Of a DNA stretch of 64,000 bases, positions 1 through 64,000 are shown piece after piece. The notes below the pieces were generated by a model, which did not search any database, was not told the origin of the DNA, and was given only the letters and a program-made list of their open reading frames with translations. A program made the position numbers and the translations under genes. The stretch is from Candidatus Aegiribacteria sp. MLS_C (GTDB lineage: Bacteria; Fermentibacterota; Fermentibacteria; Fermentibacterales; JCC-6). Every line of letters begins with the position of its first letter. Positions within the stretch are counted from its first letter, which is position 1. The stretch lies in the NCBI GenBank assembly GCA_002030045.1, contig LQBI01000035.1, forward strand, positions 1 to 64,000, read 5' to 3'.

Positions 1-2
1 TC

Positions 3-398
3 TTCAGGGAACTCCGAATGACCGAATTCGTAAACAGGAAGATCGACAGACTGTCCACGGGCATGAAGCAGAAGACCGCCATCGCAATAAGCCTGGTACA
101 CGATCCTGAAGTCATAGTATTCGACGAACCCACCAACGGCCTGGACGTTATCACATCCAAGTCGGTGACGGATTTCCTCCGCAGACAGTCCCGTGAGGGG
201 AAGACCGTTCTGATATCCACCCACATCATGACCGTGGCCGAGAAGCTCTGCGACAGGTTCGGCATACTCGTGAAGGGCCGGATCAGGGAAATGGGCACAC
301 TCCGGCAGATACTTGACCGTCATTCCACGGACAGCCTCGAGGAAGTCTTCTTCGGGTACGTGCTCCCTGAAGAGGGTGAGGGGGCGGGTCATGCTTAG
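3..398 (+). CDS. ABC transporter ATP-binding protein, NatA-like (5' end missing)
   Basis: This is the C-terminal part of a cytoplasmic nucleotide-binding subunit; the reading frame is open at the window edge, so the start and Walker A lie upstream. Visible motifs are a signature LSTGMKQK near residue 17, a Walker B ending VIVFDEPTNGLD, and an H-loop STHIM. The LSTGMKQK signature and a downstream ABC-2 permease are typical of NatA/CcmA-type exporters. The stop overlaps the start of the permease gene by 8 nt, so the two are translationally coupled and almost certainly form one transporter. The substrate cannot be read from sequence; Na+ export is only the family precedent. Confidence 0.93.
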   Translation, partial: FRELRMTEFVNRKIDRLSTGMKQKTAIAISLVHDPEVIVFDEPTNGLDVITSKSVTDFLRRQSREGKTVLISTHIMTVAEKLCDRFGILVKGRIREMGTLRQILDRHSTDSLEEVFFGYVLPEEGEGAGHA

Positions 399-1620
399 GG
401 ACAGCATGATAATCCTCCGCAAGGAGCTGAAGAGGATATTCACGGACAGGAGGACGCTGTTCTTCCTTGTGGTCCTTCCCCTGGTAATGCTGCCGGCCAT
501 GTATTCCGTCATGGCGAAGATGGGGGAGGCAAAGGACTCGGACATCGCCGCCTACATGTTCGATGTGGACTTCTACGGCGGAGAGGGCAACGGGACGCGG
601 ACCGCTCAGTTCATCGAAGCACTGTCGGCCATGAACGCCAGGATCAGGACCGTAGGCCCCGGCGAACTCGAAGAAGTTAAGCAGTCCATCGCCGACAGGG
701 AGACTGAACTCCTGATAGTGATGCCGGACCATTTCGGTGACAGCCTGGATGCCTGCGACACATTCGAAGTATCGGTCTACTACAATTCCACCTCGGACTA
801 CTCGGAACACGCGCTTGTGATCGTCCGCCAGGTCCTCGCAGAACTCGGCGACGACATAGTAAGGCAGAGGGTCACCGGCAGGGGTGTCCGCGAGGACGTG
901 CTGAGCGTGTTCACCGTAAACGGCTCGGATGAGCAGTACGACCTGGCTCCGGAGGGCAGCGTTATCGGCAAGGTCATCGGTATGCTTCTCCCGTTCTTCA
1001 TCCTCATCTACCTCTTCGCGAACTCCATGAAGGTCGGCCTTGACTCGGTGGCCGGCGAGAAGGAACGGGGAACGCTGGCCATTCAGCTGGTGAACCAGGT
1101 GGACCGGCTGGCGATCGTGATCGGGAAGATGTTCTCGGTAATGGTCGCAGCAGTGGTAGGCGCCGCAAGCTCGGTGATCGGTCTCATAATAGCATCACGA
1201 TACTTCATCAGCATGTTCAGCGAGAGCGGACCGGCCATGTCCGGCTACAGCATGAACACAATAGGCATAGTCCAGTTCGCCGCGGTGACCATACCGCTTG
1301 CCGTGCTGGTGGCCAGCATAGTGCTGGTGGTATCAACCTATGCCCGCAACGCCAAGGAGGGGCAGGGAATAATCATGCCCATCTACCTCGTTGTAATGAT
1401 CATGGGCATAGCTTCCATGCAGGCAGGAGATGTGCCTCCGGACTGGATGAGGTCGACCCCGGTATTCAACTCCCTGATTGCTCTGCGCAGCATATTCATG
1501 CACGATGCCGCATGGAGCACGATCCTCACGGCAGTTGCCACCAGCATGCTTCTTTCTGCGTTTATCATCTACGTGACCCTCAGGATGTTCAGCAGCGAGA
1601 AGATTCTTTTCAGGATATAA
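391..1620 (+). CDS. ABC-2 type transporter permease, NatB-like
   Basis: This is the 409-residue membrane subunit of the exporter. The start ATG at 391 overlaps the end of the ATPase gene. One membrane helix lies near residues 20-38, followed by a large extracytoplasmic domain to about residue 185. A cluster of about five or six helices fills the C-terminal half. The cytoplasmic segment GEKERGTLAIQLVNQ, about residue 225, is the conserved coupling region of NatB/ABC-2 permeases. The family moves ions, antibiotics or polymers outward, and the substrate here is unknown. A stem-loop starts 12 nt after the stop. Confidence 0.9.
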   Translation: MLRDSMIILRKELKRIFTDRRTLFFLVVLPLVMLPAMYSVMAKMGEAKDSDIAAYMFDVDFYGGEGNGTRTAQFIEALSAMNARIRTVGPGELEEVKQSIADRETELLIVMPDHFGDSLDACDTFEVSVYYNSTSDYSEHALVIVRQVLAELGDDIVRQRVTGRGVREDVLSVFTVNGSDEQYDLAPEGSVIGKVIGMLLPFFILIYLFANSMKVGLDSVAGEKERGTLAIQLVNQVDRLAIVIGKMFSVMVAAVVGAASSVIGLIIASRYFISMFSESGPAMSGYSMNTIGIVQFAAVTIPLAVLVASIVLVVSTYARNAKEGQGIIMPIYLVVMIMGIASMQAGDVPPDWMRSTPVFNSLIALRSIFMHDAAWSTILTAVATSMLLSAFIIYVTLRMFSSEKILFRI

Positions 1621-1631
1621 CACTGCGGCAT

Positions 1632-1649
1632 GTCAGGAGAGGTCCTGAC
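1632..1649 (+). terminator. Stem-loop after the NatAB genes
   Basis: A perfect 7-bp stem, GTCAGGA/TCCTGAC, closes a GAGG loop 12 nt after the permease stop. No T-tract follows, so this may be a 3'-end stabiliser or a weak terminator. It sits between converging genes. The rest of 1650-1799 shows no recognisable feature. Confidence 0.4.
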
Positions 1650-1799
1650 GGAAGGAAGACCTGCCGACTCGAAGGTCCGCCATCCAGCGGGCGGAACATG
1701 AAGACGGATTCCCCTTGCACCTGTTGGCCGAAGACCTCGTATTCGGAACAGCCCCGGTTCCGTATCGTACATCGCATTCCATGTAATCCCGGGCAGATA

Positions 1800-4700
1800 C
1801 TACGGGATCGGTGGCGATCCCCCGGCTATTTCCTCGATCCGAAGGTGATAATAGCTGATCGGGTTCCTTCTGTGAAGCTGCATGTAGATCTCCCCTGCCC
1901 TGGACAGTTCCCTTCCATCCCCGGTGATCCTGTGGAGGAACAGCCTGGCGATGGCTTCGCCCTCGGTACCCTGGAAATCACGTATTATCGACAGGGCGTC
2001 ACCAAGGACCCCGGAGTCGAATCCGGAAGAGCAGGCAGCCATGATACCCGCCACGGGAGTATACCACTGCTGTTCTCCGGGAATCCTCTCCGCCGGCAGT
2101 TCCTGCATCATATCAAACGTTTCCTTCAGTTCATCCATCATTCCCAGCCTGAAAAGGGCACGTGCCAGGTAGAACATGAATTCATGGGCGTATGCGGTGT
2201 CCCCTGCCCTGATGGAGAATTCCACTCCGTCATGAAGGTGCTTCAGCGAACGCTCAGGATGGCCGCGCAGCAGTGCGGTGATGCCCAGCTTGCCGCTGGA
2301 CGAACCCATCCCCCTCTCGTCCCCGATTTCCTCGGCGATCTTTCCGGCCTTCAAGAAACCTTCCTCGGCTTCATCATACTCCCCCAGGAAGAACATGATC
2401 TCGGCGATATTCTGGTTCAGCAGCCTCATGCCCTTCCTGTCGTTCATGCTGCGTGCAAGGGGAAGACCCTCGATGTATATGTCCAGCGCCTTCCGGAAGT
2501 CCCCCCTTGCTGCGGAGATGGCGGCCAGGTTGTTGAGCAGCACTCTCACCACATGCCTGTTGCCGACCTTCTCTGCGTTCTCCATGGCTATCCTGTAGTA
2601 CTTCTCCGCCTCGTCCACATTTCCCTGGAGGTAAAGGATATTGCCGAAGTTGAGAGCCGCGAGGTCCCTCCGAGAGCTGATGCTACCGGCGGAAACCATG
2701 CTCTTCCTGTAGCATTCCGCCGCCTTTTCCAGGGCTCCCTCCTTCTGGTAGACGAGACCGAGGTTATTGTAGCCGAAAACCATCCCTTCGATGCATGAAC
2801 GCAGTTCCGGGTGAGCTTCGTTCACCTCCAGGGCCATTCTCAGGTAATCCCTGGCCCTTTCCAGCTCGTTTCTGTCTATGAAGACCGTCCCGATGTTGTT
2901 GTAGACCTTGGCAAGGGAGAGATCGTCATGAATGTCCCTGTATATCTCCTCCGACCTCCTGAAGCATTCGAGGGCTTCTTCGTTGTTCCCGGTCCTGTGC
3001 CTGATGAATCCCTTCCTGTTGGTGGCGTATGCCAACATATCCCTTCGACCGTTACCTGATGCCCAGTCGATGACCTGCTGGAAGCATGAGAGAGCTGTCT
3101 CCCATTCTCCCAGCAGTTCGTGGACCTCGCCCTTCCTCAGCAGAGCGTCCATGCACCTAGAGGGGTCCATCTGGTGCTGAAGGTACCTTCCGTACATCTC
3201 CAGGGCTTCCCGGTTCCTGTAGTTCTCATAGGCGTACTCGGCGGCAAGAAGCGTATACTTCAGCATCCTTTCCGTCCTGCCGCTCCTCTCCAGGTGGTAG
3301 GAAAGGTCGGAGTACATCCTCGCGTCACCTGGAAAAAGCTCCTCGATGACGTCCGCCGCGAGGAGGTGCATCCTGGAAAGACTCGCCTCCATCTGCACAC
3401 CGTAGACCGCCTCCCTTATAAGTGCGTGGCTGAAGATGTACTGAAGCCGTGAAAGGCTCTCCCATATCCTCGACTTCACCCCCGTCGTGAGATGGAGGTC
3501 CACCGGAGACCCGATGAGCATCCGGGAGAGTACCCGCACATCGAACCGGCGCCCCAGTACGGCTGCGTGCCTCACCGTTCGCCTTACCTCGGTCTCCAGC
3601 GAGTCGATCCTCGACATGATGATCTCGAATATGCTTCCCGGAAGGCTTGTGTCCGCGGCACTCAGTTTCGCCCCGCCATCGCTGCAGTCGACCAGTCCCC
3701 TGTCCAGGAGGTACAGTATCATCTGCTCCATGTAGAACGGATTTCCCTCGGCCCTTTCCGTGATGACCCGTTTCAGGTAGTTCGACGGAGGGCATGGCAG
3801 GGAATTCCGGAGAAGTTCGATCTGCTCGCTCTCGGGGAGGGGATCCAGGTCGATCCTCAATACCCGTGCATCCTCCGGCAGAAGGCACGACGGGTCCGGA
3901 CCGCAGGAGGGGCGTGCGAGAAGGCATATCACCGGTGCATCTATGTCCATCTGCCTGAAGAGGTCATCGAGGACGGAGAACGTGTCGGGGTCAACCCACT
4001 GGAGATCGTCCACGATGAGGAAGGGGCGTTTTCCCGCGCTCAGCATCCTCACGAGGTGGAGGAACCCCAGGATCGTGTTGTCGAACCTGGACCTCGAGTC
4101 CAGTTCCTGGTATTCCGACGTCTCCTCTATGCCCAGGAAACCGGTCACAGCGAATTTCAGCCTTGCCAGTTCTACCCTGCTGTAGGAGGAAACCTCGTCC
4201 GGACAGGCGGCGGACATGAGTTTCTCGAAGTTCCTCTCGAAGGCCTCACGGGACGGACGACCCTTCTCCAGCCCTGCTGTACCGAAGACCTCGCCGAAGA
4301 ACGTCTCAATCGGGTTCAGGCTCTTGGACAGAATTCCGTCGCACTTCAGGTAGACCGGCCGGCAGTCCTCCGCACCGGTGAGTAACCGCTCAGCCAGCCG
4401 CGTCTTTCCGATCCCGGCCTCCCCCGTGATAACGATGGCCCCCATACTGCCGCTGTCGAAGGTCTCCTTAAGGAACCGTTCAGCGGAATCGAGTTCCTTC
4501 GTCCTGCCTACGAACCTGCCCGTGAACACCGGTCGGGAACTGCCCGCCGTCCTTCCCAGGACCAGGAGGCAGCTGTCCGATCCGTTTTCAAAATGGGAGG
4601 CTTCTTCCTCCGCTGGCACGAACAGGAAAGGTTCCGAGGCCATGGAGGCTGTATCCTGTGTGATAAGGATCTCGCCGCCGGAGGCCATCTCCATCAGTCT

Positions 4701-5705
4701 GGCAGCCCTGTTGACCCGGTCGCCGATCACAGTGTAGTGGCCCCTCGATCCGGGAGAGCCTATGAAACCGGCAAAGACACTTCCAAAGGTCATGCCGGTA
4801 CTAAGGGAGTCGCCGTAGAGTTCGCTCATGGCAAGCGCATAGCCCAGAGCCCTGTCCACACTTCTTCCGGCCGTTCGGGGAGCGCCGAAGATGGTCAGGA
4901 TCAGGTTGCCCTTGTCGCCGCAGTCAAGGAGATCGAAATAACCCCCGTACTCGGCGCTGAGGCGGTATATGTCATCAACGAACCGGTTCATGTCCCGGAT
5001 ATCCCTGAACCTGGTGAAGACGGAGGCCACGTCCCGGAACTCGGGTGAGTCGGCCATTGCAGCACATTCAGGATGGACGAAACCCGCCCTTATCTCATCG
5101 ATGCATCGCTTCGAACGAACGGGCTCCCCATCGGCCGATCCTTCCCCGCTAAGCCTATCGACCTGAGAACCAAAGGTCCCCGGACTGCATCCTCGGAGGA
5201 TTATTCCACCCGAAGGGGCCGTGGTCTGAGCACCGGCAGCCTCGGTGACCGGGGAACCGCTGAAAAGGTAGGCACGCGGTCCGCTGCCGTATATGTTCCA
5301 AAGGACCCTGCCGGCGGAGATGCCGGATTTGATGCCGACCGGGTATACACCGGCGCCGGTGTCCACGGAAGCGGGTATCCTCGACCTGATGAGTTCCGCG
5401 GCGCCTGCGGCCGCTGCGCCGTCGTCACCAAGGAATACGGCTGTGAAGGCATCTCCTGCGAAGCTCACCACGAAGCCGCGGAAGCGGTATACTGAATCTA
5501 TCATGTCCTCGAACATGTCGTTCAGTTTTCGGGACAGGAGTTCCGCCCCCCTCTTCTTCATAGCGAAGAGAGACTCGGTGAGGCCGGTGAAACCGCTGAT
5601 GTCTGACACCAGCACGGAGCAATCGAGAGCGCCGCCGGTCATTCCGTTCCCGTATTGTTCCATTATGAATGCCGGGACATAGACCGGACCGTCTTTGTCT
5701 GCCAT
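1800..5705 (-). CDS. Tandem class III cyclase / AAA ATPase / TPR signalling protein
   Basis: This 1301-residue protein has two class III nucleotide cyclase homology domains, a STAND/AAA-type ATPase and a long TPR array. The first cyclase domain (about 25-165) keeps both metal-binding Asp motifs, VSDISGFT near 32 and FAGDAF near 82. The second (about 220-370) has lost the first Asp (FTRFRDIRDM) but keeps GDRVNRAARLM near 328. That asymmetry matches a C1/C2 pair making one active site, as in soluble adenylyl cyclase. The P-loop GEAGIGKT is near 425; TPRs run from about 835 to 1190. I start at ATG 5705 because AAGGGA lies upstream and the frame further upstream is a shadow of the next gene. It is probably cytoplasmic; the TPR ligand is unknown. 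Confidence 0.9.
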   Translation of the reverse strand: MADKDGPVYVPAFIMEQYGNGMTGGALDCSVLVSDISGFTGLTESLFAMKKRGAELLSRKLNDMFEDMIDSVYRFRGFVVSFAGDAFTAVFLGDDGAAAAGAAELIRSRIPASVDTGAGVYPVGIKSGISAGRVLWNIYGSGPRAYLFSGSPVTEAAGAQTTAPSGGIILRGCSPGTFGSQVDRLSGEGSADGEPVRSKRCIDEIRAGFVHPECAAMADSPEFRDVASVFTRFRDIRDMNRFVDDIYRLSAEYGGYFDLLDCGDKGNLILTIFGAPRTAGRSVDRALGYALAMSELYGDSLSTGMTFGSVFAGFIGSPGSRGHYTVIGDRVNRAARLMEMASGGEILITQDTASMASEPFLFVPAEEEASHFENGSDSCLLVLGRTAGSSRPVFTGRFVGRTKELDSAERFLKETFDSGSMGAIVITGEAGIGKTRLAERLLTGAEDCRPVYLKCDGILSKSLNPIETFFGEVFGTAGLEKGRPSREAFERNFEKLMSAACPDEVSSYSRVELARLKFAVTGFLGIEETSEYQELDSRSRFDNTILGFLHLVRMLSAGKRPFLIVDDLQWVDPDTFSVLDDLFRQMDIDAPVICLLARPSCGPDPSCLLPEDARVLRIDLDPLPESEQIELLRNSLPCPPSNYLKRVITERAEGNPFYMEQMILYLLDRGLVDCSDGGAKLSAADTSLPGSIFEIIMSRIDSLETEVRRTVRHAAVLGRRFDVRVLSRMLIGSPVDLHLTTGVKSRIWESLSRLQYIFSHALIREAVYGVQMEASLSRMHLLAADVIEELFPGDARMYSDLSYHLERSGRTERMLKYTLLAAEYAYENYRNREALEMYGRYLQHQMDPSRCMDALLRKGEVHELLGEWETALSCFQQVIDWASGNGRRDMLAYATNRKGFIRHRTGNNEEALECFRRSEEIYRDIHDDLSLAKVYNNIGTVFIDRNELERARDYLRMALEVNEAHPELRSCIEGMVFGYNNLGLVYQKEGALEKAAECYRKSMVSAGSISSRRDLAALNFGNILYLQGNVDEAEKYYRIAMENAEKVGNRHVVRVLLNNLAAISAARGDFRKALDIYIEGLPLARSMNDRKGMRLLNQNIAEIMFFLGEYDEAEEGFLKAGKIAEEIGDERGMGSSSGKLGITALLRGHPERSLKHLHDGVEFSIRAGDTAYAHEFMFYLARALFRLGMMDELKETFDMMQELPAERIPGEQQWYTPVAGIMAACSSGFDSGVLGDALSIIRDFQGTEGEAIARLFLHRITGDGRELSRAGEIYMQLHRRNPISYYHLRIEEIAGGSPPIP

Positions 5706-5846
5706 TGTCCCTTCCGTCCGGGGAAAGCGACCGAGAGGGCAAAGGACAATAATATTCAAAGGGCCCCGAAGGCCACAGCCCTTCGTGAGCGCTGCTGTCT
5801 TCCGCAGCTGTTGGCCGTCGGAGGCATTTCTGATATTTTTCAACCC

Positions 5847-7502
5847 ATGCGATTCACTATGACGCGGCTGGTGGAGCGGTGGGAGAGCCTTCTGGTGCCG
5901 TTCCTGCTTGTGTTCTCCATCCTGGTGAGGATTCCCGTGATGGTCCGCCATCCCCTGCCCGCAGGGGACGGCGTGGCCTCCAACCTGGAGATGGCGGTCA
6001 ACCTTTCGCAGGGCGAGGGTTTCTCCACCATGAGGAAGTGGACGCTCTACGACGACTCCATGGACGGGATCAGGCCCGAGGGCAACCGCCAGCCGGCAAT
6101 GGCAGTCATGCTGCTGGCGGTGTTCGAAGCTACCGGTCCCGGTTTCCTCCCTGCACAGCTCCTGGCCCTGCTGATCGGCACCCTGTGCCTGGTAATGTGC
6201 TGGATGTGGGCGAGGAGGCTCTTCGGCGGTACCGCGGCTCTGCTGACCCTGGCGTTCCTCTCCGTCACCCCCGTCTTCGTGTGGTTTTCCGTCCAACCCG
6301 ACAGCCTCCTCCTGTTCACCGCAGCCATGTTCGCGGTCCTGATCCTGGCTGACAGGGAAGAGATCGGCTTTCCCTTGTCCGCGCTGCTGGGGTTCCTGGT
6401 GGGATTATCCTACCTGGCGAGGACCCAGGGGATGGTCCTGGTCCTTTCCATAGGCATCTGGATCCTCTACCGCGGAGGATCCCGCAGGGTGATCAAGGCA
6501 CTTCTCTTCGGCTCAGTGTTCCTCGCTACCTGTGCTCCCTGGCTGGCAAGGAACATCAGCGCCTTCGGCTCCCCCACCCATACCCAGGGCGGCCAGTTCC
6601 TGGTCAACGAGAACCACTGGGCTGCATGGGAGGTACGGGAGACCGCTCCGGAACCGATGGACATGCTGAGATTCCAGGGACCCGCGGCGGTAGCGTCCTA
6701 CGTGGCTCGGGGTGTACTTCGTGTCCTGGAGCCCGTAACCACTGGCTCGCTCCACAGGGGCGAGATATTCGGGCAGCCGTCCCTGGTGGGCTTCGCCATT
6801 CTCGCGCTGCTGGCCCTTCGTGACCGGAAGACCAGGGAACGCATGCTGCTTCCGGTCATTGCGGCCGTCCCTCCGCTGCTGCTGCTGGTTCTGCACGAGC
6901 ACAGCGGTCGGTACCTTGCCTTCTTCATCGTGATGGTCACGGCTCTAGGGTCCTCGGGATTGCCGGTCCTGAGAAGGCTTGCAGGCAAGAGCGCGGCGTA
7001 CGCCGCCCTGGTACTTCTGCTGGCCCCCTTCGCGTACCCACTGGGAGCCCTCCTTTCGGACAGCTCGGCGGAGAGGGCACGGGATGCGTTGGAGATCTCC
7101 GAATGGATCCGGTCGAGAACGCTGGAGGACGAGTGGGTGGTCACCTACCCCAACGTTGAGCTGCTGATATGGGACTACAGGCGGCCAACCCTTACCATGC
7201 CCAACGATTACGAGATGCTTCTCTGGCCGTGTCTGCAGGAGCACGGGGTCAGGTACGTGGTGGTGGATCCCTCTCTCCCCGTGATGAGACCGCGACTCTC
7301 ACACAGATGGATGCGTTCGGCTGACGGCGCTGAGTGGCAGCTGGTCGACCCTCCGCCGTTCCTGGAGGAGGTCCACCGGAGCAGCTCCGGTTCCACCATA
7401 GTCTACGAGATGACCGGGGTCGTTCCGGAGGGATTCATGGCGGTTCCCAGCCTTCCCAGGGACAACATGCGCGCCCTCCCTCCGTCGGGTGCGGCATGGT
7501 GA
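5847..7502 (+). CDS. Polytopic membrane glycosyltransferase, ArnT/PMT-like
   Basis: The 551-residue protein has about ten to twelve hydrophobic helices and an acidic first loop, PLPAGDGVASNLEMA, where GT-C enzymes of the ArnT/PMT type place the catalytic Asp. The last 120 residues are soluble. GT-C enzymes move sugars from polyprenyl-phosphate donors to lipids or proteins on the outer face of the inner membrane. It is divergent from the cyclase gene with a 141-nt gap, so it has its own promoter region. No clear ribosome-binding site precedes ATG 5847, and ATG 5859 is an alternative. Donor and acceptor are not predictable. Confidence 0.75.
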   Translation: MRFTMTRLVERWESLLVPFLLVFSILVRIPVMVRHPLPAGDGVASNLEMAVNLSQGEGFSTMRKWTLYDDSMDGIRPEGNRQPAMAVMLLAVFEATGPGFLPAQLLALLIGTLCLVMCWMWARRLFGGTAALLTLAFLSVTPVFVWFSVQPDSLLLFTAAMFAVLILADREEIGFPLSALLGFLVGLSYLARTQGMVLVLSIGIWILYRGGSRRVIKALLFGSVFLATCAPWLARNISAFGSPTHTQGGQFLVNENHWAAWEVRETAPEPMDMLRFQGPAAVASYVARGVLRVLEPVTTGSLHRGEIFGQPSLVGFAILALLALRDRKTRERMLLPVIAAVPPLLLLVLHEHSGRYLAFFIVMVTALGSSGLPVLRRLAGKSAAYAALVLLLAPFAYPLGALLSDSSAERARDALEISEWIRSRTLEDEWVVTYPNVELLIWDYRRPTLTMPNDYEMLLWPCLQEHGVRYVVVDPSLPVMRPRLSHRWMRSADGAEWQLVDPPPFLEEVHRSSSGSTIVYEMTGVVPEGFMAVPSLPRDNMRALPPSGAAW

Positions 7503-7775
7503 GTATCCGTGCTTCATCATGCTCGGGAAGGCCGGGACATCGGGGATGAGCCGGTCGGGCCGGCGGATACGACCGACTTCCCCGCGGAACCGGGGTGCCT
7601 GACCACTGGTCCGTGTTGTGGAGAGACCTCCATGCGCGACATGACCTTACCTGATACGGGTCCCGAAAAGGACATTCCATCTTAAATGAAGTGCGGCAGG
7701 AGCAGGACCTGAATCCACGCCTGTAGGTACGGACCTTTCTCAGCCCCTGAGTTCAGGCGGAACCGTATCGGGGCT

Positions 7776-9683
7776 TCAGCCCATCTCCTTTATGGAGGTC
7801 TTTGCCTCCCTGTATAGAAGAGCCTTCTGCTGGGCGATTATCAGCTTCACGTCGGCCCATACCAGTCCCTGGGATTCGCCAAAGGCCTGAAGCAGGTTCT
7901 TCTCGTCGCCGGAAAGCCTGCCGTCCGCCAGCACTATCCTGGACATGGCTGCCAGGATCTCCCTGGCCTCGTTCTGGTTGCCCGGAGCCGGGAGCGTATC
8001 CTGGCCTGACTTCACCGTCTCGATTATCTCGCCGAGCTGTTCATCGGTTATGTGTCTCCTGGCGGCGAAGGACGACAGCGTGCTCATTTCCTTCCCGTCC
8101 ACCTCGCCGTCGGCATACATAGCCTTTACCATAGATGACAGTATCAGTTCGGGGGGTACCAGCGCGGCACGCTCGATCCCGTCCACGGCCCCGGCGGTGA
8201 TGCGCGAGGCGGTGAACCTCTGTACGCATTCCAGCACCCAGTCCTGGCTTCCGTCATTGAGCGGCCTGCCGCAGTACTCGCAGGTCCCGGAGCCGCCGCC
8301 CGCGTAGGGCGCTCCGCACCCGGGACAGTGGGAGGACCTGAAGCTCTGGTCGACACCCGTCTTCACTCCGTGCTTCCGCACGAGGGTATAGACCTGGGGC
8401 CTTATCATCTTCCTTCCCGTCACCCTCACCCCGCCGTTCCTGTTCCTCATGGCGTTGATGCCGGACCATTTCACCAGGACGTCTATCCTGTCCATCCTGT
8501 TGGTTGCGCCGAGAGTGATCTCCTGGACCTCCACCGCTCCCACGGCGGCATCCTTGAAGAACATCCACTCGTCGCCGGAAGCCGTGTTGGATATCTGGAT
8601 CCTGAACTCCTCGAGGTGGGAGGGAAGCGCCACCTTGCCGGCCTCCGAGACATCGCCATTGAACCATGACTTCATAAGCCTCCAGAAGATGACCGATGTC
8701 CTGTCCTCGATGTGCTGGAGATTGAAGCCCGGATCAACGGACAGCATCGCGTCGAAGCCCGGTATCAGGGATTTGTCGGTAACCACGTTCCACTCGATCG
8801 ACTGGGTTATCTCCGCCAGTACCCAGTCGTACTCACCGCTGGTCAGAACGGAATCACAGTTCTCGCATCTGCCGGTATCGGTTATCTCGAGGTGCGCACC
8901 GCAGTTCGGGCAGAATCCCTCTATCAGGCTCCTGCCCTCGAGGGTCTGCGCGCCGGGTTTTCTGAGGAAGCTCCAGTACTCGGTGAAGGGGGCTGATGAG
9001 TTCTTCCTCAGCTTCCTGCCCGTCTTCAGGTCGACGTCGGTGTCCTCGGCCTGGGCCGTTATCTCCACATGTATCGAATCGAAGTGCCTGTCCGTGTAGA
9101 CGCCGACGATCCTGGTGCTTCGTACGGTTATGTTCTCCATGCTGTTACGGTAGCCCTCCGCCCTCTGCATCTCTATCTGCAGATTGAAGCGCTCGCTGAT
9201 ACCGTCGGAAATGAACTGTCTTACAGGGGAGAGGTCCTGGTTCGACCAGGACTCCTGCACGGCTATGAACGCCCTGTTCACTTTCTGGACGAACTTGCCC
9301 GTGGTGAACCCCGTGTCCCTCTGCCTGATGGTCTCGAGAGCAGCCTGCATCTCCTGGTGCTCCTGCTCTTTCCTGAGTTTGCCGGCCCTGGTTATCGTGT
9401 GGGTCTCATAGCCGCCCTTGGCCTTCCTTCCGAACTTGATGAGAAGGATTATCACCACCACGAGGAGCGGAATGCCGATGACGGGTTTCTCCATGGCCAG
9501 ACGGATAAGAAGGTAGAATATATAGCCGCTGCCGTTCCCGCCGCTTCCACCGTTCCCTCCGCCGGAGCCCCCGTAGCTGCCCCCTCCGCCGGCGCGTCCG
9601 AGGGCCAGGGAGGTGAGGGAGAGCAGTATTATGCAGAGGACAGAGAACAGGACCCTCCGGCTGCCGTCATTGTCGTGGAACAC
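7776..9683 (-). CDS. Membrane protein with two Tim44-like/zinc-ribbon modules and a TerB-like domain
   Basis: The 635-residue protein has an N-terminal signal or helix (about 10-28), a Gly/Ser-rich stretch (29-52) and a second helix (about 65-85). Two similar modules follow. Each has a Tim44-like region (about 110-235 and 300-420) followed by a four-Cys zinc ribbon: CPNCG with CENC near 260, and CPGCG with CEYC near 453. Residues from about 510 to 630 resemble a TerB domain, including DGEVDGKEMSTL and LADGRLSGDEKN, which could bind metal. The layout suggests a membrane-anchored scaffold facing the cytoplasm. The internal duplication is visible by eye; the function is unknown. It stands alone, 148 nt from the divergent lipoprotein gene. 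Confidence 0.75.
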   Translation of the reverse strand: MFHDNDGSRRVLFSVLCIILLSLTSLALGRAGGGGSYGGSGGGNGGSGGNGSGYIFYLLIRLAMEKPVIGIPLLVVVIILLIKFGRKAKGGYETHTITRAGKLRKEQEHQEMQAALETIRQRDTGFTTGKFVQKVNRAFIAVQESWSNQDLSPVRQFISDGISERFNLQIEMQRAEGYRNSMENITVRSTRIVGVYTDRHFDSIHVEITAQAEDTDVDLKTGRKLRKNSSAPFTEYWSFLRKPGAQTLEGRSLIEGFCPNCGAHLEITDTGRCENCDSVLTSGEYDWVLAEITQSIEWNVVTDKSLIPGFDAMLSVDPGFNLQHIEDRTSVIFWRLMKSWFNGDVSEAGKVALPSHLEEFRIQISNTASGDEWMFFKDAAVGAVEVQEITLGATNRMDRIDVLVKWSGINAMRNRNGGVRVTGRKMIRPQVYTLVRKHGVKTGVDQSFRSSHCPGCGAPYAGGGSGTCEYCGRPLNDGSQDWVLECVQRFTASRITAGAVDGIERAALVPPELILSSMVKAMYADGEVDGKEMSTLSSFAARRHITDEQLGEIIETVKSGQDTLPAPGNQNEAREILAAMSRIVLADGRLSGDEKNLLQAFGESQGLVWADVKLIIAQQKALLYREAKTSIKEMG

Positions 9684-9831
9684 GGAAAACTCCTCCCTGA
9701 AGCTGGATGCACATACAGTATGGTTTTATATTTATGATGTCCATAGTATGAAAGCGGGACATCACGCCGGCCCCGTCGCATGATCCGGATCCCGGGATCT
9801 TTCATGACCTCAGAATCGGAAAGGAACTCCA

Positions 9832-10317
9832 ATGAGAAGATCGAAGGTGTGTGCTGTGCTCATGATCCTTGCGATGACGGCACTGACCGTCGTCTCCTGC
9901 GGGGAGGATTCCGGAGGTTCCCGTTCACCGGGTGAACCGTCCGGATCGGAGGATCGAAGTTCGCCTGTCGACGGGGATTCAGCCGCAGTCGATGAGGGTG
10001 TATCGGAAGAGGGTGACCGGCCGGAGGAGCAGAATGAAACTCCGACGACTTCTTCCGTGTCATCGGGTCCCGAAGGCGAGTGGAACACAACAATGGGCAG
10101 GATGACGATTGAGGTCGATGCCGGCGGTACCGTCACAGGGCTGTATCCCCTTGGGACCATAGAGGGCGTGATCGATGGGAACACACTGGATTTCGTGTTT
10201 GACGAGGGTACTCTTACCGGCACGGGATCATTCGGTTTCTCCGATGACTTCTCATCCTTCAGCGGGGTGCAGGTCATAGAAGGTGCCGAACTGGTATGGG
10301 AAGGCAGCAGGATATAG
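9832..10317 (+). CDS. Lipoprotein with MORN-like beta repeats
   Basis: The 161-residue protein begins with a lipoprotein signal (TALTVVSC, lipidated Cys23). An acidic Ser/Gly-rich linker runs to about residue 80. The rest is a Gly-rich repeat, with GTVTGLYPLGTIEGVIDGNT followed by GTGSFGFSDDFSSFSG. It fits a small beta-sheet fold of the G-x-W/Y, G-x-I-x-G kind seen in many envelope proteins. GGAAAGGAAC precedes ATG 9832. The 3' end overlaps the next gene by 22 nt. I infer anchoring in the envelope; there is no functional assignment. Confidence 0.75.
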   Translation: MRRSKVCAVLMILAMTALTVVSCGEDSGGSRSPGEPSGSEDRSSPVDGDSAAVDEGVSEEGDRPEEQNETPTTSSVSSGPEGEWNTTMGRMTIEVDAGGTVTGLYPLGTIEGVIDGNTLDFVFDEGTLTGTGSFGFSDDFSSFSGVQVIEGAELVWEGSRI

Positions 10318-11504
10318 ACTTGACGGTGCAGGACCGCGGGTTTCCCGGGTTCCTTAAGAGATTGGAGGTCAGCAGGGCCGTCATCCATGAGCCTCTGGAC
10401 GGAAGCGCCGTTGCCCGGGAGTGGGGAAGGATCGCCTCCTCCGTCCAGCGAATGGGAGGCAGTGGACCTGTGACCCTGGTCGTGAACGATTCCACCAGGC
10501 CGCCTTCCGGACCGATGATCACCTCTCTGGAGGATATTCTGGACCGCGAGACCAGGATCATCGTAGCTACCGGTACGCACAGGCCTGTCTCCGAGGACGA
10601 GAAGGAGGCACTCCTTGGAGGATGCTTCTCCGGATCGGCATGGAAGAACAGCGACTGCGATTCGGACGGCATGGTCCACATAGGCACTACCTCGAGAGGG
10701 ACCCCGGTAGGCTTCGACCCCTGGATACTTGATGGGGGCCCCGTCATCGCGGTCAACTCAGTCGAACCCCACTATTTCGCTGGTTTCACCGGTGGCAGGA
10801 AGTCCTTCCTTCCCGGCGTGGCCTCCCGAAGCGCCATCGTCGCCAACCACTACCTCGCCTGTCTGCCCGGTTCGCAGCCCGGCAAACTGGAGGGCAATCC
10901 GGTCCACGAGGACATGAACGAAGCCCTGTCGATGCTGGAGCAGAGGGTAGGGATACTTCAGGGCAACGGCGTGATGCATGGCGGTAAACTCGTGGGCTTC
11001 TTCGCCGGGACCTGTACGGAGTCCTTCGAAAGTGCGGCCGGACTCTCCTCGGAAATCGCAAGACTTCCGGTCCCGCGTGCGGTGGACGTGCTGGTACTCC
11101 ATCCGGGAGAGCCCCTGCACATGAACCTCTACCAGTCGGAGAAGGCTCTCTACAACTGCAGCGGCATGGTCAGCGAGGGCGGATGGATGCTCCTTGTCAG
11201 TTCCTGCCCGGAGGGGCTTGGTGCCGACCACCTGAGGCGGGCTTTCATATCCTCCCGGGACCCCGGCTGGAGGGCTCCCGACAGGGAGAGCTACCGCCTG
11301 GGGGACCATGCCATCGTCCGGCTGAGGGAGATGAGGGAACGTCTTTCGATAGCTCTGGCCAGCGGGCTCCCCGACGGGACCGTGAGGGAGATGGGAATGG
11401 AGCCCGTCGATGACGTGGAGGTGTGGTTGGGCAGGTTCGAGGGGAGTTCCATGTCATTCATACCATCCGCGGGATTCGTTGTACCCTGTATCGAGGAGAG
11501 CTGA
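10296..11504 (+). CDS. LarA-like (DUF2088) nickel-pincer racemase family protein
   Basis: The 402-residue product matches the lactate racemase LarA family. Motifs are VVNDSTRPPSGPMI near 63, IATGTHRPVSEDE near 90, and EPHYFAGFTGGRKSFLPGV near 155-173, the region that in LarA holds the Lys bearing the Ni-pincer cofactor. Characterised members racemise or epimerise 2-hydroxy acids in the cytoplasm. No larB, larC or larE is in the window, so cofactor supply would have to be encoded elsewhere. Two starts are plausible: ATG 10296 (22-nt overlap) and TTG 10320, which has AGGA at ideal spacing and leaves no overlap. The substrate is unknown. Confidence 0.85.
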   Translation: MGRQQDIDLTVQDRGFPGFLKRLEVSRAVIHEPLDGSAVAREWGRIASSVQRMGGSGPVTLVVNDSTRPPSGPMITSLEDILDRETRIIVATGTHRPVSEDEKEALLGGCFSGSAWKNSDCDSDGMVHIGTTSRGTPVGFDPWILDGGPVIAVNSVEPHYFAGFTGGRKSFLPGVASRSAIVANHYLACLPGSQPGKLEGNPVHEDMNEALSMLEQRVGILQGNGVMHGGKLVGFFAGTCTESFESAAGLSSEIARLPVPRAVDVLVLHPGEPLHMNLYQSEKALYNCSGMVSEGGWMLLVSSCPEGLGADHLRRAFISSRDPGWRAPDRESYRLGDHAIVRLREMRERLSIALASGLPDGTVREMGMEPVDDVEVWLGRFEGSSMSFIPSAGFVVPCIEES

Positions 11505-11505
11505 C

Positions 11506-12873
11506 ATGTGGAACATGAAGACGAGGATACTCATACTGACGGTGATGATCGCCCTCGTCTGGCTTTTCTTCTACTACAGCTTCGGTCTCGTCAGCCGGCT
11601 CAGGGATGCCAGAAGAGAGGCCAACGAGACCATAGCCTGGTTCTGGGCCGGGTCCCAGGTGCCGCTCAGCACTCTCGCAGAGGCAGGCATGGTCTATGTC
11701 TGCAGTGAATGCGGGGCAACCTTTCCAGCCTACAGGTTCGAACCCGGCGGAGAGACTACCGGATACTGCCAGCAGTGCGGGAAGGTCACGAAGTGGTACT
11801 TCGTCTCCTTCGAGGGCTACATTGAGCGTGACCAGATCCTCAGATCCATAAGGACCCTCTTCAGGGACCTCGTAGAGCGCCTGGAATACCAGACACTCCT
11901 GACTGACGACCAGATGAGACCGCAGGTGCTGAACGGGAAGGCGTTGTCCGATTCGGTCAGCGGGGACAGCATGAGGGTGCTGCAGGCCCTGGTGAGGGAA
12001 CTCGACAGCGAAAACGATCCTATCCCCATAACCGGCGCCGCAGGTGAGATACTGGGCTACCTCCATTACGGTTCCGACGAGCTCGAGAGGGAGCTTCTGG
12101 TGGTACCCTACGTTGAGATGGGGCTCATACTCCTCATATTGATACTATTCCTAGTCCTGGTTCGAAGCGAGATGAAGAAGGAGAAGGAGCTTGCCTGGAT
12201 AGGGTTCGCAAAGGAGACCGCACATCAGCTGAGCACGCCTCTGTCGTCCCTTATGGGCTGGATCGAGATACTGGGCGAAAGAACCGGGAATGAAGAGGAC
12301 ATGGAACTGGAGGAAGCCCTGGAATGCATGGGCGACGATGTCGAGAAGCTCCTCCAGATAACCAGCCGGTACGGGCAGATGGGGAAGGACCCCAGGCTGG
12401 AGGAGGGGCTGGTGAACCCCGTCATACTGGATACAGTGCACTACTTCGCAGGGCGTCCCGGGTTCATATCCGAGAACATCAGCCTCAAGACCGATTTCCA
12501 GTCGAAGTTCCCCGTCATGCTCAATCCGGTTCTCTTCGGATGGGTTATCGAGAACCTGCTGAAGAATTCCATCTCCGCTATGAAGGAAGAAAAGACGGGC
12601 ACCATCAGGATATCCACCAGGGATCTGCAGGAGGCCTCGGGGAAGGTCGAGATAGAAGTGGCTGATACAGGATCCGGCATTGCCTTCGCCGATCAGAAGA
12701 GGGTATTCAACGCCGGATTCACTACAAGAAGGGGCGGCTGGGGTCTCGGACTCACCCTGAGCAGGCGAATAATCGAAAGCCACCACAGAGGGACACTGAG
12801 ACTGAAGGCCAGCTCTCCCGGCAAGGGAACGACCTTCGTGATACATCTGCCGGCTGCGGCGAAAGGATCCTGA
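11506..12873 (+). CDS. PorY-like sensor histidine kinase with an extracytoplasmic zinc ribbon
   Basis: This is a 455-residue membrane kinase. Helix 1 spans about 6-23 and helix 2 about 203-223. The external segment between them has an apparent zinc ribbon, CSEC at 65-68 and CQQC near 88-91. The H-box ETAHQLSTPLSS, the N-box NLLKNSISAM, DTGSGIA and GGWGLGL make a complete HisKA/HATPase core. The core sequence closely resembles the kinases paired with PorX in Bacteroidetes. Its stop shares one base with the start of the PorX-like gene, so they are a pair. GAGGAGAG precedes ATG 11506. The ribbon may sense metal or redox state, which is inference. Confidence 0.9.
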   Translation: MWNMKTRILILTVMIALVWLFFYYSFGLVSRLRDARREANETIAWFWAGSQVPLSTLAEAGMVYVCSECGATFPAYRFEPGGETTGYCQQCGKVTKWYFVSFEGYIERDQILRSIRTLFRDLVERLEYQTLLTDDQMRPQVLNGKALSDSVSGDSMRVLQALVRELDSENDPIPITGAAGEILGYLHYGSDELERELLVVPYVEMGLILLILILFLVLVRSEMKKEKELAWIGFAKETAHQLSTPLSSLMGWIEILGERTGNEEDMELEEALECMGDDVEKLLQITSRYGQMGKDPRLEEGLVNPVILDTVHYFAGRPGFISENISLKTDFQSKFPVMLNPVLFGWVIENLLKNSISAMKEEKTGTIRISTRDLQEASGKVEIEVADTGSGIAFADQKRVFNAGFTTRRGGWGLGLTLSRRIIESHHRGTLRLKASSPGKGTTFVIHLPAAAKGS

Positions 12874-14426
12874 TGACCATACTATGGGTCGACGACGAGA
12901 TACACCATCTGAGGAGCCACGTCAGGTACCTGGAGAGGCACGGTTACAGTGTCCTTACGGCTCCCAGCGGGAAGAACGCTCTGGAGGAATTGCGCAACAA
13001 CCAGGTGGACATCGTCCTCATGGACCAGATGATGGTGGGCATGGACGGTCTGGAGACGGTGGCGGCCATAAGGAAGCACTACCATGCCATTCCCATCGTG
13101 ATGATAACCCAGAGCGAGGAGGAGGAGCTGATGGACACCGCCATCAGCGGAGAGGTGGATGACTTCCTCACCAAACCGGTCAATCCCAGCCAGATTCTCC
13201 TTGTCATCAAGAAGCTGCTCCTGGGCAGCCGACTCAGGACGCAGAAGGCAGCAAGGGACATGATCGACCAGACCGCGAAACTGATGGACTTGAAGAGCAG
13301 CGAGATGAACCTGGGATCGTGGATCGACTTCTACAGGACATGGGTCCAGAAGGACGTAGCTTCCGACGGGTCCATAAATGAAGAGATGAGGTCGGTGGAC
13401 AGGCACAGGTTCAGCGAGATGCAGATCGATTTCTCGAAGTTCATCGAGAAGAACTACCCGGCATGGGTCCAGGGAGAGACGGCAGATGTACCGCTGATGG
13501 CCCACAACATACTCGAGAGGGTGGTGGTGCCCCAGGGGGAATCCTCGAATGAGACAGTTCTGATGGTGATCGACTGTATGCGGTACGACCAGTGGCTGAC
13601 GATGGCCCCGCAGCTGGAGAAGTGGTTCCACATAGAGACGGATATCATGCTCTCGGGGCTGCCCTCGGCCACACCCTACAGCAGGAATTCGATATTCGCA
13701 GGTCTTCTTCCGCGGGACATATGGAGATTCTACAGGATTATGTGGGACGAGAACTACGGCGACCCCGGCCTGAACAGGCACGAGCATTTCTACCTCACGG
13801 AAGCTCTAAGGAGGCTGGGCTACGGAAGGAACACTGAACCCGACTACGTGAAGGTAAGCAACAGGCGCGAGGGAGAGACCCTGATCCATTCCCTCTCGAA
13901 ACATCTCAGGAACGGCTTCCTGGCCGTCATCATCAACTATATAGACCACCTCACCCACGGCAGGTCGGAACTGGACCTGATAAGGGACCTCGCTCCCGAC
14001 GTCGCCAGCTTCAGGAGACTGGCCGAGACATGGTTCAGATCATCCTTCCTGAAGGACCTTTTCCATACTCTCGCGGCCAGGGGGTCCACGGTGATAGTCA
14101 CGAGTGACCACGGGTCCGTCTTCACTTCCAGGGAGACAAGGATCAGGGGAAGGGGTGTATCCGGCAGCATAAGGTTCAGGTTCGGCACTTCCCTCTCCGC
14201 AGACCCCAAGGCGGTGGTGATTGCGGAGGACCCGGCCCGGTGGGGTCTTCCCGACGACCGTCCGTCCAAGAGCTATCTCTTCGCCCGCTCCGACTACTTC
14301 ATGCTGTTCCCCAGCGTGCCGAGGGAGGAGACCTACAAGTTCCGCAGCACATTCCAGCACGGGGGCATCTCCCTCGAGGAGATGCTGGTCCCATGCATCG
14401 TGATGAGGCCCAAGAGCGTACGATGA
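12873..14426 (+). CDS. porX: PorX-like response regulator with PglZ phosphodiesterase domain
   Basis: The 517-residue protein carries an N-terminal receiver domain (VDDE near 6; phospho-acceptor Asp in VLMDQMM near 50; K in LTKPVN near 105) and a C-terminal PglZ/alkaline-phosphatase-type domain. The latter shows VIDCMRYDQW near 232, SATPYSRN near 268 with the likely catalytic Thr, and TSDHGSV near 412. This combination defines PorX, which in Bacteroidetes cleaves oligonucleotides and controls the type IX secretion system. No T9SS structural gene is in the window, so the output pathway is uncertain. Its stop overlaps tsaE by 4 nt. Confidence 0.9.
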   Translation: MTILWVDDEIHHLRSHVRYLERHGYSVLTAPSGKNALEELRNNQVDIVLMDQMMVGMDGLETVAAIRKHYHAIPIVMITQSEEEELMDTAISGEVDDFLTKPVNPSQILLVIKKLLLGSRLRTQKAARDMIDQTAKLMDLKSSEMNLGSWIDFYRTWVQKDVASDGSINEEMRSVDRHRFSEMQIDFSKFIEKNYPAWVQGETADVPLMAHNILERVVVPQGESSNETVLMVIDCMRYDQWLTMAPQLEKWFHIETDIMLSGLPSATPYSRNSIFAGLLPRDIWRFYRIMWDENYGDPGLNRHEHFYLTEALRRLGYGRNTEPDYVKVSNRREGETLIHSLSKHLRNGFLAVIINYIDHLTHGRSELDLIRDLAPDVASFRRLAETWFRSSFLKDLFHTLAARGSTVIVTSDHGSVFTSRETRIRGRGVSGSIRFRFGTSLSADPKAVVIAEDPARWGLPDDRPSKSYLFARSDYFMLFPSVPREETYKFRSTFQHGGISLEEMLVPCIVMRPKSVR

Positions 14427-14848
14427 TGGACCAGTATTCTCTGGAGGCGCTGGCCAGGAGGATCGCCCGGAACATGGGGCCCGGAAGCAGGCTCTACCTT
14501 ACCGGCGATCTCGGAGCCGGGAAATCGGTGTTCGCGCGGGCGGCGCTCAGGGAGCTGGGTGTCAGGGGCGATATTCCCAGTCCCAGCTTCATAGTGGATG
14601 CCGTCTACTCATGCGGAAAGCTGGTGATCCACCACCTTGACCTCTACAGGCTTGAAGGGGACCCTGACGAGCTTGAGTTCTACGGGATCGATGAGATCCT
14701 GGCATCCGATTCCCTTGTGATCGTGGAATGGGCCGACAGGCTGAATAGTTCCCTGCTGATCGAAGGGACAAGAGTGCACATCGAATTCTCGGAAAGACAT
14801 GACATGAGGGAGGTGACCGTTGACGGAAGGACCGTGGCTGGGGATTGA
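14423..14848 (+). CDS. tsaE: tRNA threonylcarbamoyladenosine biosynthesis ATPase TsaE
   Basis: The 141-residue protein has the P-loop LTGDLGAGKSVFAR near 27-40, SPSFIVDAVY, and the HHLDLYRL plus VEWADRL motifs of TsaE. With TsaB and TsaD it makes t6A37 on ANN-decoding tRNAs; TsaE's ATPase resets the complex. The start at 14423 is the first of two adjacent ATG codons and overlaps the porX-like stop by 4 nt. tsaB starts within its 3' end. The length is normal for the family. Confidence 0.95.
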   Translation: MMDQYSLEALARRIARNMGPGSRLYLTGDLGAGKSVFARAALRELGVRGDIPSPSFIVDAVYSCGKLVIHHLDLYRLEGDPDELEFYGIDEILASDSLVIVEWADRLNSSLLIEGTRVHIEFSERHDMREVTVDGRTVAGD

Positions 14849-15491
14849 GACCACCGGTGTCATTGGAGGAATAGCCCTGGTCAGGGGAGAGGAGACCCTT
14901 GCCGAGGAATTCCTGCCGGTCATGGCCACCCATTCCGAGAAGCTGCTTCCCGGTATAGAGCGTCTCATTCGGTCCACCGGGATCCAGGGCGGTGAGATCG
15001 CCGGCATAGCCGTCTCCGCAGGCCCCGGCTCCTACACCGGTCTTCGAATAGGGATGGCCACGGCACTGGGCCTGGCCCGGGGATGGGGATCCGGCGTCGC
15101 GGCCGTGGAGACGCTGAGGATCCTTGCCTGCACCGTTCCGGTCGGAAGCCCCGTGATGCCCTGCATCCGGGCCAGGAAGGGGGAGGTATTCGCAGCCGTT
15201 TACGCGGGAGGGACCCCGGACTCCGCCGTGCTGGTGGCCCCCGGGGTCTATACCATCGAGGCCCTGGGGAGGCTCACATCGAGGATAGGAGGTATAACCG
15301 CGGCGGGAGGTGCAGCTGTCGTTCCCGATCTGCCCGGAGTCGTCGGGATCCTCGAGGGTACGGAGGTACCCGGCCCGGCAACGGCGGCGATCCTCGGATC
15401 CATGAAATTTTTCCTGCATGGTTTCGACAGGTACCCTGTCCCGGTCTACCTCCGCGGCTTCAATCAGCGGGCGGTGTCCCATGTACCCTGA
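14820..15491 (+). CDS. tsaB: t6A biosynthesis protein TsaB
   Basis: The 223-residue ASKHA-fold protein begins WLGIETTG and has the TsaB hallmark VSAGPGSYTGLRIGMATA near 64-81. TsaB is the non-catalytic partner of TsaD in threonylcarbamoyl transfer to tRNA. The start is TTG 14820, with GGAGG at good spacing, inside the last 29 nt of tsaE. It overlaps the rimI-PNP gene by 11 nt. The tsaE-tsaB-rimI order is common in bacteria. tsaD is not in this window. Confidence 0.95.
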   Translation: MTEGPWLGIETTGVIGGIALVRGEETLAEEFLPVMATHSEKLLPGIERLIRSTGIQGGEIAGIAVSAGPGSYTGLRIGMATALGLARGWGSGVAAVETLRILACTVPVGSPVMPCIRARKGEVFAAVYAGGTPDSAVLVAPGVYTIEALGRLTSRIGGITAAGGAAVVPDLPGVVGILEGTEVPGPATAAILGSMKFFLHGFDRYPVPVYLRGFNQRAVSHVP

Positions 15492-16713
15492 GATAAGGCT
15501 GGCCCGTCCATCGGATATTCCGGCCATGCTGGAGATAGAGGGACTCTCGTTCTCGTGTCCGTGGGGGACAGATGCTCTGGAGGAGTGCATGGACGGCCGA
15601 TTCTGCCGCACATGGTCCGCGGTCCTGGACGGCAGGACCGCCGGGTATGTCAGTTCCATCATTCACGACGGAGGGGTCCACATAGTGAACCTGGCGGTCC
15701 ATCCTGAGTCCAGGCGCATGGGCCTGGCAACCGCGCTTCTGGAAACGGCGGAAGGCTGGGGAGGAAGGCTCGGCGCATCGTACGCCTTCCTGGAGGTAAG
15801 GGCCGGTTCCCTGCCGGCAAGGAAACTCTACGGGGAAAGGGGCTACCTTGAGAAGGAGCACCTGAGGAACTACTACCCCGACGGCGAGGACGGCCTGCTG
15901 CTGTTCCGTGCGATCGAGCCCGACTACGCCGCCGCATCCGTAGCGCTGAGCATACTGAGGGAATGCGGTGAGGTTCCGGAAGTAGGTGTCGTGCTGGGAT
16001 CGGGCCTGGGCTGGCTTGCCGACGAGTTCGGAAGAAGCAGGGAGATAGAGTACGGATCCATCCTGAACGGTGAGGCGGAAGATATCCCCGGTCATCCGGG
16101 CATGATGGTCGTCAGCGACTGCGGTAGATTCGTCTTCCTCCTGGGAAGGAGGCACCATTACCAGGGCTACACCGGGGCCGAGATACCCCTGCTCCCGGGA
16201 GTCCTGGGAGACCTGGGCACAGTCCGGTGGATCCTCACATCATCCTCCGGTGCGGTTGACGAATCCCTGGTACAGGGACAGGCCGTCCTCTTCAGCGACC
16301 ATGTGAACTTCACCGGCTGCGTACCACCCTCTTCTCAATGCAGATTGGGGCCTTCCGTCTACTCCAGTTCCCTTCGGGCGGCGGCCATGGAGGCGGCCTC
16401 GGAGTGCGGGGTGGTCCTTCGGGAAGGTCTCTTCGCATGCGTATCCGGACCTGCATACGAGACCTCGGCGGAGATAGGGTTCCTGCGGAGGCACGGTTTT
16501 TCCACCGTTTCGATGTCCACGGTGCCCGAGGCTCTCTATCTGTCCTCTATGGGGCTGGAGGTGGCGGCCCTGTCCCTGGTAACCAACGCCGCCTCTCCGG
16601 GAGCGGTTCTCACCCACGAGGAGGTCCTCTCGTCCCAGACCATGATCAGATCATCACAGGGCGCTTTCATGTCATCCTTCCTGAGAAAGGCTGCATCAGT
16701 TGAGATACAGTGA
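15481..16713 (+). CDS. RimI-like N-acetyltransferase fused to purine nucleoside phosphorylase
   Basis: This 410-residue protein joins two enzymes in one uninterrupted frame. Residues 1-150 are a GNAT domain with the acetyl-CoA motif HPESRRMGLATALL near 79 and a RimI-like end (ARKLYGERGYLE, RNYYPDGEDGLL). RimI acetylates ribosomal protein S18. Residues about 160-405 are a trimeric-type purine nucleoside phosphorylase: VVLGSGLGWLAD near 167, GRRHHYQGYTGAE near 223, VSGPAYETSAE near 322, MSTVPEALYL near 344 and a VTN Asn. All expected phosphate, ribose and base contacts seem present. The start is ATG 15481; GTG or ATG starts at the domain junction that would restore two genes are not obvious. 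Confidence 0.9.
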   Translation: MYPEIRLARPSDIPAMLEIEGLSFSCPWGTDALEECMDGRFCRTWSAVLDGRTAGYVSSIIHDGGVHIVNLAVHPESRRMGLATALLETAEGWGGRLGASYAFLEVRAGSLPARKLYGERGYLEKEHLRNYYPDGEDGLLLFRAIEPDYAAASVALSILRECGEVPEVGVVLGSGLGWLADEFGRSREIEYGSILNGEAEDIPGHPGMMVVSDCGRFVFLLGRRHHYQGYTGAEIPLLPGVLGDLGTVRWILTSSSGAVDESLVQGQAVLFSDHVNFTGCVPPSSQCRLGPSVYSSSLRAAAMEAASECGVVLREGLFACVSGPAYETSAEIGFLRRHGFSTVSMSTVPEALYLSSMGLEVAALSLVTNAASPGAVLTHEEVLSSQTMIRSSQGAFMSSFLRKAASVEIQ

Positions 16714-17977
16714 TGTGGAGGAGTACATATTCGCCAGGAGGCGAATGGGTATGAAGTTCGGCCTGGACCGTGTAAGGAAGCTTATGGCCGCGGCCGGCGA
16801 CCCTCAGCGGAGCTACAGGACGGTCCACATAGTCGGTACCAACGGCAAGGGAAGCACCACGGCGTATCTGGCCGGAATACTGCAGGAAATGGGTTACAGG
16901 GTGGGCCGTATGACATCGCCCCACCTCCTCCACTACAGGGAGAGGGCGGCGGTCAACGGTGAGTGGATCCCGGAGAGTGAAGTGGTGGAGTTCGTCGAGA
17001 CCTTCAGGGATAGCATAGAACAGTTCAGGGCAACCTTCTTCGAGATAACCACCGTGATGTCCGCATGGTACTTCAGGAAAGCCGGCGTGGAGGTGGTGTC
17101 CGCGGAGGCCGGACTTGGAGGCAGGCTGGACGCCACCCGGCTGCTGGATGGCGGAATAACAGTGTTCACGGGAGTGGAGATAGAGCACAGGAGGATCCTG
17201 GGGCCCACCGAAGCCGCGATAGCGACCGAGAAGGTCGCCATGGCGAAGGAGGGTTCGATCCTAGTGGCCTACACCCAGAAACCGGAGGTTGAGGAAGCCA
17301 TTGCATCAGCGGTTGCCGGCAGGAACCTGAGGCGTGTAGTTCCGGAACCCTCGCCCTTCGCACCGCTCCCGGGGGGGTATCAGCCCCTTAACGCCGGGCT
17401 GGCGGTGGCGGCAGCCGGACTTCTGTCAGGGAGGCCGGCCGAAGAGGTTTTGGAGGTCTTCAGGAACTCGGGAAGGTCTTTCAGGTGGGCGGGTCGCATC
17501 GACCTCAGGGAAGGAGAGCCTCCCGTGCTCTTCGATGTAGCCCACAGCCCCGGCTCCATGGCCGGTCTGATAGAGTACCTGGGCAGGGAGAGGGCACTTC
17601 CTGTTCCAGCGGTGGTAGGTTTCCTTGAGGACAAGTTCTGGCGGGAGATGACACTCCAGATGAAGGGAGTCTTCGAACCCGTCGTGGCTACCACGCCCCT
17701 GAACGAACGGAGCCTCCCGGCGGAGATCCTGGTGAAGGAGTTCCGCAGGCACGGGATCGAAGCCCTGTGCCAGGACGATATAGGAAAGGCCATGGACACG
17801 GCTCGCGGAATGACCCGGGACCTGCTCGTAGTCACGGGGTCCTTCTTCGTGACTGGCGAGGCCATGCTGCACGCCTGGCGCTGCGGCTGGATAAGGCTGC
17901 CGGAGAGAGGCGAGGAACCCCATCAGCTCTTTCGTTCCGGCAGGGATGTTGACACCCCGGAGATGACTGACTTATAG
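16700..17977 (+). CDS. folC: Folylpolyglutamate/dihydrofolate synthase FolC
   Basis: The 425-residue Mur-ligase-type enzyme adds glutamate to (dihydro)folate in the cytoplasm. Evidence: P-loop VGTNGKGSTTAYL near 44-56, the folate-binding segment TSPHLLHYRERAAVNG near 73, EAGLGGRLDAT near 136 and DVAHSPGS near 277. The TTG start at 16700 lies 14 nt inside the preceding gene. Downstream folE and folP at 30-32 kb supply the same pathway, although they are in a separate operon. Confidence 0.93.
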   Translation: MRYSDVEEYIFARRRMGMKFGLDRVRKLMAAAGDPQRSYRTVHIVGTNGKGSTTAYLAGILQEMGYRVGRMTSPHLLHYRERAAVNGEWIPESEVVEFVETFRDSIEQFRATFFEITTVMSAWYFRKAGVEVVSAEAGLGGRLDATRLLDGGITVFTGVEIEHRRILGPTEAAIATEKVAMAKEGSILVAYTQKPEVEEAIASAVAGRNLRRVVPEPSPFAPLPGGYQPLNAGLAVAAAGLLSGRPAEEVLEVFRNSGRSFRWAGRIDLREGEPPVLFDVAHSPGSMAGLIEYLGRERALPVPAVVGFLEDKFWREMTLQMKGVFEPVVATTPLNERSLPAEILVKEFRRHGIEALCQDDIGKAMDTARGMTRDLLVVTGSFFVTGEAMLHAWRCGWIRLPERGEEPHQLFRSGRDVDTPEMTDL

Positions 17978-18023
17978 GTAGGTTTCATGATACTCCGGGT
18001 ACTATGCAATGGAGGTTTCACCG

Positions 18024-18272
18024 ATGTCGGACAAGAATAGGGTCGTTCCCCGGACCGAAGAAGGCACCGTCGATGACAGGGCACTCGGGGCGACGCCCTT
18101 CACCCTCGTGAACTACGTACTCTTCGCCCTGGGCCTGGTTGACATCGTGGCGGGCTGGTTCCTCCTCAGGGGAGGGCACATAACCGCGGCCCCGATAATG
18201 CTCATACTGGGCTACTGCGTGATAATACCAATGGCGATAATCCTTCGGAGGAAAAAGCCGGACGATGCCTAG
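18024..18272 (+). CDS. Small two-helix membrane protein
   Basis: An 82-residue protein with a charged N-terminus, two hydrophobic helices (about 30-50 and 53-74) and a basic end (RRKKPDDA). A perfect GGAGG eight bases before ATG 18024 favours this start over the in-frame ATG at 18009. Its stop overlaps the next lipoprotein gene by 8 nt, suggesting coupling. I do not recognise a family. Confidence 0.7.
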   Translation: MSDKNRVVPRTEEGTVDDRALGATPFTLVNYVLFALGLVDIVAGWFLLRGGHITAAPIMLILGYCVIIPMAIILRRKKPDDA

Positions 18273-19020
18273 GCACATCCTCTGGGCGGCAGGCGCTGTC
18301 TGCCTGGCTGTTGCCGCCTGCGGCGGCGGCGAGGAGATGACAAGCCAGCCCGACCCGCTTCCGATGACCCGGAGGGATACCTCCTTCGTCACCGTCCCGG
18401 GCGGGACCTTTATCACCTCGGAAGGTGATACCGTGGAGATACAGGACTTCCGCCTGGGGACCTACGAGGTCACCAACAGGCTCTACTACGCTCTTGCCGA
18501 GGAGGCCGGAGTACCCCTGCCCCCGGACCCTGGATTCCCCGGAATGGACCGGTACCTCTATGACTTTCCCGACCATCCGGTCGTCAACGTGAGCATGAAC
18601 GAGGCGGTCCTGGTCGCGGCAGCTCTGGGAGGTCGTCTGCCTACCAGGGCTGAATGGGAATACGCCTCTTCGCTTGGGTTGTCCGAAGACCCAGGGGGCA
18701 AGTACCCGTGGGGTGAGCTGGACCCGGTGCTGGCTGAATACCCGGCCAACTACCTTGCCGGGGACGAGTGGGAGACTCGGGCCCTGGACGGCTATCTCTG
18801 GACCGCCCCGGTGGATTCGTTCCCTTTGACCGACGCGGGTTTCGCATGCCAGGCGGGCAACGTGGCCGAATGGACTGTCACCCCTCTCGATCCTGTGGTG
18901 CCTGTCTGCGGAGGATCCTGGCTGTCCACGGCGGACGGGATAACCGTCGACTCCTACGTTACCCTGGCCCCGGGCGACCGTGCCCGCCACGTTGGTTTCC
19001 GCATCCTGCTCCCGCTGTAA
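18265..19020 (+). CDS. Lipoprotein with SUMF1/formylglycine-enzyme-type fold
   Basis: The 251-residue protein has a lipobox (LAVAAC, Cys19) and then the SUMF1 pattern: VPGGTFITS near 52, YEVTNRLYYALAEEAG, HPVVNVSMNEAV, LPTRAEWEYAS, GNVAEWT, a GGSW segment and a final RHVGFRI. This fold is shared by formylglycine-generating enzyme, EgtB and many lectin-like proteins. The catalytic cysteines of true formylglycine-generating enzyme are absent, so I infer a binding or structural role in the envelope. Confidence 0.8.
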   Translation: MPRHILWAAGAVCLAVAACGGGEEMTSQPDPLPMTRRDTSFVTVPGGTFITSEGDTVEIQDFRLGTYEVTNRLYYALAEEAGVPLPPDPGFPGMDRYLYDFPDHPVVNVSMNEAVLVAAALGGRLPTRAEWEYASSLGLSEDPGGKYPWGELDPVLAEYPANYLAGDEWETRALDGYLWTAPVDSFPLTDAGFACQAGNVAEWTVTPLDPVVPVCGGSWLSTADGITVDSYVTLAPGDRARHVGFRILLPL

Positions 19021-19090
19021 CAGAATAGAAGGACCCCTCACCGGCAGCTGGCATCCGAGACCCCTGTCCTGACAGGAAGGAGTCGGTTCC

Positions 19091-22000
19091 ATGAACAGAA
19101 CTGCAGAACTCACGGTGCTTTCATTTCTACTGAGCCTGCCTGCCCTTCCTGTCCTGGCCGGCAGCGGGACCGGTCTGCTGGTGCCGCCGGGTGGATACGC
19201 CTGGACGGTCGTCGATGGGAATTCAGATCCGTATGGGTTCAGAATCGTTCCGGTCATTGCCCCGGGGCCATGGCCGGTCCTTCGGGCCGGCCTGCCGGAG
19301 GAGGCGCTGGCGGCCATGGATTCCTGCGGGTCCTGGCTCAGGGAAGATCTCTACACAAGGTTCGCCGATCTGCTCTACCATGACCTGACGGTACCCCTGC
19401 CTGCGGTGCCCGTTCCCTCGGACATCGATGGCGACGGCATGGAAGACCTGCTGGTCATGGCTCCCGATGGCTCGCTTCAGAAGGCCATTCTCCTTCCTTC
19501 CCTGGCGGAGACGGGAACAGTTGACGGACAGGATGTCACCCGGCGCCTGAGAGATGTTACCGGGGACGGGCTGCCCGATACCGTAATGGTCACCCCCGAA
19601 GGTGTGATTATCCTCTACTCGGGAGGTCGACCGGCGGTCAGCTCCTCGGGGTGGGACCTTCCACCTCTCAGCGGAACCGCCCTGATGGACGTCGAGGGCG
19701 ACGGCCTGCATGACCTGGTCATGGGAACCGAGAGCGGGCGCATACTCATATGCAGGAACAGGGGCACTTCCGAAATGCCCTGCTTCGTTCCCTTCAGCAG
19801 CTCGAGCCGAAGGGCGATCCCCGTGAACCCGGGAGCCTTCAGCGCACCCGCCATACTGGTAACGGATGATTCGAAGGTCTTGCTGGCCGTGGGGACCGGC
19901 TGGAACGGACTGCTGGTCCGATCCGGTCGGACCTCCGAAGGCCTCCTCCCCGTTCAGTGGTCCGATACCTCGAACACCATGACGCAGGAAGGAGTGCTGG
20001 ACATCTCGCCAGTGTGGACCCGCCGGAACGGCACCGACTACCTGGTGTGCGGGACCAGGAGCGGTGAGCTGTACGGCTGCCTGCCGGACGAGGCCGTCCT
20101 CCGGCTCCTGGACCTGCCACCGGTTCCCGGCACCTATGCAAGGCTGGCCATCGCTAACGCGGACGGGGACACCATCCCAGACTTGGTTGCCGGGACCGGG
20201 GAGGGGGGCGTCTACTTCCTTAGGGCCGCAGACGGCTGGTTCGAGGGGGAATGGACTGCCCTGCAGGGAATCCCTTCCCTGCCTTCCTGCGCCCCGGCCC
20301 CGTGGGACGGCGGCCTTGTCTTCGGGACCGGCGACGGCCGCCTGGAGCATTACTCCGTGAACGCGGAGGGTGAATGGCAGGAATACTCCTCCTTCTCGCC
20401 CTTCAGCGGTATAGACGCGGGTGAATTCTGCGTTCCATCCTTCGCCGATCTGGACGGCGACGGGGTTGATGAGATGATAACGGGAAGCGCAGGCGGAGAC
20501 CTTACCCTGTTCGTACTCGAAGGGGATGCTTCCAGCGAGGGGCCCGTCTTCCTCGAGAGCGGTTCCTGGTACTACTCTCCCGGCGGTTCCCTCCAGGACC
20601 TGGATGCCTGCTACTCCCGGTACTTCAGTCCCACCACCGTGTTGAGGGTCCCATCGGGCCTCGATCCCGTGATCGAATACTCCGGGCAGATACTGTCGGC
20701 GCCTCCGCTGCAGAGGGACGAGGTGGCCTACTGCATAGCCCATACTCCCACCGATGTCCTTCTGCGCATGCTGGAGAACGGCGACCAGGATATCTTTTCC
20801 CTAAACGCACGCCTGCTCTACGAGATGGCTGGCAGGCTCCCCTACGCCGACATCGTCGATTCCTCCGGCACCGGCTGGTGCAGGCTGAGGACGGCCGAGG
20901 GATGGTACGATACCGATCCAGTGGACTACTACCGGTTCGTGGTCCATCCCCGGATCCTTTTCGAGGTGCCCGCCAGGGTCGACACGGGTTACTGGATGTC
21001 GGCCCGGGACAGTTCGGCCATGTCCATGGACGAATGGCTCAACCATGAACCGGACGATCTCTACGGATCTACTGACGCCCACGTCTTCTGGCGGGAGTTC
21101 ATTCCATCTGATACATCCCGGGGAGGACCCCTGCTGGAAAGCCTCTCGCAGGCGGCAACCTACGAGGAGGCGGTGGTCCGTATCTGCGACTTCCAGTCCC
21201 ACTCCCAGCCCCGGGGGATAATGAGCTTCGGCTACGCCACCAACGATCTCCAGCCGATGGTCATATACGCCAAGGCCTACGGTTCCTGCGGGGAGCAGTC
21301 GATCCTTCAGACCGCCCTCTGCAGGTCCTTCCTGGTGCCGGCTTTCGTGGTGGGCTGCAGGGGCGAGGACCACCAGTGGGCGCATTATCTGGACCCCGCC
21401 AGCGGAAGGTGGGACCACTGGGACATAAACTACGGTCTTCAGGGCATTGGAGGCATATGGGTGTCCGGGGAGGGTATCGACCACGGGGGCAAGACCATAT
21501 CAACCATCACCGCCTTCGGTCCCGACGACACGGTGTGGCCGGTCACCTCCAGCGTCATTGCGTCCCCTGGCTCGGGGTACATGCCGGGGGACTCGGGCTA
21601 CACTCCCACCGCGACGGTGGATATTGCAGTCATCGATCCCTCCGGCAGGCCAGTCGAGGGCGCGATGGTCCTGGCCAGGTCCCACTGGGAGAACGCCAAC
21701 TCCGTTTCCGTTTTCGATTACACCGACCTGGATGGAGATTGCACCTTCGAACTGGGATGGGAGCCCCTGGGAGGGTACACGATCGACGTGGTCTCCCCCT
21801 TCGGCACCACGGGAAGCATGAATGTGGCCTTCAGGGAGGGCTTCGACTACTCCCTGGAGTACACGGTGCCCTGCAGCGCTCCGGTCCCCCAGTCGGTAAG
21901 GGTCCCACAGGGACAGGACGTCACGGTGAATGCCGCCGCCAGGCTCTACCCGGTGGGGTATTTCTCCGGATCGCTCTATTCGACCGCCGGTGATGCCGAC

Positions 22001-23560
22001 CCGGAGACCCGGAGGGGCTGGACAGAGTGGAAGGAGCGTATCGGGGAGGGATGTCTGTTCTTCATGGACGGGATGAGCTTCCGCAGGTACAGGGAGGGCC
22101 TGAACTGCAGGGCGCTCGCCCGGCCGTTCGCTCCGTCTCCCGGCGACACCTGTTATGCGGTCCTGGACAACAGGAACTCCATGTTCACCTGGCTGGAGTA
22201 CGATCCCGGAACCATCGCTCCCCTGCTTGCCACAGGCACACCGGTGGATGCCGCCTTCCTGGAGGGGAGCGTGGCGGACCGGATGCCCCTTGCATCGTGC
22301 GTTCCCGCAGCCGGTGGACCTCCCTCGAGTACGCCACCCGCCCGCCTGTACTCGCTTAACGGGCTTGCCATGTGCCAGGACGATCCATCGGACCCCCTCT
22401 CCGCCGGCGTGGTCCTCGGACCCTTCAGGGTACCCGGAGGACAGCGGAGCTCCATGGTCGGAGTTACGGGTCGGAGCCCAGGAATGGACGTGGACCTTTT
22501 CCTGTTCGGTGACTCGGACGGCGATATGCAGGTCGACGGCATGGAGGAGCTGACAGCGTCCTCCACCACTCCCACCGCCGAAGAGGAGGTATCCTTCGGG
22601 GAGCCGGACACCGCCCGCGCGTACTGGGTCTACGCCCACGGGTGGAAGATCCCGGGAGACTCGGGTACGGTGGACCTGTACATGACCTTCGTGCCGGAGA
22701 TGGTACCGGTGAGTTCTCTCCGGCCCGCGGGTCCCGTGTCCTCGATGCCTGACTTGATGACCTTCGATACGGAAGTGGATGTACCCGGTGACAGTATCCT
22801 GTTCCTCGAGTCGGGAGGGGATACGGTGAGAGCACTGCCTGCCGAGGGTTCCTGGACGGTACCCGCCGGGATAGTAACCGGTCCCGGCCGGAACGGCCGC
22901 ATCAGGCTGCTGGACGGTTCCGGGGCAGATCTCGGCGAGTTCGAATGGGTCCTCGAACCGGACTGGACCCCGCCGGAGCTGGGGGCTGTTTCCGTATCGG
23001 TGGACACCTCCACCATGAGGGCCCGGTTCGAGGTGCCTTGCACCGACGCCGAAACGGGTGTGCGGGGGGTCTTCCTCTCTGTAGACTCCCTGGCCCCGTT
23101 CGGCATGAGGGCCTCGGATTCGATCTGGAGGGCTGAGCTCGATCTGATGCCGCATGCGGGAACCCTTGCAGAGATCGCCGTCACTGCCGAGGACTCCGCC
23201 GGGAACGGGTCATCCGTGGAGCTTGCGCTCGAGGTCCCCCCCAGGCCTGCGGCCGTCTTCTCCCATTCCTATCCTACCGGCACCGTCTATGACCGCACGC
23301 CTGTCTTCCAGGTGCTGACGGATGTGGTTCCCGAAGCAGGGGAATGGACGGCGGAAGCCTCCCTGGCGGACTCCTCGGGGAGTCTCATGCCGGCCCCCGC
23401 ACCGCTGGTCGCCGATCGGGGCCTCCTCCAGTTCCGTACAGCCGGGATCCTCGAGGACGGTTCCTACGTCTTCTCGGTGGTGCTTGCGGACAGCGGCGGG
23501 AATGTGATAGGCATGTACTCATGGGAGTTCGAGGTGGCTGCCATGAGCTGGTCGAGGTGA
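19091..23560 (+). CDS. Large secreted FG-GAP repeat / transglutaminase-like protein
   Basis: The 1489-residue protein starts with a Sec signal (SFLLSLPALPVLAG). The first 480 residues carry FG-GAP/VCBS-type Asp-rich repeats: DIDGDGMEDLLV near 113, DVTGDGLPDTVM near 155, DVEGDGLHDLVMG near 200, and DLDGDGVDEMIT near 455. These form a calcium-binding beta-propeller. A transglutaminase-like core follows: YGSCGEQS near 731, HQWAHYLD near 760 and WDHWDINYG near 776, giving a plausible Cys-His-Asp triad. The C-terminal 600 residues look like beta-sandwich (Ig/CarboxypepD-like) domains. It may be a surface protease or cross-linker. I see no clear C-terminal sorting signal. GGAAGGAG precedes ATG 19091. 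Confidence 0.85.
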   Translation: MNRTAELTVLSFLLSLPALPVLAGSGTGLLVPPGGYAWTVVDGNSDPYGFRIVPVIAPGPWPVLRAGLPEEALAAMDSCGSWLREDLYTRFADLLYHDLTVPLPAVPVPSDIDGDGMEDLLVMAPDGSLQKAILLPSLAETGTVDGQDVTRRLRDVTGDGLPDTVMVTPEGVIILYSGGRPAVSSSGWDLPPLSGTALMDVEGDGLHDLVMGTESGRILICRNRGTSEMPCFVPFSSSSRRAIPVNPGAFSAPAILVTDDSKVLLAVGTGWNGLLVRSGRTSEGLLPVQWSDTSNTMTQEGVLDISPVWTRRNGTDYLVCGTRSGELYGCLPDEAVLRLLDLPPVPGTYARLAIANADGDTIPDLVAGTGEGGVYFLRAADGWFEGEWTALQGIPSLPSCAPAPWDGGLVFGTGDGRLEHYSVNAEGEWQEYSSFSPFSGIDAGEFCVPSFADLDGDGVDEMITGSAGGDLTLFVLEGDASSEGPVFLESGSWYYSPGGSLQDLDACYSRYFSPTTVLRVPSGLDPVIEYSGQILSAPPLQRDEVAYCIAHTPTDVLLRMLENGDQDIFSLNARLLYEMAGRLPYADIVDSSGTGWCRLRTAEGWYDTDPVDYYRFVVHPRILFEVPARVDTGYWMSARDSSAMSMDEWLNHEPDDLYGSTDAHVFWREFIPSDTSRGGPLLESLSQAATYEEAVVRICDFQSHSQPRGIMSFGYATNDLQPMVIYAKAYGSCGEQSILQTALCRSFLVPAFVVGCRGEDHQWAHYLDPASGRWDHWDINYGLQGIGGIWVSGEGIDHGGKTISTITAFGPDDTVWPVTSSVIASPGSGYMPGDSGYTPTATVDIAVIDPSGRPVEGAMVLARSHWENANSVSVFDYTDLDGDCTFELGWEPLGGYTIDVVSPFGTTGSMNVAFREGFDYSLEYTVPCSAPVPQSVRVPQGQDVTVNAAARLYPVGYFSGSLYSTAGDADPETRRGWTEWKERIGEGCLFFMDGMSFRRYREGLNCRALARPFAPSPGDTCYAVLDNRNSMFTWLEYDPGTIAPLLATGTPVDAAFLEGSVADRMPLASCVPAAGGPPSSTPPARLYSLNGLAMCQDDPSDPLSAGVVLGPFRVPGGQRSSMVGVTGRSPGMDVDLFLFGDSDGDMQVDGMEELTASSTTPTAEEEVSFGEPDTARAYWVYAHGWKIPGDSGTVDLYMTFVPEMVPVSSLRPAGPVSSMPDLMTFDTEVDVPGDSILFLESGGDTVRALPAEGSWTVPAGIVTGPGRNGRIRLLDGSGADLGEFEWVLEPDWTPPELGAVSVSVDTSTMRARFEVPCTDAETGVRGVFLSVDSLAPFGMRASDSIWRAELDLMPHAGTLAEIAVTAEDSAGNGSSVELALEVPPRPAAVFSHSYPTGTVYDRTPVFQVLTDVVPEAGEWTAEASLADSSGSLMPAPAPLVADRGLLQFRTAGILEDGSYVFSVVLADSGGNVIGMYSWEFEVAAMSWSR

Positions 23561-23629
23561 TGCCGCGCGATACCGGACGGAAGCGGGACCCGGACCCGGG
23601 AAACGGGACATGAGCACCTCGCGAATAAT

Positions 23630-23742
23630 GGGGACGGAGGGATCACCTCACGTCCCCAAAGGAGCCTGGAGTTTGCACACAAACTCCCGAGCTCAAGTAA
23701 AAAAGGGACGGAGGATACACCTCACGTCCCGTTTACTTGAGC
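23630..23742. repeat. Three REP-like palindromes
   Basis: The first palindrome pairs GGGGACG (23630-23636) with CGTCCCC (23651-23657), extended inward by GAGG/CCTC. The second is a perfect 8-bp stem, GGAGTTTG/CAAACTCC, at 23668-23687. The third pairs GCTCAAGTAAA (23691-23701) with TTTACTTGAGC (23732-23742) and encloses GGGACGGAGG...CCTCACGTCCC. The first and third share the GGGACGGAgG core, which also occurs in the inverted repeats of the transposase element near 33.6 kb. Short frames here are non-coding. Confidence 0.75.
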
Positions 23743-23750
23743 CGTGGCGG

Positions 23751-23928
23751 GCGAATGAGGGAGGTCCCTCTTCTTGCATGGCAAGGGTTTGGTGGGCGAA
23801 TGAGGGAGGTCCCTCTTCTTGCATGGCAAGGGTTTGGTGGGCGAATGAGGGAGGTCCCTCTTCTTGCATGGCAAGGGTTTGGTGCGAATGAGGGAGGTCC
23901 CTCTTCTTGCATGGCAAGGGTTTGGTGG
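23751..23928. repeat. 45-bp tandem array repeating the tRNA-Val 3' end
   Basis: Four direct copies begin at 23751, 23796, 23841 and 23884, with lengths 45, 45, 43 and 45. Read on the reverse strand, the unit junctions spell the tRNA acceptor end TTCGCCCACCA, followed by AACCCTTGCCATGCAAG and a palindromic GAGGGACCTCCCTC. The third copy has lost two bases, giving TTCGCACCA. The array abuts the true tRNA 3' end directly. Translated frames through it are low-complexity artefacts. Together with the palindromes it fills the 362-nt gene-free stretch 23561-23922. Confidence 0.92.
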
Positions 23929-23999
23929 GCGAAGAGGGACTTGAACCCCCGACATCCTGCGTGTAAGGCAGGCACTCTAGCCAGCTGAGTTATTCGCCC
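23923..23999 (-). tRNA. tRNA-Val (UAC)
   Basis: A 77-nt cloverleaf: acceptor GGGCGAA pairs with TTCGCCC, then discriminator A and an encoded CCA (23923-23925). The anticodon arm is CCTGC-CTTACAC-GCAGG, so the anticodon is TAC (UAC), reading Val. The T-arm holds GTTCAAGTC. It is transcribed leftward into the tandem array. Confidence 0.97.
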
Positions 24000-24036
24000 A
24001 CTTGTGTGATCACGGTTGCCAAGGACCCGGCCGGGA

Positions 24037-24048
24037 AGCATATATGCT
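24037..24048. promoter_or_regulatory. 12-bp AT-centred palindrome between tRNA-Val and the ACT-like gene
   Basis: AGCATATATGCT is a perfect palindrome midway between the divergent tRNA-Val gene and the coding gene at 24096. It includes a TATATG box on both strands, so it could hold -10 elements or an operator. No strong -35 is evident. Confidence 0.3.
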
Positions 24049-24095
24049 CTGATACTCCCATCCTGTCAAGCTTTGCGTGATCGGAGGTTCATCTG

Positions 24096-25886
24096 ATGGA
24101 GGATCATCCCTTCAGGGAGGGCAACGCAGTCGAGGGAGGCTGCCCTGGCAGCATCATACCCTCGGAAAGGCGGTCCGCCATATTCAACGAACTCCTGGAG
24201 ATGAAGAAGACATGCGAAACCAAGGTAGTTGTCGACAACAGGGACGATGACGACCTGGTGCTGGTCGGAGTGGGCGCCGTGGACTGGCCCGGCCTCGCCA
24301 CAGTTGTGCTCAGCGAACTCCATCATTCCGGCTGGAACCTGGATCTCCTCGAGGGTTTCGCTCTTGAGAGCGATGGCATCAGGAGAGGTTTCGTCATCAC
24401 CGGTATCAGGGACGATGACTCGGGAAGACGCGATGCCTTCGTGAGGGACGCGGAGAAGATGGCTAATCTGCTGGAGAACCTGGCCAAGGGAAGGGCGGGA
24501 ACGGTTTCCCTTCTTTCCAGGGCCGCGGAGAGGCTCGAGAAGTTCGAGGAAGTAAGGGAGGCCCTGGAGACACAGTTCGAGAATGGCTTCGTTCCTCCCG
24601 GAATACTGGGCGAACAGGGGGAGCTTGTCCTGTTCATATCCTCCAGGTCGGACGAGTACCTGGCGGAGAGGAAGGCCAGCGACCTGGCCTGGATAATCAA
24701 GACGAACTTCCAGCTGGTGAACCAGGTACGGAGTTCGTCGGGCAAGCCCCAGTTCGCCATCAAGAACCTCAGGACATCCAGGGAGCACCTGACCGGGATC
24801 AACATTGCCGGATTCGAGAGGGACATTTCCTTCCAGAACTGCGTCACGGCGCTCACCCACGCATGGTACGGCGCCTCGATACGCCACCAGAGGAGGTACA
24901 CCACCAGGGACGGCATCATATCAATAAGGATCGAGATGACCGGACCGACCGGACTCAGCGCGACCAGAGCCGAGCAGACGGTGATAAAGAGGAGTCTCAA
25001 GAAGCTCCTGGTTTCCCACGAGCTTGAGAAGCTGAAGCGGGTTTACCGTTACGGTGGCGGTGAGCATTACGCAAGGGCGCTTATTCCCCTGCTCATAAAG
25101 GAAAGCCAGACCACGGGCATGAACCAGGCCTATATAGCCGTGATCTCTTCCACCACCTTCGAGGCCCAGCTGAAACTGGTCCTCGTGACCAGCCAGCCCG
25201 AAAGCGCTACCCACGACAACAAGATCATAGACCTGGTAGGACGGGTGAACGGTATCAAAGGCCTTTCCGTAGTCTCATTCCGGTCGCCTTCCAACTACAG
25301 CGATGTCTGGGTGGACATCCTCAACATAACTGCGGAGAGGGAAGACTTCGCCGAGATGGAGGATGCCTACCGCGGTATAAAGCTTGCGATCGAAGGCGCC
25401 TTCGGCCAGTTCAGGGACTTTGACCGGGGCATGCGCCTGAACGATGTCAGGCAGCTTGCAGAGATCAGGGACCGCCTGGTGGAGATCCCCGATAACGTGA
25501 TAACCGACTTCTACTACCACATTGAGGATTTCCTGAGGGCAAGCGTATCGGTTGAGGAGCTGGCCCAGCACATAAAGCTGGTCTACGACTCCATATCCGG
25601 TTTCATGGGAAGCCGGGGTGCTTCAGGCTTGCCCGATTCCCTCCAGGTAATGGAGGACGGAAGGAACGTCGCCACTCTGATATGCATGGTCAGCGACAGC
25701 GATACCCTGGGATTCCAGCACCTCCTTGAGGCTGTAAAGGAGTACAAGGTCAATATCAGCGTGATCGAGTGGTCCGGGGTCTCGGCCATCCTGTTCCGAC
25801 TGCAGAAGGAGGACAGGGGTCTTCCGGAAGAGGATGTTTCAAACATCGTGAAGAGGCTCTCGAAGGAAGCCGGGGACCACCCCTGA
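24096..25886 (+). CDS. Uncharacterised ACT-like regulatory protein
   Basis: The 596-residue soluble protein has no signal or membrane helix. The segment VDWPGLATVVLSELHHSGWN (about 68-87) looks like the ligand-binding start of an ACT domain (DxPGL...L...G.N). A second possible ACT-like region is near residues 345-410. Helical segments near 455-510 (FYYHIEDFLRASVSVEELAQ) recall the regulatory N-terminal half of the large NAD-glutamate dehydrogenases, but no dehydrogenase domain follows. An amino-acid-sensing regulator is an inference. GGAGG precedes ATG 24096. tRNA genes flank both sides. Confidence 0.6.
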   Translation: MEDHPFREGNAVEGGCPGSIIPSERRSAIFNELLEMKKTCETKVVVDNRDDDDLVLVGVGAVDWPGLATVVLSELHHSGWNLDLLEGFALESDGIRRGFVITGIRDDDSGRRDAFVRDAEKMANLLENLAKGRAGTVSLLSRAAERLEKFEEVREALETQFENGFVPPGILGEQGELVLFISSRSDEYLAERKASDLAWIIKTNFQLVNQVRSSSGKPQFAIKNLRTSREHLTGINIAGFERDISFQNCVTALTHAWYGASIRHQRRYTTRDGIISIRIEMTGPTGLSATRAEQTVIKRSLKKLLVSHELEKLKRVYRYGGGEHYARALIPLLIKESQTTGMNQAYIAVISSTTFEAQLKLVLVTSQPESATHDNKIIDLVGRVNGIKGLSVVSFRSPSNYSDVWVDILNITAEREDFAEMEDAYRGIKLAIEGAFGQFRDFDRGMRLNDVRQLAEIRDRLVEIPDNVITDFYYHIEDFLRASVSVEELAQHIKLVYDSISGFMGSRGASGLPDSLQVMEDGRNVATLICMVSDSDTLGFQHLLEAVKEYKVNISVIEWSGVSAILFRLQKEDRGLPEEDVSNIVKRLSKEAGDHP

Positions 25887-25929
25887 AAACTTGACAGAAG
25901 AGCTGTGGAGGTCTATCTTCCCTGTCCTT

Positions 25930-26005
25930 GGCGGTGTAGCTCAGTTGGCAGAGCAGCGGAATCATAATCCGCGGGTCGGGGGTTCAAGTCCCTCCGCCGC
26001 TACCA
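25930..26005 (+). tRNA. tRNA-Met (CAU), probably elongator
   Basis: A 76-nt cloverleaf with encoded CCA. The acceptor GGCGGTG pairs with CGCCGCT (a G-U at the end pair and one inside). The anticodon arm is GCGGA-ATCATAA-TCCGC, giving CAT. The body resembles Firmicute-type elongator tRNA-Met. It lacks the initiator's three G-C anticodon-stem pairs. tRNA-Ile(CAU), the TilS substrate, is the alternative; tilS lies 0.8 kb downstream. Confidence 0.93.
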
Positions 26006-26011
26006 GCCATG

Positions 26012-26046
26012 GGGCCGCGGGACCTGACCGCGGCCCTTCTTCTTCT
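26012..26046 (+). terminator. Rho-independent terminator of tRNA-Met
   Basis: A perfect 9-bp G+C stem, GGGCCGCGG/CCGCGGCCC, closes a 7-nt loop and is followed by TTCTTCTTCT. It starts seven bases after the tRNA CCA and is the clearest intrinsic terminator in the window. Confidence 0.88.
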
Positions 26047-26155
26047 CTCCGCGCCTGCGGGAACACAGTTCCCGGGGCTTCATATAATGATGGTGAAGCA
26101 GCAGACGAAGCATGGCGGGAAGCGCTGTGAACGGAGAGTCGGAAGGGAGAGACCG

Positions 26156-26776
26156 ATGAGAACAGCTTGCATCGTCGCGATCATTCTGTCCATTCCGGCG
26201 GCTACGGTCCATTCAGGGAAGCTGGTGCTCCTGTCGGGTGCCGGAGTCAGCGAATATTCGGCCGATCCCTCGGAAGCTTATGCTTCAGTAGACTACGGGG
26301 ACGGAGGCCTTGCCCCCTTCGCTTCGCTGCAGTACCAGACCGGGCTCTCCGGTTGCCTGAGCGCAGGCGCGGAGTTCGGTCTCCAGCTCCTGAGCCACGA
26401 GTGGAAAAGCACTCCGGAGACGAGCGCGCATACGCGCATGCTCAAGGAGGGTTCACTGGAACTCTTCCTGAGCGTCTCGAGGACCATTGGCCGTTTCACT
26501 CCATTCCTTAGGGGCGGCGCAGGCGTGCGCTGGGGCACCTTCAGGATGGTGCCCGAGGAGTATCCGACATCCCTTTGTGAGACTTCCTCGAGACTCGGTT
26601 CGGTCCCGGGCTTCAGCCTGATGGCGGGTACGGACCTGGACGTTTCCGGGCAGGTGTTCCTCAGGTTCGAGGGAGGCAGGTCCTTCCACAGACGTGATGA
26701 CGCTCTCGATTACGGTACCGTGATCCGGTCGATGGACGGCTGGAGGTTAATGGCCGGCGCCGGGCTCAGGCTCTAG
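26156..26776 (+). CDS. Putative outer-membrane beta-barrel protein
   Basis: A 206-residue protein with a signal peptide (ACIVAIILSIPAATVHSG) and alternating hydrophobic strands separated by turns. The strands include GLAPFASLQYQTGLSG, FTPFLRGGAGVRWG and the terminal RLMAGAGLRL. The pattern is that of small OmpW/OprF-like barrels, but no family is certain. GGAAGGGAGAG precedes ATG 26156. It sits just upstream of tilS with a 19-nt gap and may be cotranscribed. Confidence 0.7.
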   Translation: MRTACIVAIILSIPAATVHSGKLVLLSGAGVSEYSADPSEAYASVDYGDGGLAPFASLQYQTGLSGCLSAGAEFGLQLLSHEWKSTPETSAHTRMLKEGSLELFLSVSRTIGRFTPFLRGGAGVRWGTFRMVPEEYPTSLCETSSRLGSVPGFSLMAGTDLDVSGQVFLRFEGGRSFHRRDDALDYGTVIRSMDGWRLMAGAGLRL

Positions 26777-26795
26777 GCAAAGGGAGATATTAGTC

Positions 26796-27758
26796 TTGGC
26801 TGACACACCTGTGGAGATGACGTTCATCGGGACGGTGAGGTCGAGGGACCTCCTGCCGGAGGGTTCCAGCGTGGTTGCAGCGGTGTCCGGCGGAAGCGAT
26901 TCGGTGGCGCTTCTCAGGCTGCTTCAGCGCTTCGCGTCCCACATGGGCTGGAAGGTAATGGTCCTCCACGTCGACCATGGAGCAAGACCCGGCAGCCCGG
27001 ATGACGCGGAGTTCGTCCGCGGCCTCGCCTCCGGTGCCGGCCTGCCGTTCGTGCTCAGGAAGCTGCAGCCGCCGGAGTCGGGTTCCCTGGAGGATCACTT
27101 CAGCAGGGAGAGGCGGAGGATCTACGGATCGTGCTGTGAGGACGGGTCGCTGGTGGCCACCGGGCATACGGCCGACGACCGGGCGGAGACACTTGTCATG
27201 CGGCTCCTGGAGGGTGCCGGACTCCGCGGCCTGGGAGGAATGGACTACATCGGCGGGGGTCCTGTGAGGCGGCCCCTGCTGGACCTCACCCGGGCCGGGC
27301 TCAGGGAATACCTCGAGGAGATGGGACAGGAATGGCGCGAGGATCCGACCAACGCCGGTAAGGACTTCCTCCGCAACAGGATAAGGCAGGAGGTCATGCC
27401 TGTCCTGGAAGCCATCAGCCCCGGGAGTTCGCTGGCCCTGGCCAGGTCCTCGGCCAACCTGAGCCTCTGGCGCGACATGGTCGATGAGATCGCGGGGAGC
27501 CATCTTGACGAAATACTTGACGGGGATACATTCGACAGGCGGCTTTACGGTGAACTTCCTGAAGCCGTTCGCCTTACAGTGCTCTGGATACTGGCTGGCA
27601 GGCCCAGGGGCGGAAGGCTGGAGATCGAAAAGACCGACAGGTGGATACTGTCCGGTAACGACGGTTTCCACGATCTGCCAGGAGGCACCAGGATGACGGC
27701 CAGTGGGTCCGGGGTGAGGGTATCTGTCTCCCCTGGAAGGAAAGGGAGGAAGGGCTAG
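26796..27758 (+). CDS. tilS: tRNA(Ile)-lysidine synthase TilS
   Basis: The 320-residue protein has the PP-loop VSGGSDSVALLRL near 30, HVDHGARPGS, ATGHTADDRAETLVMRLLEG near 123-142 and RPLLDLTRAGLREYL. TilS converts C34 of tRNA-Ile(CAU) to lysidine, with ATP, in the cytoplasm. The length corresponds to the core plus a short C-terminal domain. The start is TTG 26796 with AAAGGGAG upstream. Its stop shares one base with the hpt start. Confidence 0.95.
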   Translation: MADTPVEMTFIGTVRSRDLLPEGSSVVAAVSGGSDSVALLRLLQRFASHMGWKVMVLHVDHGARPGSPDDAEFVRGLASGAGLPFVLRKLQPPESGSLEDHFSRERRRIYGSCCEDGSLVATGHTADDRAETLVMRLLEGAGLRGLGGMDYIGGGPVRRPLLDLTRAGLREYLEEMGQEWREDPTNAGKDFLRNRIRQEVMPVLEAISPGSSLALARSSANLSLWRDMVDEIAGSHLDEILDGDTFDRRLYGELPEAVRLTVLWILAGRPRGGRLEIEKTDRWILSGNDGFHDLPGGTRMTASGSGVRVSVSPGRKGRKG

Positions 27759-28285
27759 TGGAAGCCGGTGAACTCGAGCTTCTGATACCGGCCGGCGAGA
27801 TAGAGAGAGGGGTAAGGGAGCTGGGATCCCGTCTCACGAAGATCTACCGCGGGAAGCAGGTTGTAGTTATCCCCCTCCTCAAGGGCGGTTTCATGTTCGC
27901 TTCGGACCTTATCAGGTGCATGGACCTTGACCTGCAGATCGAATTCCTGGGTGCCGCCAGCTACGGCGAGCAGACGAGGTCTTCGGGCGAGGTCCGTCTC
28001 ACCCTGGACACGACCATGCCCCTGAAGGACAGGGATGTCCTTCTGGTGGAAGATATCGTAGACACCGGACTTACCCTGGCGTATATTCAAAAATTGATCA
28101 GATCACGGGAACCGGCCTCTCTGCGCACCGTGGTCCTCCTTGACAAGACGGCGAGGAGGAAGGTGGACGTAGAGGTTGACGAAGCTGTTTTCGACATTCC
28201 CGACAGGTTCGTCTTCGGTTACGGGCTGGACAGCCCCGGGGGCTTCCACAGGAACCTGTCCGACATAGTCACCATCAGGGAATGA
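27758..28285 (+). CDS. hpt: Hypoxanthine phosphoribosyltransferase
   Basis: The 175-residue type I phosphoribosyltransferase has the PRPP loop VLLVEDIVDTGLTL near 90-103, LKGGFMFASDLI and the flexible loop EFLGAASYGEQT. It salvages hypoxanthine and guanine to IMP and GMP. The GTG start shares a base with the tilS stop. The tilS-hpt-ftsH order is widely conserved in bacteria. Confidence 0.95.
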   Translation: MEAGELELLIPAGEIERGVRELGSRLTKIYRGKQVVVIPLLKGGFMFASDLIRCMDLDLQIEFLGAASYGEQTRSSGEVRLTLDTTMPLKDRDVLLVEDIVDTGLTLAYIQKLIRSREPASLRTVVLLDKTARRKVDVEVDEAVFDIPDRFVFGYGLDSPGGFHRNLSDIVTIRE

Positions 28286-28301
28286 ACGTCCCGGGAGTCA
28301 A

Positions 28302-30335
28302 ATGAGCAATAACAAGAACAGACCCGAGGGCGAGCCGCCGGTCCAGCCCTTCGCTACCGGCTGCACCGTGAGGACCATGACCATGTGGCTGCTGATGGCG
28401 CTGATCGCCTTCACGGTGTTCCAGCTCTTCGGATCGGGGTCCGAAAGACTTAAGATACCCTATTCCGGATCTTCCGGTCTGATAGACTACATAAGCCGTG
28501 ACAGGGTGAACTCCGTCGTGATCCATACCGGAGGATCCATCGAGGGGGAGTTCGTCACACCCGTCACGAAGGACGGGGTGGAATACACGGAGTTCACCAG
28601 TTTCATCCCCTTCGAGAACACAGGGGTGCTTGATTCCCTGGCAGCCCACGACGTGCTGGTCACCGCAGAGCCTCCCAATGAACTCCTGGCCCAGATACTG
28701 TCCTTCATCCCCTTCCTGCTGCTCATAGGTTTCTTCATCTACTTCATGAGGAGGGCCGGTGGCGGCGGCAGGGCATTCTCCTTCGGCAAGAGCAGGGCCA
28801 GGCTCTTCGCGGCGGACAAGCCTCGGGTGACCTTCGAGGACGTGGCCGGTGTCGAGGAAGCCAAGTCAGAGCTAATGGAGGTCATCGAGTTCCTCAAGAA
28901 ACCCGAGAAATTCAGGAGGCTGGGAGGCAAGGTCCCCAAAGGTGTCCTCCTCGTGGGAAGCCCGGGGACGGGCAAGACCCTTCTGGCCAAGGCAGTGGCG
29001 GGCGAGGCCAAGGTGCCCTTCTTCTCCATGAGCGGTTCCGATTTCGTGGAGATGTTCGTAGGTGTGGGCGCCAGCAGGGTAAGGGACCTCTTCGAACAGG
29101 GCAAGACCAAGGCTCCGTGCATCATCTTCATAGACGAGATCGACGCAGTCGGACGCCACCGGGGAGCAGGTCTCGGCGGTGGTCACGACGAGAGGGAACA
29201 GACGCTGAACGCTCTGCTCGTTGAGATGGACGGATTCGAGGAGAACGCCGGGGTCATAGTGATGGCGGCCACCAACAGGCCGGACGTGCTGGACCCGGCG
29301 CTTCTAAGGCCCGGCCGCTTCGACCGAAGGATAGTGGTCAGCATGCCTGACGTGAAGGGAAGAGAAGAAATACTGAGGGTTCACACCAGGAGGATGCCCG
29401 TTGCAGAGACGGTGGACCTGGAAAAGGTCGCCAGGGGTACTCCGGGCTTCAGCGGCGCGGACCTGGAGAGTCTGGCCAACGAGGCCGCGCTGAGGGCTGC
29501 AAGGAGGGGTGCCGGGAAGGTTGAGCAGGAGGACTTCGACTACGGCATCGACAGGATAATGCTGGGCCTCGAGCGTAAGAACGTGGCCATCAGTCCCGAT
29601 CAGAAGAAATGCACCGCCTACCATGAGAGCGGCCATGCGGTGGTGGGCATATTCGTTCCGGAATCGGACCCGCTGCACAAGGTTACCATAGTGCCCAGGG
29701 GCATGGCCATGGGCCTCACCAGCTTCCTGCCCTCCGACGACAGGTACAGCTACACCAGCAGGAAGCTGAACAGCATGCTGGCGATGCTGCTGGGAGGAAG
29801 GGCATCGGAGGTGCTCTTCCTTGATACCCTTAGTACCGGTGCGGGCAACGACCTGGAGAAAGCCAGCGAGCTTGCAAGGAGGATGGTGTGCGAATGGGGC
29901 ATGAGCGAAGAGCTGGGCCCGGTGACACATTCGGAGTCGAACGAGACAATCTTCCTCGGACGTGAGTTCAACAGGACCAGGGACTACAGCGAACATACCG
30001 CAAGGGTGATAGACGCGGAGATAAAGAGGATAGTCGAGGAGGCATACAGCCGGGCCATCGACATCCTCAGCGCCAACAGGGACATCGTCGAGAGGATAGC
30101 CGATCAGCTCCTGGAGAAGGAGACGATCTCCAGCAGCGAGATAAAGGCCATCTTCCGCGAGCTTAGACCGGACCTGGATTCCCTGCCCTCACTGGGCAGT
30201 CTGCTGGATGGTACGGTAGCTGTTCCGGAGGAGGCCGAGGTCAATGAGGACGGGGAAGTCGGGGATAAAGATGGATCTGAAGAAGATAGAGATGGGAGTC
30301 AGGCTGATACTGGAGGGAGTGGGGGAGGATCCTGA
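28302..30335 (+). CDS. ftsH: ATP-dependent zinc metalloprotease FtsH
   Basis: This 677-residue membrane AAA protease has helix 1 near 26-44, a periplasmic domain and helix 2 near 130-149. The Walker [14 protein letters not shown] is near 218, the Walker [13 protein letters not shown] near 275 and the zinc site HESGH near 441, with the third ligand region [12 protein letters not shown] near 508. It forms a hexamer that degrades membrane and soluble proteins. The last 40 residues are an acidic Gly/Ser tail ([20 protein letters not shown]), and its coding DNA also encodes the start of folE. Confidence 0.97.
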
Positions 30336-30840
30336 AAGGGAGGGACTCCGCGATACTCCCGTCAGGGTAGCCGGTTCGATGGCCGAGCTGTGCAGGGGAC
30401 TTGACTCCGGCGCGATGAAGACCCTCACCACGATGTCCTGCAAGGGACAGAACGAGATGATCATAGTGAAGGACATCAGTTTCTCGTCCCTCTGCGAACA
30501 CCATCTCCTTCCGTACATAGGAAGATGCGACGTGGTCTACCTGCCTGCCAATGACAGGATCGCGGGCCTTAGTTCCATAGTGGAGACCGTCGAGACGATG
30601 GCGGCGAGACCTACGATCCAGGAGCGTCTCACCACCGAGATCGCCGAGAGGCTCATGGGGGAACTCTCAGCCAAGGGAGTGATGGTGGTGATGGAAGCCG
30701 AGCACATGTGCCTCGCGATGAGGGGCGTGAAGAAGAGGGACTCCAGGATCGTCACCTCGGCGATGAGGGGATACCTGAAACGTCTGGAAACGAGGACCGA
30801 GGCTCTGTCGCTCATAGGAAGAGCCATCAGGGTCACCTGA
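30271..30840 (+). CDS. folE: GTP cyclohydrolase I FolE
   Basis: The 189-residue protein (from ATG 30271) has the zinc site SLCEHHLLPYIGR near 74 and EAEHMCLAMRGVKK near 140, plus the GTP-binding and tunnel motifs. It makes dihydroneopterin triphosphate, the first step to folate. An in-frame ATG at 30244 is possible, but GGGGA and homology in [14 protein letters not shown] favour 30271. The gene begins 65 nt inside ftsH in another frame, and its stop shares a base with the folP start. Confidence 0.95.
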   Translation: MDLKKIEMGVRLILEGVGEDPEREGLRDTPVRVAGSMAELCRGLDSGAMKTLTTMSCKGQNEMIIVKDISFSSLCEHHLLPYIGRCDVVYLPANDRIAGLSSIVETVETMAARPTIQERLTTEIAERLMGELSAKGVMVVMEAEHMCLAMRGVKKRDSRIVTSAMRGYLKRLETRTEALSLIGRAIRVT

Positions 30841-32033
30841 TGGGGATTCGACCTCTCCATATCAGGAACGAGGCGCACTGGCTCAGGGAACTGGATCTGC
30901 TGGACGCTGATCCGGTCACCTGGGAAAGGCTCAGGAACAAGAGCAGCATAAGTACCTTCGTCACCGGTCCTCTTCCGCCGGTGGCCGCCAGCATACTCAA
31001 GCAGTGCATGCTCTCAGGCGGTGCCGATGCCATTGTATCCAGGAAGGCCATATCCTGCAGGACCGACTCCACCAGGGCCATACTTGTGGGTACTCCCAAG
31101 CAGCTGTTCAGGGGCTGTACCTCCCTGGACGGGCAACCTTTCGGGCTTACGGCGCTGGCGGACGAGATCAGGAGTGCGCTTGAACATCCTCCGGAACTCC
31201 AGGCCACCATGCCGGCCGGAAGAGGGATGCTGGACTTCGGCTCCGGCCCGCTGGTAATGGGAATACTTAACATCACTCCGGACTCCTTCAGTGACGGCGG
31301 ACTATATCTCGACAGGAACGATGCTGTCGAGCACGGCTGCCGAATGGCCCTGCAGGGTGCGGACATCGTGGACGTGGGTGCGGAATCAACCCGTCCCGGA
31401 TCTCTGCCGGTGCCTCCGCTGGAACAGATCGAAAGAATGGTCCCGGTGATCGAGGCCCTGTCTGAAAGAGCAGATGCCATCATATCTGTTGATACCACCA
31501 GCGCGGAGGTTGCGGAGGCAGCCATTGGCGCGGGAGCCGAAATGATAAACGACGTTTCGGCCCTCTCCGATCCTGGAATGGCCCCACTGGCCGCCAGGGC
31601 CGGGGTACCCCTGGTCCTGATGCACATGCAGGGCAATCCGAAGACCATGCAGGAAAGGCCCATGTACGATGATGTGATACAGGAAGTCTACACCTTCCTG
31701 GAGCAGAAGGTACGGGAAGCTGTCTTGCTGGGAGTTCCAGAGGGAAGGATAATAATCGATCCCGGGATCGGTTTCGGCAAGAGGCTGGAGGACAATCTCC
31801 TGCTGATCTCCAGGATAGCCGAGTTCAGGTGGATCGGGTGCAGGGTCATGCTCGGTCATTCAAGGAAGAGTTTCCTAGGTGAGCTCACGGGCATACAGGA
31901 GCCTTTCATGAGGGAAACTGGTACTCACGCGGTCACGGCACTATCTTCAGGCAGTGTTGATATCTTCAGGGTCCACGACGTGGAGGGGACCAGGCAGGTA
32001 TTGAAGGTGAGCCGGAAGCTGGGGTTCGAATAA
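30840..32033 (+). CDS. folP: Dihydropteroate synthase FolP with N-terminal extension
   Basis: The 397-residue protein carries the DHPS TIM barrel from about residue 137: MGILNITPDSFSDGG, GADIVDVGAESTRPGS, INDVSALSD, VLMHMQGNPKTMQ, IIIDPGIGFGK and MLGHSRKSF. It joins p-aminobenzoate to the pterin. About 135 residues precede the barrel, much longer than the usual 280-residue enzyme; such extensions occur in some lineages and their role is unclear. Start and stop each share one base with neighbouring genes. Confidence 0.94.
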   Translation: MGIRPLHIRNEAHWLRELDLLDADPVTWERLRNKSSISTFVTGPLPPVAASILKQCMLSGGADAIVSRKAISCRTDSTRAILVGTPKQLFRGCTSLDGQPFGLTALADEIRSALEHPPELQATMPAGRGMLDFGSGPLVMGILNITPDSFSDGGLYLDRNDAVEHGCRMALQGADIVDVGAESTRPGSLPVPPLEQIERMVPVIEALSERADAIISVDTTSAEVAEAAIGAGAEMINDVSALSDPGMAPLAARAGVPLVLMHMQGNPKTMQERPMYDDVIQEVYTFLEQKVREAVLLGVPEGRIIIDPGIGFGKRLEDNLLLISRIAEFRWIGCRVMLGHSRKSFLGELTGIQEPFMRETGTHAVTALSSGSVDIFRVHDVEGTRQVLKVSRKLGFE

Positions 32034-32845
32034 TGCTGATACAGCCTCTGGGCCATTCCGTTCTAAGCTGGTTCTGGCTGGCGCAGCTGCTCAACATATT
32101 CATCATCGCCTTTGCCATCAGGATGCTGCTCAAGTACATCTGGAGGACGCCGGCCATGCCCGTCATAGGTACCTTCCTGCTGGTCATCCTCGTAGGGAAT
32201 GCCCTCGGTCAGCTGGGTTTCTACACATTCGGATATCTGCTCTCCAACCTGACCCCCATACTGTTCGTGTCGGTCGTGGTGATCTTCCATGAGGAGATAA
32301 AGGACCTTCTGGGAACGCTGGGCCGTAACATACGGCGTTATATAGGCCATCGCGACATGATAGAGAAGAGCGAGATAGAATCACTGGTGGAGTGCTGCAT
32401 ACTGCTCAGGAAACTGCATCTGGGTGGGCTCTTCGTAGTGGAGCGTGATGAGTCCCTGGAGAACGTCTACGGCGACCCCGTGATGCTGGACAAGCTGGAA
32501 CTCGATCCACCTCTGGTGGCGTCCATACTTCAGCCGCCCGGACCACTGCACGACGGCGCGGTGATAATAAGCAACGGAAAAATCGTAGGCGCCAGGGCCA
32601 TCCTCCCCCTTTCAAGGAAGACCTTCTTCGGGCGGTCGAGGGCCAACAGGCCCAGTGCGGCCCTTGGCACCCGTCACAGAGCGGCCATAGGTATCACCGA
32701 GGTTTCGGACGCCATCGCTGTTGTCGTCAGCGAGGAGACCGGTAACTTCAGCATTTCACATAACGGCATACTCGAGGAGAACGTAGGCCTGGAAGAACTC
32801 GGCGACCGTCTCATGGAACTCACCTCAGAGGGCAAGGAGAGCTAG
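32033..32845 (+). CDS. cdaA: Diadenylate cyclase CdaA
   Basis: The 270-residue protein has three predicted helices in its first 95 residues and a DAC domain. The DAC domain contains PPGPLHDGAVII near 168 (DGA motif) and LGTRHRAAIGI near 212 (RHR motif). It condenses two ATP to c-di-AMP at the membrane. Placement after folP, as in several phyla, supports the CdaA class rather than DisA. No CdaR partner follows; instead the next gene is prenyl-synthase-like. Confidence 0.95.
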   Translation: MLIQPLGHSVLSWFWLAQLLNIFIIAFAIRMLLKYIWRTPAMPVIGTFLLVILVGNALGQLGFYTFGYLLSNLTPILFVSVVVIFHEEIKDLLGTLGRNIRRYIGHRDMIEKSEIESLVECCILLRKLHLGGLFVVERDESLENVYGDPVMLDKLELDPPLVASILQPPGPLHDGAVIISNGKIVGARAILPLSRKTFFGRSRANRPSAALGTRHRAAIGITEVSDAIAVVVSEETGNFSISHNGILEENVGLEELGDRLMELTSEGKES

Positions 32846-33625
32846 TTGCTGGACGAACTCAAAAATGCCCTTCTTGAAGAGGTATCGAAGGCGATAGACG
32901 GATCATCCGAGGGAATTCCCTCCCGATTCAGGCAGTATCTCCACAGGACCGTCGATCATGACTGTTTCCTCGAACTGAGCCTTCTGGCATGCGCTTCCTC
33001 GCTCTGGTGCGGCGGAAACCCCGTGACGGGCATGCCCGCCGCCGTGGGGGCACTGCTGCTTAGGGCAGGAATAACGGCTCATCTGGGCACCTGCGGTATA
33101 CCATCGGGACTGGAGGCGCCCGGCAGGGAGAACAGTGAAGATGTGACGGCTGCCATACTCGCAGGTGATGCTCTGATGGCGCTCTCCATGGAATATCTTG
33201 CAGGCAGCTGCGGAAGGCATTCGGCAAGGCTCGTTGCGGAAGCGGTGAAGGCCATGGGCGCCAGGGGTATGCTGGCAGGTCTCTCCCTGGCAGTTGACAG
33301 ACGCGACGGGATCAATTCCGAAGCGCCTGACGGCAGGGCTGATTTTGAACTCTACAGCGGTCAGCTGGCCAGGTTCGCAACTCATGGCGGGGCGCTTCTT
33401 GCAGGAGCATCCGGAATCCTGCTGGACGATGCCGCCCAGATAGGGCTGCTTGCCGGAAGGGCCAGGTTCCTGTCGTCGATGTCGGAGAGAGAAACCTATT
33501 GGTCCGGCAGGAACACGGCCACCTTCCAGGCCAGGACGCTGATGGAACAGGCCCAGTCACTTGTCGGCAGCAGGGGCGACTCCACCCTCTTCACCTCCCT
33601 CATGTACCTCTCCGACTTCTTTTAG
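32846..33625 (+). CDS. Degenerate isoprenyl-synthase-like protein
   Basis: The 259-residue all-helical protein resembles polyprenyl diphosphate synthases in outline: a helix with ENSEDVTAAILAGDALMA, then GMLAGLSLAVD, and SGILLDDAAQIGLLAG near 190 at the position of the second Asp-rich motif. The catalytic DDxxD pairs are missing, so prenyl transfer is unlikely. TTG 32846 follows the cdaA stop immediately. I infer a non-enzymatic or altered-substrate role linked to the cdaA operon. The fold assignment rests on pattern only. Confidence 0.5.
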   Translation: MLDELKNALLEEVSKAIDGSSEGIPSRFRQYLHRTVDHDCFLELSLLACASSLWCGGNPVTGMPAAVGALLLRAGITAHLGTCGIPSGLEAPGRENSEDVTAAILAGDALMALSMEYLAGSCGRHSARLVAEAVKAMGARGMLAGLSLAVDRRDGINSEAPDGRADFELYSGQLARFATHGGALLAGASGILLDDAAQIGLLAGRARFLSSMSERETYWSGRNTATFQARTLMEQAQSLVGSRGDSTLFTSLMYLSDFF

Positions 33626-33632
33626 AAAGGAT

Positions 33633-33660
33633 TCAGGGACGGACCTAATTTCATCAAGTT
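33633..33660 (+). repeat. Left 28-bp inverted repeat of the transposase element
   Basis: TCAGGGACGGACC...CATCAAGTT; an exact reverse complement is at 34831-34858. It begins eight bases after the stop of the upstream gene. Confidence 0.95.
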
Positions 33661-33694
33661 ATTCAGCGGACGTTGTGATCGATGTGCAAGAATC

Positions 33695-34720
33695 TCAGTT
33701 ATACAGCCTGTTTGAAAGCTCTTCGATGACAGAATGATAATCACTCCTTGTCGAATACCTCAAAGCTGATTGGCGGACTGCTTCGGGAGTGACACCTAGC
33801 AATTTTGCACAATCAGACAGCTTTATACCAATCAGATTAAGCAGAGCATAAGATGCACATTCTCTTGCCTGTTTGACTGCTTTTACCCGTGAGCCAGAAG
33901 AGAGCATCTCGTATGGGATTCCCCATTCTTTGGACACGAAACCCAGAATTGCTTCTATCAATTCGTGCTGTTTGCTGCGGTTCCTGAGATGGCCATTGTT
34001 CTGATGCTGAATTATCCTGTAGATCCTTTCAGCAAAATTCCTTTCGCCCAGAATTCGAAACTGCGCGTGGGATTCCATCCCTCCTTTTCCATTATGCTCG
34101 ATTGTCTGAATACCGTGGTTTCCCAACGCGAAATTTCCGTTTTCCAGCATTTGATCGTTCTGATAGTACTCTTCAAGCCGCATGAAGGAGTTATAAGCAA
34201 CCAGCTGGGAAGCTTCATCGCTGCCAAACTCGGATAGAACCCTTTTCCTGTCCTGCCATGGGTATTTACCGGGTCTTGCAATCTCTATATGGCTGGTCCA
34301 TGGATAAGAATCCAGGCAGTTAACAGACCTGACCATGTTCGCTTTGACAGGATTCAAATGAATATACTTCACTAGCTTATGCATATAGCCCTCTGATTGA
34401 ACTAGTATTGAACGGTATCGGTTCTGGAAGAGATATCCTGTTCTGGAGTATTTTTTGTTAAAATGAACCGCATGGCCGGTAAGGAGTTTCTGCATGAATT
34501 TGCTGAGAGGAATATCATTCGTAATTGCAAGGATGTGTATGTGATTCGGCATTATGCACCATGCTATAACACTAACGCCAGTTTCGAGAACACAGTTACC
34601 CAGTCTATCAGCAAATGATTCTTTGTCTTGTTCAGAACGGAATATTACACTTTTCTCAATGCCTCTGGCCATCACGTGATGCAGAGCGTTTTTCCAGTCT
34701 ATACGGTGTATTCTTGGCAT
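33695..34720 (-). CDS. REP-associated tyrosine transposase (IS200-like Y1)
   Basis: The 341-residue protein starts MPRIHRIDW, typical of the TnpA-REP family. It has the HUH metal motif MPNHIHILA near 67 and a catalytic-Tyr helix YMHKLVKYIHLNPVKANMV near 114. The family cuts and joins single-stranded DNA at palindromes. A C-terminal DnaA-like helix-turn-helix (SDCAKLLGVTPEAVRQSA) probably binds DNA. I chose ATG 34720 over the 34813 extension because of family homology and an upstream GGAGG. Codon use is AT-rich, unlike its neighbours. Confidence 0.93.
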   Translation of the reverse strand: MPRIHRIDWKNALHHVMARGIEKSVIFRSEQDKESFADRLGNCVLETGVSVIAWCIMPNHIHILAITNDIPLSKFMQKLLTGHAVHFNKKYSRTGYLFQNRYRSILVQSEGYMHKLVKYIHLNPVKANMVRSVNCLDSYPWTSHIEIARPGKYPWQDRKRVLSEFGSDEASQLVAYNSFMRLEEYYQNDQMLENGNFALGNHGIQTIEHNGKGGMESHAQFRILGERNFAERIYRIIQHQNNGHLRNRSKQHELIEAILGFVSKEWGIPYEMLSSGSRVKAVKQARECASYALLNLIGIKLSDCAKLLGVTPEAVRQSALRYSTRSDYHSVIEELSNRLYN

Positions 34721-34830
34721 GGTAATATCATTTTCCTCCGAATCAGGAGTTTTGTCAACCCCTTTGAAATGAATTTGATATTGCTGCATAAGAAAACCAT
34801 GAATAGCATCCATACAGGCAGGTTGTCAGT

Positions 34831-34882
34831 AACTTGATGAAATTAGGTCCGTCCCTGATTCTTTAGGTCCGTCCCTGATTCT
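34831..34882 (-). repeat. Right 28-bp inverted repeat plus 20-bp tandem direct repeat
   Basis: The inverted repeat occupies 34831-34858. TTAGGTCCGTCCCTGATTCT then occurs twice head to tail at 34843-34862 and 34863-34882, ending at the last bases before the priA stop. The extra copy suggests slippage or a second insertion event. Confidence 0.95.
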
Positions 34883-37291
34883 TCAAAGGAGGTTGTGGGG
34901 GTCGATGTCGATGTCCAGGCGGACACCGCCGGAGGAGATCTTCTCGTGTCTTTCCCGAAGCAGCCCGGCGAGACGGCCCAGCTTTTGTCTTGAAGCCGAG
35001 CGTGCGATCGCATTCCATCGCCATCTACGGTTGATCCTGGGGAACGCGGCCTCCGCTGGTTCCGAAAGCATTACACCGTCCATCTCCATTCCATTCAGGG
35101 CCTTCTCCGCCGCTCGCTGGACCCTCTTTGCGTCGAGCCCGCTCCAAACGAACCTCACCAGGTGGCCGAATGGAGGGTAACCGAACGTTTTCCTGGCCCT
35201 GCTCTCCATCTCCCAGAAAGCCCTGAAGTCGTGCTCGGATGCCGCTTTTATGACAGGGTTCCTTACATCGTAGGCCTGTATCAGGACCTCTCCCGGGAGT
35301 CTTCCCCGTCCGGAGCGCCCGGCCACCTGCAGGATCAACTGGAAGGTTCTCTCGGCGGCGCGGAAGTCCGGGAACGCAAGCCCCATGTCCGCCGCCACGA
35401 CGCCCACGAATGTGACGCTGGGAAAATCGTGGCCCTTCGCCACCATCTGAGTACCCAGCAGAACGTCCCCGTCACCCGAGGCGAATGCACTGAGGATTCG
35501 CCAGTGAGCGTCCTTCCCCCTGGTGGTGTCCGCGTCCATCCTCATCACTGAGAGTCCGGGAATGGAGCTCTTCAGCGTTTCCTCGACCTTCTGAATGCCG
35601 GGTCCCATATGCGAGAACTCGTTGAAGCCGCATTCCGGACAGGTCCGCATGGCCGGCTTCCAGAATGAGCAGTAATGGCACCTGAGCACCCGTCCCTTCC
35701 TGTGGTATGTCAGAGTGACGCCGCAGTTGGGGCATTCCTCACGGTGTCCGCAGTTCCTGCACATCTGGGTGGGTGAGAAACCCCTGCGGTTGATCAGGAC
35801 TATGCTCTGCTCACTGCGCTTCCTTCGCACCTCGATGGAGTCCAGGAGTTCACTAGAGAGGATGATGTCACTTTCACGGTCCTGCTCAACTATCCTCGTT
35901 ACGGGCAGCGGTATTCCGTCAACCCTGTCCGGAAGCTCCAGAAGACGGTACCGGCCCCCCATCGCGTTACCGTAGGACTCCATGGAAGGGCTGGCCGAAC
36001 CCAGCAGGACCGGGACCCCGGCGATCCTGCCCCTCAGGACGGCCAGGTCCCTTCCGTTGTAGTGCGGAAGCTCGTCCTGCTTGTAGCTGGAGTCGTGCTC
36101 CTCGTCAACGATTATCATGCCCAGATCCCTGAGGGGAGCGAACACCGCGCTCCTGGGTCCGATGGCTATCCGTCTCCTGCCGGACCTGATGAGGTTCCAG
36201 CTGTCCAGCCGTTCACCGGGACTCATGCCGCTGTGCAGCACCGCGACCTGTCCCGGGAACCTCCGGCTGAAACGGGATACCGTCAGAGGGGTGAGGGATA
36301 TCTCCGGGACCATTACGAGCGCCGAGAGGTCATTCGAGAGCACCTTCTCTATGAGCCTCAGGTAGACCTCCGTCTTGCCGCTGCCGGTGACTCCGTGGAG
36401 CAGAAAGACACCGCGCCGGTCAAGCGTACCGCTGACACCGGCGATAGCCTCCAGCTGGGCTCCGTTCAGTTCGATGCCGCCCCGGGCATCCCCCATATCT
36501 CCGGCAAGCCGGGGTTCGCGATACCTTCGGCGCCTGCTCTCCCTGACCAGTCCCTTCCGTACGAGGGCATCCAGGGACGCTGCCGGGGCTCCCGAAGAAC
36601 GAAGCAGGGAAGACCTGTCCACGGGACCCTCCCTGGTGGCCAGCTGAAGCAGTAGCTCGGCCTGCCTCGGGGCCGCGGCTTTCAGGGACTGAGCCCTGCG
36701 TACCAGCACATCGGCCTCCATGGCAGGTTCGACGATCCTCTCGGTAACCGGTCTGGGACCCGAGACTGAACGCCAGTATACGGTCAGGATCCCGGACTTT
36801 TCCAGGGAGGCAAGTGCTTTCTCCAGGGGATAGTTGCTGTCCAGGCTGTCCCGGAGGACAGAGACGCCGACGGTCCCGGCGGAGGGCAGCAGGGGGCTGA
36901 GAGGATGGGAGGGATCGAGGTCCCCGATCAGCTCCACCACTCTCTCCACCCTGCCGGAGATCCCGGGCGGGTGTGCCGCCGCCATCATCATTCCTGGAGG
37001 GGCGCAGTAGTATTCGGCGGCCCATCGTACCATCCGCATCACATCGGGAGGCAGGAGGGGGGCCGAATCGAGACGTTCCAGGACCTCCCTTATCTCCATT
37101 CCCACGGCGGGAACCGGGGCTTCCTCCTTCCAGACATAACCGACCAGCCTGTCGCTGCCGAAGGGTACGGCCACCCTGCAGCCCGCCATGTCGCCGCCGC
37201 ACATTCCTGCCGGTATGGAATAAGTGAAGGTCTGCCACAGGGGACGGTTCAGTGCAACCTCAACCAGCCTGCCTTCGGGTTTGTCCTTCAA
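34883..37291 (-). CDS. priA: Primosomal protein N' (replication restart helicase PriA)
   Basis: The 802-residue superfamily 2 helicase has a DNA-binding N-terminal part, Walker A GVTGSGKTEVYLRL near 299, DEEHDSSYKQDE near 400 and two zinc sites between about 516 and 560 (CRNCGHREECPNCG, CHYC, CPECG). It reloads the replisome at stalled forks. TTG 37291 overlaps the upstream amidohydrolase stop by 4 nt. Its stop is next to the transposase element's repeats. Confidence 0.95.
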   Translation of the reverse strand: MKDKPEGRLVEVALNRPLWQTFTYSIPAGMCGGDMAGCRVAVPFGSDRLVGYVWKEEAPVPAVGMEIREVLERLDSAPLLPPDVMRMVRWAAEYYCAPPGMMMAAAHPPGISGRVERVVELIGDLDPSHPLSPLLPSAGTVGVSVLRDSLDSNYPLEKALASLEKSGILTVYWRSVSGPRPVTERIVEPAMEADVLVRRAQSLKAAAPRQAELLLQLATREGPVDRSSLLRSSGAPAASLDALVRKGLVRESRRRRYREPRLAGDMGDARGGIELNGAQLEAIAGVSGTLDRRGVFLLHGVTGSGKTEVYLRLIEKVLSNDLSALVMVPEISLTPLTVSRFSRRFPGQVAVLHSGMSPGERLDSWNLIRSGRRRIAIGPRSAVFAPLRDLGMIIVDEEHDSSYKQDELPHYNGRDLAVLRGRIAGVPVLLGSASPSMESYGNAMGGRYRLLELPDRVDGIPLPVTRIVEQDRESDIILSSELLDSIEVRRKRSEQSIVLINRRGFSPTQMCRNCGHREECPNCGVTLTYHRKGRVLRCHYCSFWKPAMRTCPECGFNEFSHMGPGIQKVEETLKSSIPGLSVMRMDADTTRGKDAHWRILSAFASGDGDVLLGTQMVAKGHDFPSVTFVGVVAADMGLAFPDFRAAERTFQLILQVAGRSGRGRLPGEVLIQAYDVRNPVIKAASEHDFRAFWEMESRARKTFGYPPFGHLVRFVWSGLDAKRVQRAAEKALNGMEMDGVMLSEPAEAAFPRINRRWRWNAIARSASRQKLGRLAGLLRERHEKISSGGVRLDIDIDPHNLL

Positions 37292-38586
37292 CTTGAAACC
37301 GGGTTCCCCGGCAGGTTCCCGGCCCTCTCGAGGACTTCCCGCCTGGCGGCCGAGACAGGCATGGGCAGAGGCGGGAGGGTGGGGAACTTCCCCTCGTCGT
37401 AGACCGTCCTGCCTCCTATTAGCGTAAGGACCACCCTCTCCCTCCAGGGCATCTCCATGATGTACCTGCAGGGATCCTCCGCCAGTTCAAGCTCCTCCCG
37501 CTCCTGCTCCGTGGGCCTCAGAAGGACGATATCGGCCGAAAAACCCTCCGTCAGCCTTCCCGTATCGCTCCATCCCATAGACCTGGCAGCGGTGGTGGTG
37601 ACGCTTCGGAACATGATACCGGATGGGACCGAGGAGGGCGTCCCCTTAACCGAAGCGAGACCCATGGCGAGACGAAGGTCGCCGGCAAGGTCAAGCCTGT
37701 TGTTGCATGGAGCACCATCGCTGGCCACGGTGACGGTGACACCGGAGGAAACGAGCATGGGAAGGTCGGCGATGCCGCTGCCGAGACGGAGATTGGTCCA
37801 GGGACAGTGTACTGCGGTTGTCCTGGTACGTCTGAGTATATCGACCTCACCCTCCTGCAGGTGAATGCAGTGGGCCAGCAGAGTGGAGGGCCCGGTAAAA
37901 CCCCTCCTGTGGAGGAACTTCACGTTTCCTCCTGCCGAGGAGATTGCCGGGTGGGCGATCTCGTCGGGAGATTCGGAGGCGTGAGTGGTCCTCCTTGCCG
38001 CCTGTGGTATTCCGGACATCCACTTCCATACGGCATCCGAGCAGGACAGGGCGAACCTGGGCGTGTAGACGTAACCCACTGAACCTCCGCAGAGGTGCCT
38101 TATCCTGGAGGATTCCTCCTTCAGCCATGCAGGCTCTGCGGTAAGCCACTCCGGGCCGACGTCCATCAGCGAGTTGCCCACCAGGGCCCTGGCCCCGGAC
38201 CTCTGCAGCAGGTCCACGCTTACCTCGGTGTCCCTCAGCACGCCCATGTCGAGAAGGCCTGTGCATCCGGACGAGAAGAGCTCCCTCAGGGAAAGGATGA
38301 CAGATACGGCAAGGGTATCGGGGCTGTGGGAAGCCTCGAAGGGCCATATCCGCTGCTCCAGCCAGGGAAGCAGTTTCCTTCCCTCCGCCATCCCCCTGAA
38401 AAGCGTCTGCCCAAGATGGACATGGGTCTGTATCAGGCCGGGAACTGCTATGCAGTCGCTCCACCTTCCCGAAGGCGAGACGGCAGAGACCTCAGCTATG
38501 GAGCCCTCGTCCAGGCGTATCCTAAAGCCTTCTCCGAAGTAGTTTCCCCTGTCGAGAATGCCCGACACTTCAAGATTCTTCTCCAT
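37288..38586 (-). CDS. Amidohydrolase-family nucleoside/base deaminase
   Basis: The 432-residue TIM-barrel metal enzyme has IQTHVHLGQTLFRG near 50, TPRFALSCSDAVW near 187, THASES, LAHCIHL and SDGAPCNNRLDLAGDLRLA near 310. The motifs match the deaminase branch (5'-deoxyadenosine, S-adenosylhomocysteine or guanine deaminases). The TPRFALSC segment is shared with 5'-deoxyadenosine and guanine deaminase-like members. Salvage of 5'-deoxyadenosine would fit a host with radical SAM enzymes. ATG 38586 is chosen; the frame extends upstream without support. It is coupled to priA. Confidence 0.85.
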   Translation of the reverse strand: MEKNLEVSGILDRGNYFGEGFRIRLDEGSIAEVSAVSPSGRWSDCIAVPGLIQTHVHLGQTLFRGMAEGRKLLPWLEQRIWPFEASHSPDTLAVSVILSLRELFSSGCTGLLDMGVLRDTEVSVDLLQRSGARALVGNSLMDVGPEWLTAEPAWLKEESSRIRHLCGGSVGYVYTPRFALSCSDAVWKWMSGIPQAARRTTHASESPDEIAHPAISSAGGNVKFLHRRGFTGPSTLLAHCIHLQEGEVDILRRTRTTAVHCPWTNLRLGSGIADLPMLVSSGVTVTVASDGAPCNNRLDLAGDLRLAMGLASVKGTPSSVPSGIMFRSVTTTAARSMGWSDTGRLTEGFSADIVLLRPTEQEREELELAEDPCRYIMEMPWRERVVLTLIGGRTVYDEGKFPTLPPLPMPVSAARREVLERAGNLPGNPVSS

Positions 38587-38723
38587 GCGGCTATTATGCA
38601 AGGCGCACCTCAATGATGAAAAGCTCCGGGACCCGTCCGGGACACCTTCCCTGGAAACTATTAGATTAACTGGTCCGTACCCGGTATCAGGGATCATTCC
38701 AGAACCTTCGAAGGGAGCACCAC

Positions 38724-40034
38724 ATGGTAACCGCGGCTCTCGTGATCTCAATAGCCTGCTCGGTACTGTCCACCGAATTCCGAGTGAGTCGAATGGAGAA
38801 CGGATTGACGGTCATAGTCAGCCCGGACCATGTATCTCCCATCGTGACCATCTGTATCGCAGTGAAGACCGGCGCCACCTGCGAGACTCCCGGGACCGAC
38901 GGCCTGGCACATTTCTACGAGCACATGTTCTTCAAGGGCAACGGGGCTCTCCCCGACCAGACGGCGTACAACCGGAGACTGGGAGAACTGGGTATCCTTC
39001 AGAACGGCACTACCTCCCCCGAGAAGGTCCAGTATTTCATAACCCTTGGCAGCGGCAGCTTCGAGGAAGGACTCCGTTTCATGTACGACGCCATAACTTC
39101 CCCGCTTTTCGACGAGACCGAGATGGAGAGGGAGAGGCAGGTCATACTGAACGAGTACCAGAGGGGTCTCAGCAGCCCCTTCCATCCCTACTTCATCGCA
39201 CGGCAGGAGGTGCTCTGCCCGGAAGCTCCGTGGAGGTACAGCGCCATCGGGGAGCCCGAGGTCATCCTATCGGCATCCCCGGAAGCAATGCGCCAGTTCC
39301 AGTATAAGTACTACACGCCGGACAACTCCGCCCTGATAATAGCAGGCGACATTGAATACGATGAGGCCTTCCGGCTGGCCGAGGAGGTGTTCTCGCCATG
39401 GGAGTACGGCGGAAGGAGCGACTATGACAGCCTTCCCAGGCTTATCGAGATACAGCGCGACACAGTAGTGTACGTGGACAGTCCCTCGGGCACGGGTTAC
39501 GTTTCGGTGATATTTGAAGGTCCCTCCATATCCACCGATCCGTCCGAGAGCTATCCAGCGGACGTATGGGGCGCTTACCTCTCCCTGATGAGCAGGGAGT
39601 TCTACACCGATCTCGTAACGAACGGTCCATTCATTGACGTGACCGGGTCCTACTACACCCAGAGGTTCACACCCATGATCACCTTCGGAGGTCCGGTGCC
39701 GGCCCACAGGGCCGAGGAGGCACTGGAAGCTCTAGCTCTGGAGATAGGGCAGCTGCAGGAACCTGAGTACTACGATCCCCAAGGAATGGTCCTTGCCAGG
39801 GAACAGCTCTGCAGGCACAGGATACTCTCCGAGGAGACATCCTACGACGTGGCCGTCGAATCGATCCCCTTCTGGTGGGTGGTGGCCGGAGATCTGAACT
39901 ACTACGCGACGTACATCGACAGCCTTCGCGCGGTGGATATGGAGGACGTCATCTCCTTCACGGACAGGTGGATCAGAGGCAAGCCCTCCGCGGCCTTCGT
40001 GATGATGCCGTTCCGGCAGGGAGGCGGCCGGTGA
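38724..40034 (+). CDS. Secreted M16 zinc peptidase (active subunit)
   Basis: The 436-residue protein has a short N-terminal signal and the inverted zinc motif HFYEH near 62, with the downstream Glu in RERQVILNEYQR near 142. It is thus a catalytically competent M16 peptidase. The single-length chain needs a partner to close the chamber; the next gene, overlapping by 4 nt, provides an M16 homologue lacking the site. This resembles bacterial and mitochondrial processing peptidase pairs. Action in the periplasm is inferred from the signal. Substrates are unknown. Confidence 0.9.
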   Translation: MVTAALVISIACSVLSTEFRVSRMENGLTVIVSPDHVSPIVTICIAVKTGATCETPGTDGLAHFYEHMFFKGNGALPDQTAYNRRLGELGILQNGTTSPEKVQYFITLGSGSFEEGLRFMYDAITSPLFDETEMERERQVILNEYQRGLSSPFHPYFIARQEVLCPEAPWRYSAIGEPEVILSASPEAMRQFQYKYYTPDNSALIIAGDIEYDEAFRLAEEVFSPWEYGGRSDYDSLPRLIEIQRDTVVYVDSPSGTGYVSVIFEGPSISTDPSESYPADVWGAYLSLMSREFYTDLVTNGPFIDVTGSYYTQRFTPMITFGGPVPAHRAEEALEALALEIGQLQEPEYYDPQGMVLAREQLCRHRILSEETSYDVAVESIPFWWVVAGDLNYYATYIDSLRAVDMEDVISFTDRWIRGKPSAAFVMMPFRQGGGR

Positions 40035-41335
40035 CGGGAGCAGCCGCCTCCAGCCTCGTGATGGTCCTTGCGATCCTGGCCCGGGTGCCGGACGAAGTCA
40101 GCGAGTTCACCCTGTCCAACGGCATACCGGTGATAACCAGGACCCTCTTCAACAAAGATATAGAAGGGCTTTCACTTTTCATCATAGGGGGCTCCGGCGT
40201 TCTCGACGAAGATACCCAGGGCCTGGAGAAGTTCGCACTGGAATGCGCCATGATGGGTTCGGACAACTACTCCGGTCCCGTGTGGCGTGAACTGATGGAC
40301 CGGACACAGTCAGAGTGGACCGGCAGTTTCAACTACGATTTCAGCAGATACCACGTGAGATGCATCAGCGATGACCTTCCCGACCTTCTCAACGCATTCG
40401 GTGACTGTCTTCTCGATCCCGAGCTGGACCCCGACGCCCTGGAGCAGGTCAGGGTCAGAACCCTGGAGGAGCTTCAGGAGAAGTACAACGATCCCGACAG
40501 CTGGATCTGGTTCGTGGCCAACGATGCGTTCATGCCGGGGCACACCTACAGGAACCTCCCCGACGGCACGGCGGAAAGCGTGAGCGGCTTCACCGCGGAT
40601 GATGTCCGGCGAATTCTGGACCGCAGGATAAGGGCCGGCAACCTGCTGATAGTCCACGCGGGACCGACCGATCCGGCTTTACTTGCCCGGTACCTCGAGG
40701 AGGCTTTCGGCGGGATTCCGGAGGGGGGTGAACCCCTTGAGCCGGTGGAGCCATTCAGTCTTTCATCCGACACACTCGTCCTGCAGCCGAGGGAAGTCGA
40801 GACGGCCTACGCCGTGGTCAAGTTCAACGCTCCACCGCAGGGACATCCGGACCTGCTTCCCTTCCGCATCGCCCTGGCCGTGGCGGACGACCTCCTGTGG
40901 CAGGTCCTCAGGACGGAGAACGCCCTGACCTACGCCACCTACGCCGGAGCCACCTCCTACAGGGAGAACTGGGGGTACATGTACGTGAGTTCGCCATATC
41001 CGGCCCGCGCCTGTTCCCTCATGGCCGGGGTTCTAAGAGGGATGATCCGGGAGCCGGTGGAGGGTGACCTGGTAAGGGGAACCGTTGAAAAGCAGATAAC
41101 GATGATGAACCTTGGCGCCGCCAGCAGGGAGGAGCAGTGCCGGCTCATTGGCAGCAGTCAGATATGCACCGGCGACTGGCGGAACGCATTCACGGATATC
41201 GAGGACGCTTCCGGACTCGACAGCTGCGACCTCAGCCAAGTACTGGAAGAATGGATCGGACCAGGAGGCTGGGGCGTCATAGCCGATACTATCCTTGTCC
41301 CGGCGGAGACTATCGGCCCCTGGCCACTGAGATGA
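40031..41335 (+). CDS. M16 peptidase-like partner without zinc site
   Basis: The 434-residue homologue of the preceding peptidase has GLEKFALECAM where HxxEH would be, so it cannot bind catalytic zinc. A signal-like N-terminus (SLVMVLAILARV) follows GTG 40031. The C-terminal domain keeps LRTENALTYATYAGATSYR, the substrate-clamp region of M16 proteins. I infer that it forms a heterodimer with the active subunit. Confidence 0.88.
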   Translation: MTGAAASSLVMVLAILARVPDEVSEFTLSNGIPVITRTLFNKDIEGLSLFIIGGSGVLDEDTQGLEKFALECAMMGSDNYSGPVWRELMDRTQSEWTGSFNYDFSRYHVRCISDDLPDLLNAFGDCLLDPELDPDALEQVRVRTLEELQEKYNDPDSWIWFVANDAFMPGHTYRNLPDGTAESVSGFTADDVRRILDRRIRAGNLLIVHAGPTDPALLARYLEEAFGGIPEGGEPLEPVEPFSLSSDTLVLQPREVETAYAVVKFNAPPQGHPDLLPFRIALAVADDLLWQVLRTENALTYATYAGATSYRENWGYMYVSSPYPARACSLMAGVLRGMIREPVEGDLVRGTVEKQITMMNLGAASREEQCRLIGSSQICTGDWRNAFTDIEDASGLDSCDLSQVLEEWIGPGGWGVIADTILVPAETIGPWPLR

Positions 41336-41345
41336 GGGGATCACC

Positions 41346-41678
41346 ATGAGATTTGCGACTTTGGCAATGGTACTGGTAACACTGGCCTGCGGCCGGCAGC
41401 ACACGGCCGACCAGACAGGGTACGTAAGGATGACGGGTACGACACAGGTACTCGCAGCCGGCACCAGGTCGGAGACTGTGGTCTTCGAGGACATCGATAC
41501 GGGGGAAAGGTTCGCGCTGGTCGGGGAGCTGGCCCGGGAGCTGGTGCCCCGGTACGGCGTCCCGGTCTCGGTAACCGTCGTTCCTACCGAGGAAGGCTGG
41601 TCGGTGGACCCGGAGCTTCAGAAGATGAAGCTCATAGAGTACGCGATACTCACCACGGATGAGGACTACTACGAGTAG
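41346..41678 (+). CDS. Small lipoprotein
   Basis: A 110-residue protein with a lipobox (VLVTLAC, Cys15). The mature part contains a beta-rich stretch and an acidic end (TTDEDYYE). It follows the M16 pair by 10 nt and may be in the same transcript. No family is recognised. Confidence 0.7.
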   Translation: MRFATLAMVLVTLACGRQHTADQTGYVRMTGTTQVLAAGTRSETVVFEDIDTGERFALVGELARELVPRYGVPVSVTVVPTEEGWSVDPELQKMKLIEYAILTTDEDYYE

Positions 41679-41716
41679 GCGGTCATCAAACGTCCGCAAT
41701 GCTCCTGCAGTAACCC

Positions 41717-43543
41717 ATGCGAGGGGATGAAGGGACCGAAGTGAGAGGAAACCGGGGCAGGCAGAAACTGGACAGGTCCAGCCTGGCGCTTCTCCTGAGG
41801 CGGCTGCTGAAGCACAAGAAGGCGGTGTCCCTCGGGCTTGTGGCCCTTGTGATAGTCGATGTAATGCAGCTAATAGTGCCCCAGGTATTCCAGAGGGCCA
41901 TAGACAGCCTTGCCAGCGGAATGGCCACAAGGTCCCTGCTGCTCGAGATGGGTATAGCCGTTCTCGCCCTTTACCTCATCATGGGGATATTCAGATTCTT
42001 CTGGCGCTACATGGTCATCGGCTCCAGCCACAGGATAGACCGTGACCTCAGGCAGGAACTCTACGACCACCTTCAGACCCTCTCACCCCAGTACTACGAC
42101 CAGACCAAGGTCGGGGACATCATGGCACATGCCACCAACGACATAAACGCGGTCAGAATGGCGGTTGGAATGGCCACCATAGCCGCCTTCGACGCCATAT
42201 TCCTGTCCCTTTCAACCGTGATAATAATGATCGCCATGAACTGGAAACTGACGCTTCTATCCATGCTTCCCCTGCCCGTCATCGCCTTCATGATGCTGAA
42301 GTTCGGCAAACTCATCCACAGGAGGTTCGAGTCGGTCCAGAAGGCGTTTTCGACCCTCACCGAGAAGGCGCAGGAGTCGCTGTCGGGGGTCAGGGTCATA
42401 AAGGCCTACGGCGACGAGGAGTCCGAGGACACCTACTTCTCCGAGAAGGCCGAGGACTGCGCTAGACAGAACATAAGGCTCGCCAGGATATGGGGTTTCT
42501 TCCAGCCCCTCATAGGCGCACTGGCGATGACCAGCATGGCCATACTACTGGGTGCAGGCGGCGCCATGGTGGTGAAGGGTACGATCACCCTGGGTGAGTT
42601 CGTTGCATTCTCCAGCTACCTGGGCATGCTCACCTGGCCGATGATGGCGATAGGATGGGTGGTCAACCTCTGGCAGAGGGGTGCCGCAAGCATGGACAGG
42701 CTTCAGAGGATCCTCACCACTGCTCCGGACATATCAGACGGACCGGAGGACGGGGAACCGGTACCGGCCGTCGAGGTCAGGGGACTCGATTTCACCTATC
42801 CCGGAACCGAGGTGCAGGTCCTCAGGGACGTCTCCTTCAGCCTGCGCCAGGGTGGGACCCTGGGCATAGTGGGCCGGACCGGCTCGGGGAAGACCACTCT
42901 TGTCGAGCTGCTGATGAGGCTCTACGACCCGCCCGAGGGAACGGTCTTCCTGGGCGGGAAGGACATCCGGAGGATGAAGCTCGCCAGGATAAGGAGCATG
43001 TTCGGTTACGTTCCACAGGAGACCTTCCTGTTCGCAATGTCCATCGCCGACAACATCGCCTTCGCCGACAGGGACATACCGAGGGAGGAGCTGGAGAGAC
43101 TGGCCTCCATAGTTGACATAGACAGAGAGATAAGGAACTTCCCCGACGGCTACGACACCATGGTGGGCGAAAGGGGCGTCACTCTCTCCGGAGGGCAGAA
43201 GCAGAGGGTTGCCATAGCCAGGGCCCTTGCGGTCCGCCCGGACATACTTGTACTGGACGACGCACTCTCCAGCGTGGACACGGAGACGGAGGCCGCAATA
43301 CTGGACAGGCTAAGGCAGGACATAAGCAAACTCACCAGCATCATCATAGCCCACCGAATAAGCACCATCCAGGGTGCCGATCACATCGCAGTAATGGACG
43401 ACGGCAGAATAGTGGAGTCCGGGACCCACGACCAGCTCCTGAAGAACAACGGTTTCTACGCGGATCTGTACAGGATGCAGCAGCTCGAGGAGGAAGCCAT
43501 GAAGGATGATGCCTCCGGGGAGAAGGAGGGGGGGCAGGAATGA
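41717..43543 (+). CDS. ABC exporter half-transporter with degenerate Walker B
   Basis: The 608-residue protein has six transmembrane helices and a nucleotide-binding domain. Walker A is VGRTGSGKTTLVE near 385, the signature LSGGQKQRVAIARA is canonical near 489, and the H-loop is AHRIST. Walker B reads ILVLDDALSS, with Asp replacing the catalytic Glu. It pairs with the next gene, which overlaps by 4 nt and has the complementary defect in its signature. GTG 41741, with AGGGA upstream, is an alternative start. The family exports lipids, peptides or drugs. Confidence 0.93.
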   Translation: MRGDEGTEVRGNRGRQKLDRSSLALLLRRLLKHKKAVSLGLVALVIVDVMQLIVPQVFQRAIDSLASGMATRSLLLEMGIAVLALYLIMGIFRFFWRYMVIGSSHRIDRDLRQELYDHLQTLSPQYYDQTKVGDIMAHATNDINAVRMAVGMATIAAFDAIFLSLSTVIIMIAMNWKLTLLSMLPLPVIAFMMLKFGKLIHRRFESVQKAFSTLTEKAQESLSGVRVIKAYGDEESEDTYFSEKAEDCARQNIRLARIWGFFQPLIGALAMTSMAILLGAGGAMVVKGTITLGEFVAFSSYLGMLTWPMMAIGWVVNLWQRGAASMDRLQRILTTAPDISDGPEDGEPVPAVEVRGLDFTYPGTEVQVLRDVSFSLRQGGTLGIVGRTGSGKTTLVELLMRLYDPPEGTVFLGGKDIRRMKLARIRSMFGYVPQETFLFAMSIADNIAFADRDIPREELERLASIVDIDREIRNFPDGYDTMVGERGVTLSGGQKQRVAIARALAVRPDILVLDDALSSVDTETEAAILDRLRQDISKLTSIIIAHRISTIQGADHIAVMDDGRIVESGTHDQLLKNNGFYADLYRMQQLEEEAMKDDASGEKEGGQE

Positions 43544-45627
43544 GGGGCAATCCCTTCGTTGAGGACGCCGTAGGAGGAAAACTCTACGACAGGACCCTGG
43601 TCCGCAGGCTTCTGCATTACGTGAAACCGCACCGGAAGCTGATCTTCCTGGCCATGTTCTTCATGATCGTTACGGCGGGCGTGGAACTCCTCATCCCCTA
43701 CATCACCAAACAGGGCATTGACAACTATCTGGCCAAACTCTACCAGGTCTACACAGCTCCCGCGGAAGTGAACCTCGGGCTGAGGGAAACCTGCGGGGAC
43801 AGCGCTGACTTCATTCCGCTGGACAGCGATACGACGCTCCTCGTGAGGAAGGCGGCCCTGGACAGGATGGACAGGGCCGGCAGGAACCGCATGGAGGAGG
43901 AGGGGGAACTCTCAAGACAGACCTACTACCTCTTCCCGGCCGACAGGTATGACGGAGAGACCGGCATGGTCATGAACGGTCACTGGCTCGTGCCGGAGAA
44001 CGAACTCTCCAGAGTTCCCCTGTCGGTCATCCTTGACGTAAGGGGAGGCGACATCGCCGGTATCAGGAACCTCGCGCTGCTTCTGGGCGTGCTGATAGTC
44101 ATCAGCCTTGCAGCCGGCTACGGGCACGTGATGGCCCTGGTGATAGCGGGGCAGAGATCGATGTACGACGTCAGGGTGGAACTCTTCAGGCACATTCAGG
44201 AACTCTCCCTCCGGTTCTACTCGAAGAACCCCATCGGAAGGCTCGTGACCAGGGTCACCAATGACATAGAGGCTCTGAACGAGATGTTCTCGGCCGTCCT
44301 GGTCAACCTGGTCAAGGACGTGCTGCTGATCTTCGGGACCGCGGTCATCCTCTTCATACTGAACGTCAGGCTTGCCCTGGTATCCCTGGCGGTCACCCCC
44401 ATCTTCGTAGTGGTCACGATCTTCTTCAGGGTAAAGGCCAGGGGGGCTTACCGGGAGGTGAGGAGATTCCTGGCGAAGCTCAACGCAAGGCTCGCCGAGG
44501 ACCTCAGCGGCATCAAGATCGTACAGGCCTTCAGGCAGGAGAAGAGGCGGAGGGAGGAGTACAGGGGGACCAACATCAGCTACTTCGGGGCCAACATGAA
44601 ACAGCTGGTGGTCTTCGGCATATTCCGGCCGCTGATCGAGGTAACCGCCTCTCTGGGGATCGCCCTTGTGCTTGTATACGGCGGCGGGAACGTGCTGACC
44701 GGCGCCCTCACCATAGGCTCGCTGGTTGCGTTCATCAGCTACGTGCGGCAGATGTTCAGGCCCCTCTCCGACATAAGCGAGAAGTACAACATCATGCAGA
44801 GCGCCATGGCGGCCTCGGAGCGGATCTTCGCGATAATGGACACCGAGCCCGACATAGTCGACCCTTCAGCCGCAGTCAGGACGGAGATAGCCGGAGGGAT
44901 CGAGTTCGATGACGTCAACTTTTCCTACGAGGAGGGTAACAGGGTACTGCGAGACGTGAGCTTCTCCGTCGATCCTGGGAAGAGCGTGGCGCTGGTGGGT
45001 CCCACCGGTGCCGGCAAGACTTCCATCATCAGCCTTCTCTGCAGGTTCTACGACGTGGACAGCGGAAGCATCAGGCTGGACGGCACCGACATCCGGCAGC
45101 TGCCGGTAAGGTCCCTCAGGGAGAGCATTTCCATAGTCCTTCAGGACGCCTTCATATTCAGCAGGAGCATCGAGGACAACATCAGGCTTGGTCTGGACCT
45201 GACCAGGGAACAGGTGCGGAAGGCCGCAGACATGGTTCAGGCCACGCCCTTCATAGAGCGGCTGCCCCAGGGCTTCGACACGGTGATGGCCGAGAGGGGG
45301 GCTACCCTCTCCACCGGACAGAAGCAGCTGATATGCTTCGCCCGGGCACTTGCCCACGATCCCAGGATACTGATCCTGGACGAGGCCACCAGCAACGTGG
45401 ACCCGGCCACCGAGCAGCTCATTCAGAGGGCCATCGAGGTTCTGATGAGGAACAGGACCAGCATCTTGGTGGCGCACAGGCTGAGCACCATTCAGAATGC
45501 CGACCAGATACTGGTCATCGACGAAGGCAGGATACTCGAGAGGGGCAGCCACCAGGATCTGCTGGCGAAGAGGGGCATCTACTACAACCTGTACCTTCTC
45601 CAGTATGCAAGGAACAATCACGCCTGA
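43540..45627 (+). CDS. ABC exporter half-transporter with periplasmic insertion
   Basis: The 695-residue protein has Walker A GPTGAGKTSII near 486, a proper Walker B Glu (ILILDEATSN near 608) and AHRLST, but an altered signature, LSTGQKQ near 590. With its partner it would give one active and one degenerate ATP site, as in TM287/288. About 130 residues (near 55-180) are inserted between helices 1 and 2, including DSADFIPLDSDTTLLV and YLFPADRYDGETG. They would form an extracytoplasmic domain not present in the partner. Confidence 0.93.
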   Translation: MRGNPFVEDAVGGKLYDRTLVRRLLHYVKPHRKLIFLAMFFMIVTAGVELLIPYITKQGIDNYLAKLYQVYTAPAEVNLGLRETCGDSADFIPLDSDTTLLVRKAALDRMDRAGRNRMEEEGELSRQTYYLFPADRYDGETGMVMNGHWLVPENELSRVPLSVILDVRGGDIAGIRNLALLLGVLIVISLAAGYGHVMALVIAGQRSMYDVRVELFRHIQELSLRFYSKNPIGRLVTRVTNDIEALNEMFSAVLVNLVKDVLLIFGTAVILFILNVRLALVSLAVTPIFVVVTIFFRVKARGAYREVRRFLAKLNARLAEDLSGIKIVQAFRQEKRRREEYRGTNISYFGANMKQLVVFGIFRPLIEVTASLGIALVLVYGGGNVLTGALTIGSLVAFISYVRQMFRPLSDISEKYNIMQSAMAASERIFAIMDTEPDIVDPSAAVRTEIAGGIEFDDVNFSYEEGNRVLRDVSFSVDPGKSVALVGPTGAGKTSIISLLCRFYDVDSGSIRLDGTDIRQLPVRSLRESISIVLQDAFIFSRSIEDNIRLGLDLTREQVRKAADMVQATPFIERLPQGFDTVMAERGATLSTGQKQLICFARALAHDPRILILDEATSNVDPATEQLIQRAIEVLMRNRTSILVAHRLSTIQNADQILVIDEGRILERGSHQDLLAKRGIYYNLYLLQYARNNHA

Positions 45628-46030
45628 TCATCCCGGTCCCGTAACCGGGAGACTGCGATGCGCCGGTGGTTGCTTGTATTGCTTCGGGAGCCGGTCATGG
45701 CGAACAGAGTACCGGACCGGGCTGGAGGGCAACTGGAGGATGCCTGTCCGTTAGGAACTCGATCGGCTCTTCGAGGCCGGGATAATCACCGAGACCTGGG
45801 TTCCCTTCGACAATTCAGGATGGCTGGTATGGTGCGTCTACTACACCTGTTCGAACATGTCCGGGCTCTTCTGCTTCATTCCGGACGATGTCTTCCTGGG
45901 CGCCCACATGCCGCCTCCAGCGGGACAGAGGGTATGGGCGGTGCTCTCGCCGGTGGGTTACGGCACGGTAGCCGTTCCGGGGACCACGTGATCCATGGGC
46001 TCAGTCATCTTGCAGTGTCTGCCACGGAGG
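45628..46030. other. Gene-poor stretch with a hairpin and a gene fragment
   Basis: A perfect 7-bp stem TCCCGGT/ACCGGGA at 45631-45650 lies just after the ABC exporter and may end its mRNA, although no T-tract follows. Around 45711-45800 there is similarity to 50713-50798, including the words GGCTG-AG and TGGAGGATGCC. A decayed coding fragment fills 45755-45991. The ATG-initiated frame at 45658 runs in a different frame and looks like a shadow. Confidence 0.6.
45755..45991 (+). pseudogene. Fragment of an unidentified gene
   Basis: Seventy-eight codons without an acceptable start read ELDRLFEAGIITETWVPFDN, then WCVYYTCSNMSGLFCFIPDD, and end at TGA 45991. The composition looks like real protein. 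The codon just before is TAG, preceded in frame by GLEGNWRMPVR. The same peptide-stop-peptide arrangement (GLQGDWRMPL.D, stop, LEQLFEPGI) occurs at about 50733-50790. I infer decayed copies of a shared ancestral locus. Confidence 0.5.
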
Positions 46031-46960
46031 TCAGTCCGTCTCCGCAGCCACACCTCCTGAGGCTGACACCCCGTCCGCGGTGTAAAGCCCGCAGTTCGAT
46101 CCTATGTGATTCTCCCTGGTATCCCCGATACTCAGGACCACGTCGAAACCGCTCTTCTTGAAATCCTTTACCAGTTCTGCGGCGGATTCGGGAATGTCCG
46201 GGTCTATGACTCCGTGCAGACCGTTAGAAACTGATGAACGGGTAGGGTTCACAGGGGTCAGCTTGATCATGAAGTGCTCCGCCGGGAACAACTCCGCCAC
46301 CCTGGACGGTTCCAGCGGGAACCCACGGACCGCGGCGAAGTTGAGAGACACCTTCCTGTCCCCCTCCCCGTGGAACCTGCTCCCCCAGTCGGACATCTCC
46401 CGGAAACCCAGGGTGGAGCAGGGCACAAGTTCCCTCCTGGCCTCCTCCGAGCTGGTATGTATCGAGAACTGCATCTGGAACCTGCCGTCTGGATACAGCT
46501 CGTCCTTTACCCTGATAAGCTCCTCCAGGAAACCCCTGCAACCCGCCGGGGCCACCGTCGATATGCTGGGCATGAGGCCCGGTGCGTCGTAGACGGAGGG
46601 GAGCAGGCGCAGCACTTCGAGAACGGCTGGATTGAAGGCCGGGTCACCCATTCGGGCGAACTGGATCTTGAACTTCGGCACCGGCACCTTCCGGTCGGGG
46701 TACCTTGCCTTTACCAGGTGGTCTACCTGCGCCAGCATCTCCCCCGCACTGAGCCTTCCCCCGTAGGACCCTCCGGCATCGCAGATGGGACAACCCACCG
46801 GGCATCCCCTGAGGGTGGAAATGATAAGGACCCATTTCTCCTCCCGGGGTACCGGCGGCTGGACCGATTCCACGAACTCCACCAATTCCCCGTCCGATAG
46901 TCGCCCGACGGTCACGGTTGCCAGATCGGGATCGCCATGGGTGGATACTACATCGAGCAC
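46031..46960 (-). CDS. RlmN-like radical SAM protein
   Basis: The 309-residue protein has a radical SAM cluster motif CPVGCPIC (CxxxCxxC) near 54, MGDPAFNP near 106, a FSIHTSSEEARRELVP stretch and KLTPVNPT. The C-terminal TRENHIGSNCGLYT matches the RlmN/Cfr region that carries the methyl-accepting Cys. It is shorter than RlmN and lacks its N-terminal RNA-binding domain. I infer a C- or S-methylating or related radical enzyme, with substrate unknown. GTG 46960 overlaps the flavoprotein gene by 13 nt. Confidence 0.8.
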   Translation of the reverse strand: MLDVVSTHGDPDLATVTVGRLSDGELVEFVESVQPPVPREEKWVLIISTLRGCPVGCPICDAGGSYGGRLSAGEMLAQVDHLVKARYPDRKVPVPKFKIQFARMGDPAFNPAVLEVLRLLPSVYDAPGLMPSISTVAPAGCRGFLEELIRVKDELYPDGRFQMQFSIHTSSEEARRELVPCSTLGFREMSDWGSRFHGEGDRKVSLNFAAVRGFPLEPSRVAELFPAEHFMIKLTPVNPTRSSVSNGLHGVIDPDIPESAAELVKDFKKSGFDVVLSIGDTRENHIGSNCGLYTADGVSASGGVAAETD

Positions 46961-47862
46961 GGTTGTTCACGCTCCTTCAGGAAGGCACACGCCAGCATTC
47001 CGGCCGTCACACCCTGGCCGGCGGCCGAAGAGGCCTGGCCCAGGCTGCCCATGCATGCGTCCCCCGCCGCGAACAGCCCGTTCACCGGGGTCTGGACCGT
47101 TCCCGGAACAAGGTCCGGGCGGAAATCGAGTGCAGGCAGGACCGGTCTCCTTCCCACCGCTGCCAGGATGGCATCGGTCCTAATGACGGATCTTACCCCG
47201 CCGGAGAGCACGGTGAGCCTGCAGCCGCCTTGGGCATCGGCAACCGCCTCGACGGGGAGGGTATCGAATAGGACTTCGATGCTCCGCCTCGAGACGACTT
47301 CCTCCAGCAGCCGGCCTCCGGCCCGGGTCCCCGGTCCCCTGACTAGGATCCTGACCCGGGTCCCGGAGTCGGAGAGGTTCAGAGCATAATCGAGAGCGGC
47401 CTCGCCGCCTCCTATGATCACCGCGTCGGATGGCCCGAGGTCCTTCAGTTCCGGAAGGGACCTGTGCAGGACCACTCCATCCCCCGCCTTCAGCCGGTAG
47501 TCCACCGGTTCAGTCCCTACCGCCAGGACAAGCGCCCGGGAGGCTATTCCCGACCGGGACCCCGAGGAGCGGAACAGGCCGTCACGCAGCGAAACGGACC
47601 GAACATCGAACTCAAGGACCTCGATATCATGTCCTGCCAGCATTGTCTCCAGGCATGCGCAGAAATCTGGTCCTGAAACAGGCGCCGGCAGCCCGGGATA
47701 GTTCTCCAGCAGCCTGGCCTCCCTGACCAGGCCGCCCGGCCGGCCGGTCCTGTCCAGCAGCGCCACACTGAAGCCCATCCTCCGGCACTGCACGGCTGCT
47801 CCGCAGCCGGCGGGGCCGGCCCCGATCACCGCCAGGTCGTGGACCGATCCCTCAGCTGCCAT
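46948..47862 (-). CDS. Thioredoxin-reductase-like flavoprotein without redox CxxC
   Basis: The 304-residue protein has the FAD motif IGAGPAGCGAAVQ near 12, NAD(P) motif IIGGGEAALDYALNLSD near 148 and FAAGDACMGSLGQ near 265. It follows the TrxB fold, but the active-site CxxC between the halves of the NADPH domain is absent. Such proteins often reduce ferredoxin or other partners. It lies between the hydrolase and the radical SAM gene with overlaps of 11 and 13 nt, so electron supply to the radical SAM protein is a reasonable inference. Confidence 0.85.
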   Translation of the reverse strand: MAAEGSVHDLAVIGAGPAGCGAAVQCRRMGFSVALLDRTGRPGGLVREARLLENYPGLPAPVSGPDFCACLETMLAGHDIEVLEFDVRSVSLRDGLFRSSGSRSGIASRALVLAVGTEPVDYRLKAGDGVVLHRSLPELKDLGPSDAVIIGGGEAALDYALNLSDSGTRVRILVRGPGTRAGGRLLEEVVSRRSIEVLFDTLPVEAVADAQGGCRLTVLSGGVRSVIRTDAILAAVGRRPVLPALDFRPDLVPGTVQTPVNGLFAAGDACMGSLGQASSAAGQGVTAGMLACAFLKEREQPCSM

Positions 47863-48511
47863 TAAGCAGTTCCTCAGTTGAGGTCATGACAGCGCAGCAC
47901 GAGGCCATGCTCATGAGACTGCACAGGTGCAGCTCCTCCGTGGTGGTGGTCAGGGCGTCAACGGGAACGAACACCTCGAAATCCTTCACGAAAGCCGACC
48001 GCGCCGTGGTCTCGCAGCACATCTGTGTCAGCACTCCGGTTATCAGCACCTGTTCCAGTCCCGTTTCGAGGAGGTATTCCTCGAGACCGGTCCCATGGAA
48101 CGCATCATAGGTGTTCTTGAGATAAACACGTTCCGTCGGCAAAGGCTCCAGTTCCCGTATGATCTCCGAATCCCGCTCCCCGCATCTTATATGATCAACG
48201 AAGAACCTACCCAGCATTCCAAGGTCCTCCGGACCAGAGTGGCAGTGCCTGGTGAAAACCACGGTTCCTCCGGATCCCCGCCAGAGCTGCAGCAGCCGCC
48301 CCAGACCGGGCAGTACGGCTTCGGATGAGGGAATGTAGGCCCTGCCCCCGGAATGGGCGAAATACCTCAGCATGTCTATGACCAGCAGGGCGCAGCGGCT
48401 GATTTCAACGCTCAGATCGGGTCTGGGACGGGTGCGGTCCCTGAGAAGGCCCAGCCATTCCACGGCCTTCCGGCCGATGTCGGAACGGTGGACGAAGGGT
48501 TCGGCGCGCAT
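47852..48511 (-). CDS. Isochorismatase/nicotinamidase-family hydrolase
   Basis: The 219-residue cysteine hydrolase has the catalytic triad: Asp in LLVIDML near 45, Lys in YLKNTYDAFHGT near 131 and Cys in TQMCCETTARSA near 163. About 35 residues precede the usual domain start. Family members cleave amides or vinyl ethers such as nicotinamide, isochorismate or ureidoacrylate. GAGGGA precedes ATG 48511, eight bases after the lipoprotein stop. The substrate is unknown, but it is coupled to the redox genes downstream. Confidence 0.85.
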   Translation of the reverse strand: MRAEPFVHRSDIGRKAVEWLGLLRDRTRPRPDLSVEISRCALLVIDMLRYFAHSGGRAYIPSSEAVLPGLGRLLQLWRGSGGTVVFTRHCHSGPEDLGMLGRFFVDHIRCGERDSEIIRELEPLPTERVYLKNTYDAFHGTGLEEYLLETGLEQVLITGVLTQMCCETTARSAFVKDFEVFVPVDALTTTTEELHLCSLMSMASCCAVMTSTEELLNGS

Positions 48512-48519
48512 TCGATCCC

Positions 48520-49131
48520 TCAGAACTCCCTGAACAGACCGGCGCCGAAGCCCGGTGCCTGCCAGACATCTCCGCCCTCGGCCTCCAGGGCCAGATTCCA
48601 GCCCGAGGACCGTCCCAGCCGTACCATTGTGCCCAGCGTAAAGGAGAAAAGACCGTCGCCGCTGAAGATATCGATGATGTCATCGTCGTCATCGTCATCG
48701 TAGTCCAGGAAGTCGGCCGCCGCGACGCACAGGTAGGGTTCGAAGATGCCGATCCTCCGTGAAAGATGGAGCTTCAGCTCTCCGGGCAGTATTCCCCATA
48801 CGTCCACTCCCACCGCTGCGTCCACCAACGGGTTCTCAGGTATCTGGAGCTTGCCGCCCCAGACCGCCAGGAACCCGTCGTCCTCGCCTACGCTGACCAT
48901 GGTCTTGATGTGCAGGCCCAGGCCGAAACGGGAGGGACCAGCGGGGAAACCGCCCTCGAGGAAGACTCCCGGCATGCTCCAGGCCTCGTCCTCGTCGTTC
49001 TCCCCGGTGCCGAAGTAGGTGGCTCCCGCCCTGAACCCGGTGACCCTGGCGGTCTCGAATGTACCCATGCAACCCGCCGTCAGCGCTATCAAGACCGCGA
49101 AAGCTATGCAGAGCATACCGCCGTTCTTCAT
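48520..49131 (-). CDS. Lipoprotein with poly-Asp run
   Basis: The 203-residue protein has a lipobox (ALTAGC, Cys21) and a beta-rich mature region that could be a small barrel or sandwich. A run of seven Asp near residue 155 comes from a GAT/GAC microsatellite (about 48675-48705). GGAGGGGG precedes ATG 49131; the longer ATG at 49161 lacks a site. It heads the four-gene reverse operon. A truncated duplicate lies at 50799-51097. Confidence 0.8.
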   Translation of the reverse strand: MKNGGMLCIAFAVLIALTAGCMGTFETARVTGFRAGATYFGTGENDEDEAWSMPGVFLEGGFPAGPSRFGLGLHIKTMVSVGEDDGFLAVWGGKLQIPENPLVDAAVGVDVWGILPGELKLHLSRRIGIFEPYLCVAAADFLDYDDDDDDDIIDIFSGDGLFSFTLGTMVRLGRSSGWNLALEAEGGDVWQAPGFGAGLFREF

Positions 49132-49291
49132 GATACCCCCTCCGTTCAGATACGATCGCATCTGCAGGACCCCCGAGTATAAGCAACCTCCGGCTCGGGG
49201 GTATACTCAAGACCGACGGGGTCCAGGCTTGACATGACTCGATGTCCATTATTAGGAACGAAATACAAGCAGCCTTAGAGGGGAGGTCGCA
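49132..49291. promoter_or_regulatory. Symmetric divergent promoter region, copy A
   Basis: Nested inverted repeats are centred near 49189: CCCCCGAG (49170-49177) pairs with CTCGGGGG (49194-49201). TATACT boxes point outward on both strands (reverse strand 49176-49181; forward 49202-49207). A TTGACA at 49229-49234 is a further forward candidate. It drives the lipoprotein operon leftward and the repeat lipoprotein rightward. The palindrome could be an operator that joins their control. Confidence 0.5.
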
Positions 49292-50278
49292 GTGAAGTAC
49301 ATCGCCCGGCCGGTTTTCCTGATTTCAGCGCTGCTGTTCATTTCCTGCGGGACCCCTTCCGATGGTCTTCTGGACCCCGGTACCGATTCCTTGAACGATT
49401 CCCATACCAGAGGCGTGAGGGATGCCGAGATCTGCCGCCATGGGAACATGGAGGCACTAAGCGACGGCGTCTGCCAGTTCTACGGCAAGTACAACCAGTA
49501 CCCCGGAAGCCTGGACGACCTGGCGGCGATAAATCCCCGCCTCTGCAGCCTCACCTGTCCGACATGCAGCCTCCAGTACGAATACGAGACCGACATCAAC
49601 GACAACTTCCTCATCAGGTGTCCACTGCCGGAGGACCCCGACCACGGCTTCATCGACAACGGCTTGCCGTCATGGCCCCCTGACCCGTCCAACTGGCAGC
49701 AGGCCTGCCAGAATTACATGATGCATACGGCATCGGCCTGCGCCATGTACTACGGCAAGTACAACGAGTATCCCGAGGACCTGCAGGACCTGGTGGACGA
49801 GGGCTACCTGCCAGTGGTCTACCAGTGTCCGGCGTGCAACATCCCCCTTCACTACACAAGGGACACCCTGGAAGCTTCGTACACCATCCACTGTCCGCTT
49901 CCATCCGACCCCACCCATGGCTACATCATTGACGGTATCGCCTTCTTCCCTCCGGATACAACCGGCAGCGAGGAGGCATGTCGCTCCAACATGATTTGTC
50001 TGGCCACCGCCATGGCGATGTACTACGGCAAGTACAACGAGTATCCCGAGGAACTGGAAGATCTGGGTACCTCAGGGATTTACGAGTACTGGTACACCCC
50101 CTGTCCGGCCTGCGGCAGGATGTACAATTACTGGACCGACGCGGAGGGCCAGACCTATGCCATCTACTGCCCCCTTCCCTGGGACCCGGGCCACGGCAGC
50201 GTCTACGACGGGATGATCTCAGCTGGGAGTGACCGGGCCGCAGTTGTCACCATTCCCCCGGTACGGAGTATTCCCTAA
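49292..50278 (+). CDS. Lipoprotein with three soluble pseudopilin-like repeats, copy A
   Basis: The 328-residue protein has a lipobox (LLFISC, Cys19). Three units of about 85 residues start near 50, 140 and 230. Each has a helix ending FYGKYNQYP or YYGKYNEYP, an acidic EDLQDL or EELEDL, a CPxC knuckle (CPTC, CPAC, CPAC), a Y-rich strand, then CPLP and HGxxxDG. The pattern NM..L..A..MYYGKYNEYPE..EDL resembles the globular part of GspG-type pilins without the N-terminal helix. The Cys pairs could bind zinc. GTG 49292 follows GGGGAGGTCGCA. Confidence 0.8.
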   Translation: MKYIARPVFLISALLFISCGTPSDGLLDPGTDSLNDSHTRGVRDAEICRHGNMEALSDGVCQFYGKYNQYPGSLDDLAAINPRLCSLTCPTCSLQYEYETDINDNFLIRCPLPEDPDHGFIDNGLPSWPPDPSNWQQACQNYMMHTASACAMYYGKYNEYPEDLQDLVDEGYLPVVYQCPACNIPLHYTRDTLEASYTIHCPLPSDPTHGYIIDGIAFFPPDTTGSEEACRSNMICLATAMAMYYGKYNEYPEELEDLGTSGIYEYWYTPCPACGRMYNYWTDAEGQTYAIYCPLPWDPGHGSVYDGMISAGSDRAAVVTIPPVRSIP

Positions 50279-50322
50279 GGATCCCGTGTACCTTCTTCAG
50301 GATTCCCGAACGGAGGTATCGA

Positions 50323-50716
50323 ATGCTTCCTTATTATTCTCTTCGCCCTTGCAGACATCATCATGGCACCCATCGATCTGCAGACTGTCCACGTGCACGA
50401 GTGGGGGGTCATCGAGCTGGACCTGTCGTTCCCTGAAGCCCGCGGAGCCAGGTGGGGGTACCTCAGGCCCAACGGCATCCTGGAACCCTGGACCGAGTAC
50501 GAGGTGGAGGCTCCGATCATATGGTTCCACGCTGCCCCGTCCCGACACCCTCTAAAACGGCGAAGGAGATCCCCGGGATAGTGATCGACGGCCCGGGCGG
50601 AGAGGACGCCTGGGGTTATACGGGCGAGGCACTGCTTTTCTCGCCCTTCGGCGAGGATGTGACCGTATCGCCGGTTACCGTTGACGGCACACCTGAAGAG
50701 GTGCGCCGGGATATGG
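50323..50716 (+). pseudogene. Deleted copy of the gene at 52252
   Basis: The DNA matches 52252-52925 closely but lacks two internal blocks. One deletion joins the two GCCCCGT direct repeats present in the intact copy. The second removes sequence between GGCGAAGGAGA and TCCCCGGGAT. Early bases also carry an indel that breaks the start. The remaining frame still reads VHVHEWGVIELDLSFPEA. It is a decayed paralogue in unit A. Confidence 0.85.
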
Positions 50717-50798
50717 ATATCCGGGCTGCAGGGAGACTGGAGGATGCCACTCCGAGACTAACTCGAGCAGCTCTTCGAGCCCGGCATCACCAGGGAAA
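50713..50798. other. Junction remnant between duplication units
   Basis: These 86 bases separate the two units. They resemble 45711-45800 near the ABC exporter (shared TGGAGGATGCC, AACTCGA and GCTCTTCGAG words). They read GLQGDWRMPL.D, stop, LEQLFEPGI in one frame. This suggests the junction was made by recombination with a dispersed sequence. Confidence 0.6.
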
Positions 50799-51097
50799 TT
50801 CTCCGGTATCTGGAGCTTGCCGCCCCAGACCGCCAGGAACCCGTCGTCCTCGCCTACGCTGGCCATGGCCTTGATGTGCAGGCCCAGGCCGAAACGGGAG
50901 GGACCAGCGGGGAAACCGCCCTCGAGGAAGACTCCCGGCATGCTCCAGGCCTTTTCCTCGTCGTTCTCGCCGGTGCCGAAGTATGTGACTCCCGCCCTGA
51001 ACCCGGCTACCCTCGCGGTCTCGAATGTACCCATGCAGCCCGCCGCCAGCGCCATCACGACCGCGAAAGCTATGCAGAGCATACCGCCGTTCTTCAT
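50799..51097 (-). pseudogene. Truncated copy of the poly-Asp lipoprotein gene
   Basis: The first 99 codons are nearly identical to the lipoprotein at 48520-49131 (signal ALAAGC, then GLGLHIKAMASVGEDDG). Homology stops at 50799, and the frame continues to 50675 through unrelated junction DNA, giving a 140-codon chimera. The hydrolase, flavoprotein and radical SAM genes that follow the intact copy are absent. Confidence 0.85.
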
Positions 51098-51258
51098 GAT
51101 ACCCCCTCCGTTCAGATACGATCGCATCTGCAGGACCCCCGAACATAAGCAACCTCCGGCTCGGGGGTATACTCAAGACCGACGGGGTCCGGGCTTGACA
51201 TGACTCGATGTCCATTATTAGGAACGAAATACAAGCAGCCTTAGAGGGGAGGTCGCAC
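51098..51258. promoter_or_regulatory. Divergent promoter region, copy B
   Basis: It is nearly identical to 49132-49291. Two substitutions change the leftward box from TATACT to TATGTT (51142-51147) and weaken the palindrome to CCCCCGAA, whereas the rightward TATACT is intact. The leftward gene in this unit is truncated, so the promoter may be decaying with it. Confidence 0.5.
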
Positions 51259-52364
51259 GTGAAGTACATCGCCCCGCCGGTTTTCCTGATTTCAGCGCTC
51301 CTGTTCCTTTCCTGCGGGACCCCTTCCGATGGTCTTCTGGACCCCGGTACCGATTCCTTGAACGATTCCCATACCAGAGGCGTGAGGGATGCCGAGATCT
51401 GCCGAGGGCCATCGCATTAGGGGTAGCGATGTTCTACGGTCTGGAGGGCCGATATCCCGACAGTCTCGAGGAACTGGCATCGGTGGACCCGAGGCTTCCG
51501 GACCTCGTATGTCCCTCTTGCAGTCTAGCCTACGAATGGGATACCGACGGTTTCGAAGGTTACCTTCTTGGATGCCCGCTTCCGGAGGATCCCGACCACG
51601 GTTACGTGAAGGATGGAGTGCCGTACTGGCCTCCCGATCCCTCCGCATGGCCCGGGATCTGCCACGGCAACATGACCACCCTTGCAGCAGGTCTGGCCCA
51701 GTACTTCGGCATGTACAACCTCTACCCTGCGGAGCTGGAGGGACTGGTGGCCGAGGGTATCCTCGACGAACTGCCGGTATGCCCTGAATGCGGCGGATAC
51801 TACCTCTACAAGACTGACTGCCAGACGACGTACACCGTCGAGTGTCCACTGCCATCGGACCCCAACCACGGATGGATCACCGACGGTGAGTGTTCATGGC
51901 CTCCGGATACATCGGGCTGCACGGAGGCATGTCGCTCCAACATGTGTTGTCTGGCCACCGCCATGGCGATGTACTACGGCAAGGAGAACAGGTACCCGGA
52001 GGAGCTGCGGGACCTGGGCGCCTCGGGAATTATGGAGAACTGGTACATCCCCTGTCCGGCCTGCGGCAGGATCTACAATTACTGGACCGACGCGGAGGGC
52101 CAGACCTATGCCATCTACTGCCCCCTTCCCTGGGACCCGGGCCACGGCAGCGTCTACGACGGGATGATCCAGTTGTCACCATTCCCCCTGTACGGAATAT
52201 TCCCGAAGGATCACGTGTACCCTCTTCAGGATTCCCGAACGGAGGTATCGAATGCTGCCATTCCTTTATTTCGCCCTTGCCGACACCATCGTGGCACCCA
52301 TCGATCTGCAGACTGTCCACGTGCACGAGTGGGGGGTCATCGAGCTGGACCTGTCGTTCCCTGA
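51259..52364 (+). pseudogene. Frameshifted three-repeat lipoprotein, copy B
   Basis: GTG 51259 opens a frame like copy A (lipobox LLFLSC) but stops at 51420 after EICRGPSH. Compared with copy A, about 13 bases are missing after ICR. The original frame resumes as AIALGVAMFYGLEGRYP and continues through all three repeats. A second, 22-base deletion after GSVYDGMI shifts the end, so the frame reads through to 52364 into the next gene. The repeats are otherwise intact and moderately diverged, so the gene may have been lost recently. Confidence 0.85.
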
Positions 52365-53187
52365 AGCCCGCGGAGCAAGGTGGGGATACCTCAGGCCCAA
52401 CGGCATCCTGGAACCCTGGACCGAGTACGAGGTGGAGGCTCCGGTCATATGGTTCCACGGTGCCCCGTGCACCGGCACGCTGACCATATCCTCGGAGCAG
52501 GGCTACTTCACCACCATGCTGCCCCGTCCCGACACCCTCTGGGACGGCGAAGGAGAGAGGATGGCGTACCCCGCGGCAGCGGGAAGCCAGACCGCGGTCT
52601 GGAGGGACGTTCGCGTCAGGTATGGAGGGTTCGAAGCGGAGGAGGAGCTGCTTCCCGTAGACTCGGATCCCGGCGGGTTCGGCTGGGCCATCCCATTCTG
52701 GCGCCGGGTGGACTCCAACACCATAACGGTTCCCGGCTCCAGCTACCTCGATACCTTCATCTACTACGAGTGCACGGCGGGGGACATCCCCGGGATCGTC
52801 AACGACGGCCCGGGCGGAGAGGACGCCTGGGGCTATACCGGCGAGGCGCTGCTTTTCGCGCCTTCAGGCGAGGAAGTGACCGCATCGCTGGTTACCGTTG
52901 ACGGCACACCTGAAGAGGTGCGCCGGGACCTGTCCCGCTCGGACATACTCTCCGTGATCTGCAACTGGGGCGGGGACCTGAAGAGCATCGAGATCCTGGC
53001 ACTCTGGGAAACATGGGAACCAGCCGTACGTCAGCGCTGTGTCATGGGGGGTGAGAAGGTGCTCATCTTCCCCCTGACAGCGGAACAGACCGAATCTGTG
53101 AGCAGGATCACCTTCGAACCGGAGGACGACCAGCCGGTGGAATACGCCAGGCTCTTCCTGGCCATGGGGGCCATCGGGTTCATCTAG
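52252..53187 (+). CDS. Uncharacterised protein, intact copy
   Basis: The 311-residue protein has a short hydrophobic start (MLPFLYFALADTIVAP) that may be a signal. A beta-rich body follows with HVHEWGVIELDLSFPEA near 25, YLDTFIYYECTAGDIPGI and GEDAWGYTGEALLF near 195. The acidic, aromatic-rich composition suits an extracytoplasmic beta-sandwich. No family is recognised. The upstream repeat lipoprotein ends close to its start in both units, so the two were probably coexpressed. The stop shares CTAG with the converging gene. Confidence 0.7.
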   Translation: MLPFLYFALADTIVAPIDLQTVHVHEWGVIELDLSFPEARGARWGYLRPNGILEPWTEYEVEAPVIWFHGAPCTGTLTISSEQGYFTTMLPRPDTLWDGEGERMAYPAAAGSQTAVWRDVRVRYGGFEAEEELLPVDSDPGGFGWAIPFWRRVDSNTITVPGSSYLDTFIYYECTAGDIPGIVNDGPGGEDAWGYTGEALLFAPSGEEVTASLVTVDGTPEEVRRDLSRSDILSVICNWGGDLKSIEILALWETWEPAVRQRCVMGGEKVLIFPLTAEQTESVSRITFEPEDDQPVEYARLFLAMGAIGFI

Positions 53188-53738
53188 CTCTCGGGGGCAA
53201 TCGGAGGAGGAACAGGCAGCTCGCCTCTCATAAGGAGCCTCATGGTTCCCACCAGGTAGCTCCGGCGAAAACCTGAGGGCTTTACGGCAAGTTCAGGGAA
53301 ACCTTCCATCGGCCTCGGTTCGAGGGCGTCCAGGTCAGGTTCCCATAGAAGGTCCCCCGGTTTCCTCAGGTCGTGGAGCATGAAGTAGCCCTCCACGGTA
53401 CCGTGCCTCCCTTCCCTCAGTCGGACGAGAAGCAGGTAGTCGCACCTTGCCGATGCCATGCGGTCGAAGGAGCATCCTCCCGTTCCCGTCGGCACCGCCA
53501 GGGCCCGTCTTCCTGAATGGAATACGATCCCGTACCTGTTCACGGCATCCGGGGGCTGCGCGGTCCTCCAGCACGGCAGTCCCAGCGCCAGAAGCCATCT
53601 CCTGGCAACGGCCTCCGCCGCAAGGACTTCGCTCATGCCCTTCACCCCCGCCCGGCGGGCTTCCCCCGCCAGCTTTCGCAGGAGCCTGTCCGTAAGTTTC
53701 ACACTGCTCACGGTCATTTCCCGGTGATCATGATTCAT
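53184..53738 (-). CDS. Uncharacterised soluble protein
   Basis: The 184-residue protein is basic at the start (KLTDRLLRKLAGEARRAG) with no signal or helix. The segments CDYLLLVRLREGRHG and GIVFHSGRRALAVPTG suggest an alpha/beta fold. Some restriction-fold or HNH-like small proteins look similar, but no motif is decisive. It converges on the preceding gene, sharing a CTAG stop, and is divergent from the glycine cleavage operon. Confidence 0.6.
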   Translation of the reverse strand: MNHDHREMTVSSVKLTDRLLRKLAGEARRAGVKGMSEVLAAEAVARRWLLALGLPCWRTAQPPDAVNRYGIVFHSGRRALAVPTGTGGCSFDRMASARCDYLLLVRLREGRHGTVEGYFMLHDLRKPGDLLWEPDLDALEPRPMEGFPELAVKPSGFRRSYLVGTMRLLMRGELPVPPPIAPES

Positions 53739-53749
53739 CCTGTCCGTTG

Positions 53750-53778
53750 TTGCATTTCATCTCCCATTTAGGTAAATT
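53750..53778 (+). promoter_or_regulatory. Candidate promoter of the glycine cleavage operon
   Basis: TTGCAT (53750-53755) and TAAATT (53773-53778) are 17 bases apart, in an AT-rich patch 58 nt before gcvT. The leader is too short for a glycine riboswitch. Confidence 0.4.
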
Positions 53779-53836
53779 CAACCCCGTATATTCACAGGCA
53801 GGAGCCACAGTACGAGTATCAGCACGGGAGATGTCC

Positions 53837-54934
53837 ATGAACAAGAAAACCGCCCTTCACGACAAACATGTCAGCCTCGGTGCCAGAATGGAACCCTTCG
53901 CCGGATACATCATGCCGATCAAGTACTCAAGCGTCACTGAAGAGCACAACGCCGTCAGGAAGAGCGTCGGCATCTTCGACCTCTCCCACATGGGCGAGTT
54001 CAGGGTAAAGGGGGAGGGCGCCACGAAGTTCCTGGACCACATCCTCACCAACGACGCCGACGTGGATAACGGACATGCCTTTTATTCCACCATGTGCTAC
54101 CCGGACGGCGGCATAGTAGACGACCTCATCACCTACCGCATATCCGCGAACGAGTACCTGATGGTGGTGAACGCATCCAACATAGAGAAGGACTGGGCCT
54201 GGGTGAACAGCCACGCCACCGGTTTCGCCGTGGAAATCGCCAACGAGAGCGACGATACCGCCCTGGTGGCGATCCAGGGACCCGATTCCGAAAAGGTCCT
54301 GGAAAAGCTCACCGGGACCGATCTGCCATCCATACAGTACTACCGTCACGTTAACGGAGAGGTGGCAGGTAGGAAGGCTCTGATCGCCCGAACCGGGTAC
54401 ACGGGTGAGGACGGTTTCGAACTCTACACAAGGTCTGCAGACGCGGAAGCCGTCTGGGAAGCCGTTATGGACGCAGGTGCGGAGTTCGGGATCAAACCCG
54501 TAGGACTGGGGGCAAGGGACACCCTGAGGCTGGAAGTGGGTTACGTGCTCTACGGCAACGATATCGACCATACTACCACCCCCATTGAAGCGAAGCTCGG
54601 CTGGGTTGTCAAGCTGGGGACCGACAAGGACTTCATCGGCCGTGAAGTCATGGCCAGACAGAAGGATGAGAAGCCATCGAGGTACATCGTGGGCCTCGAG
54701 GTAAAGGGAAAGGGCTTTCCCAGGCACGGGGCCGAACTCTTCGACGGAAGCAGGAAGGTGGGCATCGTAACCAGCGGGTCCATCGCGCCGGCCCTGGGTC
54801 ACGGCGTCTGCCTGGCCCTGGTCGAGAGAGGTTTCCAGAAGATCGGGACTGAGCTGGAGGCCGAGGTAAGGGGCAGGAGGATCCCGGTGGAGACCGTGAA
54901 GCTGCCCTTCTACAAGAATGGAAGCCGCAGGTAG
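53837..54934 (+). CDS. gcvT: Aminomethyltransferase, glycine cleavage T-protein
   Basis: The 365-residue protein has the T-protein motifs GYIMPIKYSSVTEEH near 19, VGIFDLSHMGEF near 38, ARTGYTGEDGFELY near 180 and LRLEVGYVLYGNDID near 229. It moves the methylene group from the lipoyl arm of GcvH to tetrahydrofolate and releases ammonia. GGGAG lies seven bases before ATG 53837, favoured over ATG 53831. It is the first gene of gcvT-gcvH-gcvPA-gcvPB. The folate genes elsewhere in the window supply its cofactor. Confidence 0.96.
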   Translation: MNKKTALHDKHVSLGARMEPFAGYIMPIKYSSVTEEHNAVRKSVGIFDLSHMGEFRVKGEGATKFLDHILTNDADVDNGHAFYSTMCYPDGGIVDDLITYRISANEYLMVVNASNIEKDWAWVNSHATGFAVEIANESDDTALVAIQGPDSEKVLEKLTGTDLPSIQYYRHVNGEVAGRKALIARTGYTGEDGFELYTRSADAEAVWEAVMDAGAEFGIKPVGLGARDTLRLEVGYVLYGNDIDHTTTPIEAKLGWVVKLGTDKDFIGREVMARQKDEKPSRYIVGLEVKGKGFPRHGAELFDGSRKVGIVTSGSIAPALGHGVCLALVERGFQKIGTELEAEVRGRRIPVETVKLPFYKNGSRR

Positions 54935-54999
54935 CGGCACGCACTAACCGGAGAACCGCAGGATCCTGTCCAGCACAGGGCACTCACAAGGAGGAAGAG

Positions 55000-55383
55000 A
55001 TGTCTAACGTACCTGAGGACCTTCGTTACACCGACACCCACGAATGGGTGAAGTATCTGGGTGACGGTGAGTACATGATGGGACTCACATTCTACGCTCA
55101 GGACCAGATGGGCGAGATAGTCATGGTGGAATTCCCCGGGCTCAACGAATACGGTATAGGAGACGTCATGGGTTCCCTCGAGGCTGTAAAGACGGCGGAG
55201 GATTTCTACGCCCCGTTCGACTGCAGGGTCGCCAGGGTGAACGAAGCCCTCGAGGACGAACCCGCTCTCATCAATGAGGACTGCTACGGCCGCGGGTGGC
55301 TGGTGGTAGTCAGAACAGACGACCCTTCTGCCTTCGAAGGCCTCAAGACGGCGCAAGAGTATTCCGAGTTCATCGGTGAGTGA
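55000..55383 (+). CDS. gcvH: Glycine cleavage H-protein
   Basis: The 127-residue lipoyl carrier shows YTDTHEWVKY near 9 and the lipoylated Lys in GSLEAVKTAEDFYAP near 63. It shuttles the aminomethyl group between P- and T-proteins. AAGGAGGAAGAG precedes ATG 55000. It ends three bases before gcvPA. Confidence 0.96.
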   Translation: MSNVPEDLRYTDTHEWVKYLGDGEYMMGLTFYAQDQMGEIVMVEFPGLNEYGIGDVMGSLEAVKTAEDFYAPFDCRVARVNEALEDEPALINEDCYGRGWLVVVRTDDPSAFEGLKTAQEYSEFIGE

Positions 55384-55386
55384 CCG

Positions 55387-56739
55387 ATGAGCCGGTTCAT
55401 ACCCGACAGCAGCGGCACCCGACGGGAGCTGCTGCGCACCATAGGAATCGAGGATTTCGAGGAACTCCTGGGTCCGATCCCGAAGAAGTACAGGCTCACT
55501 CGTCCACTTGAACTACCGGGACCCATGTCGGAACTCGGGCTGTTGAGGGAGTTCGGAAGGCTGGCCCGCAACAACGAGGGGGCCGGGAAGGTCTGCTTCG
55601 CAGGTGCAGGCGCCTACGATCACTTCATACCGGCGGCGGTGGACCACATCCTCCTTCGAAGCGAGTTCTACACTGCGTACACCCCGTACCAGGCGGAGGT
55701 CAGCCAGGGCACCCTCCAGGCCATATTCGAGTACCAGACCATGATCGCGCGGCTTACGGGTATGGAGATGGCCAACGCCAGCATGTACGACGGAGCTTCC
55801 GCTGCAGCGGAGGCCTGCCTGATGGCCATGCGCTCCACAGGGAAGGACAGGGTCCTCGTGGCGGGTTCCCTGAATCCCCGGTGGCTTCAGGTCATAAGGA
55901 CGTATATAAGAAGGAAGGATTTCCGGCTCGACGGGATCCCCTTCGGCAGTGACGGCAGGCTGGACATCGACGCCACCGCCGGAATGGCCGGTGAGGGGGT
56001 GGCGGCCATACTCGTGCAGTATCCCAACTACTACGGTCTCGTGGAGGACCTTGAGCCGCTTGCGGAACTGGCTCACTCCGAGGAGGCACTCCTGGTCGTG
56101 GCGGCGGACCCGGTCGCCCTTCCCATGCTGCGATCCCCCGGGGACGCCGGCGCGGATATCGTAGTTGGAGAGGGCCAGAGCATGGGCATACCGCTATCCT
56201 ACGGAGGACCCTATGTGGGGTTCATGGCCGCCGCCATGAAGCTTGCCAGGAAGATGCCGGGCCGTATCATCGGCAGAACGGAGGACAGGGCGGGTCAGAC
56301 GGGTTACGTCATGACCCTGCAGACCAGGGAGCAGCACATAAGGAGGGAGAAGGCCACCAGCAACATCTGCTCGAACCAGGCCCTCATGGCGCTGGCCAAT
56401 ACGGTCTACCTTTCCCTGATGGGCGAGGAGGGATTCCGGGAGATATCCTCCCAGTGCTACCACCGCAGCCACTACCTCGAGGAGGGGCTGCTGGGGATCC
56501 CCGGCGTGCGAAGGGTATTCGAGGGGACGCCCTTCTTCCGCGAGTTCGCGATCTCCTTCCCGGTTTCCGCGGACCGTTTCCTGGAGGGTATGCTGGAAGC
56601 CGGAATACTGCCCGGAGTGCCGCTGACCGAACTGGGCGACGGGGCCATGCTGGTGACCGCTACCGAGAAGAGGGACCGCTCCCAGCTGGACGCCTACGTG
56701 GGGAAGGCGGCGGAGATATGCCGGGGAGGTGCCTCATGA
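55387..56739 (+). CDS. gcvPA: Glycine dehydrogenase (decarboxylating) subunit 1
   Basis: The 450-residue N-terminal half of the split P-protein has SELGLLREFGRLARNN, the aromatic stretch YTAYTPYQAEVSQGTLQA near 97-114, SMYDGASAAAEA and TREQHIRREKATSNICSNQA near 317. With GcvPB it decarboxylates glycine using PLP. It overlaps gcvPB by 4 nt. Confidence 0.96.
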   Translation: MSRFIPDSSGTRRELLRTIGIEDFEELLGPIPKKYRLTRPLELPGPMSELGLLREFGRLARNNEGAGKVCFAGAGAYDHFIPAAVDHILLRSEFYTAYTPYQAEVSQGTLQAIFEYQTMIARLTGMEMANASMYDGASAAAEACLMAMRSTGKDRVLVAGSLNPRWLQVIRTYIRRKDFRLDGIPFGSDGRLDIDATAGMAGEGVAAILVQYPNYYGLVEDLEPLAELAHSEEALLVVAADPVALPMLRSPGDAGADIVVGEGQSMGIPLSYGGPYVGFMAAAMKLARKMPGRIIGRTEDRAGQTGYVMTLQTREQHIRREKATSNICSNQALMALANTVYLSLMGEEGFREISSQCYHRSHYLEEGLLGIPGVRRVFEGTPFFREFAISFPVSADRFLEGMLEAGILPGVPLTELGDGAMLVTATEKRDRSQLDAYVGKAAEICRGGAS

Positions 56740-58196
56740 AGAGCATATTCGGGTTCTGCAGCAGGGGCAGGACCGGAGTCTCGCTTCCCGCTCTGGACGT
56801 GCCACGGTCCGAGGGCATCCCCGAGGGACTGTCGCGGGAGGACGACGGCAACGTCGGTCTGCCCAGGGCTTCCGAGGGACAGGTCGTGCGGCACTTCGTG
56901 AACCTCAGTACCAGGAACTACCACGTGGACAAGGGCATGTATCCCCTGGGCTCATGCACAATGAAGTACAACCCCAAGCTGCACGAGAACCTGGCGAGGA
57001 TGGAGGGTATGGCCTCCGTGCACCCTCTATGCCCCGATGACCAGGTCCAGGGCACCCTGGAGATGATGCACCACCTGGGTGAACTGCTCTGCGAGATCAC
57101 CGGCTTCAGCGGCGTCACACTCCAGCCGGCGGCCGGGGCCCAGGGCGAGTACTGCGGCATCCTGCTGATCAAGAGCTACCACGAGAGCAGGGGCGAATCC
57201 CACAGGAACGAGGTCCTGATGCCCGACTCCGCCCACGGGACCAACCCCGCCACCTCGACGCTGGCCGACTGCGTAGTGGTGGGGGTGGAGTCCAATGCCC
57301 AGGGCCTGGTGGACCCGGAGGACCTCAGGAGGAAGGCCGGACCCAACACGGCGGCCTTCATGCTCACCAACCCCAACACACTGGGGCTCTTCGAGTCCCA
57401 TATCGAGGAACTTACGGCCATCGTGCACGGGGCCGGCGGGCTTAACTACATGGACGGCGCCAACATGAACGCCCTCCTCGGAATAGCAAGACCCGGGGAC
57501 ATGGGCTTCGACGTGTGCCATCTCAACCTCCACAAGACCTTCTCCACCCCTCACGGGGGAGGAGGACCCGGCTCGGGCCCCGTGGCCTGTTCGGCAGAAC
57601 TGGCTCCCTTCCTGCCGGAACCGGTGGTAAGGAAGGATTCCCGTGGAGTATACCGTCTTCACAGGGAACGGGATCCCTTCGGCAGGCTCCTTGCCTTCCA
57701 CGGGCACATAGGTGTCCTTCTGAAGGCATACGCCTACATCCTGACCATGGGAGCCGAAGGTCTGCGCGAGGCCAGCGAGGCCGCTCTTATTAACGCCAAC
57801 TACCTCAAGGCCAGGCTGTCGGAGTACTTCGATAATCCCTTCGACAACGGACCCTGCATGCACGAGTTCGTGCTCTCGGGTGAAAGGCAGGCGGCGAAGG
57901 GCGTAAAGACCCTGGACATTGCCAAGCGACTACTGGACTACGGTCTCCACGCTCCCACCGTCTACTTCCCCCTCATCGTCCACGAGGCTCTTATGATAGA
58001 GCCCACGGACACCGAGGGCATAGAGGAGCTGGACAGGTTCGCCGACGCCATGATATCCATCGCCCGCGAGGCGGAGGAGAAGCCCCATCTGGTGACGGAC
58101 GCCCCGGTGAACACGCCGGTCCTCCGGCTTGACGAGGTCAAGGCGGTCAAGGACCTCTGCCTGGTCGAACCCCGGGAGGGGGGAGACGGGGCATAG
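56736..58196 (+). CDS. gcvPB: Glycine dehydrogenase (decarboxylating) subunit 2
   Basis: The 486-residue C-terminal half has the PLP Lys in HLNLHKTFSTPHGGGGPG near 266, the MYPLGSCTMKYNPK motif near 68 and DSAHGTNPAT near 165. ATG 56736 overlaps gcvPA by 4 nt; the frame upstream of it is a shadow. No lipoamide dehydrogenase or lipoate ligase follows. Instead the stop overlaps an unusual candidate start of the next gene. Confidence 0.96.
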   Translation: MKSIFGFCSRGRTGVSLPALDVPRSEGIPEGLSREDDGNVGLPRASEGQVVRHFVNLSTRNYHVDKGMYPLGSCTMKYNPKLHENLARMEGMASVHPLCPDDQVQGTLEMMHHLGELLCEITGFSGVTLQPAAGAQGEYCGILLIKSYHESRGESHRNEVLMPDSAHGTNPATSTLADCVVVGVESNAQGLVDPEDLRRKAGPNTAAFMLTNPNTLGLFESHIEELTAIVHGAGGLNYMDGANMNALLGIARPGDMGFDVCHLNLHKTFSTPHGGGGPGSGPVACSAELAPFLPEPVVRKDSRGVYRLHRERDPFGRLLAFHGHIGVLLKAYAYILTMGAEGLREASEAALINANYLKARLSEYFDNPFDNGPCMHEFVLSGERQAAKGVKTLDIAKRLLDYGLHAPTVYFPLIVHEALMIEPTDTEGIEELDRFADAMISIAREAEEKPHLVTDAPVNTPVLRLDEVKAVKDLCLVEPREGGDGA

Positions 58197-58624
58197 ACAG
58201 AGTTACCGGGAGAGGGGACGGAGTCCTGGAGTGGGTCTCGCACCCGGCCAGGGAGAGACCGCTTGCCACGGTGCTCTACGTGCTGATAATAGTCATGTCC
58301 GGAGTGGTGGCGACACTGGCCATGGACGGCAACCCATGGTGGGGACTGGTCGGCATGGGCGTCCTTTTCCTGTCGGGATGGTCGTACTTCCTTCCGGTGA
58401 GGTACACCATGGACGAAGAGGGAGTGAGGAAGAAGTCGGCCTTCGGCCTTGAGGAGAAGAAGTGGCACCAGGTGAAGAGAATAGTGCCCGACAGGTACGG
58501 GGTACTGCTGAGCCCCTTTCCCCAGCCCACCAGGCTGGCGAAGTTCAGGGGTCTATCCGTGCAGTTCTCCGGCAACGGAGAGGAAGTGCTTGAATACATC
58601 AGGGCACACGCCGCCGGGAATTGA
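58193..58624 (+). CDS. Membrane protein with PH-like domain, start uncertain
   Basis: The product has two hydrophobic helices and then a bacterial PH-like segment (VRYTMDEEGVRKKSAFG, WHQVKRIVPDRYGVLLSPF). The first ordinary start is GTG 58271, which begins inside helix 1. The frame stays open upstream and reads GVLEWVSHPARERPLAT, which matches the usual N-terminus of such proteins (EWxSHPxxxRP). No ATG, GTG or TTG serves it. ATA 58193 would overlap the gcvPB stop as ATAG and has GGGAGGGGGG upstream; CTG is another option. The gene opens the cluster that ends the window. Confidence 0.65.
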   Translation: MDRVTGRGDGVLEWVSHPARERPLATVLYVLIIVMSGVVATLAMDGNPWWGLVGMGVLFLSGWSYFLPVRYTMDEEGVRKKSAFGLEEKKWHQVKRIVPDRYGVLLSPFPQPTRLAKFRGLSVQFSGNGEEVLEYIRAHAAGN

Positions 58625-59048
58625 AGACATAATCGACCTCGAGGGCGATGAGGACTACAACGGTTTCATGCAGAGCATTGCCAGGGAGATAGTCCAGCGT
58701 CAGCTCACGGTACCGGCGATAATATTCCTGGAGAGCATCAAGCCGCTTTCCTTCCTCGGCAACCAGCTGCTTATATTTGCCAACCCGGTGGTTTCGCTGG
58801 TGGTCCGTACCGGCAACTACTACAAGTTCGTACGCATGATCGAGGACCGTGAGAACCTTGAGAAGCTCACGGTGGCGATCGAGGAGGAGAACGCCCGCGA
58901 GGTCCAGAGAAGGAAGGAACTGAAGGAAACCCGTCGAAGAGAGGGCGGGAGATCCTTCCTCAGCTGGTTCAGGCGCAGGAGCGATAATCGGAACAAGGAG
59001 GTAGACGGCGGTGGCCAGCAAAGAGATCACCAGAATAATGGCGACTGA
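58590..59048 (+). CDS. Small membrane-associated protein
   Basis: The 152-residue protein has a hydrophobic central part (LTVPAIIFLESIKPLSFLGN) followed by a long basic and acidic coiled-coil-like tail (LEKLTVAIEEENAREVQRRK) rich in Arg. It probably sits on the inner membrane with a cytoplasmic tail. TTG 58590 has GGAGAGGAAG upstream and overlaps the previous gene by 35 nt; its end overlaps the ATPase gene by 38 nt. No family is known to me. Confidence 0.7.
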   Translation: MNTSGHTPPGIEDIIDLEGDEDYNGFMQSIAREIVQRQLTVPAIIFLESIKPLSFLGNQLLIFANPVVSLVVRTGNYYKFVRMIEDRENLEKLTVAIEEENAREVQRRKELKETRRREGGRSFLSWFRRRSDNRNKEVDGGGQQRDHQNNGD

Positions 59049-60885
59049 CTGCGGCAGTACCACCACCAAGGCCATCCTGATAGAGAAGAAGGATGGCGAA
59101 TACCGTCTCATCCGGAGGGGCGAGGCACCCACCACGGTGGAGGCCCCGGCGGAGGATGTGACCAAGGGTGTGCTGAATGCTGTCGGAGAGATCGAGGACC
59201 TGGAGGGAAGGAAATTCCTGAAACCCGGTGAAGAGGGCGTCCAGGTATCACCGGACAGCAGTGACGGCGTCGACATCTACATGTCCACCTCCTCAGCGGG
59301 GGGAGGATTGCAGATGACCGTCGCCGGAGTGGTGAAAACGATGACCGGCGAGAGCGCGCAGCGCGCCGCACTGGGGGCAGGAGCCATCGTCATGGACGTG
59401 GTGGCCTCCAACGACGGTCGTCTGCCCCACGAGAAGGTTGCGGACATCAGGAGGCTCAGGCCGGACATGGTCCTTCTATCCGGAGGAATCGACGGCGGGA
59501 CCATCGACCACGTGGTGGAACTGGCCGAGATAATAAAGGCCGCCGATCCCAAGCCCAGGTTCGGTGTGGGTTACAAGCTCCCGGTGATATACGCCGGAAA
59601 CAAGGATGCGCGGGAAGCCGTGAAGAACGAGCTGGGCGGGCAGGTCGAGCTGAAGATAGTGGACAATCTCAGGCCGGTGCTGGAGAAGGAGAACCTGGGC
59701 CCGGCCAGGGACATAATCCACGAGCTGTTCATGGAACACGTCATGGCACAGGCACCGGGATACCCCAAGCTCATGAAATGGGCCGGGCACTACGTTGACG
59801 GCCAGTGGACGCAGGTACCGATAATGCCAACGCCGGGAGCGGTGGGCAAGCTCATAGAGACGGTGGCGAAGAACGAGGGCATCGAGGTGATGGGAGTCGA
59901 TATCGGTGGCGCCACCACAGATGTATTCAGCGTTTTCAATGTCGGAGAGCAGGAGACGATCTTCAACCGTACGGTGTCCGCCAATCTGGGTATGAGCTAC
60001 AGCGTTTCCAACGTCCTTGCCAGCACCGGTTTCGACAACGTGATGCGCTGGGTGCCCTTCCACATGGACGAGGCGGACCTGAGGAACCGTATCCGCAACA
60101 AGATGATCCGCCCCACCACGATTCCGCAGCTGCTCAAGGAGCTGATAGTGGAGCAGGCCATCGCCAGGGAGGCCCTGAGACTTGCGCTGGTACAGCACAA
60201 GGAACTGGCCACCGGACTGAAGGGCGTGGCGCAGGAGAGGACCATAGGCGACGCCTTCGAGCAGACCCAGACAGGCGGGACCCATGTGAACATGATGACC
60301 CTGGACCTGCTCATAGGTTCAGGGGGCGTGCTCTCCCACGCTCCGAGGAGGAGCCAGGCGGCCCTGATGCTCATAGATTCCTTCCTTCCGGAAGGAGTGA
60401 CTATGCTGGCCGTGGATTCCATCTTCATGATGCCGCAGCTGGGAGTGCTCTCCGAGGTGCATCCGCAGGCGGCAACCGAGGTCTTCGACAAGGACTGCCT
60501 GATAAGGCTGGGCACCTGCGTGGCCCCTTCCGGTGAGAACCGGAAGGCATCCGTCCTCGCCGAAGTGTCCTACACGGCTCCCGACGGCTCCACCGTGGAG
60601 CTGCCCGTCCAGCGGGGTGACATGAAGGTGATGCCCCTGGGCGTCGGCCAGAAGGTGGAGGCAGTCATAAGACCGGCCAAGAACCTCGACGTGGGCGCGG
60701 GTCCCGGCAGCGAATGGAGAGGAATGCTGGAGGGAGGCGTGGTCGGCATCATTTTCGACGGCAGGGGGAGACAGCCCTTCGCCCTTCCCGAGGATGACGG
60801 CAGGAGGATAGAGAAACTCCAGGAATGGTCCATGGCCATGGACATCTATCCCGAAAGATTCATCAGCCTGAAGGAGGGTGAATAA
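59011..60885 (+). CDS. GlmL/MutL-like ASKHA ATPase
   Basis: The 624-residue protein belongs to the glutamate mutase accessory (GlmL) family: an ASKHA phosphate-1 loop ATDCGSTTTKAILIEKK near 11, STSSAGGGLQMTVAGVVK near 92, VLLSGGIDGGT near 153, MGVDIGGATTDVFSV near 296 and a GSGGVLSHAPR segment near 431. Known members are encoded beside B12-dependent aminomutases or mutases and may protect or reactivate them. Here no mutase subunit is in view and the neighbours are membrane proteins. GTG 59011 is preceded by AAGGAGG. It is not the DNA mismatch-repair MutL. Confidence 0.85.
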   Translation: MASKEITRIMATDCGSTTTKAILIEKKDGEYRLIRRGEAPTTVEAPAEDVTKGVLNAVGEIEDLEGRKFLKPGEEGVQVSPDSSDGVDIYMSTSSAGGGLQMTVAGVVKTMTGESAQRAALGAGAIVMDVVASNDGRLPHEKVADIRRLRPDMVLLSGGIDGGTIDHVVELAEIIKAADPKPRFGVGYKLPVIYAGNKDAREAVKNELGGQVELKIVDNLRPVLEKENLGPARDIIHELFMEHVMAQAPGYPKLMKWAGHYVDGQWTQVPIMPTPGAVGKLIETVAKNEGIEVMGVDIGGATTDVFSVFNVGEQETIFNRTVSANLGMSYSVSNVLASTGFDNVMRWVPFHMDEADLRNRIRNKMIRPTTIPQLLKELIVEQAIAREALRLALVQHKELATGLKGVAQERTIGDAFEQTQTGGTHVNMMTLDLLIGSGGVLSHAPRRSQAALMLIDSFLPEGVTMLAVDSIFMMPQLGVLSEVHPQAATEVFDKDCLIRLGTCVAPSGENRKASVLAEVSYTAPDGSTVELPVQRGDMKVMPLGVGQKVEAVIRPAKNLDVGAGPGSEWRGMLEGGVVGIIFDGRGRQPFALPEDDGRRIEKLQEWSMAMDIYPERFISLKEGE

Positions 60886-62006
60886 TGGCCTTCGCATACA
60901 CACCCGGACTCAGGGTAGCCGACAGGACAATGGTGCGAAAGGAGAGAAGGCTCCCCCTCAGCGGAGAGACGCTGGTGAAGGAGGGGGACACTGTAACGGC
61001 GGAGACGGTGGTGGCCAGGACCGAGCTTCCGGGCAACGTCCAGATGCTGAACATCTCCAACATTCTCGGACTGCCCCCGGGCGACATACCCGAACTCCTC
61101 CACGTGGAGGAGGGGGCGGAGATCGGGGAGGGACAGATCCTCGGACAGTCAAAGGGGCTGTTCGGGCTCTTCAAGAACACCGTAAGGTCACCGATCCGCG
61201 GGGTTTTCGAGAGCTACAACAGGATAACGGGACAGGCCGTCCTGCGCGAACCGCCCATACCGGTGGAGATCGACGCCTACCTGAGAGGGACGGTGACCGG
61301 GGTTCTTCGGAACGAGGGTGTCATCGTGGAATCGGTGGCGACATTCGTTCAGGGGATATTCGGCATCGGCGGCGAGACCAGGGGTGAGCTTAAGACCCTG
61401 ACCAGCGGCCCGGACCAGGAACTCACGGAAGACCTCATAGACGAGTCCTGCAGGGACAGGATCCTTCTGGGAGGTTCCTTCGTCTCCTTCGCCACGCTGA
61501 ACAAGGCCATCCGGAACGGCGTCAGGGCCATCATCGTGGGTGGTTTCGACGACAAGGACCTGAAGGAATTCCTGGGATACGATCTGGGCGTGGCCATAAC
61601 CGGACATGAGAAGAAGGGCATAACCCTCATACTCACCGAGGGATTCGGCCGAATGGACATGGCCCGGGAGACCTTCGAACTCCTGAGGTCCAGGGAGGGG
61701 ATGCTGGCCAGCGTGAACGGCGCCACCCAGATAAGGGCCGGCGTCATGAGGCCCGAAGTGGTCATCCCCGTTGAAGGGGAGGAGTCGGAGAGGTCTTCCG
61801 AGAAGCAGGCCGGGGCCATGGACATCGGATCCCGCGTGCGCTGCATAAGAGCCCCCTACTTCGGCAGACTGGGAACCGTCGCCGCACTTCCCGCCGAACT
61901 CCAGGTCCTGGATTCCGAGGCCAGGGTACGCGTACTGGACGTGAAGTTCGAGGACGGGAAGACGGTGACCGTACCCAGGGCGAACGTGGAACTGATAGAG
62001 GAATAG
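60885..62006 (+). CDS. Barrel-sandwich-like protein with KOW-type end
   Basis: The 373-residue soluble protein begins with segments that look like a lipoyl/biotinyl-type barrel-sandwich: LSGETLVKEGDTVTAETVVA near 26, EEGAEIGEGQILG and VRSPIRGVFESYNRITGQAV near 100. The RnfC hammerhead is a comparable fold. A Rossmann-like middle follows (VRAIIVGGFDD near 220, GITLILTEGFG). The last 60 residues resemble a KOW/SH3 barrel (GSRVRCIRAPYFGRLGTVAA). Its ATG shares a base with the ATPase stop. It is an apparent partner of the GlmL-like protein. Confidence 0.7.
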   Translation: MAFAYTPGLRVADRTMVRKERRLPLSGETLVKEGDTVTAETVVARTELPGNVQMLNISNILGLPPGDIPELLHVEEGAEIGEGQILGQSKGLFGLFKNTVRSPIRGVFESYNRITGQAVLREPPIPVEIDAYLRGTVTGVLRNEGVIVESVATFVQGIFGIGGETRGELKTLTSGPDQELTEDLIDESCRDRILLGGSFVSFATLNKAIRNGVRAIIVGGFDDKDLKEFLGYDLGVAITGHEKKGITLILTEGFGRMDMARETFELLRSREGMLASVNGATQIRAGVMRPEVVIPVEGEESERSSEKQAGAMDIGSRVRCIRAPYFGRLGTVAALPAELQVLDSEARVRVLDVKFEDGKTVTVPRANVELIEE

Positions 62007-62093
62007 GGGCATGAACTCGCCCTGGAAGTAATGTGGAGAGCAGGCGCCTCCGGGAACACCGGGGGCGTTCCCTCAGAGAGGTTAGGAGGGAAC

Positions 62094-63317
62094 ATGGAAC
62101 GGATCTGGCTCCTGATACCGGTTCTGCTGATGTCGACCGCCGGACCGGCTGCGTCGGATACGGTCGGACCGCCTGGGACAGGGGTACCCGCGACGTTCGA
62201 AGCGCCGGATGAGAGCGGTCCCCCGGAGGTAAGCAGAGCGGTGGACCTGCAGGCCTGCGACGTATCCAACGATGCCGGAGGCGCGGTGGACCTGACCTGG
62301 CTCATGGAGACCGGGGGCGTGATCCCCGATTCTCTCGCGGTAATAAGAACGTCGCCTTCCGGTGAGGAGGAACGCATCGCGATCCTGGCCCCCGGGTCCA
62401 TCATGTACCGTGACACAACAGCTTCCAACGGAGTGGAATACGAATACCGCATAGTATCGTTGATCCGCGGGGAGGAGGCCGCCTCCTCCGGGACTGCCGC
62501 AGCCGCCGCCTCGGCGCAGTGGATCCACTCCGGAAGGATAGGCATGATGGTCATCCTCATCATCCTGGCGGGGGCTATCCTCTACTTCATTGATACGGGC
62601 AAGAAGGGAAAGCAGCTCTACATCAGGGAGATCGCCGGTCTCGCCGCCGTGGACGATGCGGTGGGCAGGGCGACCGAGATGGGCAAGCCCGTCCTCTACA
62701 TACCGGGCATAATGGACATGGACGATATTCAGACCATAGCCAGCATGGTCATACTGGGAAGGGTGGCCAGGAAGACCGCCGAGTACGGGTCCCCCCTCCT
62801 GGTCCCCACCTGCAGGAGCGTTGTCATGAGCGTCTCACAGGAGGTGGTGAAGGAGGGATACCTCCAGGCCGGGAGGCCCGACGCATATAACAAGGAACAT
62901 ATACAGTACCTGACCGACGACCAGTTCGGCTACGCCGCCGGAGTGGACGGAATAATGGTCCGGGAGAAACCCGCCGCCATCTTCCTCCTCGGGACCTTCT
63001 ACGCCGAGAGCCTGATACTGGCGGAGACCGGCAGGAGCGTGGGCGCCATACAGATATCCGGCACAGCAATGCCCAGCCAGATCCCGTTCTTCGTCGCAGC
63101 CTGCGACTACACGCTGATAGGAGAGGAACTCTTCGCCGCAAGCGCCTACCTTTCCAGGGAACCCAAGCTCCTGGGCAGCCTCAAGGGGCAGGATGCCGCG
63201 AAGCTGTTCTTCATAGTCCTGATAGTCCTCGGCGTGGTCGCCGCAACCATAGGCCAGTTCTGGCCCCCGCTCAACGGTATCGCGGAATTCCTCCGCGATA
63301 TCGTTACAGTGAACTAG
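62094..63317 (+). CDS. Membrane protein, possibly DUF6754-type
   Basis: The 407-residue protein has a signal or first helix, then a fibronectin-like outer segment (VDLTWLMETGGVIPDSLAVI) to about 140. A helix lies near 148-168, and a large cytoplasmic region contains GKPVLYIPGIMDMDDIQTIA and GTFYAESLILAETGRSVGAI. A last helix is near 372-392. The cytoplasmic part appears alpha/beta. GGAGGGAAC before ATG 62094 decides the start. I recall similar uncharacterised proteins named DUF6754, but cannot check. Confidence 0.7.
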   Translation: MERIWLLIPVLLMSTAGPAASDTVGPPGTGVPATFEAPDESGPPEVSRAVDLQACDVSNDAGGAVDLTWLMETGGVIPDSLAVIRTSPSGEEERIAILAPGSIMYRDTTASNGVEYEYRIVSLIRGEEAASSGTAAAAASAQWIHSGRIGMMVILIILAGAILYFIDTGKKGKQLYIREIAGLAAVDDAVGRATEMGKPVLYIPGIMDMDDIQTIASMVILGRVARKTAEYGSPLLVPTCRSVVMSVSQEVVKEGYLQAGRPDAYNKEHIQYLTDDQFGYAAGVDGIMVREKPAAIFLLGTFYAESLILAETGRSVGAIQISGTAMPSQIPFFVAACDYTLIGEELFAASAYLSREPKLLGSLKGQDAAKLFFIVLIVLGVVAATIGQFWPPLNGIAEFLRDIVTVN

Positions 63318-63326
63318 GAGGCTGGC

Positions 63327-63950
63327 ATGAGACTGATGATCCCGCTGGCCATAACCTTCATAGCCGGCATGATAATGATCCTGAACTTCTTCATACCTCA
63401 TCAGCCCTTCGCCTTCCTCGGGGACAACCTCCAGGAGTGGTACATGATAGTGGCCTCCGGAGCGATCTTTCTGGGCGCCGCCAACCTGATGCACGTCCAC
63501 ATAAGGAAGATAAGGCTCAGGCTGAAGAACTGGGAATACAGCCCGGTGACAATCATCGGCTTCCTGGTGATGGTGGTCACGGGTCTCGTATACGGTGTGA
63601 CCGAGAACAGACCCTTCGACTACCTTTTCATGAACATGGTGGCTCCAATGGGCGCGACCATGTTCAGCCTGCTGGCCTTCTTCGTGGCCAGCGCTGCCTT
63701 CAGGGCGTTCAGGGCTTCCAACTGGAGGGCCACGCTGCTCCTCACCTCGGCCTTCCTGGTGATGCTGGGCCAGGTCCCCATCGGGGCCATGATCTGGGAC
63801 AAGATACCCCTGGCAAAGGTCTGGCTCATGTCCATACCCAACACGGCAGGCCAGAGGGCCGTCATGATAGGGGCCGCCATGGGCGTTGTTTCCACCTCCC
63901 TCCGAATGATCTTCGGCATCGAGCGGAGCTATCTCGGAGGTGCTGACTGA
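63327..63950 (+). CDS. Polytopic membrane protein
   Basis: The 207-residue protein has about six helices (first near 4-24) with a positively charged loop HIRKIRLRLKNWEYSP between helices 2 and 3. No family is recognised. It is nine bases after the previous gene and its stop shares a base with the next start, so it belongs to the same operon. Confidence 0.7.
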   Translation: MRLMIPLAITFIAGMIMILNFFIPHQPFAFLGDNLQEWYMIVASGAIFLGAANLMHVHIRKIRLRLKNWEYSPVTIIGFLVMVVTGLVYGVTENRPFDYLFMNMVAPMGATMFSLLAFFVASAAFRAFRASNWRATLLLTSAFLVMLGQVPIGAMIWDKIPLAKVWLMSIPNTAGQRAVMIGAAMGVVSTSLRMIFGIERSYLGGAD

Positions 63951-64000
63951 TGGCCGGCATATACGATAAGCTGAGCAACCTGGACAGGAGGATAATCTTC
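63950..64000 (+). CDS. Start of the next cluster gene (truncated by window end)
   Basis: ATG 63950 overlaps the preceding TGA. Seventeen codons are visible (MAGIYDKLSNLDRRIIF). The charged N-terminus resembles the cytoplasmic lead of another membrane protein, but too little is present for a call. Confidence 0.6.
   Translation, partial: MAGIYDKLSNLDRRIIF

Follow-up and report, generated by a model that had tools for sequence, protein, structure and literature searches.

A tandem array of short tRNA 3'-end units behind tRNA-Val in Candidatus Aegiribacteria, and tRNA-anchored sites of similar layout in the same genus

Introduction

What kind of element is only a few dozen nucleotides long, stands directly behind a tRNA gene and closes with a copy of that tRNA's own 3' end? 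tRNA genes are common bacterial integration targets, and repeats of tRNA 3' ends are usually taken as scars. Four such units follow one another behind tRNA-Val of Candidatus Aegiribacteria sp. MLS_C (assembly GCA_002030045.1), within the window analyzed here, a stretch of 64,000 nt (contig LQBI01000035.1, positions 1 to 64,000). A sequence-only reading of this window offered slippage, repeated integration at a tRNA attachment site, or a source of processed small RNAs as explanations. The nature of the RtT repeats, which lie behind tRNA genes of E. coli, is a long-known puzzle.

Results

Structure of the tRNA-Val array

The tRNA-Val gene, with anticodon TAC and an encoded CCA, lies at 23923..23999 on the minus strand (ARAGORN; Rfam RF00005, 68.1 bits). 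Directly 3' of its CCA, on the same strand, the array spans 23745-23922; TRF reports a period of 45 and 4.4 copies over 23745-23939. The tRNA-proximal unit 1 (23880..23922) is 43 nt long, with two C missing in its acceptor copy (CGCACCA); unit 2 (23835..23879) and unit 3 (23790..23834) are 45 nt each and exactly alike; the distal unit 4 (23745..23789), also 45 nt, ends in GCCA and abuts the ancestral flank CGGCTC, as recognized from the empty site of the relative G006 (L011). The consensus of the units is AACCCTTGCCATGCAAGAAGAGGGACCTCCCTCATTCGCCCACCA. The four tandem units of 43-45 bp that the sequence-only reading had described were confirmed, but its span of 23751-23999 had included the tRNA and dropped 6 nt of the last unit. 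Of its statement that each unit repeats the acceptor end with ACCA, the 3'-end copy was confirmed in every unit, and the ACCA terminus fails in unit 4.

The copy that closes each unit comprises about 20 nt of the tRNA 3' end, that is, the T-stem 3' strand, the acceptor 3' strand and CCA. It was located on the minus strand at 23880..23895 in unit 1 and at 23835-23852, 23790-23807 and 23745-23762 in units 2, 3 and 4, respectively, and begins 27 nt past the CCA of the tRNA, with no gene cargo between. Running from T-stem to CCA, it reads TCCCTC-A-TTCGCCC or TCCCTC-A-TTCGCCCACCA, with one A inserted, and reaches a local alignment score of 30, where 0.07 tRNAs per genome are expected at a score of at least 24. 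Ahead of it, every unit contains GAAGAGGGAC (23897..23906, minus strand, in unit 1), the exact 10-nt reverse complement of GTCCCTCTTC in tRNA-Val (p 0.001 in shuffles), so that an inverted T-stem and acceptor piece precedes the direct copy. When tRNA-Val is folded together with one unit, the inverted piece is predicted to pair with the tRNA's own T-stem/acceptor strand, for which the downstream copy substitutes. Each unit also has two hairpins, CTTGC-CAT-GCAAG and GAGGG-ACCT-CCCTC, and one unit folds at -13.1 kcal/mol compared to -6.5 ± 1.8 for shuffles (z -3.6), in agreement with the small hairpins noted in the sequence-only reading.

Past the array, a terminator-like palindrome (GGGACGTGAGGTGTATCCTCCGTCCC) with a run of T after it was picked out by eye at 23699..23730 on the minus strand; a simple scan called no promoter or terminator near the array, this palindrome included. 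With a putative terminator in this place, the array would belong to the tRNA trailer. It is probably carried in the 3' trailer, in which it would be transcribed with the tRNA and trimmed off during tRNA maturation. A palindrome pair, GGGACGTGAGGTG..CCTCCGTCCC, adjoins the array within 23630-23730 of the window, and tandem copies of a similar element, with periods of 67 and 72 bp, follow tRNA-Arg(TCT) and adjoin tRNA-Leu(CAA) in the same genome.

An assembly artefact, which the sequence-only reading had named as its refutation, would agree with the contigs of relatives, many of which end less than a few hundred bases from a tRNA or a site of the kind described below, as if repeats had broken the assemblies. 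The tRNA-Val units differ from one another, however, the array is well away from either end of its 153-kb contig and has unique flanks, and short-read assemblers are likelier to collapse repeats than to invent them. An artefact is therefore extremely improbable, and the array is real.

The tRNA-Val locus in related and distant genomes

Although tRNA-Val is 99% identical across most of the genus, the copy-number comparison proposed by the sequence-only reading found no array in any of the genus relatives fetched. In G006 (L011), the tRNA-Val CCA is directly followed by CGGCTC, the bases that follow the last unit in MLS_C, and the flanks of the two genomes align (ACTTGAGC..GCAAACTCCA; 0/2000 shuffles equally good). 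This precise empty site indicates that the units sit exactly where the tRNA ends. Among 42 genomes of the class, the unit body was found four times (up to 3 mismatches), each time at this locus, which favors origin in place followed by tandem amplification rather than repeated arrival. The earlier interpretation is partly supported: slippage or tandem expansion fits four near-identical copies of a body that is found nowhere else in these genomes. The array had no match in phages.

A broad scan for tandem tRNA-Val 3' ends, which took in 84,980 genomes, returned 23 matches, only one of them behind a tRNA. This independent case is a Saccharibacterium (L141), in which two 58-bp units follow tRNA-Leu(CAA) and repeat its 3' end. 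The other 22 matches were rejected, having no tRNA at the repeat and looking like coding or other repeats. In two genomes of the same order (L026, L027), tRNA-Val is followed by tandem palindrome arrays of 95-96 bp that show no clear tRNA-end copy.

Copies of tRNA 3' ends at other tRNA genes

Four of the 47 tRNAs of MLS_C (Val-TAC, Gly-GCC, Lys-TTT and Gln-CTG) have a match to their own 3'-terminal 22 nt in the 400 nt that follow, where 0.07 are expected from swapped tRNAs. Gly-GCC is followed by 94-bp units, in which a terminator hairpin is joined to about 50 nt that close with the Gly 3' end, and Lys-TTT by a single 66-bp insert, while Ser-CGA provides a fifth case, with a perfect 20-nt copy approximately 2.4 kb downstream. 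The corresponding counts elsewhere in the genus are 4/31 (G015), 1/33 (G006), 0/47 (G010) and 0/44 (G004), and outside the genus 0/42 (G021) and 0/39 (G027). Behind tRNA-Leu(CAA) of G021 (L327) there is a 3'-end copy of tRNA-Arg(ACG) rather than of the tRNA itself.

A conserved site type in the genus

At 11 tRNA isoacceptors of the genus we found a covarying site of about 110 bp with a 20-nt copy of the 3' end of the host tRNA behind it. The site body, which is common to Lys, Glu, Ser, Arg and Gln, has, often after a terminator hairpin, an inverted T-arm (GATTCGGACC or GATGAGAACC); many sites have a further hairpin, TTTGATC-GAA-GATCAAA, and the conserved REP-like block is GGTGAGTTTACCCTGAGCGAG..CGAGTCGAAGG. 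At several sites the inverted T-arm was no better than shuffles. A 20-base core is present in 16/19 genus genomes and never when reversed; in a search of the class, two further genera of the family were also positive and other genera were negative. Searches of viral contigs and plasmids gave no match to the sites. In 43/62 distinct sites, the 20 nt that follow agree with a tRNA 3' end at 16 or more positions, almost always at one offset, compared to 0/62 after shuffling, and the copy is the end of the upstream same-strand tRNA in 24/25 sites that have such a tRNA in the fetched DNA. In the two site helices 96.4% of cells are paired, with 29 cells changed on both sides vs. 9.0 ± 2.5 in shuffles.

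The site core had no match at the Val array, where the conserved GGTGAGTTTACCCTGAGCGAG..CGAGTCGAAGG block is missing. That the Val unit is homologous to the REP-like sites was considered and is unsupported, since the alignment is no better than shuffles (p 0.3-0.8); with the block missing, membership in the homologous site family is likewise unsupported, and the unit is assigned to its class by layout rather than by homology. In G016 (L126), a degenerate tRNA-like 3' end precedes two unlike units, of which the second is a REP-like site, and both units end in tRNA-like GGGTACCA tails.

Empty stacks and gene cassettes

At many tRNAs of the genus, insertions, whether or not they carry cargo, have this related layout with its added REP-like hairpin at their downstream ends. 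Lys, Glu and Ser-GCT all show precise empty sites. Behind tRNA-Ser(TGA) there is a cargo-less tandem pair of 85-bp units in G013 and one unit in G015, and no unit in MLS_C, G010, G006 or G004. Gene cargo stands between tRNA and repeat at both Gln and Ser of MLS_C. Behind its tRNA-Gln come a first site, two genes and a second site (C2:245176-247875), the genes encoding a FlgD_ig/sorting-domain protein and a DUF4143/AAA_14 ATPase, and the DNA past the second site aligns with the DNA directly after tRNA-Gln in G010, a precise empty site. If the Gln cassettes are mobile, the circle would close through GAATCCCTGCCCGCCAGCCA. Four sites with Gln 3' ends extend over 10.3 kb behind tRNA-Gln(CTG) of G011, with one to several genes between them.

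ORFs that adjoin sites in G001, G002 and G016 have an N-terminus closely similar to that of the Gln-cassette ATPase of MLS_C. The cargo further includes secretion sorting-domain proteins, Phd/ParE and MazE/PIN toxin-antitoxin pairs and a Fic protein, as well as a reverse transcriptase in G002. No integrase was found among 30 scanned proteins of the cargo regions.

Candidate enzymes

Tyrosine recombinases are encoded in every genus genome searched, and several relatives have integron integrases (TIGR02249, 340-403 bits with a cut-off of 265) of about 400 aa with an N-terminal extension. In L455, L461, L465, L466 and L469, this extension measures approximately 90 residues, the gene is often near a contig end, and an attI-like TAACAATNATTA lies upstream. 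In MLS_C there are four PF00589 matches. Two of them (281 and 316 aa) were scanned against NCBIfam, gave an XerA-like best match below the TIGR02249 cut-off, and include no integron integrase; the other two are assigned as XerC/XerD by score and length only.

Genomes apparently with an integron integrase hold more sites (Mann-Whitney p 0.003), a comparison that is confounded by kinship and completeness and in which the groups were set by PF00589 match lengths, with an NCBIfam check on part of the proteins. Given this confounding and the integrases' own attI-like TAACAATNATTA beside them, we did not adopt the integron integrase as the enzyme of the tRNA-end sites. Counterparts of the XerA-like recombinase encoded at C30:7250 occur in the relatives examined; as one of them, G004, yielded no site, this enzyme is only a candidate. 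No link of any recombinase to the tRNA-end sites was found. Elsewhere in the window, 33695-34813 encodes an IS200-like Y1 transposase with a DnaA C-terminal-like domain (RAYT-like), and a perfect 20-bp tandem repeat lies just upstream of it at 34843-34883.

Repeats behind tRNA-Tyr genes of E. coli

Behind tyrV of E. coli MG1655, 19-nt copies of the tRNA's 3' end recur at a spacing of 178 bp, and behind tyrT there is one 3'-end copy at 175 bp. The units contain GGGGAAGGGTGAGAACCTTCG or a close variant, which is the inverted T-arm of that tRNA; the TGAGAA change within it is also present in the Aegiribacteria genus, and GGATGAGAACCTTCG aligns (p 0.002). These repeats constitute Rfam RtT (RF00391), are annotated as RtT/RttR RNA, go by the names sRNA RttR and tpr, and occur at 1-14 places per genome in E. 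coli genomes with a match. RtT had no match in the window at gathering cut-offs, nor at the genus loci tested up to an E value of 10, whereas the E. coli control scored 133-138 bits.

Discussion

We hold, with modest confidence, that the Val array is a cargo-less tRNA-3'-end unit of RtT-like layout, belonging to the class of cassette boundaries, that arose in this species and was tandemly amplified to four. The first unit would have originated where tRNA-Val(TAC) of this species ends, with a small hairpin first, then the inverted T-stem and last a direct copy of the T-stem and acceptor 3' strands with CCA, and tandem duplication by unequal recombination or slippage may then have raised the number of units to four. 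Because such a unit ends in a direct copy, the tRNA 3' end stays intact and the displaced end reappears on the far side.

Based on this layout and on the place of the units, it is plausible that the Val array works like the cassette-boundary sites. Both follow CCA, have the order hairpin, inverted T-arm and copy, and close with the 3' end of the host tRNA, and some of the genus sites likewise form cargo-less stacks; in contrast, the GGTGAGTTTACCCTGAGCGAG..CGAGTCGAAGG block is theirs, and many of them bound cassettes, whereas the Val units bound none. The RtT repeats resemble the Val units in standing directly behind a tRNA, in ending each in a tRNA 3'-end copy and in holding an inverted T-arm (GGGGAAGGGTGAGAACCTTCG in E. 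coli, GAAGAGGGAC at Val), and their copy number is variable; they differ in their 178-bp units, perfect 19-nt copies, Rfam-recognizable RNA and small ORF, compared to 43-45 bp and no RtT match at Val.

A replication error with no tie to recombination sites or cassettes would be another account of the array: a template switch at the T-arm hairpin could have given the inverted and the direct copy in one step, since fold-back switching can yield both, and slippage would have multiplied them. The unit body that is unique to the Val locus and the near-identity of its copies fit this scenario. We nevertheless regard it as unlikely, though a serious contender, because the layout recurs at many tRNAs, including those of E. 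coli and a Saccharibacterium, with CCA at the end, and because a conserved, covarying body common to the genus sites is not expected from one-off errors. The same near-identity, together with a body confined to one locus in 42 genomes, argues against a trans-acting recombinase having made separate insertions of four minimal cassettes at a tRNA-Val attachment site. Such insertions could draw on the genus sites, with their 20-nt copies matching the upstream tRNA in 24/25 cases, on the cassette arrays of up to four sites at tRNA-Gln and on the precise empty site there, but no recombinase could be linked to these sites, integron integrases in the genus adjoin their own attI-like sequence, and none was among the MLS_C recombinases scanned. 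We consider repeated integration improbable at Val; such integration is well supported at other tRNAs of the genus, with their precise inserts bounded by 3' ends, with or without cargo. Still less probable is an array maintained by selection, whose trailer would release serial small RNAs with tRNA-like 3' ends as proposed for the E. coli RtT RNA. Its hairpins are stable (z -3.6) and its layout is shared with an annotated sRNA, RttR, yet the array is missing from the relatives searched and neither the window nor the genus loci gave an Rfam RtT match.

Among known mobile systems, additive flexible genomic islands and tRNA-targeted gene cassettes come close (PMC5217437, PMC7771536, PMC10872708), although the available parts of these papers mention neither a conserved hairpin site that covaries and has an inverted T-arm ahead of the repeat, nor one site type that serves many tRNAs. 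Judged as an additive tRNA island, the Val locus has the precise empty site in a relative (G006, as G010 for Gln) and no gene cargo between tRNA and repeat. The genus cassettes resemble those of integrons in being small and stacked with hairpin sites between them, in carrying toxin-antitoxin pairs and in the lack of a recombinase among the 30 scanned cargo proteins. They differ in being anchored at a tRNA gene, with a site ending in the tRNA 3' end, and the integron integrases of relatives adjoin a separate attI-like sequence. The REP-like hairpins of the genus and the RAYT-like Y1 transposase in the window recall REP/RAYT systems, but no link was found between the RAYT and the array or the sites. 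Copying of 20 nt of a tRNA is not known from REP insertion.

It is conceivable, if rather doubtful, that all of these elements belong to an integron-like, tRNA-anchored cassette system, in which a recombinase supplied in trans would use a conserved hairpin site, combining an inverted T-arm and a tRNA-end copy, to insert small gene cassettes at tRNA 3' ends and to remove them, and for which cargo-less stacks such as the Val array and the RtT repeats at E. coli tyrT would be empty or relic forms. What the data establish in one genus is a conserved, covarying site type ahead of a tRNA-end copy at 11 isoacceptors, which is sometimes empty and sometimes bounds stackable cassettes. If the link to RtT is true, the question of what the RtT repeats are becomes testable, and gene gathering without an integrase in each cassette would join integrons and islands.
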